Below are positions 1-29,079 of a stretch of 29,079 nt of DNA, in pieces. Made by a program: the position numbers and the translations under genes. Source of the stretch: a virus; IMG/VR virus record IMGVR_UViG_3300035016_000045, positions 1-29,079 of that record. One strand, written 5' to 3'. Position 1 is the first letter of the stretch. The number at the start of each line of letters is the position of its first letter. The notes under the pieces were generated by a model. It was not told the origin of the DNA. It saw only the letters and a list, made by a program, of their open reading frames with translations, and did no database searches.

Positions 1-507
1 ATGCCGAAACCGGAGAACATGCCCTATCTGATTGAGATCGAAGACTGGCGCGCACCCTACACCTTCGGCATCAGCCGGATAGCGGATGAAGGAGGTGACC
101 CGTTCACTGAGTACCGTACGATTGAATTCAGCGGTGGGATCATCGTTCCTGATCTGCCGAAAACGAAGAAGGCGGAGATATTGGTTTGGCCCGAGACTTA
201 CCTAAATCCGGCCGGCAGAACGAGGGCAGAGCCAACGGCAGTAGGGCATGCGTCAAGCAGCGCGGGTGTCTTGAGGTGCCATCTCTTTTTGCCTGCGGAG
301 ATGTACTTGCCGCTCATATCGGTCTCTGCGGCACAAAAGGTCCGCTACCTCAATTTTGGGGGCGACAAGCTGCGTTACGGCAATGCGAACATTCGGTCCT
401 ACACATTCGACCATGACGCTCCCCCGGACCACGTCAAAGAACTCCAGGAAATCTGGGCGGCTGAGGCGAAATCCCGCCGAGATGCTTCCAGGAAAAAAGC
501 GAAGTAG
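1..507 (+). CDS. Hypothetical protein, possibly cut at the window edge
   Basis: This frame is open from the first base and encodes 168 residues from an ATG at position 1. Because the window starts there, neither the true start nor a ribosome binding site can be checked, and the protein may be longer. It has no signal peptide or membrane segment. The N-terminal half is mixed and beta-rich (IEIEDWRAPYTFGISRI), and the C-terminus is basic (RRDASRKKAK). I do not recognise a family. It lies 70 bp upstream of the secreted thermonuclease gene on the same strand, outside the virion operon, so it could be prophage cargo or a host gene. Confidence 0.6.
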   Translation: MPKPENMPYLIEIEDWRAPYTFGISRIADEGGDPFTEYRTIEFSGGIIVPDLPKTKKAEILVWPETYLNPAGRTRAEPTAVGHASSSAGVLRCHLFLPAEMYLPLISVSAAQKVRYLNFGGDKLRYGNANIRSYTFDHDAPPDHVKELQEIWAAEAKSRRDASRKKAK

Positions 508-577
508 GCACTAGCATTGCCACAGTGAGGTAGCCGCATTCGATCTACAAGCTTGGTGAGGACAAGGGATGATGAAG

Positions 578-982
578 ATGAGACTGCTGTTGTCTGCCGT
601 GGCGTTGCTGGCCCTCACCTCGATAGCGCCCGCTACAGCTGCGCAGTTCCAGATGTGCGGCCGAGATCGGCACACCTGCGTCGTCGATGGCGACACTATC
701 TGGCTCAACGGCCAGAACCTGCGCTTGGAGAGCTATGACACTCCAGAGCCTTACAACGACATCTGCGGCGGCCGGGCCGAGGTAGCCTTAGCGCGCCGCG
801 CCAGCGCCCGGCTCCTCGAGCTGCTGAACTCAAACGCCTTCACTGTGGAAACGGGAGGCCAGGATCGCTATGGGCGAGTGCTTGCCACCATCAGGATCGG
901 TGGGCGCGACGTCGGCGACATCCTGATCAGCGAAGGTTTGGCCCGCCGCTGGCCGAATGGTGAGGAGTGGTGGTGCGACTAG
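578..982 (+). CDS. Secreted thermonuclease-family (SNase-like) protein
   Basis: The protein has 134 residues. Residues 1-22 form a signal peptide (MRLLLSAVALLALTSIAPAT then AA-Q), so it should act in the periplasm or outside the cell. The mature part has the staphylococcal nuclease pattern: VDGDTIWL at 36-43, LRLESYDTPE at 48-57 with the usual Arg and Asp-Thr-Pro-Glu, RYGR at 97-100, and a C-terminal LISEGLARRW typical of the family. Members hydrolyse DNA or RNA using calcium. Three in-frame ATGs lie at 569, 572 and 578; the AAGGG at 564-568 fits only the third. The mature domain is short and has several cysteines, so disulphides are possible. It ends 30 bp before the convergent 1013-1579 gene. 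Activity is not proven by sequence. Confidence 0.82.
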   Translation: MRLLLSAVALLALTSIAPATAAQFQMCGRDRHTCVVDGDTIWLNGQNLRLESYDTPEPYNDICGGRAEVALARRASARLLELLNSNAFTVETGGQDRYGRVLATIRIGGRDVGDILISEGLARRWPNGEEWWCD

Positions 983-1012
983 GACCGCCATTCGATGACA
1001 CGTACCCGCCAC

Positions 1013-1579
1013 TCAGTGGAGGCGTGAAAGCGCCTCGGACTTCGGACGCAGAAGGTGTGTTTCGAGCTTCCAGTCTACCGCCCTTTGTGCGTCCTCGGAC
1101 AGGGCCGCCACGGGCTTCTTTTCCTGGTCGTGGAAGCTGCTTACTGGTGAGTTGGTGATAGCGTTCAAATAGATTAGGCCACCATAGGTAAGGTGGCCTG
1201 GAATGGGCGGAAAGAACAGCACCCTAAACACTAGGTCGCCGGCAATCTGGTTGAAGAAGTGGAAGAACTCCTCTGGGGAGTGCTCCGCCGTAAAGGCTTC
1301 CACGTAGTGCTCTAGCGGAATTATTGGGCAGATCAGGACGCGGTCGTTGAACTGTCGAGCATTGTCTTGATCGACGTCGCACTCGTGCGTCAGCACGTAC
1401 ACCAGTCCCTCTACCGCATCAAAAAACCCAGGCTCCTCCGCCTCCATAGCATAGCGGACGTCTGCGTATATTGTCCCGACCCCGAGGGCTAGGCCATCCG
1501 CATCTCCATAGAAACGTCCCCACCTAGCGCCCATCTTGCTGCTGGCGATCTGCAGCGCCCGATCACCAATGTCAGCCAT
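1013..1579 (-). CDS. Hypothetical protein with a HECD motif, third gene of the TIGR04255 operon
   Basis: This 188-residue soluble protein belongs to no family I can name. A striking stretch around residues 60-75 reads VYVLTHECDVDQDN; the His-Glu-Cys-Asp cluster could bind metal or be catalytic, but that is inference. The middle is rich in Phe and Pro (FFHFFNQ, LFFPPIPGH), and the C-terminus is helical and basic. The start is an ATG at 1579 with AAGGT nine bases upstream. It follows the 83-residue gene by 12 bp and is probably cotranscribed with the TIGR04255 gene. Function is unknown; the small tight operon in a prophage suggests accessory cargo rather than a virion part. Confidence 0.72.
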   Translation of the reverse strand: MADIGDRALQIASSKMGARWGRFYGDADGLALGVGTIYADVRYAMEAEEPGFFDAVEGLVYVLTHECDVDQDNARQFNDRVLICPIIPLEHYVEAFTAEHSPEEFFHFFNQIAGDLVFRVLFFPPIPGHLTYGGLIYLNAITNSPVSSFHDQEKKPVAALSEDAQRAVDWKLETHLLRPKSEALSRLH

Positions 1580-1591
1580 GAAGGAAATACC

Positions 1592-1843
1592 TTAGCGGCG
1601 GCGACCGACAACGCGAACAGAGGAACGAAGCGCCTTCATCATAATACGCTGGTGATCAACGGACATGTACACCGACTTCCTAGGAGCGGTGAATTCTACA
1701 CGAGCGGCCACGGCAATGCTCGCGGAGGATGTTTGATAGTCACCTGCCGGAGGAGCGTTATGCGAAAGTGGCAAAGCATCTGTGAAGAAGGCAGACGAAG
1801 AACCGTAAGATGCGGTTAGGATCGCATAATCAGAAACGAGCAT
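1592..1843 (-). CDS. Small hypothetical protein, middle gene of the TIGR04255 operon
   Basis: An 83-residue protein whose ATG follows the stop of the TIGR04255 gene after three bases, so translation is very likely coupled. The sequence is rich in Ser, Ala and Thr, and the C-terminus is strongly basic (RSSVRVVGRRR). There is no clear membrane segment or signal peptide. I do not recognise a family. The size and the basic tail would suit a small partner or nucleic-acid-binding subunit of the flanking proteins, but nothing in the sequence proves this. The gene is supported mainly by its position in the operon. Confidence 0.6.
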   Translation of the reverse strand: MLVSDYAILTASYGSSSAFFTDALPLSHNAPPAGDYQTSSASIAVAARVEFTAPRKSVYMSVDHQRIMMKALRSSVRVVGRRR

Positions 1844-1846
1844 GGG

Positions 1847-2599
1847 TCAAACTTTCTCATTCATTTTAGCGACCACAGAATCAGGCATCAGCTCAAAGAA
1901 GCGATCCTTTTCAAAATTGTGCCCCTGCTCCACGTAGTCAAGTATGTTCGCTGGGCTTGAGAAAGACACGTGATCGCGATTGAAGACGTCTATGTCGATG
2001 AGAGCGCTATAGGATCGGTTCACTGCAGTCTGCACGAACTCGGGCGTCGCAATGCGGACCATGCTTGAAAAGGTCTCACCATGCTTCTGGTAGTTCAAAT
2101 TCAGTGCATGTGTGAGAGCGCTGCCTCCTACCATAACGTCGCAGTCCAAATCTGCGACACTTTCCACTCCATGCTCAAAGGACAGGAGGTTGATGTAGCG
2201 TAGCCCCACTCGCCTAACGCGCGCGCTCTTCACAGACTTGAAGAGCTGCTCGATCATGCCAGAGATGCCAGGTCTCAGGGCATTCCAGCCTGGGTAATTT
2301 CCGAGACAGTGATACGACACAACGCGGGGACCGATCTTGACCGCGAACTCTGGACTGCCGGGCAGCCGGACCTCCAGAGTAGGTTGATCTCGCAGATTCG
2401 GATCCTGCTCCCTTATCTGGGGAGGGAACTCAGCTAAAGGCAGCCTGGTCATCTGGCCGCTCGACCATCCTGGGGCGTCCGCAAGACGACTCACCACGAG
2501 CTCTGGCAGGCTACTGCTCTCTTCTGAGTCGAAGCGCAGCTCGCAAAGCGCTTCGATCACAGGGTTGATCTGCAGTCTATCTGGCCGCTGGCTCGTCAC
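1847..2599 (-). CDS. TIGR04255 family protein
   Basis: A 250-residue protein that matches the sporadically distributed TIGR04255 family: it opens with NPVIEALCELRF, has a central RVGLRYINLL segment, and ends with ALIDIDVFN and a short helical tail. Family function is not established. The start is a GTG at 2599 with AGGAG eight bases upstream. It is the first gene of a three-gene minus-strand operon, with the next ATG three bases after its stop. It lies 144 bp beyond the last lysis gene, in the same orientation but not tightly joined, so it may have its own promoter in 2600-2743. Families of this patchy kind are often prophage cargo; a defence role is speculation. Confidence 0.8.
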   Translation of the reverse strand: MTSQRPDRLQINPVIEALCELRFDSEESSSLPELVVSRLADAPGWSSGQMTRLPLAEFPPQIREQDPNLRDQPTLEVRLPGSPEFAVKIGPRVVSYHCLGNYPGWNALRPGISGMIEQLFKSVKSARVRRVGLRYINLLSFEHGVESVADLDCDVMVGGSALTHALNLNYQKHGETFSSMVRIATPEFVQTAVNRSYSALIDIDVFNRDHVSFSSPANILDYVEQGHNFEKDRFFELMPDSVVAKMNEKV

Positions 2600-2743
2600 G
2601 TACTTCGCTCCTAGTCCGAGTCCCGCGTACCCTTAGAAGTTTGCTCATCGTCACGCAATCCACGAGGCCCCTCGCCGTCACCCCGCTGCAAGATCTCATC
2701 ATCCTGCTAAAAATGTCGTAACGCTTCTTTTGCCCTCCGGCGT

Positions 2744-3079
2744 CTACTTACCCGACCGCACAATCTCTCTGGTCAGCTCACGAATATCGGTCCGAGCATC
2801 GCGCATCTCGGATTCCACCGACTCGGACGCGGCAGTGTTCTCCTGCATCGCCTTGGTGTTGTTGTTGGTCGCAGTGCTGAGGCGCCCAACCGCAGCGATC
2901 AGCTCATCTGCCTTCTTGCCGTCTATTACCGCCCCAAGTATGCGAGCGTTGTCTGTGGTTGGCGGAGCTCTCTTCCCCATACGTTCACCGAACCATGCCA
3001 GCCCGACGATTATCGCCAGGCAGACGACGAAGAGCACAACAGCCCACGCCGGGAGTTGCGAAAGATCAGGTAGGGCCAC
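2744..3079 (-). CDS. Small membrane-anchored coiled-coil protein of the lysis block
   Basis: A 111-residue protein read from a GTG at 3079. This start overlaps the end of the upstream membrane gene by 14 bp and has GGAG a few bases before it; the ATG at 3154 would force a much longer overlap. After a short N-terminus there is one hydrophobic helix (AWAVVLFVVCLAIIVGLAW) followed by a charged, Ala- and Thr-rich helix likely to form a coiled coil. This shape suits a holin partner or an i-spanin-like inner-membrane protein, but no lipoprotein o-spanin gene was seen overlapping it. It is the last gene of the lysis block. Confidence 0.62.
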   Translation of the reverse strand: MALPDLSQLPAWAVVLFVVCLAIIVGLAWFGERMGKRAPPTTDNARILGAVIDGKKADELIAAVGRLSTATNNNTKAMQENTAASESVESEMRDARTDIRELTREIVRSGK

Positions 3080-3521
3080 TGCTCTCTCCGACGTCTTTGG
3101 ATGCCCGCAGGATGTTGGCCAACTCCAAGACGGCGAAGGCTGGGTAAACAGCAAGCCATGTGCTGATCACGCCCGAGGCGGCGAAGGCGCAGGCCCAGCC
3201 CACGAATATGAGGCATCCAACGCCAGCCGAGACTTGCCGGATGCGAGGGGTTACATGCTTTCTGGCGCCGTTCACGACGAGCCCGATGAGCCTCATCACG
3301 CCCATGATCACCATGATCCAGCCGAGCAGGTTCTCGTCCCCGAAGAGCATCCGAAACCCTGCCCACGATGGCTGATCGAATGTCACCTCGGGCAGCAGGA
3401 GAACGACGCCCAGCAGAGCGGTGACGATCGCCAGGAACCACTCCGGCAGTCGAGGACCAAACCTATGAGCGACTTGCACCCATAGGGCTTGGCCTGAGTA
3501 GGAAGGCCGGTCCATGGTCAT
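3066..3521 (-). CDS. Four-helix membrane protein of the lysis block
   Basis: A 151-residue integral membrane protein with about four hydrophobic helices: EWFLAIVTALLGVVLLL, LLGWIMVIMGVMRLIGLVV, VGCLIFVGWACAFAA and TWLAVYPAFAVLELA. Its ATG overlaps the stop of the holin-like gene in an ATGA, so translation is coupled; a second in-frame ATG six bases later is possible. Similar small membrane proteins are common in the lysis region of alphaproteobacterial prophages, but I cannot assign a named family. It may be a holin or antiholin. Positions 2730-3485 are also open on the opposite strand, but that frame is a high-GC shadow. Confidence 0.68.
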   Translation of the reverse strand: MTMDRPSYSGQALWVQVAHRFGPRLPEWFLAIVTALLGVVLLLPEVTFDQPSWAGFRMLFGDENLLGWIMVIMGVMRLIGLVVNGARKHVTPRIRQVSAGVGCLIFVGWACAFAASGVISTWLAVYPAFAVLELANILRASKDVGESSGPT

Positions 3522-3874
3522 TTCCCGTTCAGCACATCCCAGAGGGTGCGCCTGGGCGGGATGATTTCGCCGCGATGAACCACGGCCGGCTTGTCAGGCG
3601 CGACCCGTACCGATGTGCCCTCGACGGTCTTGAGCACGGTCTGCGGCCGCACCGTCGCGCGATAGCTGTTGATCTGGGCAAAGGCCCATAGGCCGAAGCC
3701 GATCAGCGCGCCGATGGTGAGCCCACCACCCTGCCCCGTCACGATGGCGATGATGGTGGCCTGATACTCGGCCGGCATCGAGTTGTAGAACGTGACGAGC
3801 GCCACGATCAGGCCGGTGAACTCGGGGATGCGGCGGACAAGCCACTGGACGGCTACATTTTGCAGAATGTTCAT
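3518..3874 (-). CDS. Holin-like small membrane protein
   Basis: A 118-residue protein with two or three hydrophobic stretches (FTGLIVALVTFYNSM; ATIIAIVTGQ; LTIGALIGFGLWAFAQI) followed by a basic, proline-rich soluble tail. Size, topology and position close to the endolysin gene fit a phage holin, which would permeabilise the inner membrane at the time of lysis. The ATG at 3874 has AGGAGG nine bases upstream, one of the best ribosome binding sites in this block. It overlaps the next gene by four bases. No family motif fixes the call, so holin is an inference from shape and context. Confidence 0.68.
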   Translation of the reverse strand: MNILQNVAVQWLVRRIPEFTGLIVALVTFYNSMPAEYQATIIAIVTGQGGGLTIGALIGFGLWAFAQINSYRATVRPQTVLKTVEGTSVRVAPDKPAVVHRGEIIPPRRTLWDVLNGK

Positions 3875-3899
3875 GGTGGTGCGCCTCCTGAGCGCAGGG

Positions 3900-4262
3900 C
3901 TAAAATGCGATGGTGAATTCTTCGGCGTTGTCGTGCCGGGGCGTGTAGATCAGGGCTGGATCAATCTTCTCGCCGTAGTGACCGGCAAGCAGGTTGTGCA
4001 GCTCGTAGGGCGGGCGTTCTTCAAAGATCAGGAAGGGATCGTCCACGCGGTCGGTGCGCTTGAACACGCGCTTTCGCTTGCCCAGCGGCCCCGCATTGTC
4101 GCGTAGCCGCGTCATGACGATCCAGTCGACGTTCGCTGGGCAGCCGCGAGTGGAATAGAGATTGCCCCACCCCTTCCATTCGTCACCGTCGCCGAACACA
4201 AGGCCGACGCACCGGGCGTAGATATAGCCGTCGCCGGCATCGTACTTCGCTTTCCAGAACAT
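3900..4262 (-). CDS. Hypothetical phage protein next to the endolysin
   Basis: A 120-residue soluble protein starting at the ATG at 4262 (MFWKAKYDAGDGY), with GAGAGGAG eight bases upstream. A longer reading from 4355 would overlap the endolysin gene and lacks support. It starts 14 bp after the endolysin stop. It is rich in aromatic and charged residues (DEWKGWGNLY, DDPFLIFEERPPYELHNLL). I do not recognise a family. Its place between endolysin and holin-like genes suggests a role in lysis or its timing, but this is by context only. Confidence 0.7.
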   Translation of the reverse strand: MFWKAKYDAGDGYIYARCVGLVFGDGDEWKGWGNLYSTRGCPANVDWIVMTRLRDNAGPLGKRKRVFKRTDRVDDPFLIFEERPPYELHNLLAGHYGEKIDPALIYTPRHDNAEEFTIAF

Positions 4263-4276
4263 GAATGGCGCTCCTC

Positions 4277-5053
4277 TCAGAACAGCGGGACGTTGGTGGC
4301 GACGAACCAGATGCCAGCGCCGATGGCCGCGACAGCAATGGCCGCATAGAGCCACAGCGGAGCCCGCTGACCGGGTTTGCGGGGCGCTGTGGCTGGCGGT
4401 TCGGGGTGGCGAGGAATGTCAGGAGGTGGCGGGCTGGGAGTGTAAGCACCAGCCTTCAGCGCCTTCTCGAACTGGATGGCATGGCCACCGATCAGCGCGG
4501 CCTTGTCGGTGCCGTTGACGGTACGGCGGGCCTGAATGAATTCCTTCAGGTCTTCATCATCGCTCTCGTCCACATCATCGATGCAGTCGGTGAGGCCCTT
4601 GCCGGTGAACCAACCTTCCATAGTGCCGACAACGAGGATGCGGGCCGAAGTGGCGAGGTCTAGCGCCAGCTCTGGCCTTGCTTCGAGATCGATCCCCAGC
4701 TTGTCGCCGGCAAAGCGATAGTTTCGCCGGCCGGTGATCATGACCTGGCCCCTGCCCCGGTATCGGTAGCCGTCCCCCGCCGCCGTGTTGCCGAGCCGCT
4801 TCCCGATGCTGGTGCCCGGCTCATACTTGTTGAAGTAGGAGCGCGGCCCATACTCGGTGATCGGCTGCATGGTGCCGTCCGTCTCGCGGATCGGTGTGGC
4901 AAGGACATAGGACAGCCGGTGGAGGCTACCGTCGCCGTAGCGGTCCCAGGCGTCGAGAATGGCGTTAATGCCGTCCACCTGCCCTTGCTTCAGCGAGCCG
5001 CCGAACAGATGCTTGCGGACGTGCGCAAAGAAGGCCTCTGGTTTCAGAAGCAT
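4277..5053 (-). CDS. GH19-type endolysin with C-terminal membrane anchor
   Basis: A 258-residue peptidoglycan-degrading enzyme. The catalytic domain (about 20-185) resembles the chitinase-like glycoside hydrolase 19 lysozymes: PIRETDGTMQPITE at 54-67 with likely acid Glu57, then YRYRGRGQVMITGRRNYRFAG at 97-116, the family hallmark. It is predicted to cut the glycan strands. A proline-rich linker (about 205-228) leads to a hydrophobic helix APLWLYAAIAVAAIGAGIW near 231-249, ending only a few residues later. A C-terminal anchor is unusual for an endolysin and would tether it to the inner membrane. The ATG at 5053 has GAGG seven bases upstream. A terminator-like hairpin lies about 30 bases upstream. 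Confidence 0.88.
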   Translation of the reverse strand: MLLKPEAFFAHVRKHLFGGSLKQGQVDGINAILDAWDRYGDGSLHRLSYVLATPIRETDGTMQPITEYGPRSYFNKYEPGTSIGKRLGNTAAGDGYRYRGRGQVMITGRRNYRFAGDKLGIDLEARPELALDLATSARILVVGTMEGWFTGKGLTDCIDDVDESDDEDLKEFIQARRTVNGTDKAALIGGHAIQFEKALKAGAYTPSPPPPDIPRHPEPPATAPRKPGQRAPLWLYAAIAVAAIGAGIWFVATNVPLF

Positions 5054-5082
5054 GGTCAGACCTCGTTTTGGAGGATGGGCAA

Positions 5083-5104
5083 AGAAAACCCCGCCGAAGC
5101 GGGT
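5083..5104 (-). terminator. Terminator-like hairpin upstream of the endolysin gene
   Basis: On the minus strand the sequence reads CCCGC-TTCG-GCGGG followed by GTTTTCTTT: a 5-bp GC stem, UUCG loop and a U-rich run, a standard intrinsic terminator shape. It points towards the endolysin gene and lies in its leader, so it either ends transcription coming from the tail genes or controls entry into the lysis genes. Confidence 0.7.
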
Positions 5105-5234
5105 CGGTATCGTGTCGACAGGCTAGTCAGCGGCAGAGATCGGGCGTTCAGCAAAACGGCGTTAACCGTGCCTCCTTACCCTTTCTTCGCCACGGCATGA
5201 GAGCTTCAGCAAAGACCAACGGAAGGTAATGAGC

Positions 5235-5744
5235 ATGAAGAAGCTGATGGCGATCGGGATCAGTCTGCTGCTGTCGACTGCAGCTGCGGCTCAGGACAGC
5301 GGTGAATTCGACGGCTTCTACGTGGGTGGCGTCGTCAGTACAGCGCCAGCGGGCAACAACGACCGGTTCGAGGGTGCCGCTCTGGCTGGCTATCGTTTCG
5401 AGGCGGCGAGCAACCTAATCGTCGGCGTGGAGACGCAAGGCTCTCTTGGATTCGACACGCTGCGCGCGCCATATGTCGGAGCACAACTCACCGGGCAGGT
5501 TGGCGCCGTTGTTGGCGGTAACGTCCTTCTGTTCGCGCAGGCGGGTGTTGCAGTTGAGGACTACACAGACAATACCTTCCTCAATCCCCCGGCAACGACG
5601 AGCGCGGTTGCTGGGGTCGGCGTGGAATTTGCGGCTAACGAAGCCATTTCGTTGCGCATGGACGCAGTCGGCTTCCGCCGGCTGGAAGGCCGGGATGTTC
5701 CGGCAGCACGGGGCAGCGCTGGCGTCGTGTTCAAGTTCAACTAA
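5235..5744 (+). CDS. Small outer-membrane beta-barrel-like protein
   Basis: A 169-residue protein with a clear signal peptide (MKKLMAIGISLLLSTAAAA, cleavage before QD). The mature part alternates polar and hydrophobic residues in strands such as FYVGGVV, GAALAGYRFE, LIVGVETQGSLGF, GAQLTGQVGAVVG, VLLFAQAGVAV and AGVGVEFA, and ends in VVFKF followed by Asn, close to the terminal aromatic signal of outer-membrane barrels. It resembles the Omp25-type small porin-like proteins of alphaproteobacteria. The ATG at 5235 has GGAAGG eight bases upstream; the ATG at 5229 is too close. It lies on the opposite strand to the late genes, between lysis and tailspike modules. A lysogenic conversion role, such as altering phage receptors, is inference. 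Confidence 0.8.
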   Translation: MKKLMAIGISLLLSTAAAAQDSGEFDGFYVGGVVSTAPAGNNDRFEGAALAGYRFEAASNLIVGVETQGSLGFDTLRAPYVGAQLTGQVGAVVGGNVLLFAQAGVAVEDYTDNTFLNPPATTSAVAGVGVEFAANEAISLRMDAVGFRRLEGRDVPAARGSAGVVFKFN

Positions 5745-5750
5745 TCACAA

Positions 5751-5861
5751 ATGCTTAGAACGAAGACAAAGAAGCCCCACGGGGCTATGGCCGGGTTCGT
5801 GCTGGCAAGTTTAGCGCTGCTGTTGGTGCTTGTATTCGCACTTTGGCAACTGGCGACGTGA
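5751..5861 (+). CDS. Possible 36-residue membrane peptide
   Basis: A short frame begins six bases after the outer-membrane gene. The product has a basic N-terminus (MLRTKTKKPHG) and a single strong hydrophobic helix (FVLASLALLLVLVFALW), the usual pattern of a small inner-membrane protein. No ribosome binding site is visible before the ATG, though coupling to the preceding stop is possible. The start of the frame overlaps a small hairpin at 5773-5786. Whether it is translated is uncertain. Confidence 0.38.
   Translation: MLRTKTKKPHGAMAGFVLASLALLLVLVFALWQLAT
5773..5786 (-). terminator. Weak terminator-like hairpin
   Basis: On the minus strand AGCCC-CGTG-GGGCT is followed by TCTTTGTCTT. The stem is only five pairs and the U-run is interrupted, so it is a weak candidate for the end of the tail transcript. 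It overlaps the start of the 36-residue plus-strand frame. Confidence 0.3.
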
Positions 5862-5921
5862 CCGTCGATTTGCTTCGCGCGTTCGGATAATGTGCCGGTG
5901 CGCGTCCGTAGTCCGCGCAAA

Positions 5922-5968
5922 GACCTCCAAAGGTCGGCCCCTGTGCCTTCTACCCGGAGCACAGGGGC
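5922..5968 (-). other. Tandem inverted repeats, possible structured RNA
   Basis: Two adjacent inverted repeats lie here. The larger has perfect 10-base arms, GCCCCTGTGC at 5937-5946 and GCACAGGGGC at 5959-5968, with a 12-base loop. The smaller has GACCT at 5922-5926 and AGGTC at 5931-5935 with a 4-base loop, followed on the minus strand by TTTG. Read on the minus strand they form two hairpins just after the tiny 5968-6027 frame. They could be a transcript end, a small RNA or a protein-binding site; no known RNA family is recognised. Confidence 0.45.
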
Positions 5969-6027
5969 TACGCTGACGCCCGCCCGGCCATGGGGAAGTC
6001 GCGCCAGCTCGCGTAGAGCTTGCTCAT
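5968..6027 (-). CDS. Possible 19-residue peptide
   Basis: A tiny frame with product MSKLYASWRDFPMAGRASA. It is listed because GGAG lies eight bases before the ATG and the stop codon sits exactly at the outer end of the 10-bp inverted repeat, an arrangement seen in leader peptides and small-RNA loci. There is no homology evidence, and chance is a serious alternative. Confidence 0.22.
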   Translation of the reverse strand: MSKLYASWRDFPMAGRASA

Positions 6028-6081
6028 GGTATGAACTCCGATGTTGAGGTGTGCGTTATCGAGCCGCCCAAGCGGGATGGG

Positions 6082-6165
6082 CTAGAGGGTTGGCGGCGCC
6101 GAAGCGGTTGACATTGCGACCAGGTTGGCGATGTCAAGGTTGGTGCGTAAAACGGTCATGCTCAT
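6082..6165 (-). CDS. Possible 27-residue peptide coupled to the tailspike gene
   Basis: The tailspike stop overlaps an ATG in the sequence ATGA, and the frame then codes for MSMTVLRTNLDIANLVAMST and seven more residues before TAG. Several true gene pairs in this prophage use the same ATGA overlap, so coupled translation is plausible. The product is too short to recognise. It may be a small tail-assembly peptide or a chance frame. Confidence 0.3.
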   Translation of the reverse strand: MSMTVLRTNLDIANLVAMSTASAPPTL

Positions 6166-8924
6166 GTCTCTTGCGGGATTATCTTCACGTAAACCGTGTG
6201 CAGGCCCAAGTCGCGGGCGGCGGAGGTCATATTCGAATAGTACACGGTGACGTTGCCGGCAGCAGTCACGCTACCGCGCAGAAATAGGCCCTCTGTGGAG
6301 ATATTGGCCCAAGCCTCGACGCGCATACCTACAGAAGCGCCCGTGACTGCGAACGTCTGCTCGATCTGATCCCCCTTGGCGACTGACACCGGGTTCCATG
6401 CGGTGCTGCCCTTTAGCACGCCGGGGTCGCTAGCCTTGTTGGTGGTGGTAATGCCGCCGCCGCGACTATCCGCCAGCCCCTGCGGCGGGCTGAAGGTGCC
6501 GGTTACGTTGGTGATGCTATCGAGATAGATGCGCCCGCCCAGCCCGAGGCGCTGCCCCGGCGCCGTGGTGCAGTTCTTGATTTCCATGTCGGCAACGCAG
6601 TCGATGCGCGCATCAGCACGGGTGCGAACACCGATATTGCACTTGTTGGCCTTGCCGCCCACCAGCACCTTGCTGCCGCCCGTAGCGTCGATGCCCACGT
6701 TGCCGGCGCCGCCAAAGTTACCCTGCACAAGCGACATGTCGCAGCCAACCTGCGCCACCACATTGGAGTCGAGATTGCCCGATGCAGAAAAGCCCTGGCC
6801 GTCGAAACGGGATTGGATAGAGCTTAAGCCGTAGTTATCGCCACCACATGCGGCCCAATTGTCGAGGTTGCCCCAGCTTTGCAGCAACCCCCATATACCG
6901 CACCGCTGCGCCTCGAAGGAGCCGCCATAGCCGTGGCAGTAAAGCCCCGCATTGTAGCGGAGCACGAAGTTGTTCGTTTCGTGGTCATTGGTGCCGCCGT
7001 CGATGCCGGAAACATAGAAGTCATCGGCGTGCAGAACACAGAACGGGGCCACGTCCACGATGCCGTTCTGCGCACCATTCGGGGGCTGGTTGATGCCGCG
7101 AATGCCCGAATGGAGATAGACCCAGATGGAGCCCGGCGAGGACAGCGCCGTGATGGCCAGCGCCGATGTCATTTCATGACTAAAGACTGCCAGCGTCACA
7201 TCGAGGTTCGGCGTGTCGACGGCATGAACGCGCCAAATGCCGTCGAGCTGATCCACGTCAGCGCCCGTACCCATCGGGTTGCGTACGCGAATGGCGGCTC
7301 CTGCCCGAATGCCAGTGGCCGGGAAGCTGGCAAACCGCACCTTGATAAGATGCACGCCGCTGGTGAAGGTGACAGACTGCAGCGAGCTGACGGTGAGCCC
7401 CACCGCCGTTTCGCCGCGCACCTTGATCCGGTTGCTGGCCGGGTGACTGTAAACAAAGCCCTTGCCGTCAAACAGCATCTCGCCCGTGAACAGGAACTCC
7501 AGCACGAATTGCGGGTGGCTGTTGAGCGGGATCGGCAGGGTATCGGCCAGCTTTGGCACCTGGCCAGGGAAGATCCAGCCCAAGGTCGCGTCATGCGCCG
7601 CCTGCAGGGACGTAAAATCCTTGCCCACGCCCACTGTGATCTGCATCGGCTCGCCATCGGCGAAGAGCGGTACAAGGAACGGCTTGCCAATAGCGACGGC
7701 CGCTCTCCAGGCGAGGGTTGCAGCGGCGCGGCTCGGCGCATCACCTGAAAGGTCAGAGCCGAGCATCTGCGCAACGACGATCCATTCCGCGAGTTCGTAC
7801 CAGACGACCGTCACGCCATCTGAAAGCATGATGGACAGCTTCCCCCCATGGCTCGGCTCGGCCACAACCTTCTTGTACAAGGCGCCGCCGCCGTCTCCTG
7901 CTGAAGCGTAGCCAGCGGTGCGGATTTTGTTTGGAGCGACAACGGGGCTGTAACTGGCAACGGCATAGGCGCGGCTGTCGAGTTCAGGTTGCGTAGATGA
8001 CGCAGCGGCAGCGGCGGCGATGGCGGATGCCTCAGAATCCCCCGCCCAGGTCTTAGATGACTTGTCATTGACCCCATCCCCTCCCGCATCAACGCTGATG
8101 GGATCGGGGGATTGTGCCCATTCCTCGGCATAATTCTTGTTGTCCAGCGTTTCGTTGGCCCAGATCTCGACTTGGGTCGCGATCCCATCAACATCGCTTT
8201 CGGTGCGTAGCTTGTAGTTGGCGCCTTCATCGCTGAACCAGTACGTACGGCCAGCGATCCACTGTCCGGCGATCAGGGAGTTGCCGCTTGCGGTTAGCAC
8301 TTCCTTGCCGTTGATCGTGACCGGCCCGGTATTATCACCGGGGGCCTCGATCCACAGCATCACCACCGCGCTGTCGGCTACACCGGTAGCAATTTCCGCC
8401 TCGATGGCATCGGCCGTGCCGCCCGTCACGTTCATGCGGGCCAGACTGTCATAGAGCGGCCGGTCGAACACCCACTCCTCGGCGACCGTGTCGTAGTGGT
8501 AGAACCCGGCATCCGCGCCAGTCGTTACCTTGCCGCCGACACCGATATCCGTCGGAACGAAGGCCTCCAAGGCGATCAAATTCGGGAAAGTCGCAGTACC
8601 CGCCTCGAGAGCTGAGGCCAAGTCCTCGACGTCGCGTTCGCCCGCGGTGCCAATCGCCTGATAGCGGCGCACGTACTGCTGCAGCGGCTGTTGCGACGGG
8701 CCGGTGAAGACGCGGATGTAGTAGCTGCCGCCGACGACGTGAAAGGCGAACTTGCCCTCACTGTCGGTCGTGATCGGGTTCCCAAGAGCAACAGTGCCTT
8801 CGCGGTCCGCCCAGAGGGGAACAACCGGGCGTCCCGGCTGGTCTCGACGCACTTCCACCGTCGCATTGGGGATCACGTCACCAGCCAAGTTGACGGCAAC
8901 GCTCTCATAGCGCGCAAGGGCCAT
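6162..8924 (-). CDS. Tailspike or tail fibre with beta-helix domain
   Basis: At 920 residues this is the largest protein in the window. The N-terminus (1-85) is a small carboxypeptidase-regulatory-like beta sandwich (VEVRRDQPGRPVVPLWADREG to GSYYIRVFTG), typical of the fibre part that joins the tail. An Ala-rich linker and a bridge follow. The region about 400-830 has the repeated short strands and Gly-Asn turns of a right-handed parallel beta-helix (GVDMEIKNC-like and NVGIDATGGSKVLVGGKANKCNIG segments), as in tailspikes that bind or cut surface polysaccharide. The ATG at 8924 has TGGAG nine bases upstream. It is the last tail gene of the late operon. No glycosidase catalytic residues can be assigned by eye. 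Confidence 0.82.
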   Translation of the reverse strand: MALARYESVAVNLAGDVIPNATVEVRRDQPGRPVVPLWADREGTVALGNPITTDSEGKFAFHVVGGSYYIRVFTGPSQQPLQQYVRRYQAIGTAGERDVEDLASALEAGTATFPNLIALEAFVPTDIGVGGKVTTGADAGFYHYDTVAEEWVFDRPLYDSLARMNVTGGTADAIEAEIATGVADSAVVMLWIEAPGDNTGPVTINGKEVLTASGNSLIAGQWIAGRTYWFSDEGANYKLRTESDVDGIATQVEIWANETLDNKNYAEEWAQSPDPISVDAGGDGVNDKSSKTWAGDSEASAIAAAAAASSTQPELDSRAYAVASYSPVVAPNKIRTAGYASAGDGGGALYKKVVAEPSHGGKLSIMLSDGVTVVWYELAEWIVVAQMLGSDLSGDAPSRAAATLAWRAAVAIGKPFLVPLFADGEPMQITVGVGKDFTSLQAAHDATLGWIFPGQVPKLADTLPIPLNSHPQFVLEFLFTGEMLFDGKGFVYSHPASNRIKVRGETAVGLTVSSLQSVTFTSGVHLIKVRFASFPATGIRAGAAIRVRNPMGTGADVDQLDGIWRVHAVDTPNLDVTLAVFSHEMTSALAITALSSPGSIWVYLHSGIRGINQPPNGAQNGIVDVAPFCVLHADDFYVSGIDGGTNDHETNNFVLRYNAGLYCHGYGGSFEAQRCGIWGLLQSWGNLDNWAACGGDNYGLSSIQSRFDGQGFSASGNLDSNVVAQVGCDMSLVQGNFGGAGNVGIDATGGSKVLVGGKANKCNIGVRTRADARIDCVADMEIKNCTTAPGQRLGLGGRIYLDSITNVTGTFSPPQGLADSRGGGITTTNKASDPGVLKGSTAWNPVSVAKGDQIEQTFAVTGASVGMRVEAWANISTEGLFLRGSVTAAGNVTVYYSNMTSAARDLGLHTVYVKIIPQET

Positions 8925-8965
8925 GTTCTCAGTCTCCAGTGATGTTCAGAATTGGCGCCTGAGCG

Positions 8966-9508
8966 CTAGATTTGAGGGCCGAGGATCGACCCGGAGCCGG
9001 TGATCACCACCAGCCCGATACCTACGATTGCCGGGCCGGCAGCCCCTCCGGCGCCGGGGCTACCTACAGGCGAACCAGACTGTGCCGTGCCAGGTAGCCC
9101 GGCCTGCCCGGGACCACCGCCTGTGCCCCCGGAAACGCTCGGGAACGGGTATTCCGATTCCCAAAGCGCGTCCTTGGTCCAGGAGTAGCCGCCGAGCCCT
9201 CCATCCGTAGCTGTGCTGGAGCTGCCCTCCTGAGCCTGGTCTGGCCCAAAACCGCCGCCGCCCGTGACGTTACCGGCACCACCACCGCCGCCGCCGCCGC
9301 GCGTGTTGAAGGAGAACCCGCCACGAGTTGCAGCACCACCACCGCCACCGCCGCCGCCCCAGATTTCACCCGACTGCAATTCGATGTCGATCGGCACCGT
9401 GGCAAGCAAGGCCACACCGCCTGCAGCACCAGGCTGCGCGTCGGTGTACGCGTTCTGCGTGCCGCCCCGTCCGCCCTGCCCGCCGCTGCCCTGCACCCGC
9501 CCGCGCAT
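8966..9508 (-). CDS. Glycine-rich tail-tip protein, possibly split from the preceding gene
   Basis: A 180-residue protein with very high Gly content: runs of eight glycines around residues 53-60 and 71-77, ending in a hydrophobic IVGIGLVVITGSGSILGPQI. Glycine-rich modules of this kind occur at phage tail tips and fibres and form polyglycine helical lattices. The ATG at 9508 lacks a convincing ribosome binding site. The same frame stays open upstream, across the end of the 9523-11361 gene, and reads sensibly (GFVVPTSVVTLKLIMRGRVQ), which suggests that the domain once continued from that gene in one frame. It may start by coupling to the TAA at 9523, or the pair may be one gene broken by a one-base change. 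Confidence 0.68.
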   Translation of the reverse strand: MRGRVQGSGGQGGRGGTQNAYTDAQPGAAGGVALLATVPIDIELQSGEIWGGGGGGGGAATRGGFSFNTRGGGGGGGAGNVTGGGGFGPDQAQEGSSSTATDGGLGGYSWTKDALWESEYPFPSVSGGTGGGPGQAGLPGTAQSGSPVGSPGAGGAAGPAIVGIGLVVITGSGSILGPQI

Positions 9509-9522
9509 GATGAGCTTGAGGG

Positions 9523-11361
9523 TTACGACACTGGTTGGAACGACGAAACCGTGAGCGCCGGTCCGCCGGTTACCGATCGGATGGTGCGCCCTGATGGCAG
9601 GATGAAGGTAATCGGCAGCTTATCGTCTTCCGACGCGGTGCCGAAGTCGCTGTAGATCGAATCGTAGACCGCGCGCAAATCGACGTTCGGTCCGTCACCC
9701 AGCGTGATTATGCGCTCCACCGGGCTGTCTGGCGGAGGTGGTGGATCGGGGTCACCGATGTCGCCCAGGTCCAGGTCGGCGAAGGTCATTTCCTCGGCTT
9801 CGATCTGAAAGCGATCGGGCAGCGGATTTAGCCGGGTGATCTGGATTGGCACGTCGACCTTGACACCAGTCTCGTCCTGCATCGGCCAGCCGGACAGCAG
9901 GTAGCCCCCACCCTGCTCCACAACTAGCCCGCCTTCCTGGCGGAACATGGAGAAGCTGAACTTGCGCGGCGGATTGCGGAACCGTCCGATCTGGATGGCG
10001 CCGACCCGTGATGCGGTATTGGTCTGGAAACGGGCAATCCAGCGCGAAAATACTTCCTTGAAGGCCGGGGTGCCGTAGTCTTCCGCAGCCTGCCCGGAAC
10101 GAAGGAAACGGCTCTCCCGGTAGCTGGTGAACTCGTTCAGCGGGTGAAGCGGGCTGCGCAGGGCATAGTTGACCATCATTTCCGAAAGCCGCTTGGTGGG
10201 CTGCTCTCGAATGGTCAGGCTGCCCTCATCCACATTGCTGGGCGTGAGCCGACCTGCCGTGGTGAGGATCTTGCGCAGGGCCTGGAACCTGATCTTCTGC
10301 GCCAGGTCGTCCCACCAGATGGCCAGCCCGACCTCATGGATGAGTTCGTTGACCAGCTTTCGGACTGCTGTCGGCTCGGCGATGTTGCCGGTGTAGAGCC
10401 GCCCGATATAGGCGTCGTCTTCATCGTGCCAGTCGTCCAGGTTGATGTAGGCCGGATCGATCGCGCCGTAGACGGTCATCAGGTCATAGAGGACGTCCGA
10501 GACCTTCTCCTGGTCGTAGCGGAGCAAGGTCTGTATCCGGTCTCCCTGTTCATGTTCGGCCGCATCCGTACCAAGGCGAGCGCGGACGATGGTCAGCGTA
10601 TCGCCGGACCGGGTGAAGGCCACGCTCTCGGCGCCGCCGATGGTGACATAGCCAACGGCGGCATATTCGGCGCCGATGCCCGCCGGCTGCAGTGTGGCAG
10701 ATACGTCGGACGGTGCCAGCATAACCGTCGCCAGCTCGCCATTGTTCGGCCGCGGCGCCAGCGCCCGGTCGTCATCTAGGAACTTCAGGATATCTTTGGC
10801 CGTGAGCGAGTAGCGCCCATCCAACGACGGCCCGTCGAAGCTCTCGATGAAGAAGTGCCGCGTGTCCATGTCGGCAAGTGCCTGGTCGGCAAAGCCCTGT
10901 ATCCATCGGATCGGGCGGCCCTGCAGGTATGGCTGGCGAGCGCGGAACTTCCCCCAGTGGCTGCCCTGCCTGTAGGGATCATAGCCCCGCTCGGTCGAGT
11001 ACGGGTCATAGCCCGGTCCGACGTCGGAATGCCGATGATCGCGGAACGTCACCTTCAGGCTGGAGCGGGTGCCCAGCGTTTGACCCAGCGAGATTTCGCC
11101 GGCCGTGAAACTGATATTGTCGTGGCTTTCGATGTTCGGGATGGCCGGGATCGATCGCGGCAGGAAGTCACCAACATCAACGGCAAAGCGCAGCGTGGTG
11201 GTGGTCTCGGTATAGCTCTCGATAGCCTGACACGTGCGCCGGGTGTTGGTGCACTTGACCGCGCCGGTCACGCCGAGTTCGGCCATGCACGGCGCAACGC
11301 CATAGACCAGCGTGCAGACCGGAACGTCGACCTCGACATATTGGACGCGCTGCCGGATCAT
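9523..11361 (-). CDS. Tail-tip or baseplate hub protein
   Basis: A 612-residue protein located where siphoviruses keep the hub and receptor-binding proteins, between the tape measure and the fibre. The N-terminal part is rich in beta strands and has paired cysteines (CTLVYGVAPCMAE, CTNTRRTCQAI). A middle part contains the segment RVGAIQIGRFRNPPRKFSFSMFR, and a Pro-rich hinge (DPDPPPPPDSPVE) leads to a short C-terminal domain ending SVTGGPALTVSSFQPVS. I recognise the class by position and architecture but cannot name the exact family. Its ATG overlaps the stop of the preceding tail gene in an ATGA. The C-terminal end may be frameshifted relative to the glycine-rich domain downstream. Confidence 0.75.
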   Translation of the reverse strand: MIRQRVQYVEVDVPVCTLVYGVAPCMAELGVTGAVKCTNTRRTCQAIESYTETTTTLRFAVDVGDFLPRSIPAIPNIESHDNISFTAGEISLGQTLGTRSSLKVTFRDHRHSDVGPGYDPYSTERGYDPYRQGSHWGKFRARQPYLQGRPIRWIQGFADQALADMDTRHFFIESFDGPSLDGRYSLTAKDILKFLDDDRALAPRPNNGELATVMLAPSDVSATLQPAGIGAEYAAVGYVTIGGAESVAFTRSGDTLTIVRARLGTDAAEHEQGDRIQTLLRYDQEKVSDVLYDLMTVYGAIDPAYINLDDWHDEDDAYIGRLYTGNIAEPTAVRKLVNELIHEVGLAIWWDDLAQKIRFQALRKILTTAGRLTPSNVDEGSLTIREQPTKRLSEMMVNYALRSPLHPLNEFTSYRESRFLRSGQAAEDYGTPAFKEVFSRWIARFQTNTASRVGAIQIGRFRNPPRKFSFSMFRQEGGLVVEQGGGYLLSGWPMQDETGVKVDVPIQITRLNPLPDRFQIEAEEMTFADLDLGDIGDPDPPPPPDSPVERIITLGDGPNVDLRAVYDSIYSDFGTASEDDKLPITFILPSGRTIRSVTGGPALTVSSFQPVS

Positions 11362-12170
11362 TCGACAATGCCCCCAATCTCGAAGGTGATGTTGACCCAG
11401 CCGGCCTCAATGAACGTCGGGCGCGGGTCGCTGGTGAGCCACGCATAGCCCGCTTCTTCCGGGTGACTGTCCGGAAACCCAGAATAGAAGAACGTTGCTC
11501 CTCTGCCCTGTTTAACGAACGGGCGCATGTTTGCTCGATACCAGTCATCGCGCAGATACTGGAACGCTAGCTGCGTATTGAGTTTCTGGCTCAGCATAAT
11601 CGAGCCCAGGTAGTCCCCGGCCTCGGAATTCCCCGTCGTGATGCGGGTGCTGCGGCCGTCGATTAGCGGCGTGTGGCCGAAGGGGATGCCAACTGGCATA
11701 ACCATCATGTGCCCCACATGCGCCACAGCGATCTCTGGCGGCGTTGCCAGGGGCGTCAGTTTGAGCCGGACCGCATTGGCCGTCGTCTCGAGGAACCGCA
11801 CAAGAATAGGCGCATCATTGGCGACAACGAAGCCATCGATCAACGATGACCATTCGCCGCTGTCGAAAAGCTGAACCTCTACCTCAACGATGATGCCGCC
11901 CGATCCAAGATTGTGCCGGGCAATGCCCAGGTAATCGATGGGCTCTTCCTCGTTGATCGCAAACGTCACGTACTGGACGTCAGTGCTGGCTGACTTCCAC
12001 AGCAGGTTCGTTGCCGGGTTGGCGAGATTGGTGGCCGGATAGAAGTCGACGGAGCTATCCGCAGACGTGCCGGCCACCGTGATGTCGTTCTCCCAGCCCA
12101 AAACAGGGGCAGTGAGGTCGTAATCCGCTGCTGCTGAAAGAACGAGAGACGGCGAAAGGATCAGCGCCAT
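11358..12170 (-). CDS. Tail protein with galactose-binding-like N-terminal fold
   Basis: A 270-residue beta-rich protein following the tape measure gene; its ATG overlaps the tape measure stop as TGATG. The N-terminal part (NLANPATNLLWKSASTDVQYVTFAINEEEPIDYLGIARHNLG, about residues 48-90) has the pattern of discoidin-like, galactose-binding beta sandwiches. The C-terminal part reads like a distal-tail component (GRGATFFYSGFPDSHP, WVNITFEIGGIVE). Position suggests the distal tail protein that caps the tube and recruits the hub, but I cannot assign a named family. It overlaps the next tail-tip gene by four bases. Confidence 0.72.
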   Translation of the reverse strand: MALILSPSLVLSAAADYDLTAPVLGWENDITVAGTSADSSVDFYPATNLANPATNLLWKSASTDVQYVTFAINEEEPIDYLGIARHNLGSGGIIVEVEVQLFDSGEWSSLIDGFVVANDAPILVRFLETTANAVRLKLTPLATPPEIAVAHVGHMMVMPVGIPFGHTPLIDGRSTRITTGNSEAGDYLGSIMLSQKLNTQLAFQYLRDDWYRANMRPFVKQGRGATFFYSGFPDSHPEEAGYAWLTSDPRPTFIEAGWVNITFEIGGIVE

Positions 12171-14203
12171 CAGGCCACCTTGATATTGAGTATGCGGCCG
12201 TCAGCGGCCCGCGCTTCGATGGCGCGAAGGAAGGCTTCGACGTTCTCGCCGCTGTACATCGCGCTCCGGTCCAGCCCATGCAGGGTGATGTCCAGCCGAT
12301 CTGGCGACTTTTCGGTTTGCTGGCGCTGCGGAGCATTGGGCACAGATGCCGCGGACGACGCCCTGGGTGTTCCACCTGAACGCGAGGTCACGGATTGCAT
12401 CGACGCGATCTGAGCCGCCGTCTGCGCCGCGGCGAGGCCTGCATAGAGCATACCCAGTGGAGGCCCGCCCAAGGCCGCGCCAGCCGCGTAGGAACTGGTG
12501 ACAGCCTCCCATCCCTTGATCAGCGCCGATGCAATCGAGATGGCCTTGATGATGCCGAACTGCTCGTCCCCAGACTGCCCCATTGCCTGGGTCACGGAAT
12601 CGAGCGTCGAGGAAATCCTGTTGGCGGTTTCCGACATTGCCTTGGACATGCGCTCGGCATTCTTTGCCACCGCATCGCCGAGATCCTCGACTGCAGACTT
12701 GGCATTGCGCGCGCCGCCGGCAATCTTCTCCATAGCCGCGTCGGTCGTGTCGGCGGTCTCACTCAGGGCTGGGATGTTGTCGTTTGCCACTGCGATCTGG
12801 TCGTTGAAGCCGGTGACGGCTTGGGATGCAGTGCCCCATGCGGTCGTAACCGCCTCTGACCATTCGCCGATATAGTCCTTCTGTGCGTCGACCATCGCTT
12901 GGTTGATGGCGCCAGGTAGCGCGTTGGCCGCGCCAGTCTCTTCCCCCTTGAAGCCGGAAAGGTCCGCGCCCTCCATGTCGCCCAGGCCGGGGATATTGCG
13001 CAGAGCACCGACGATCCCGTTGATGCCGTTCTGCACGATGTCGATCGCGCCATTCATGGCCCGCGTAAAAATGTCGGAAAACGCAGCCGGAAGCATACCC
13101 CACGCCACGATCACCGCGTCATAGGCGCCCTTGAACAGGCCAATCATCGTATTGGCAACGCTCTTGAACACGCCCACTACGTCGACGCCGATGGCCTGCT
13201 TGATCTGGTCCCGGAACAGGAACGCCGCTGCAACGGCCCCGGCGATAGCTGCAACCAAGAGCCCGATCGGATTGGCCATCATCGCCAGCGTCAGGGCCTT
13301 GACCGCCCCAACCATGGTCGTGCCAATGGCGACCGCTATCGATCCGACGCCGGCCAGGATTGATGGCCCAAAATAGGTGGCGAGCGCAGCGCCGACGACC
13401 CCCGCATAGCGCGCGACCTCGATGAGACCACCGACCAGCACCTCGGAATTCTGCGATAGCCAGACCATCGCATCCGTGGCCCGCACCAGCGCAGGCAGCA
13501 CGGCCGCCATCACCTGGTTGGAAAAGCCCATGGCTGCCGAACTAAGCCGGGTCAGGTTGTCGTTGAACTGCTCGGCCGACTTCGCGGTGCTGTCGGTCAA
13601 CGTGATGCCGAGACGGTCAGCCTCGGCCGTCATGGCGGCAAGGCCGCCTCGACCGGCATTGAGCAGAGGGATTAGCTGCGCGCCTGATCGGCCAAATATC
13701 TCAATGGCCGTCGCGGTCTTCTGTGCCCCATCCTCCATACCGGCAAAGCGCTCGGCAATGTCGCCAAGCACATCAGTCGAGCTACGCAATTTGCCTTCTG
13801 AATCCACAGCGGCAAGGCCCAGGGCATCCATGGCTTTCGTTGCGGCGTTGCTGGTCCCGTTGGCCATGTCGTTCATGGTGCGGGAAAGACGGCCCATCGC
13901 AGTGTCCAGCGTTCCCGCAGAGACGCCCGAGAGGTCCGCCGCATAGCGCAGGCGAGACAGGGCTTCAGTGGTCACGCCTGCTGCCTGGGCCGACTTACGC
14001 ATCGCGTCAGCGTTGTCGATCGATCCTTTGACCATCACCGCCATGCCAGCCGCCGCGGCGGCTGCAGCGGCGGCGACCGCAGCAAACCCGATCTTGGCCG
14101 CATGGGAAAAGCCGTCGACTTCGGACTTGGACTTTTTCATTCCGCTTTCAAACTGCGCGGAATCAAGTCCCAGCGTTACGCGAAGTGCGCCAATCAGACT
14201 CAT
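12170..14203 (-). CDS. Tape measure protein
   Basis: A 677-residue protein starting at the ATG at 14203 (MSLIGALRVTLGLDSAQFESGMKKS), overlapping the preceding gene in an ATGA; an upstream start at 14377 would lie inside that gene. It has the usual tape measure make-up: a helical N-terminus, Ala-rich coiled-coil stretches (SKSEVDGFSHAAKIG; KTATAIEIFGRSGAQLIPLLN matches the TIGR01541/PhageMin_Tail-type core), hydrophobic helices around residues 255-330 (MANPIGLLVAAIAGAVAAAFLF), and a low-complexity tail. It sets tail length and is ejected with DNA. By the usual rule of about 0.15 nm per residue, a tail of roughly 100 nm is expected. It is short for a siphovirus, but complete. Confidence 0.9.
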   Translation of the reverse strand: MSLIGALRVTLGLDSAQFESGMKKSKSEVDGFSHAAKIGFAAVAAAAAAAAAGMAVMVKGSIDNADAMRKSAQAAGVTTEALSRLRYAADLSGVSAGTLDTAMGRLSRTMNDMANGTSNAATKAMDALGLAAVDSEGKLRSSTDVLGDIAERFAGMEDGAQKTATAIEIFGRSGAQLIPLLNAGRGGLAAMTAEADRLGITLTDSTAKSAEQFNDNLTRLSSAAMGFSNQVMAAVLPALVRATDAMVWLSQNSEVLVGGLIEVARYAGVVGAALATYFGPSILAGVGSIAVAIGTTMVGAVKALTLAMMANPIGLLVAAIAGAVAAAFLFRDQIKQAIGVDVVGVFKSVANTMIGLFKGAYDAVIVAWGMLPAAFSDIFTRAMNGAIDIVQNGINGIVGALRNIPGLGDMEGADLSGFKGEETGAANALPGAINQAMVDAQKDYIGEWSEAVTTAWGTASQAVTGFNDQIAVANDNIPALSETADTTDAAMEKIAGGARNAKSAVEDLGDAVAKNAERMSKAMSETANRISSTLDSVTQAMGQSGDEQFGIIKAISIASALIKGWEAVTSSYAAGAALGGPPLGMLYAGLAAAQTAAQIASMQSVTSRSGGTPRASSAASVPNAPQRQQTEKSPDRLDITLHGLDRSAMYSGENVEAFLRAIEARAADGRILNIKVA

Positions 14204-14487
14204 GAAGTCGTGCCCCCTGTTCGCGCCGTCCAAGCCATCGCAATGGCAATCTGTTCGTCCGGCGTCTGCCCGCCCTTGCTGAGCTTCTGGCCGCGCAAGA
14301 GAGTGTCCAACTTGACGAAGTCCGTGGATTTTACCGGCGCGTACGCCGTGAAAAATGCTGTGTGCCAGGCCAGCCAAGCGGCCTGGTTGTGTTCGCTGTC
14401 CAACCGCCTATCGGCAGCCTCGATGCGCAGGAAGCATTCGCGGGGCGTCAGTGACCAGAAGTGCTCTGGATCGAAGCCCCGCTCCAC
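14200..14487 (-). CDS. Tail assembly chaperone-like protein, overlapping or frameshifted
   Basis: The annotated frame starts at a GTG at 14487 and gives 95 residues (ERGFDPEHFWSLTPRECFLRIEAADRR then a helical part). It sits between the gp10-like chaperone and the tape measure, the classic place for the second chaperone product. The frame is open upstream of the GTG and codes for WDYEGLLAAYVERGFDPEHFW, which looks like native protein, so translation probably starts earlier or arrives by a -1 shift from the gp10-like gene. The frame is closed by a TGA about 60 bases further up. No classical slippery heptamer was found there. The gene ends in an ATGA overlap with the tape measure gene. Confidence 0.72.
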   Translation of the reverse strand: MERGFDPEHFWSLTPRECFLRIEAADRRLDSEHNQAAWLAWHTAFFTAYAPVKSTDFVKLDTLLRGQKLSKGGQTPDEQIAIAMAWTARTGGTTS

Positions 14488-14495
14488 GTAGGCCG

Positions 14496-14882
14496 CTAGG
14501 AGGCCCTCGTAGTCCCATCTGCCTGCGCTTCGGGAGAAGGGCTTTCACCACTCGCCTCCGCTGCGTCTGGGTTTGCTGCCAGAAGAGCATTGGTGAGTGC
14601 CGAGAACACGGCGGCAAATCCGACAGATGAAACGATGCAGCCGGCTTCCTTCTCCGTAATCTTTGGATGATGCTCGATCAGGGCACCCCAGAGCACAGCG
14701 CGGATGATCTTCGCCCGCAGCTTTGTCGGATCCGACTGCATGTCCGAAAGCATCTGCCCGATCTCGATAATGCCTTTATCGAAGTGATCCTCGAGGTGGC
14801 ACATGGCATTGAATGACAGGTCGAGAATGTAGGTTTCATCCCTAACCTGCAGCGCGACTTCGCCCTTGTATTTGTTGACCAT
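14496..14882 (-). CDS. GTA gp10-like tail assembly chaperone (Phage_TAC_11 type)
   Basis: A 128-residue, mostly helical protein. The core (KGEVALQVRDETYILDLSFNAMCHLEDHFDKGI, about 5-38) matches the family typified by gene transfer agent gp10, which aids tail assembly before the tube polymerises around the tape measure. The C-terminus after about residue 105 is a low-complexity Ala, Ser, Glu tail, as expected for a protein that can be extended by frameshift. The ATG at 14882 is four bases after the stop of the tail tube gene, so translation is coupled. It does not look like a virion component. Confidence 0.8.
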   Translation of the reverse strand: MVNKYKGEVALQVRDETYILDLSFNAMCHLEDHFDKGIIEIGQMLSDMQSDPTKLRAKIIRAVLWGALIEHHPKITEKEAGCIVSSVGFAAVFSALTNALLAANPDAAEASGESPSPEAQADGTTRAS

Positions 14883-14886
14883 GGGC

Positions 14887-15582
14887 TTAAGCCGCCGCGA
14901 TCACGTCAAGGGTGGCGGCACTGGTCGCGCTGGTGTCGTCCACCAGATTGGTCGCAGTCACAGTCACCGTGATCGGGTCGCCGATATCGCCAACCACAGG
15001 GGTATAGGTCACGCTGGTCGCGCCACCGATTGCAACGCCATCGGCGTTCCACTGATAGGTGAATTCGGGGGAGCCGGACCAGACGCCTTCCCATGCCGTC
15101 AGCACCTCGCCAACCTGGGCGATGCCGGAAATTGCTGGCAGCACCGAATTGACCGGCGCGGCAAGCGGCGTGGAAACCAACGAGCCGGTTACCTTGAAGG
15201 TCACGGTGGCGGTCATCTTGGCTTCGGTCGGCACCGCCGGGGCGTAAGAGGTCATGATGCCCTTGAATGTCCAGATCGTGCCGTTCACCCAAGTAATGCG
15301 GCAAGAGATGCGGCCTGATCCACGGAACCCGCGAATAGCCACGTCGGCCGGCGAGCCGGGGATAAAATTCATCTCGAAGCTGGCTTCGCCCGGGTCGACC
15401 AAACCCTCGATAAATTCACGGGTCCGGTTGGGGCTCTGCATATGCGTAGCGTCAAGAACGTCGACGGTATCGCTGGGCGGCGTGATGTTGGTCACTTCGG
15501 CCAAACTGGCCCATGTGCCGCCATTGTTGAGCGAGTATTCAAAGAGCGTGCCGTAGCCAATCCCGGCCTGGGTTTCAGCCAT
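14887..15582 (-). CDS. Major tail (tube) protein with C-terminal Ig-like domain
   Basis: A 231-residue protein from the ATG at 15582 (MAETQAGIGYGTLFEYSLNN); the longer frame from 15627 adds no conserved sequence. Residues 1-140 follow the tail tube pattern of lambda-like siphoviruses (SDTVDVLDATHMQSPNRTREFIEGLVDPGEASFEMNF), with an alternating-strand barrel that stacks as rings. Residues from about 145 form an Ig-like domain (GEVLTAWEGVWSG, YQWNADGVAIGG, VTVTVTATN), a decoration common on phage tubes that may bind sugars on the cell surface. It follows the DUF3168-type gene by 70 bp. Confidence 0.86.
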   Translation of the reverse strand: MAETQAGIGYGTLFEYSLNNGGTWASLAEVTNITPPSDTVDVLDATHMQSPNRTREFIEGLVDPGEASFEMNFIPGSPADVAIRGFRGSGRISCRITWVNGTIWTFKGIMTSYAPAVPTEAKMTATVTFKVTGSLVSTPLAAPVNSVLPAISGIAQVGEVLTAWEGVWSGSPEFTYQWNADGVAIGGATSVTYTPVVGDIGDPITVTVTATNLVDDTSATSAATLDVIAAA

Positions 15583-15652
15583 GATGAAGATCTCCGATGA
15601 TGAAGGAAGGTGTAGCGCCCTGCCCACTGGCGCGAAGTAATGGGCGCTGTCG

Positions 15653-16048
15653 TCAGGCCGCTAGGCCCCACGAAATCATGTAGTCCCGGCTGTCAGTGAA
15701 CCAGGTATGGGCACCTACCTGGCCGAAGCTGGTGCGATGTCCGACCTCAAAGCACCCCTTAAATTGGTACCCCTGGAAAACACCACTAAAGCCCGACAGG
15801 CGGTCTTCCAAAGCGTTGGCAATGGCGCGGGCCTTGGCTGCAGTGGCGTCCCGGCAATCGAACTGGACGCGAGCGGTGGCGAAGCCAGAAGGCCCCAGCA
15901 TGTGATAGTCCTTCACGCCGGAAACCAGCGTCATGCTGATCGTGCCCTGCGGCGAACCTTGCGGCAGCGTGTCCCACTGGACGCGGTTGCCGACGAGGGC
16001 CGCCAGCGGCGCGTGGGCCAGCAAGAGATTGGCAAGCGTGGTTTGCAT
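15653..16048 (-). CDS. DUF3168-type tail completion protein
   Basis: A 131-residue protein with the DUF3168 (HK97 gp10/SPP1 gp17-like tail terminator) pattern: a helical start (LLLAHAPLAALVGNRVQWDTLPQG), a strand-rich middle (ISMTLVSGVKDYHMLGPSGFATARVQFDCRD), the helix KARAIANALEDRLSG, and a terminal strand. These proteins cap the tail tube and join it to the head. The ATG at 16048 directly follows the TAA of the gp10-like gene. The sequence is complete and of normal length for the family. Confidence 0.86.
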   Translation of the reverse strand: MQTTLANLLLAHAPLAALVGNRVQWDTLPQGSPQGTISMTLVSGVKDYHMLGPSGFATARVQFDCRDATAAKARAIANALEDRLSGFSGVFQGYQFKGCFEVGHRTSFGQVGAHTWFTDSRDYMISWGLAA

Positions 16049-16483
16049 TTAACCCCTCGCCGCCTTCTTTGCCGCGGCCTTTGCGGCCTTGTCGATGCCG
16101 AGCCACAATTCTTCACCTATGCGCTTCAGGACTTCGTCTTTCGTCTCGTCCCACGCCGGCCTTGCGAACGGCTGTGGAGGATGATTGACCGTGCCAAATT
16201 CCTGAGTGACCGCTGACGGCCGACTGTCCGGACCGATGAAGCGTTCTTGGTCAGAGCCCTTGGTGTGTGAGGTCTTCGCGCTCGGTGTCAGCGATCCTGA
16301 AACGTCGATGGACTCTCGGAGATTGCCTTCCTCCACAGGGGCTTTCGCCCGCATGGACTTTGCGGTGATCTCGCCTGCCTTATCGAGCGCAACTCTGCCA
16401 ATGGCCCGGCGTTTCGATGCGGTGAACTGGCCCAGCGCATCATCGAGTTGCTTGCCGCCCTCGAAATCCACGGTGACCTTCAT
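16049..16483 (-). CDS. HK97 gp10-like head-tail protein
   Basis: A 144-residue protein starting at the ATG at 16483 (MKVTVDFEGGKQLDDALGQF); an upstream start at 16729 would read through the adaptor gene and is rejected. The pattern GGKQLDDAL, GEITAKSMRAKAPVEEGNLRESI and the C-terminal IGPDSRPSAVTQEFGTVNHPPQPFARPAWDETKDEV is that of HK97 gp10 family proteins. These act in head-tail joining or as the tail terminator. The basic Lys-Ala tail (KAAKAAAKKAARG) is usual. It overlaps the adaptor gene in an ATGA and touches the DUF3168 gene. Confidence 0.9.
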   Translation of the reverse strand: MKVTVDFEGGKQLDDALGQFTASKRRAIGRVALDKAGEITAKSMRAKAPVEEGNLRESIDVSGSLTPSAKTSHTKGSDQERFIGPDSRPSAVTQEFGTVNHPPQPFARPAWDETKDEVLKRIGEELWLGIDKAAKAAAKKAARG

Positions 16484-16812
16484 TCGTCTGCCGCCGCTAC
16501 GCCGCTGATCTCCAGACCTTCGCGCCTGCCAAGTTCCTTGATCCCGGCGATATCGAAGGTACCCCCCTCGTAGATCACCCGATCCTTGGCATTGAGCGTC
16601 GACGCGGAAGCCGACCAGCGAATCTGGAACCGGATGCTCACCACGGCACCCACCTGGCCGGCCCGTGCTTTCTCGCCATCGCTGGCATACTGAACCGAAG
16701 CCCACACCGGGGATGCATCGGGTGTCCAACCCTCGATCGGCTCGTTGTCATCATTGTAGGTGATGCTGAACCGCAGAAGACGTACTTCTCGATCCAAGTC
16801 GCCGGCACGCAT
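16480..16812 (-). CDS. Head-tail adaptor (head closure) protein
   Basis: A 110-residue protein with the SPP1 gp16-type head closure pattern: MRAGDLDREVRLLRF at the start, DNEPIEGWTPDASPVWASVQ and the end strand IYEGGTFDIAGIKELGRREGLEISG. It seals the portal after packaging and forms the docking surface for the tail. The ATG at 16812 has GGAGGG seven bases upstream; the GTG at 16827 is a worse choice. It starts two bases after the connector stop and overlaps the gp10-like gene by four bases. Confidence 0.88.
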   Translation of the reverse strand: MRAGDLDREVRLLRFSITYNDDNEPIEGWTPDASPVWASVQYASDGEKARAGQVGAVVSIRFQIRWSASASTLNAKDRVIYEGGTFDIAGIKELGRREGLEISGVAAADE

Positions 16813-16814
16813 TC

Positions 16815-17402
16815 CTACGCCCTCCACGACCGGAACGGCGCCAGCAGCGCCTGCGCCGCGACGGGCACCTCAGCGGCAGCATCACCTACCACCACCGCCT
16901 CGCGGTTCTCGTACCAGTGACCCACGATCAGCAGCACGGCCTGCTTAGCTGCGGCCGGTACCGTGCTGACTTCGACCGCATCACCGCCGTCTTCAGGCTC
17001 AACCAGGCGCGGCGCGTACCCGGCCGTCACGCGAATGGTGACCGCTTCGGGTTCGCCGTCGGTCGTCGGCCAGTTCTGAGCGTAAATGGCTCCGCTGCGG
17101 AGCAGCCGATAGTCCTCACTGGGCATCGTCTGCTCCACGCTGTTCCCGTCACGGTAGACGATGCTGACCACCTCGATGATCGGGGGGAGAGGAAGCGACC
17201 CGTCGGGAAAGTCGCCGACTATGTCGATGATCTGAAGCCCGAAGCAATGGCCGAGCCAGCCGTCTGGGCCGTCGAGCCAGCCTTGCGCCGCAGCGATCAA
17301 GCCCTCCACATAGACCTGCTCGCCGTCTTCCACGCGCAGGTGATCCTTCGCCTCCTGCCAGGTCACAATGGGCACTGGCGGCTCGACGACACGAGCGATC
17401 AT
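16815..17402 (-). CDS. Gp6-like head-tail connector protein
   Basis: A 195-residue protein of the phage connector family (HK97 gp6/SPP1 gp15 type), which adds a ring beneath the portal. Characteristic features are the start (PIVTWQEAKDHLRVEDGEQVYVEGLIAAAQGWLDG), the middle strands (VVSIVYRDGN, EDYRLLRSGAIY) and the helix AAKQAVLLIVGHWYENREAV near the end. The ATG at 17402 has AAAGGA nine bases upstream; a TTG at 17426 would start within the hairpin tail. A terminator-like hairpin lies 24 bases upstream of the start. It is the first gene of the run from 17402 to 15653. Confidence 0.9.
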   Translation of the reverse strand: MIARVVEPPVPIVTWQEAKDHLRVEDGEQVYVEGLIAAAQGWLDGPDGWLGHCFGLQIIDIVGDFPDGSLPLPPIIEVVSIVYRDGNSVEQTMPSEDYRLLRSGAIYAQNWPTTDGEPEAVTIRVTAGYAPRLVEPEDGGDAVEVSTVPAAAKQAVLLIVGHWYENREAVVVGDAAAEVPVAAQALLAPFRSWRA

Positions 17403-17425
17403 GATTTGCGATCCTTTCAGCGGCA

Positions 17426-17449
17426 AAGAAAAACCCGCTCGAAAGCGGG
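17426..17449 (-). terminator. Terminator-like hairpin upstream of the connector gene
   Basis: Minus strand reads CCCGCT-TTCG-AGCGGG followed by TTTTTCTTTG: a perfect 6-bp stem, UUCG loop and five U. It is a strong intrinsic terminator 24 bases before the connector ATG, similar in sequence and placing to the one before the endolysin gene. It could end the transcript of the 17631-17903 gene. Confidence 0.78.
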
Positions 17450-17630
17450 CCGGTTAATCCTGTTGGGGAGACGCGCTTTCAACAGCCGCTTGCCTGTGAA
17501 TGCGAACGCACCGGGCATTGCAGGGCCGCGGTGCGCCTCTAGCCAGCTAAACGAGTGCCAAAGAAGATCCGGGGCAGCCAGACCGCCGGCTGGTCGAGTC
17601 CCTCACAGCGGTCCGGAGCGGCAGATCGCG

Positions 17631-17903
17631 TCACTCGATAAGTGCGCCCCAGGCGGGATTCCATAGCAGGCGGTCCCCGCTGATGACGATCTCAGTATCG
17701 CTGCTGTTCGCCAGCCGAATTGCGGCGGCGAAGGCCACACCGAGAGGCTCGCAGACGGCCCCTTCGAGGAACACCTTCCCGCCGAAATCGTCGTCAATGC
17801 GCGGACCTCGGGCATCCGCCCTTGCGGTTCCGTTGAGCGTCTTGAACAGGTGTAGATTGGATGCGGTGTCTGGCACTGCGTGGGTGTAGCGGAATTGGAC
17901 CAT
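17631..17903 (-). CDS. Hypothetical protein
   Basis: A 90-residue protein starting at the ATG at 17903, with AAGGAG nine bases upstream, in preference to 17990. It is mixed alpha-beta (FRYTHAVPD, DDFGGKVFLEGAVCEPLGVAFAAAIRLANSSDTEIVISGDRLLW) with no membrane segment. I do not recognise a family. It lies between the plus-strand HTH pair and the connector gene, in late-operon orientation, and is followed by the strong terminator. It could be an accessory head gene or a cargo gene. The flanking sequence (17450-17630) shows no gene or RNA that I can support. Confidence 0.6.
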   Translation of the reverse strand: MVQFRYTHAVPDTASNLHLFKTLNGTARADARGPRIDDDFGGKVFLEGAVCEPLGVAFAAAIRLANSSDTEIVISGDRLLWNPAWGALIE

Positions 17904-18124
17904 GATCCACCGCTCCTTGTTCGCCGGATAACCCGACCTGACGTGAGCATGTACAATAGTCCAGAGCTGACAATAGTTTCGCCTGATCACGGCGCAGGGT
18001 TAACACATTGGACTCTCTGCCCATCCGTTCACCGGTCCGGAGCAACAGTGTTGCCTTCGCTACCTGCCAGCGCTCGGCCGTGGGAATGCAAAAAGCGGCG
18101 CCAACCAAACTCGTGAAGTCGCAG

Positions 18125-18164
18125 TGTAACCTTGACTACTCCTCGGAGGGAAGTTTAGGTTACA
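18125..18164 (+). promoter_or_regulatory. Inverted-repeat promoter region of the HTH pair
   Basis: TGTAACCT at 18125-18132 and AGGTTACA at 18157-18164 are perfect inverted half-sites 32 bp apart, three helical turns. A TTGACT (-35-like) at 18132-18137 overlaps the left half-site, and the -10 region would fall on the right half-site. The layout suits autorepression by the XRE protein encoded downstream. The -10 hexamer is poor. The 18187 start codon follows with AGGAG seven bases before it. Confidence 0.6.
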
Positions 18165-18186
18165 TCAGACCATCAGGAGCTTCGCG

Positions 18187-18612
18187 ATGAACACCGTCGA
18201 ACGTCACTCTCGCCGCCGCAGCACATTGCTGATCCTCAATGCTTTGGCCTTGATCGCTTGGCAGGCGACCGAGATCTCACTTATCCATCGATACTTTGAA
18301 GAGGGCTATTTGGCCCTCCTGCCGCCGACTCTGATCATCTTATGGTTCATCACGCTGCTAGCGCTGCTCCTCAAGCCTGCCGAACGCATTTTTCGCCAAC
18401 AGCTGGAAGATGAATTGACGCAGCACAATCGCCGTAGCGCGATGATAGCGGGCTACTGGTCTGTTATGATGTCCACAGGTCTAGCGCTCGTAGCTGCGGG
18501 CACGGTGCAGGTCGAAGCGATAGATATAGCACGTGCAAATCTCATCGTCGGCGCGTCAGTGCCTATGCTGGTCTTTGCATTTCTGGAGCGTTTCGATGGC
18601 GTCGGACAGTGA
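18187..18612 (+). CDS. Four-helix membrane protein paired with an XRE regulator
   Basis: A 141-residue integral membrane protein with four hydrophobic helices (LLILNALALIAWQA, LALLPPTLIILWFITLLALLL, MIAGYWSVMMSTGLALVAAGTV, ANLIVGASVPMLVFAFL) and a charged loop after helix 2 (AERIFRQQLEDELTQHNRRS). It overlaps the start of the HTH gene by 17 bp, so the two are one operon. Similar pairs of small HTH regulators with a membrane protein occur widely, and the function of most is unknown. The pair sits on the opposite strand inside the head module, between the capsid-side gene and the connector-side gene, so it is likely cargo. It could be the sensor or the target of its regulator. Confidence 0.78.
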   Translation: MNTVERHSRRRSTLLILNALALIAWQATEISLIHRYFEEGYLALLPPTLIILWFITLLALLLKPAERIFRQQLEDELTQHNRRSAMIAGYWSVMMSTGLALVAAGTVQVEAIDIARANLIVGASVPMLVFAFLERFDGVGQ

Positions 18613-18811
18613 GAAGCTGTGTAACAATCTCAAAGTTCATCGCACGGACGCTGGCCTCACCCAGGCTGAACTGGCAACTTCCGTGGGCGTGTCCCGCAAG
18701 ACCATAAACACAGTGGAAAACGGTGTGTTCGTTCCATCCACCCTACTCGCACTTAAGATTGCCAAGGTGCTGGGAACTCAGGTTGAGGCGCTATTCTATC
18801 TCGAACTGTAG
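18596..18811 (+). CDS. Small XRE-family HTH transcriptional regulator
   Basis: A 71-residue protein starting at the ATG at 18596, with GGAG a little upstream, inside the end of the membrane gene. It is a single Cro/C1-type helix-turn-helix domain: LKVHRTDAGLTQAELATSVGVSRKTINTVENGVFVPS followed by ALKIAKVLGTQVEALF. The turn helices are TQAELATSVGV and SRKTINTVENG. It resembles the short YozG-like regulators that sit with membrane proteins. It is too small to be a classical prophage repressor with a C-terminal oligomerisation domain. It likely binds the repeat at 18125-18164 and controls its own operon. Confidence 0.88.
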   Translation: MASDSEKLCNNLKVHRTDAGLTQAELATSVGVSRKTINTVENGVFVPSTLLALKIAKVLGTQVEALFYLEL

Positions 18812-18875
18812 AGCCGGCGTTTAATGGCGGCAGTCGTGCCCACAGCAAGAATTTCCGTCGCCATGCGCAGTGCCC

Positions 18876-19163
18876 TTACTTCCTGTCGCTCTTGTTCCGC
18901 GGCTTGCCTTCAGCCTTGTTGGCCGGCGCAGGCTCAGCCTTGTTTTTGGGCGGCGGTTCGGACTTCAGGCCAGACACGGGAGTGGCCTTGCTGATCTGCA
19001 CTGCCTCATCCTCCACGGCGTCGGCTTCGTCGAACTCGACCAGGCCCTGAGCCTTCAACTGTCGGGCATGGGTCAGGCTGGTCGGATAGTCGGATTTCTC
19101 GGGATGGTGCCCACTGTCGCCGGAGTGTTCGCGCAGCACCTTGACGGTTACAGTCTTACTCAT
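18876..19163 (-). CDS. Small hypothetical protein downstream of the capsid gene
   Basis: A 95-residue protein from an ATG at 19163 with AGGAGG five bases before it. The N-terminal half is mixed (SKTVTVKVLREHSGDSGHHPEKSDYPTSLTHARQLKAQGLVEF), and the C-terminal 35 residues are Pro-, Lys- and Ala-rich (SEPPPKNKAEPAPANKAEG) and disordered. I do not recognise a family. Its place after the major capsid gene is where many HK97-type phages carry a small head decoration or completion protein, but the sequence alone does not show this. The hairpin at 19188-19211 separates it from the capsid gene. Confidence 0.68.
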   Translation of the reverse strand: MSKTVTVKVLREHSGDSGHHPEKSDYPTSLTHARQLKAQGLVEFDEADAVEDEAVQISKATPVSGLKSEPPPKNKAEPAPANKAEGKPRNKSDRK

Positions 19164-19187
19164 CGGAGCCTCCTGTCAAAATCGGAA

Positions 19188-19211
19188 ACGGGCAGCCGGC
19201 GGGCCGCCCGT
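19188..19211 (-). terminator. Hairpin after the capsid gene
   Basis: The minus strand folds into ACGGGCGGCC-CGCC-GGCTGCCCGT, a 10-bp stem with one G-U pair, followed by TTCCGATTTTG. The U-run is imperfect, so it may be a partial terminator that lowers downstream expression relative to the capsid gene, or an mRNA-stabilising hairpin. It is the third internal hairpin in the late operon. Confidence 0.55.
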
Positions 19212-19231
19212 CAGGTTCTCAGTTCGAGAGA

Positions 19232-20500
19232 TCAGACGATGTTACCGAAGTCGCCATACACGAGCGCGCCGGGCTTCTTGATCGCCAGCGCCACGCGCTC
19301 TTCACAGCGCATGGTGTAGAGGTTCTTCTCGAAGTCATCGACGTTCTCGGACGCGATCAGGACCTCAGGCTCCATGCGGTCGTAGAGCGTCTGGAGCTTG
19401 AAACCTCCGACCAGGAACTTGTCGATGGTCATCGCCACTGTCGCCACCACCGGCTTGCCCCACAGGCGCGGGCCGGCGAGGTTTGTTGGGTTGGCGAAGA
19501 CGTAGGCACCATCTGTGGTCTTGGTCAGCTCGATGCCCGCCCAGTCGGCGGGATTGAGCACGATGCCGTCGGTGGGATAGAGCGCCAGTTCGGCCTGCAG
19601 CAGGCCCAGACGCAGGATGTCGATCATGTTCGCACCCGCGATCGTGATCGGCGCCGAATAGGCCGTGGCGTTCGGGATCAGGCCAGTGAGGTGCTGGCCG
19701 GTACCGTCACCGGTCAGGACTTCCACCTCCTCGGCAATGCCGAGGCCGTAGCGCATTTCGCTATCGACTTCGCCCTGCAGCTGCACCGCGTCATCGAGCG
19801 CCTGGCGGGTGAGCTTGGCCAGGTGAGCAATGGTGCGGATCGGCGCGTTGACCTGCTCCCAGATGTAGGCGGAGGTCGGCTTGGTGGCGCCCTCGGCAAC
19901 CACGGCCGCGTTGTTGGTGCGGGTGGTCTGGCGGGCATAGTCCACCGAGCCGCTGGTGGTCGGGACCACGTTCAGCAGGTCGCGGATCATCAGGCCGCGC
20001 TGGGGCAGCCCAGTGACCTCGGTGTCGCGCATGGACCACGCCGTGCCGGCCTGGGCTGCAGTGATGGCCTTCAGCGAAAAGCGGGCGCTGCCCTGGTAGC
20101 TGCCGGTCTGGAACGACTTGAACTTGTCGGAGCCGGCAATCTGCTCACCATAGCTCTTGACGTCGTCGCCTTCCGAGCCAGGCTTGCGGGCCATCTTCTG
20201 CTCGATGTCGTCGAGCTGGGCCTTGAGCGAGGTCGTGGTGGCCAGCAGCTTGTCGGCCGTCGACTTGGTTTCCTCGCTCAGCTTGCCGGTCTTGGTCGCT
20301 TCTTCAAGCGCCTTGTCGGCAACCTCGCGGGTCTCCTTGGTCGATTTTTCCAGCATGCCGCGAACTTCGTCGGCGAGCTGTTCGACGGACTTGGTCTGGT
20401 CCGGGTGGCCGGTGCCATCGCGCATGTAGCGGCCCATGGCGCGTTCGGCAGGGGTCATCGCGCCGAGCAGGTGCCCGACGTTCTTGCGATGCATCATCAT
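19232..20500 (-). CDS. HK97-type major capsid protein
   Basis: A 422-residue protein with an N-terminal charged coiled coil (about 35-95, KSTKETREVADKALEEATKTG) that corresponds to the delta scaffolding region removed by the protease, then the HK97 fold: the N-arm and E-loop region (SYQGSARFSLKAITAAQ), GLMIRDLLNVVPTTSGSVDYARQT, the P-domain helix (IRTIAHLAKLTRQALDDAVQLQGEVD), EEVEVLTGDGTGQHLTGLIPNAT and the A-domain end (LWGKPVVATVAMTIDKFLVGGFK). It builds the icosahedral shell. Three consecutive ATG codons occur at the start; the first at 20500 is listed, with AAAGGG upstream. It follows the protease gene by 37 bp. Confidence 0.95.
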   Translation of the reverse strand: MMMHRKNVGHLLGAMTPAERAMGRYMRDGTGHPDQTKSVEQLADEVRGMLEKSTKETREVADKALEEATKTGKLSEETKSTADKLLATTTSLKAQLDDIEQKMARKPGSEGDDVKSYGEQIAGSDKFKSFQTGSYQGSARFSLKAITAAQAGTAWSMRDTEVTGLPQRGLMIRDLLNVVPTTSGSVDYARQTTRTNNAAVVAEGATKPTSAYIWEQVNAPIRTIAHLAKLTRQALDDAVQLQGEVDSEMRYGLGIAEEVEVLTGDGTGQHLTGLIPNATAYSAPITIAGANMIDILRLGLLQAELALYPTDGIVLNPADWAGIELTKTTDGAYVFANPTNLAGPRLWGKPVVATVAMTIDKFLVGGFKLQTLYDRMEPEVLIASENVDDFEKNLYTMRCEERVALAIKKPGALVYGDFGNIV

Positions 20501-20537
20501 GGTGTTTGCCCTTTCAGGGACTGGGGGTTGGGTGTGT

Positions 20538-21203
20538 TCAGCCGGCCTTCAGCAGGCGCTGGAGGAACGTGGCTGCGTCATCCGCCTTCGCCTCGGGATC
20601 CCCCCGAAGATGCGGCGTTGCCTTGCTGGCGATGGCCGTCGCAAGGGCTTTCGAGAACCCGGCGTCCCGCAGGAATTCTTCGAACTCGCGGACGGTGGGC
20701 AGTGCTCCTCCGTCCAGAATGGCTTTGACCGTGGTCACCTTGGCGGAGAGGTCCATCGGCATGGTGACGAGGGAAATTTCGCGCAGGTCGATCTTGAGCA
20801 GCCTGGACACGCCGAACTGCTTGGGATCGGCCACAGCGCCACCGACCGGGATGCGATAGCCGATCGACATGCCGCCCAGAGCCCCGTTCTTCAGCAGCAC
20901 GTGGGCACGCTTGGCGAGAGGATCCTCGATCAGGAGCTGCCCCCTGACCTTAAGGCCCTTCTTGTCTTCGGAGATGTCCAGCCAAATGCCGATGGGCTCG
21001 TGACGATCGTGCTGCCAGAGCATCGGAATATGCCGGCCTGCCGCCGCTGCCTCGGCGAGCCCGTCCTTGAAGGCGCCACGCACGACTGTATCGCCGCCTT
21101 GGTCGATGTTGCCGAAGGTCGAGGCGTAGCCCTCAAAGATACCTTCGTCCTCAACCGTGTCCGCCTTGAAGGCGAAGTCGAGCGTTTTGAGCTGCATGGT
21201 CAT
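20538..21203 (-). CDS. HK97-family prohead protease
   Basis: A 221-residue serine protease that cleaves the capsid scaffold during prohead maturation. The S78-peptidase family pattern is present: FEGYASTFGNIDQGGDTVVRGAF at 23-45, PMLWQHDRHEPIG with catalytic His65, and LGGMSIGYRIP with catalytic Ser113; DLREISLVTMPM follows. The C-terminal extension after about 165 is helical and may be a self-cleavage and targeting tail. The ATG overlaps the portal stop by four bases (ATGA). The usual order portal, protease, capsid is intact. Confidence 0.94.
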   Translation of the reverse strand: MTMQLKTLDFAFKADTVEDEGIFEGYASTFGNIDQGGDTVVRGAFKDGLAEAAAAGRHIPMLWQHDRHEPIGIWLDISEDKKGLKVRGQLLIEDPLAKRAHVLLKNGALGGMSIGYRIPVGGAVADPKQFGVSRLLKIDLREISLVTMPMDLSAKVTTVKAILDGGALPTVREFEEFLRDAGFSKALATAIASKATPHLRGDPEAKADDAATFLQRLLKAG

Positions 21204-22543
21204 TCTCCGTCACGCAGCGGTGGGCCGCCGTTGTGTCCGTTCATGGGGTGCGCCTTGATGCGCTGGTCGACGATATCGGCAATGGCCTGCTCGATGGACT
21301 TCTGCCCGTCGCCGCGACCGAGCATTGCAATGGGCATGAGGTTCGACTGGGCCGTAAGTTCGCCGGCGCCCTCCCGCCTATCGAGGTTTTCCTTGCTGCG
21401 GATTTCATTGCGGTCCATCCAGCCGTTCTGGCTGGCCGATGCCCACAGGGCAGCACGTGCGGCGCTGTCGGCGCGCAGCAGGCTTTCGATGTTGTGCTCG
21501 ACGTAGAAGCGACCGCGATCCACCGGGAACAGCAACTGCTTCTCGATAGCTTGCTCGATGCGCTCAAGCTCGGCGGCAAGGCTGAGGCTCAGCCAGGCCA
21601 GCATGATCTGCTCAACGCCGCTCCCGAACATCGTCTGGCCCTGTGCGGCGTGCCCGATCAGGATTGGCGGCACACCGAACCAGCGGGCGATTTCCTCTGT
21701 CTGGAAGCGGCGCGTCTCGAGGAGTTGCGCATCTTCCGGGTTCATCGTCATAGACTTGAAAGACATGCCCGGGTCGAGCGGCAGCACCTTGCCGCGCTTG
21801 TCCGACCTGGCATAGCGCTCGAACAGAGCAGCGATTTCCTCGCGCTGTCCTTCCTTGAGCTTGATGCCCGTGGCGCTCTCGACGAATCCGGCGAGGGCAA
21901 GTCCGCTTGAGAAAGTACGTGCCGCAGCTTCTTCGGCCGCGATCGAGCTCGCCATGGTCTGGCGACCGAATGCGATCGGTGACAAGCCTTCCAAACCACC
22001 AGAGCCGAAGCCGCGCAGGTGAAACACCTGGTCCTCGCCCAGATCGCGTTCCTGCCGGCGCAGATCAGTTACCTTGTAGCGGCGGGTGCCGTCCTTGGCG
22101 CGGTACGGCCGGCAGAAGTCGGGCTCGATCGGCGTGAGCGCCACCAGCTTGTTGCCGGCAAAGTTCAGGTGCTTTTCTGCATAGGCATTGCCGCGCAGGT
22201 TCAGCCAGGTCGCCTGCCCTTCCCAGAACTCCATCGCCGTTTGATCGGCATTGGGGCTGTCGTGCAGGATGCGGTAGAGGTCGTGCCCACTACCATCGGC
22301 GCGGGAATTGGTGGCGGTGCGCTCATAGACCTTGCGCGGCAGGCTGCCGATGGTGCGGGCGTTGAGCCGGATGCATGCCCAGGCCGTCGCCAGTTGCATC
22401 ACCGAATCCACGGTCACCGGCTTCCCAGCCCAGTTGCTGCCACCGACGTCCGCACGAGAGCCGACGGGGATGCCGAAGGGCGGGCGGAAGTAGCTCAGCA
22501 GATGCTTGACGAAGCCCTGACGCTCGTGACGAACCAGGTCCAT
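21200..22543 (-). CDS. HK97-type portal protein
   Basis: A 447-residue portal that forms the twelve-fold ring for DNA entry. Family features include VDSVMQLATAWACIRLNARTIGSLP at about 45-69, DLYRILHDSPNADQTAMEFWEGQATWLNLRGNAY at about 86-120, and IARWFGVPPILIGHAAQGQTMFGSGVEQIMLAWLSLSLAAELERIEQAIEKQLL at about 285-340. The ATG overlaps the large terminase stop as TGATG and its own stop overlaps the protease start. No truncation is seen. The C-terminus is a short charged tail (NGHNGGPPLRDGE). Confidence 0.95.
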   Translation of the reverse strand: MDLVRHERQGFVKHLLSYFRPPFGIPVGSRADVGGSNWAGKPVTVDSVMQLATAWACIRLNARTIGSLPRKVYERTATNSRADGSGHDLYRILHDSPNADQTAMEFWEGQATWLNLRGNAYAEKHLNFAGNKLVALTPIEPDFCRPYRAKDGTRRYKVTDLRRQERDLGEDQVFHLRGFGSGGLEGLSPIAFGRQTMASSIAAEEAAARTFSSGLALAGFVESATGIKLKEGQREEIAALFERYARSDKRGKVLPLDPGMSFKSMTMNPEDAQLLETRRFQTEEIARWFGVPPILIGHAAQGQTMFGSGVEQIMLAWLSLSLAAELERIEQAIEKQLLFPVDRGRFYVEHNIESLLRADSAARAALWASASQNGWMDRNEIRSKENLDRREGAGELTAQSNLMPIAMLGRGDGQKSIEQAIADIVDQRIKAHPMNGHNGGPPLRDGE

Positions 22544-24336
22544 CAGAACATTCCACCGGCGACTTTAAGGAAGTCGTCGAGGTCAGTGCCTGCCTCGGTC
22601 GCTCCTGCCACGGCCGGAGCAATGGCATTGATCAAGGCGTCGATGCCGTCGATCTTGTTCGGGCTCATCTTGCTTTCCTTGATCGGGAGAATGGTCTCGT
22701 CTCGCCGGCGGTCGACCACGACATTCGAGGCCATCCAGGTCATCACCGGATTGCCATCATGGCGAAGCCGAGCTGGCCCTGCCTTGACGCGGGCTTCCAG
22801 TTCCTTCGCCGGGTCGGTGACCGCAGAGGCCTTCTTGTGAAGGATTTCGGCCAGCGTCCGCTCGCCGTCGCTGTGCTTTTCGTTCAGCCGCACCGCCATG
22901 GCCTGCGCAGCGGCGAACTGATCGAAGGTGATGCGCCGCACTTCCAGATCTGCAATCCACGTCTCGATCTGTTCCTCGATGACATTGTGGTCGATCCAGT
23001 CGCCGGGTGTCAGTTGCAGGTGGTTCTGCGCCACCCACGACCGATAAGGCGCCGGGCCTTTGCCCTCGGCATGATCCGGCTCTTGCAGAACCGCCTCCGG
23101 CAGCCAGAACATCGGCTTGAAGATCAGCCGGTCTCTTTCGTCGAACGCCGCCAGCACCAGCGCCGCTATATCGTCCTTGTCTGCCAGGTCGCCGCCGATC
23201 CAGCAGTCGAGCCCTCTGAACGCTTCCCAGCTCAGCGCCGGGTCTGCGCACTGGTTCCAGCGCACGATGTTCAGCCAGGCCGAGTGCGCATTGAGCCAGA
23301 CGTTGAGGTTCTTTGTCTGGAAGTTGCCCAGGCTGCCAGGCGAGGCCCGCGCATCCTTGGCGTCATCCCGCAGCGATTTCAGCGTCGGCGTCACCCCCAG
23401 CATGGGGTTGGCCTTGATCCACACCTTCTCGTCGAACGGATCGTCAGCTGGCACGAGAATCTTGCCGGCCTCGTCGAGCACCGCCTCGTCCAGGGTGAAG
23501 ATGATGCCGAAGTAATGGTCGGCCTCGAAGACCTCTTCCAGCACCTTGGTCAGGTAGGTGCGTTGCTCATAGCAGACGCCGTTCGTATTGAAGCCCGCCG
23601 TGGTGATGATCCACATCAGCGGATTGGAGCGGGCGCCGAACGCAGACTTGATGACGTCGAACAGGCCGCGGTCCTTGTGGGCATGCAGCTCGTCGAGGAT
23701 CCCGACGTGCGGGTTGTGCCCGTCCTGCGTCGAGCCCTTCGCGTTGATCGGCTGCACATAGCCGTCGTTGTCCGCGCAGGTGATAGACTTCGACCAGGGC
23801 GTGACACCAAACGCTTGCTGAAGGTCCGGACTGCGCCGCACCATCTTCTGCATCGGGTTGAAGACCTTGCCAGCCTGGGCGCCGGTCGTGGCGCCGATGA
23901 TCACTTGCGGCCCCACCTCGTTCTCACAGGTCAGGCAGTAGAGCCCGACGCCGGCAGTCAGTGTGGACTTGGCACCCTTACGGGCCATCTCGATGTAGGC
24001 GTAACTGAAGCGCCGCTTGCCATCATCCCGGCGCCGCCATCCGAAGATGGTGGTCAGAATGAATATCTGCGCCGGCTCGAGGAACAACGTTGCCGTCTTC
24101 CACTGGCCCTCTACGTGCGGCAACTTCTCAATGAAATCGCAGACGTCATCGCCATGCCAGCGGTCGTAGTAGAAGCCCCACTTCTTCGGCTTCTTCAGGT
24201 CCCGGAGATGGCGTTTGCAGGCCAGCTTGACCCACTGGCACGCCACGACCTTGCCGGCGACCACGTCCTTTGCCCACTGGAACGCAATGCCGGTATAGTC
24301 CCGGGCACCGTGCCAGCCCTTAGCCGCGCTTGCCAT
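22543..24336 (-). CDS. terL: Large terminase subunit
   Basis: The DNA packaging motor: an ATPase and a headful or cos nuclease. From the ATG at 24336 it has 597 residues. The ATPase has a Walker-A-like RKGAKST at about 119-125 (preceded by SYAYIEMA) and the acidic strand HVGILDELHAHKD as Walker B. The nuclease part has DCWIGGDLADKDD, the central RRITFDQFAAAQAM, and NKIDGIDALINAIAP near the end, giving conserved acidic residues. A TTG at 24384 could extend the protein by 16 residues. It overlaps the small terminase by 17 bp. It is the most conserved gene of the module and the best phylogenetic marker here. Confidence 0.95.
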   Translation of the reverse strand: MASAAKGWHGARDYTGIAFQWAKDVVAGKVVACQWVKLACKRHLRDLKKPKKWGFYYDRWHGDDVCDFIEKLPHVEGQWKTATLFLEPAQIFILTTIFGWRRRDDGKRRFSYAYIEMARKGAKSTLTAGVGLYCLTCENEVGPQVIIGATTGAQAGKVFNPMQKMVRRSPDLQQAFGVTPWSKSITCADNDGYVQPINAKGSTQDGHNPHVGILDELHAHKDRGLFDVIKSAFGARSNPLMWIITTAGFNTNGVCYEQRTYLTKVLEEVFEADHYFGIIFTLDEAVLDEAGKILVPADDPFDEKVWIKANPMLGVTPTLKSLRDDAKDARASPGSLGNFQTKNLNVWLNAHSAWLNIVRWNQCADPALSWEAFRGLDCWIGGDLADKDDIAALVLAAFDERDRLIFKPMFWLPEAVLQEPDHAEGKGPAPYRSWVAQNHLQLTPGDWIDHNVIEEQIETWIADLEVRRITFDQFAAAQAMAVRLNEKHSDGERTLAEILHKKASAVTDPAKELEARVKAGPARLRHDGNPVMTWMASNVVVDRRRDETILPIKESKMSPNKIDGIDALINAIAPAVAGATEAGTDLDDFLKVAGGMF

Positions 24337-24721
24337 TCCGCCCAAAAACGTTGCCTGGCTTCCCTCCGTCCGGGGCGATGCCAACGCGGCTGCGGGCGCC
24401 GCCTATGCCGAGCACTTCCTGCATCTTGCGCACCTCAGCGAACGCCGCGATCGGTGGCGTCTCGGCCGCGCGTATTGCCTTCACGATGGCGCCCTGCAGC
24501 GAGCAGTAGTTGGCGAACAGCGTGCTGTCCGATTCCGTCGCCAGCTTCACCCGGCCGATATCGTCGAGCCACACCTCGCCCGCCTCACTGGTCAGCCAGT
24601 CCGGGCGCTGCGGCGTCGACATTGGTTCTATGATCTGCACCCGACCACCATCGCGGACAGGTTGATATGTACCCTTCGCCTTCTTCTCTGAAGGCAACTG
24701 GCGCTTGGGTCCTGGCTGCAT
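24320..24721 (-). CDS. terS: P27-family small terminase subunit
   Basis: A 133-residue protein starting at the ATG at 24721, with AAGGA six bases upstream; a longer frame to 25039 would overlap a plus-strand gene and carries no conserved sequence. The family pattern is RPDWLTSEAGEVWLDDIGRVKLATESDSTLFANYCSLQGAIVKAIRAAE, then the helical FAEVRKMQEVLGIGGARSRVGI. It recognises phage DNA and delivers it to the large subunit. The N-terminus is basic (GPKRQLPSEKKAKG). It is separated from the HNH gene, with which it is normally adjacent, by two plus-strand genes. Confidence 0.9.
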   Translation of the reverse strand: MQPGPKRQLPSEKKAKGTYQPVRDGGRVQIIEPMSTPQRPDWLTSEAGEVWLDDIGRVKLATESDSTLFANYCSLQGAIVKAIRAAETPPIAAFAEVRKMQEVLGIGGARSRVGIAPDGGKPGNVFGRNGKRG

Positions 24722-24757
24722 TAGTGATCCTTGGGGTAACAGCGAGGAGGACAACAC

Positions 24758-25006
24758 ATGGCCAAGTATGATCCGTTGAAGACTCACCTGCTGAAGCAGG
24801 ATGCTACTGAACTGGTGCTCTCGTTTGCGGACATAGAGGCGGTGATCGACAGCACGCTGCCTGAGTCGGCGGAGCGCCCACAGTTCTGGGCCAACATGGC
24901 CAACGACGTCGGACACGTGCAACGCGAGGCATGGCGAAGCGCCGGCTACAACGCGTTCCTGATGGCTGGCGAACGTCGCGTTCGGTTCGTGCGGCACGCC
25001 AGGTAG
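24758..25006 (+). CDS. DUF7662-like small protein
   Basis: An 82-residue protein with the pattern MAKYDPLKTHLLKQ, VLSFADIEAVIDSTLPESA and AGYNAFLMAGERRVRFVR, which resembles the DUF7662 family of small alpha-beta proteins of unknown function. The ATG has GAGGAGG seven bases before it, a very strong site. It is divergent from the small terminase gene, with 36 bp between starts, so its promoter is either in that gap or inside the terminase gene. It interrupts the late operon and is likely cargo. A DNA- or nucleotide-binding function has been suggested for look-alikes only by shape, so none is claimed. Confidence 0.76.
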   Translation: MAKYDPLKTHLLKQDATELVLSFADIEAVIDSTLPESAERPQFWANMANDVGHVQREAWRSAGYNAFLMAGERRVRFVRHAR

Positions 25007-25133
25007 AAAATCGTCTCGCTGCCGAAGTTCAATTTGCACGCGGCTATTTTTGACTGGGTCGCCGGTCTAGAGCCCGTTACCCTCTGGACTTTCTGCCCAC
25101 CCTCCCCTGATCTACTCACCAGGGGGATTGCCT

Positions 25134-25880
25134 ATGCTGATCGACACGTCCGCTATTGAACTCGCCAATGAGCATTTCCTGACTGCTGACCAAGATTCCA
25201 TGCAGAACGTGGAATTCGCCAACCTCAGTGCGGCCCTGCTTCGGAGTGTTGTTCACCTCAACCTCGACAGCAACGATGAGGTAGCGATGCGTAGGCTAGG
25301 CGTGCGGGTGATCAATGCGGGAGGAGCTTGTGGCGCATTAGTTTTGGCAGGCTTCTATGAGCCGGCTGCTGCTCAGATAAGAGACATCATCGAGGTCGGT
25401 TGGCTCATCGACCTATTCAGTCGCAAGCCCAAGGAGATAAACCGTTGGCGGGTATGCGGGATCGACGCCCGCCGCCGTAACTTCTCGGCATATGAGGTCC
25501 GCAAGGCGTTGAACAAGCTAGACGCAGAGGAGCACCCCCGCCTTAGGGATCCTCGCAACTTTCGCGATCTACGGGACGAGTACTACCAGCTGTTCAGCCG
25601 GTATGGCACGCATGCGGACCCAGACCACATCGACCTATCGTCACCCGGACGAATGACACAAACGGGGCCGTTCTCAGACGAGACGCGTGCGAAAGCTTTC
25701 AGCGTAGAGCTTGCTCGCTATCTCGCGCCGCCTGCACTCTACCTGGCCGCGTGGGCGGGCAAACTCGACCATCTGCCTCGTGACGCCGATGCAGCTGCAT
25801 ATCAGGCTGCGTTTGTCGCCTTCCTCGACGCCTTGGATCGATGGAAGCTTTCGCCGGCAGGGCAATCAGCTCCCGTGTGA
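25134..25880 (+). CDS. Hypothetical mostly helical protein
   Basis: A 248-residue protein from the ATG at 25134 (MLIDTSAIELANEHFL), which has AGGGGG seven bases upstream; a TTG at 25128 is too close to that site. It is helical with conserved-looking segments: GFYEPAAAQIRDIIEVGWLIDLFSRKPKEINRW, DLRDEYYQLFSRYGTHADPDHIDL, and a hydrophobic patch APPALYLAAWAGKL. No membrane helix or signal is present. The character resembles the large group of unassigned DUF5677-like helical proteins, but I cannot confirm that. It follows the DUF7662-like gene by 127 bp and converges on HNH, overlapping its end by 15 bp. Likely accessory cargo. Confidence 0.7.
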   Translation: MLIDTSAIELANEHFLTADQDSMQNVEFANLSAALLRSVVHLNLDSNDEVAMRRLGVRVINAGGACGALVLAGFYEPAAAQIRDIIEVGWLIDLFSRKPKEINRWRVCGIDARRRNFSAYEVRKALNKLDAEEHPRLRDPRNFRDLRDEYYQLFSRYGTHADPDHIDLSSPGRMTQTGPFSDETRAKAFSVELARYLAPPALYLAAWAGKLDHLPRDADAAAYQAAFVAFLDALDRWKLSPAGQSAPV

Positions 25881-26204
25881 TTCCTCCTGCTGCTTGACCC
25901 GTGAGTGGCAGCGCCATGGTGCTTGATCGCACAGCGACTGCAGCTCGCCGTTCCAGAACAGGTCCTCATCACCGCGATGGGGCTCGACATGATCCGCAAC
26001 CGTGGCTGCCGTGATCCTGCCTTCTCGCAGGCAGTAGGCGCACAGGGGTTCGTCGAGTAGCTGCTGCCGACGCCGGCGCTGCCAAGCGGCGGTCTTGTAC
26101 CAGCGTCGCCAGGGTCGCTGGTCCCTGCGGTCGTCATAGACCCGTCGCTGCTGGGCTCGTGTCTGCTGGCCTGCCGGCTTCTGCTGAGGTGGCTTGCTGG
26201 GCAT
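25866..26204 (-). CDS. HNH endonuclease of the packaging module
   Basis: A 112-residue protein with an HNH domain: Cys55 and Cys58 in LCAYCLREG, the ADHVEPHRGDEDLFWNGELQSLC core with Asp71-His72, His76 and Asn85, then Cys92 and Cys99-His100. The spacing between the last two cysteines is six residues rather than the usual two, an oddity that may change zinc binding. Such nucleases sit beside terminase genes in many HK97-type phages and help terminase to cut concatemers. The N-terminus is basic and disordered (KPPQQKPAGQQTRAQQRR). The ATG at 26204 has TGGAG seven bases upstream. Confidence 0.9.
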   Translation of the reverse strand: MPSKPPQQKPAGQQTRAQQRRVYDDRRDQRPWRRWYKTAAWQRRRRQQLLDEPLCAYCLREGRITAATVADHVEPHRGDEDLFWNGELQSLCDQAPWRCHSRVKQQEESHGS

Positions 26205-26271
26205 CAGTGGCTCCAGTAAATAACCAAGTGCTCCTTTGTCAGATGCAAGGGGGGCTTAAAGGGGAATGGAA

Positions 26272-26556
26272 ATGGCCGTCTATTTGGTTACGTGGGACTT
26301 GAACCGCGCGCAGCCGGACTACAACAGCGCCCGACAAAGACTTGTGGATCATCTTTCTAGGTACGAACACGTCAGAGATAGCGGGCTGGATTCTGTTTGG
26401 TTTATCAGCTCCGCAGCGACGGCCGATTCTCTTGATGCCGCTATTCGCAAACACATGGATAACAATGATCGGCTCATTGTCACGAAGCTTGTCAGCGGAC
26501 AGCATCAGGGTTGGCTAGATCCAGAGGTTTGGAAGTGGATCTATGCTCGGGTGTGA
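26272..26556 (+). CDS. Standalone Cas2-like (SinR-type) protein
   Basis: A 94-residue protein from the ATG at 26272, with AAGGGG seven bases before it. The N-terminal strand MAVYLVTWDLNR holds an Asp at position 9, followed by a long helix (SARQRLVDHLSRYEHV), the strand LDSVWFISS, the helix SLDAAIRKHMDNND and the strand RLIVTKL. This is the ferredoxin-like layout of Cas2 and of the SinR-like and VapD-like relatives that occur outside CRISPR loci. No Cas1, repeat array or other cas gene is in the window. It faces away from the HNH gene, with 67 bp between the starts. Function is unknown; RNA or DNA cleavage is possible but not shown. Confidence 0.72.
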   Translation: MAVYLVTWDLNRAQPDYNSARQRLVDHLSRYEHVRDSGLDSVWFISSAATADSLDAAIRKHMDNNDRLIVTKLVSGQHQGWLDPEVWKWIYARV

Positions 26557-26618
26557 GAGGGGGGATACCGTTCATGATGCGCCTCCTTCAGCAGCGGTCC
26601 TGAGACTCCGGTGTGGAC

Positions 26619-27056
26619 ATGTTGAATTGGTTGAAAGAACAGACTGAACTCTACGAACTCAACCGCTCCTTACGCCTGACCTCGGCGGCTTTTGCCAAAG
26701 AAAGAGCAGCTGGCAAGGCGGCTGGTCTCCCGGGATATGAACTCGCGCAAATTGAATACGAGGAGCATCTAGAGACGGCGCTCTATTATGATGAGATTGA
26801 GTGGATCAAGACCAAGCGGCTTATTCGAACTGCTGTTCGCTACTCCGTGCCGATCCCTACCCGAGCTGAAGGCGAGGATTGGGAACAGTCCCGCCACCTC
26901 GGTCACTGGCTACTGACGCCAGTTGGCGCCACCAAGCTCCGGCGTGAAGTAGCGGTCGAGGTCGACATCAGGCAAAAGCCTTGGCTTAACTGGCTAGCTG
27001 TAGCCATCAGCGCTGCGAGTCTCGTGGTTGCCCTCTTTGCACTTGGCTCGGCCTAG
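26619..27056 (+). CDS. Hypothetical tail-anchored helical protein
   Basis: A 145-residue protein read from the ATG at 26619 (a GTG lies six bases earlier). It has a charged helical body (NWLKEQTELYELNRSLRLTSAAFAKERAAGKAAG, then EYEEHLETALYYDEIEWIKTKRLIR), a middle part with HWLLTPVGATKLRREV, and one C-terminal hydrophobic helix (LNWLAVAISAASLVVALFALG) with almost no residues after it. That is the shape of a tail-anchored inner-membrane protein. I do not recognise a family. It is the second gene of the plus-strand block and likely accessory. The ribosome binding site is weak. Confidence 0.62.
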   Translation: MLNWLKEQTELYELNRSLRLTSAAFAKERAAGKAAGLPGYELAQIEYEEHLETALYYDEIEWIKTKRLIRTAVRYSVPIPTRAEGEDWEQSRHLGHWLLTPVGATKLRREVAVEVDIRQKPWLNWLAVAISAASLVVALFALGSA

Positions 27057-27123
27057 CCGCCACATCATGCCCACATTGTGGATTCAGCCTCGCTCGTGTC
27101 GACTCACACCCGAGGGGACGGTC

Positions 27124-27801
27124 ATGGCTAGCAAACCAAAAGCGGAAATTACGGCGGAACAGCAGGAAGCCCGCCTCGAAACACAAAGGCGATACCGAGC
27201 CCGGAAGAGGCAGGAAGACCCCGAAACTTTTTACGCGAAGAACCAGGCTGTTGCCGCTCGATACTGGGAGCGGCACAGAGAGCGCCTGAATACGTACTAT
27301 CGAGAACGCGAAAGAGAACGACGGGCGTTCGCTACCCCAGAACAGCTTCTGGAACTTAGTGCGAAAGCGAAAGAACGGTATCACCGCAATAAAGATGCCG
27401 ACCCCGAAGGTTTCCTGCAGCACCAAAACGAGCGTCAGAGGTTGGCTCGATCAGTGAAGATGGCCAAGGACCCCGAGCAGGTTCATGCTGCCGAGCGGCG
27501 GCGCGATCGCGGCAGTTCCCCTCTCAAGGATGCGACAGGACGCAAGCTCTACGCGGATTTGCGGCGGGCGGTGCCGACTACTTGGGCCAGACAGGATCGC
27601 GACGAGGTCATCGGTATGGTGTTGATGGCTGTGTCTGATGGAACCGTGCGCGTCAAAGACGCCGTCGGAGCCATCAAGAGGTACACGACCCAAAACAACC
27701 GAGATTACGACACGTTCAAGAGCGTTTCCCTTGATGCTCTCCACCCCGAGACTGGCAAAGCCTGGATCGACAATCTCGACAGCGAAACGCCGCACTTCTG
27801 A
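27124..27801 (+). CDS. Basic protein with possible sigma-like C-terminal part
   Basis: A 225-residue protein from the ATG at 27124, with GAGGGG six bases upstream. The N-terminal two thirds are highly charged and helical, with repeats of the type RYRARKRQEDPETFY, RYWERHRERLN and RYHRNKDADPEGFL, each placing an aromatic residue with Arg/Glu pairs. The last 80 residues differ: KLYADLRRAVPTTWARQDRDEVIGMVLMAVSDGT, then AVGAIKRYTTQNNRDYD and SVSLDAL. This part recalls phage proteins related to sigma-70 region 2, but only by pattern. It may bind DNA or RNA. It is the third gene of the plus-strand block, 67 bp after the tail-anchored gene. Confidence 0.66.
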   Translation: MASKPKAEITAEQQEARLETQRRYRARKRQEDPETFYAKNQAVAARYWERHRERLNTYYRERERERRAFATPEQLLELSAKAKERYHRNKDADPEGFLQHQNERQRLARSVKMAKDPEQVHAAERRRDRGSSPLKDATGRKLYADLRRAVPTTWARQDRDEVIGMVLMAVSDGTVRVKDAVGAIKRYTTQNNRDYDTFKSVSLDALHPETGKAWIDNLDSETPHF

Positions 27802-27897
27802 GGTAGCCGCCGCTGCCATATCCGTCTCTATGTGGCACCATTTGCCGCGCCCTCCCGTTGTGCCGTCAGACTGCCCACGAACAACTGGAGAGGTCAC

Positions 27898-28092
27898 ATG
27901 GAGAAGATCATCAACACCTATGAAGCCACCGCATCGGGAGGAGCCTCGGTGACCGTCTATGAGATCGAGGAGAACGGCATCAAACGCATGCAGCTTTCAG
28001 ACGGCCGGCCGCTCAAGATGGTCGGTGACCGTGAATTCAAGATCGAGGGCACCGACGAGGTGTTCCTGCTGGACCGGCCTTACTCGCTTTGA
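27898..28092 (+). CDS. Small hypothetical protein
   Basis: A 64-residue protein from the ATG at 27898, with GGAGAGG four to five bases upstream; the longer reading from 27832 has no support. It is beta-rich (EATASGGASVTVYEIEENGIKRMQLSDGRPLKMVGDREFKIEGTDEVFLL), with no membrane segment or cysteines. I do not recognise a family. It is the last gene of the plus-strand block and converges on the nusG-like gene, separated by the 28127-28148 hairpin. Codon pattern and ribosome binding site favour a real gene. Confidence 0.68.
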   Translation: MEKIINTYEATASGGASVTVYEIEENGIKRMQLSDGRPLKMVGDREFKIEGTDEVFLLDRPYSL

Positions 28093-28126
28093 ACAAGAGT
28101 GGCAGCGGCCGGCCACCACAATGCAA

Positions 28127-28148
28127 AAGGCCCGCCGAAGCGAGCCTT
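28127..28148 (-). terminator. Terminator after the nusG-like gene
   Basis: The minus strand reads AAGGCTCGC-TTCG-GCGGGCCTT, a 9-bp stem with one mismatch, then TTTTGC. It has the same UUCG loop and GC core as the hairpins before the endolysin and connector genes. It lies about 115 bases beyond the nusG-like stop and between convergent genes, so it would end the nusG-like transcript. On the plus strand there is no U-run. Confidence 0.7.
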
Positions 28149-28264
28149 GGAATTCTGGTCGTGATACTGGCGTTCGGCGTCTCTGCGCCCGGGTCTCTCG
28201 CGGCTCGGGTTTCGCGGTGCTGCCACCGGCCTGCCAACGGATCAGAGATCATCCTCCTGCGAAT

Positions 28265-28852
28265 CTACGCGACCCGGGACATACTTTCAAGCGCCATCGG
28301 CATTTCGCGTTCGGTGTTGAACAGCTTCAGGACGATCGTTGCCATGGTGCCATTGATCTCTATCACGCGGACCTGATGGTCGCGGAACGGGCCTTCGAGG
28401 ATCTCGACATTGTCGCCGACGCCGAACTCTTCCCGGGTGCGCATATGACGCTGCTCGGGTGGCGCTCGCAGTGAGCCGTTCGAATATACAGGAGCGAACT
28501 TGGCGAAGGCGTCTCGGTGCGCTTTGTGCGGCCGGCCTTTGTGCCCGATGACGCCCAGGATCAGCGGGAAGTCACCCAGCCAATACCAAGGCGGCATCGT
28601 TCCTTCGGGGAAGCCCGCGAACAGGTGGCGAGGGACGACGGGAAACGCCATCTCTTCCTTGAGCTTCCGGCTCTTGGTGTAACGGTTCGTCGACCGCCAG
28701 CGCGTCTCAGTGGGAATGAAAGTCGCAATTCCCCGACGGCGCAGGATATGCGCGCAGGTGTATTCCTTTTGCGGGGCTGTGACGAACGCGTACCAGTCGA
28801 GCTTTACGTCGACGGTGGTCACCAAATCCTTGGTGACGATGAGCTTGGACAT
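28265..28852 (-). CDS. NusG-like transcription elongation/antitermination factor
   Basis: A 195-residue NusG paralogue. Residues 19-115 form the NGN domain (DWYAFVTAPQKEYTCAHILRRRGIATFIPTETRW), including PVVPRHLFAGFP, which contacts RNA polymerase. The stretch 143-170 is the KOW motif (FGVGDNVEILEGPFRDHQVRVIEING). The final strand is IVLKLFNTEREMPMALESMSRV. NusG paralogues such as RfaH change elongation or termination at selected operons. The ATG at 28852 is preferred over 28984 because the longer frame adds unconserved sequence and the chosen one has GAGAGG seven bases upstream. It heads the minus-strand late region, beside an IS5 fragment. It is not the housekeeping nusG, which sits with secE and ribosomal genes. 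A role in late phage transcription is inference. Confidence 0.85.
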   Translation of the reverse strand: MSKLIVTKDLVTTVDVKLDWYAFVTAPQKEYTCAHILRRRGIATFIPTETRWRSTNRYTKSRKLKEEMAFPVVPRHLFAGFPEGTMPPWYWLGDFPLILGVIGHKGRPHKAHRDAFAKFAPVYSNGSLRAPPEQRHMRTREEFGVGDNVEILEGPFRDHQVRVIEINGTMATIVLKLFNTEREMPMALESMSRVA

Positions 28853-28856
28853 AGAT

Positions 28857-28880
28857 CGACCTCTCGGATGGGAGAGGTCG
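28857..28880 (-). promoter_or_regulatory. Hairpin that covers the nusG-like ribosome binding site
   Basis: Perfect 9-base inverted repeat: CGACCTCTC and GAGAGGTCG with the 6-base spacer CCATCC on the minus strand. The 3' arm contains the GAGAGG ribosome binding site, and the ATG follows four bases after it. In RNA the site would be paired, which suggests translational control; as DNA it could equally be an operator. Confidence 0.6.
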
Positions 28881-28902
28881 GGCAGGCTGGTGTGACGTTC
28901 AC

Positions 28903-28930
28903 ATCTTACATTTGGCTGTGCGCGGCACAA
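28903..28930 (-). promoter_or_regulatory. Possible promoter of the nusG-like gene
   Basis: On the minus strand TTGTGC (28925-28930) and TAAGAT (28903-28908) are 16 bp apart, a weak but reasonable match to a sigma-70-type promoter for this class. A short palindrome TGTGA-N3-TCACA lies just downstream at 28891-28903 and might be an operator. The match is not strong. Confidence 0.32.
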
Positions 28931-28953
28931 GTCCTTGCAAGGAGCACTGAACA

Positions 28954-29079
28954 CTAGGCGGTGTGGACAAAGTGCCTGATCCAAAGTCGGATGGATGCGA
29001 CGAGCACGAAGCCGAGGAAGCTGTCGGCGGTCTTATCGTAGCGGGTGGCCAGTCGGCGGCTGTGTTTCAGCTTTGAGAA
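28954..29079 (-). mobile_element. IS5-family transposase, C-terminal end at the window edge
   Basis: The minus strand encodes the last 41 residues of an IS5-type (IS427-like) DDE transposase before a TAG at 28954: a Lys-rich start, RRLATRYDKTADSF, GFVLVASIRLWI and a short tail. The catalytic DDE residues are not in view because the element runs off the window. I cannot locate the terminal inverted repeat or target duplication. The element lies just upstream of the nusG-like promoter region and may have altered it, or may mark a prophage border. Confidence 0.8.

Follow-up and report, generated by a model that had tools for sequence, protein, structure and literature searches.

The window, the whole stretch of 29,079 nt analysed here (IMG/VR record IMGVR_UViG_3300035016_000045, positions 1 to 29,079), carries a NusG-family gene close to the contig edge. 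On the same strand the gene is followed by a promoter-like site, a putative leader ending in a hairpin and, beyond a group of opposite-strand genes, the packaging and head genes. In the order in which the late strand is read, the features are:

28857-28880, minus strand: 9-bp hairpin (CGACCTCTC-N6-GAGAGGTCG) directly before the nusG start codon
28265-28852, minus strand: NusG-family gene, putative late antiterminator of 195 aa with NGN and KOW domains (Pfam, PHROG, AlphaFold2 with Foldseek)
28262-28290, minus strand: sigma-70-like promoter TTGAAA-N17-TAGATT, putative late promoter (consensus match)
28147-28256, minus strand: leader of the putative late transcript, about 110 nt, ending in the 28146-28129 hairpin
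28129-28146, minus strand: intrinsic terminator GGCTCGC-TTCG-GCGGGCC-TTTTGCAT at the leader end, tR'-like (-12.4 kcal/mol, UUCG loop)
28099-28119, minus strand: second, weaker terminator-like hairpin
26266-28092, plus strand: opposite-strand genes (phrog_1090, phrog_16539, phrog_24127), function unassigned, between the leader and the packaging genes
25866-26204, minus strand: HNH endonuclease, among the first late genes (22543-26204)
24320-25039, minus strand: ORF whose C-terminal part is the small terminase, among the first late genes
22543-24384, minus strand: large terminase, among the first late genes
21200-22543, minus strand: portal (profile match)
20538-21203, minus strand: head protease (by position and tblastn)
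19232-20500, minus strand: major capsid protein (profile match)
19189-19210, minus strand: hairpin just 3' of the capsid gene (-18.1 kcal/mol, poor U-tract)
17433-17450, minus strand: intrinsic-terminator-like hairpin inside the late region, adjoining the opposite-strand insert 18187-18811 (-11.1 kcal/mol)
5090-5103, minus strand: short UUCG hairpin with a U-rich tail, upstream of the ORF 4277-5053 (-8.7 kcal/mol)

The 28265-28852 ORF matches Pfam NusG (PF02357; 27.3 bits, cut-off 22.2) and KOW (PF00467; 26.2 bits, cut-off 22.3). It is also matched by phrog_6386 (E 5e-15), as are 37 of 40 relatives of the protein; the name of that profile, 'transcription antiterminator', is an annotation and, as a function, a prediction from sequence. 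The protein scores far below the housekeeping NusG model TIGR00922 (19.9 bits against an equivalog cut-off of 135.7) and below the UpxY model NF033644 (39 bits against a subfamily cut-off of 100). An AlphaFold2 model made from an alignment of 40 relatives has confident NGN and KOW domains (103 residues with pLDDT >= 90), and Foldseek against the PDB matches it to NusG and RfaH, among them structures of ops-recruited RfaH and of NusG within the lambda N complex. The flexible joint between the two domains keeps full-length TM scores low; taken domain by domain the fit is good, at 3.0 Å over 92 columns between the NGN domain and that of RfaH and 1.4 Å over 54 columns between the KOW domain and the NusG CTD 2mi6. 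The C-terminal domain is predicted as a beta barrel, a prediction compatible with an RfaH-type alpha-helical switch. The first-pass annotation had placed a NusG-like protein on the late strand upstream of all virion genes, and a complete NGN+KOW ORF does lie there. Searches by tblastn gave no match for P0001 in the isolated-phage and plasmid collections, and none for the members L023, L002, L142 and L177 in the isolated-phage collection.

The hairpin before the start codon holds a Shine-Dalgarno-like GAGAGG in its 3' arm. It was found with 0 mismatches, where 0.03 such hairpins would be expected by chance in the window at 3 mismatches. L004 has this hairpin too, in front of its unrelated DUF6456 gene; it occurs in no other of 173 loci.

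Two features of this end of the late region were absent from the first-pass annotation. The end of an IS5-family transposase gene lies at 28955-29079, at the contig edge and about 100 bp upstream of nusG; plasmids of Hyphomicrobiales carry copies up to 89 % identical to it. Additionally, the plus-strand genes at 26266-28092 part nusG from the packaging genes; one of them has a homologue in L003 at the same place and in the same orientation. Since these genes come after the leader, another late promoter could lie closer to the terminase genes. Two more opposite-strand inserts are found within the late region, one at 18187-18811 with a membrane protein and an HTH_3 regulator and one at 5229-5744 with an outer-membrane-like protein, and two internal hairpins adjoin them. 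Regions of Devosia geojensis and Arsenicitalea aurantiaca hold terminases 80-82 % identical to that of the window, so a host in the Hyphomicrobiales is likely.

Profile and pattern searches had supplied 63 NusG-bearing loci at the start of the analysis, 14 from the terminase neighbours of the window or its own sub-clade (A1) and 49 from a sister sub-clade (A2). A large terminase gene is located 932-3881 bases downstream of nusG, always co-directionally, in 56 of the 63, and in 39 a gene resembling a replication initiator lies about 2 kb upstream; as related loci are not independent, both counts describe a pattern and not a probability. The terminases in NusG-bearing loci belong to three unrelated families (HK97-type, gpA-type and Terminase_6C), and thus the nusG-terminase arrangement is not one inherited block. 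nusG sits at the early/late border, which in lambda is the place of Q.

Among the nearest terminase relatives of the window, L012 alone also carries NusG. In seven distinct close relatives (L003, L004, L005 = L092, L006 = L093, L007, L010 and L011; terminases 73-84 % identical) the slot of nusG is filled by a DUF6456/phrog_21451 gene. These slot genes match Pfam DUF6456 weakly or clearly, and a profile built from six of them recovers the seventh. A NusG gene and a DUF6456-type gene occur together in none of the loci examined, and L064 has neither type within its stretch examined. Homologues of GafA are annotated as DUF6456 (PMC9638019), and GafZ, the counterpart of the C-terminal part of GafA, has been shown to be an antiterminator for the gene-transfer-agent cluster of C. 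crescentus (PMC11150451). Because a DUF6456 gene fills the same slot and GafZ is a demonstrated antiterminator, the NusG gene seems to take the place of an antiterminator of the GafZ type; by analogy, the phage DUF6456 proteins would themselves be antiterminators. At the leader start in L003, L004, L005, L006, L007 and L010 a small palindrome is seen, for instance GGCGC-NNN-GCGCC or GACGC-ACT-GCGTC, which is a possible DUF6456 target.

Near the stop of every slot gene in the terminase clade of the window, whichever its type, the same order is found: a sigma-70-like promoter, then a leader of roughly 25-110 bases that is followed by a strong intrinsic terminator. Promoters were called as consensus matches. 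Over nine phages of the clade, combined p values against random windows of the same contigs are 1.7e-9 for the promoters and 8.7e-8 for the terminators, both optimistic because the scoring scheme was chosen after the sequences had been viewed. In the window itself the -10 of the promoter covers the nusG stop codon (p 0.012 against random windows), the same place as in relatives, and the 28146 hairpin stands out from random windows of its own contig (p 0.026). The core of this terminator is the same in L006/L093, with variants in L004, L005 and L175; its sequence type may be common in these hosts. In sub-clade A1 (L002, L122, L174-L178) the leaders resemble one another, and GCAAATCAC is common to the promoter spacers. 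A profile of the A1 leaders built without the window matches the window at 28266-28230 (nhmmer, 10.6 bits, E 0.52 over 2.7 Mb; about 6e-6 for the expected 60-base place), and the match, to model positions 55-92, falls exactly at the -10 of the window promoter. A spacer element, CAAATCAC, lies between -35 and -10 and is common to sub-clade A1 and L004. It is also seen upstream of nusG in two A1 phages (L002:7192-7222 and L178:9851-9891), as if the same factor also acted there on the promoter of nusG itself.

The first-pass annotation had linked the gene to four hairpins near 28127-28148, 17426-17449, 5083-5104 and 19188-19211. All four are present, intergenic and on the late strand. Their presence alone proves little, since terminator-like sites as a class are no commoner in the window than in shuffles (11 against 9.3 and 12 against 12.8). 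The proposed pairing of gene and hairpins is seen in relatives for 28146-28129 only. Eight distinct relatives (nine loci) without a NusG gene retain the hairpin behind the capsid gene, which argues that it is not tied to nusG and has another role, perhaps in setting the capsid mRNA level; at the same place but with changed sequence it is seen in L004, L005, L006, L007, L009, L011 and L064. For 17450-17433 no counterpart was seen in the relatives scanned, and the fetched loci of the relatives stop short of 5103-5090. In A2 phages, where intrinsic terminators are not enriched behind nusG, the protein may act on Rho or on pausing.

Position, gene exchange and flanking signals together argue that the product of 28265-28852 is probably a phage late antiterminator of the NusG family, lambda-Q-like in a Q-pR'-tR' layout. 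The analysis establishes the family of the protein, its conserved location, the exchange with a gene of GafZ type, the succession of promoter, leader and terminator, and the homology of the leader with those of relatives; the time of expression, the loading and the read-through by the NusG paralogue are inferred. The paralogue would be made with the early genes. RNA polymerase would start at 28290-28262, make the leader of about 110 nt and normally stop at 28146-28129. During transcription of the leader the paralogue would load by placing its NGN domain on the beta' clamp helices, the way NusG and RfaH do, and would then ride the polymerase and suppress pausing and termination. The polymerase could thereby get past the terminator of the leader, the inserts on the opposite strand and the hairpins inside the late region, and reach the packaging, head, tail and lysis genes. 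Weighing against this reading are the opposite-strand genes behind the leader, the absence of the A2 RNA from the window, the lack of terminator enrichment in A2 and the missing ops element. The processive late antiterminator of the first-pass annotation is well supported by position, slot exchange and the fit of promoter, leader and terminator, with support from the hairpins limited to one of the four.

A second way in which such a protein could serve the late genes, here considered unlikely, is as an RfaH-like anti-polarity factor that takes the place of host NusG, keeps Rho from acting and couples ribosomes with polymerase over the length of the late transcript, with the hairpins not its target. 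RfaH itself works mainly in this manner (PMC7593976). The leader hairpin would then, with the same low probability, only end the early unit or the convergent genes; it does lie between convergent genes, where a terminator is expected anyway. Likewise, intrinsic terminators are not enriched behind nusG in A2 (8 on the sense strand against 11 on the other, 63 loci), a result in line with an anti-polarity role. However, in the nine phages of the terminase clade of the window, whichever slot-gene type they carry, the terminator is tied to a promoter just upstream and a short leader, and a terminator that merely ended a unit would need no such promoter. An intrinsic terminator directly behind nusG as a property of all NusG-bearing phages was considered and rejected, given the lack of enrichment in A2.

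Control at initiation, with the slot protein switching on the late promoter in the style of GafA and the omega subunit instead of acting in elongation, appears improbable. GafA does act with the omega subunit at promoters (PMC9638019), and the spacer element CAAATCAC common to A1 and L004 would suit such a factor; however, NusG-family proteins bind elongating polymerase, the fold here is plain NGN+KOW, and the kept leader and terminator would be purposeless. Least credible of all is a passenger or decayed gene, a mobile or broken regulator beside an IS with no present role: the IS5-type end about 100 bp upstream, where the contig stops, and the lack of a NusG gene in most terminase relatives would fit it, but the ORF is intact with both domains, the hairpin before the start codon, the promoter, the leader and the terminator are kept as in relatives, and relatives without nusG hold another antiterminator-type gene in the slot.

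Several known systems resemble the proposed late antiterminator. RfaH, LoaP and UpxY are known NusG-paralogue antiterminators, and Q-type late control is also known. Lambda Q and phage 21 Q, with pR'-tR', share the gene at the early/late border, the late promoter behind it, the short leader, the intrinsic terminator and the late genes that follow; however, the Q proteins are unrelated to NusG. LoaP of Bacillus belongs to the NusG family, and the leader it targets combines an intrinsic terminator with a structured RNA. A UNCG hairpin belongs to that target, and UUCG-type apical loops are present in several A2 leaders. In contrast to the phage gene, LoaP serves antibiotic operons in Gram-positives, and no dfn-like hairpin was identified in the window leader. 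Read-through of later terminators is reported for LoaP (PMC12691694). RfaH, UpxY and plasmid-borne NusG paralogues have the NusG fold and a gene beside or ahead of a long operon, and rfaH-like genes have been mentioned on prophages (PMC7593976). The RfaH ops element, however, has no match at the window leader (two matches elsewhere are at chance level), the window protein is predicted with a beta-barrel CTD, and it lies far below the UpxY cut-off (39 against 100). GafZ and GafA of alphaproteobacterial gene transfer agents are comparable through the DUF6456 genes that occupy the same slot, with promoter, leader and terminator, in sister phages; their family is unrelated to NusG and appears as an alternative slot occupant.

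In A2, k-mer counts pointed to a conserved non-coding sequence behind nusG. A structured RNA of about 110 nt with strong covariation extends from the nusG stop codon in these phages (L142:10532-10642 and 31 further loci). In structural alignment it has one hairpin at the stop codon, then a long second stem and a third hairpin, and it closes with a conserved tail; several of its apical loops are UUCG. The alignment was made by hand, as the MAFFT RNA alignment yielded no consensus structure; its seed was padded with N, and sparsely filled columns were omitted. The covariation score of the hand alignment was set aside as fitted, and proof of the RNA was taken from held-out matches and control loci. 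Built from 23 sequences, a covariance model picks up 32 loci at E < 0.001, every one at the nusG stop codon, of which nine lie outside the seed (L138, L141, L144, L148, L152, L159, L166, L168 and L171; L141 and L166 are near-copies of seed members). In 81 control loci without NusG the best E is 0.26. When the sequences are realigned to the model, 20 of 24 pairs show changes in both partners; such double changes fill 113 cells, where shuffles give 35.6, and pairing is 84.5 % against 40-57 % for slid structures. The realignment leans towards the model, yet the controls are unambiguous. Further weak matches, mostly at that place too, come from a second model, which has none at E < 0.17 in the control loci. 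Rfam has no match in the window or in six A2 loci. The A2 model was also tried on the window, without a match, and the sub-clade of the window has its own leader.

Promoter-like sites are found at the nusG end in 20 of 55 A2 loci against a background of 2.9 % (p 2.5e-17, with relatedness ignored). Since they sit at that end, the A2 RNA is probably the leader of the late transcript. For the wider proposal the chances are about even: a phage-encoded class of NusG-based late antiterminators that a structured leader RNA, starting from the stop codon of their own gene, loads at a dedicated late promoter, and that can be exchanged for GafZ-type proteins in one slot.

To our knowledge, no transcription factor family other than NusG occurs in all cells, and NusG paralogues are familiar as regulators of operons of the host. 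In the phage group described here such a paralogue seems to have been put in the role of lambda Q. No paper on a NusG-family protein in that role was found in a partial literature search, and novelty is hence not proven. If the proposal is true, the protein, promoter, leader and terminator form a compact system in which the recruitment of NusG paralogues and the passage of terminators can be studied, and the sister sub-clade A2 adds a new RNA family as a candidate loading site. The slot exchange with GafZ/DUF6456 suggests that late control in phages and in gene transfer agents of the Alphaproteobacteria shares one modular design.

In four A2 phages a tRNA gene lies directly behind the leader element (L017:519-593, L160:10628-10704, L163:10749-10825 and L146:10726-10799); three are tRNA-Met and one is tRNA-Thr.
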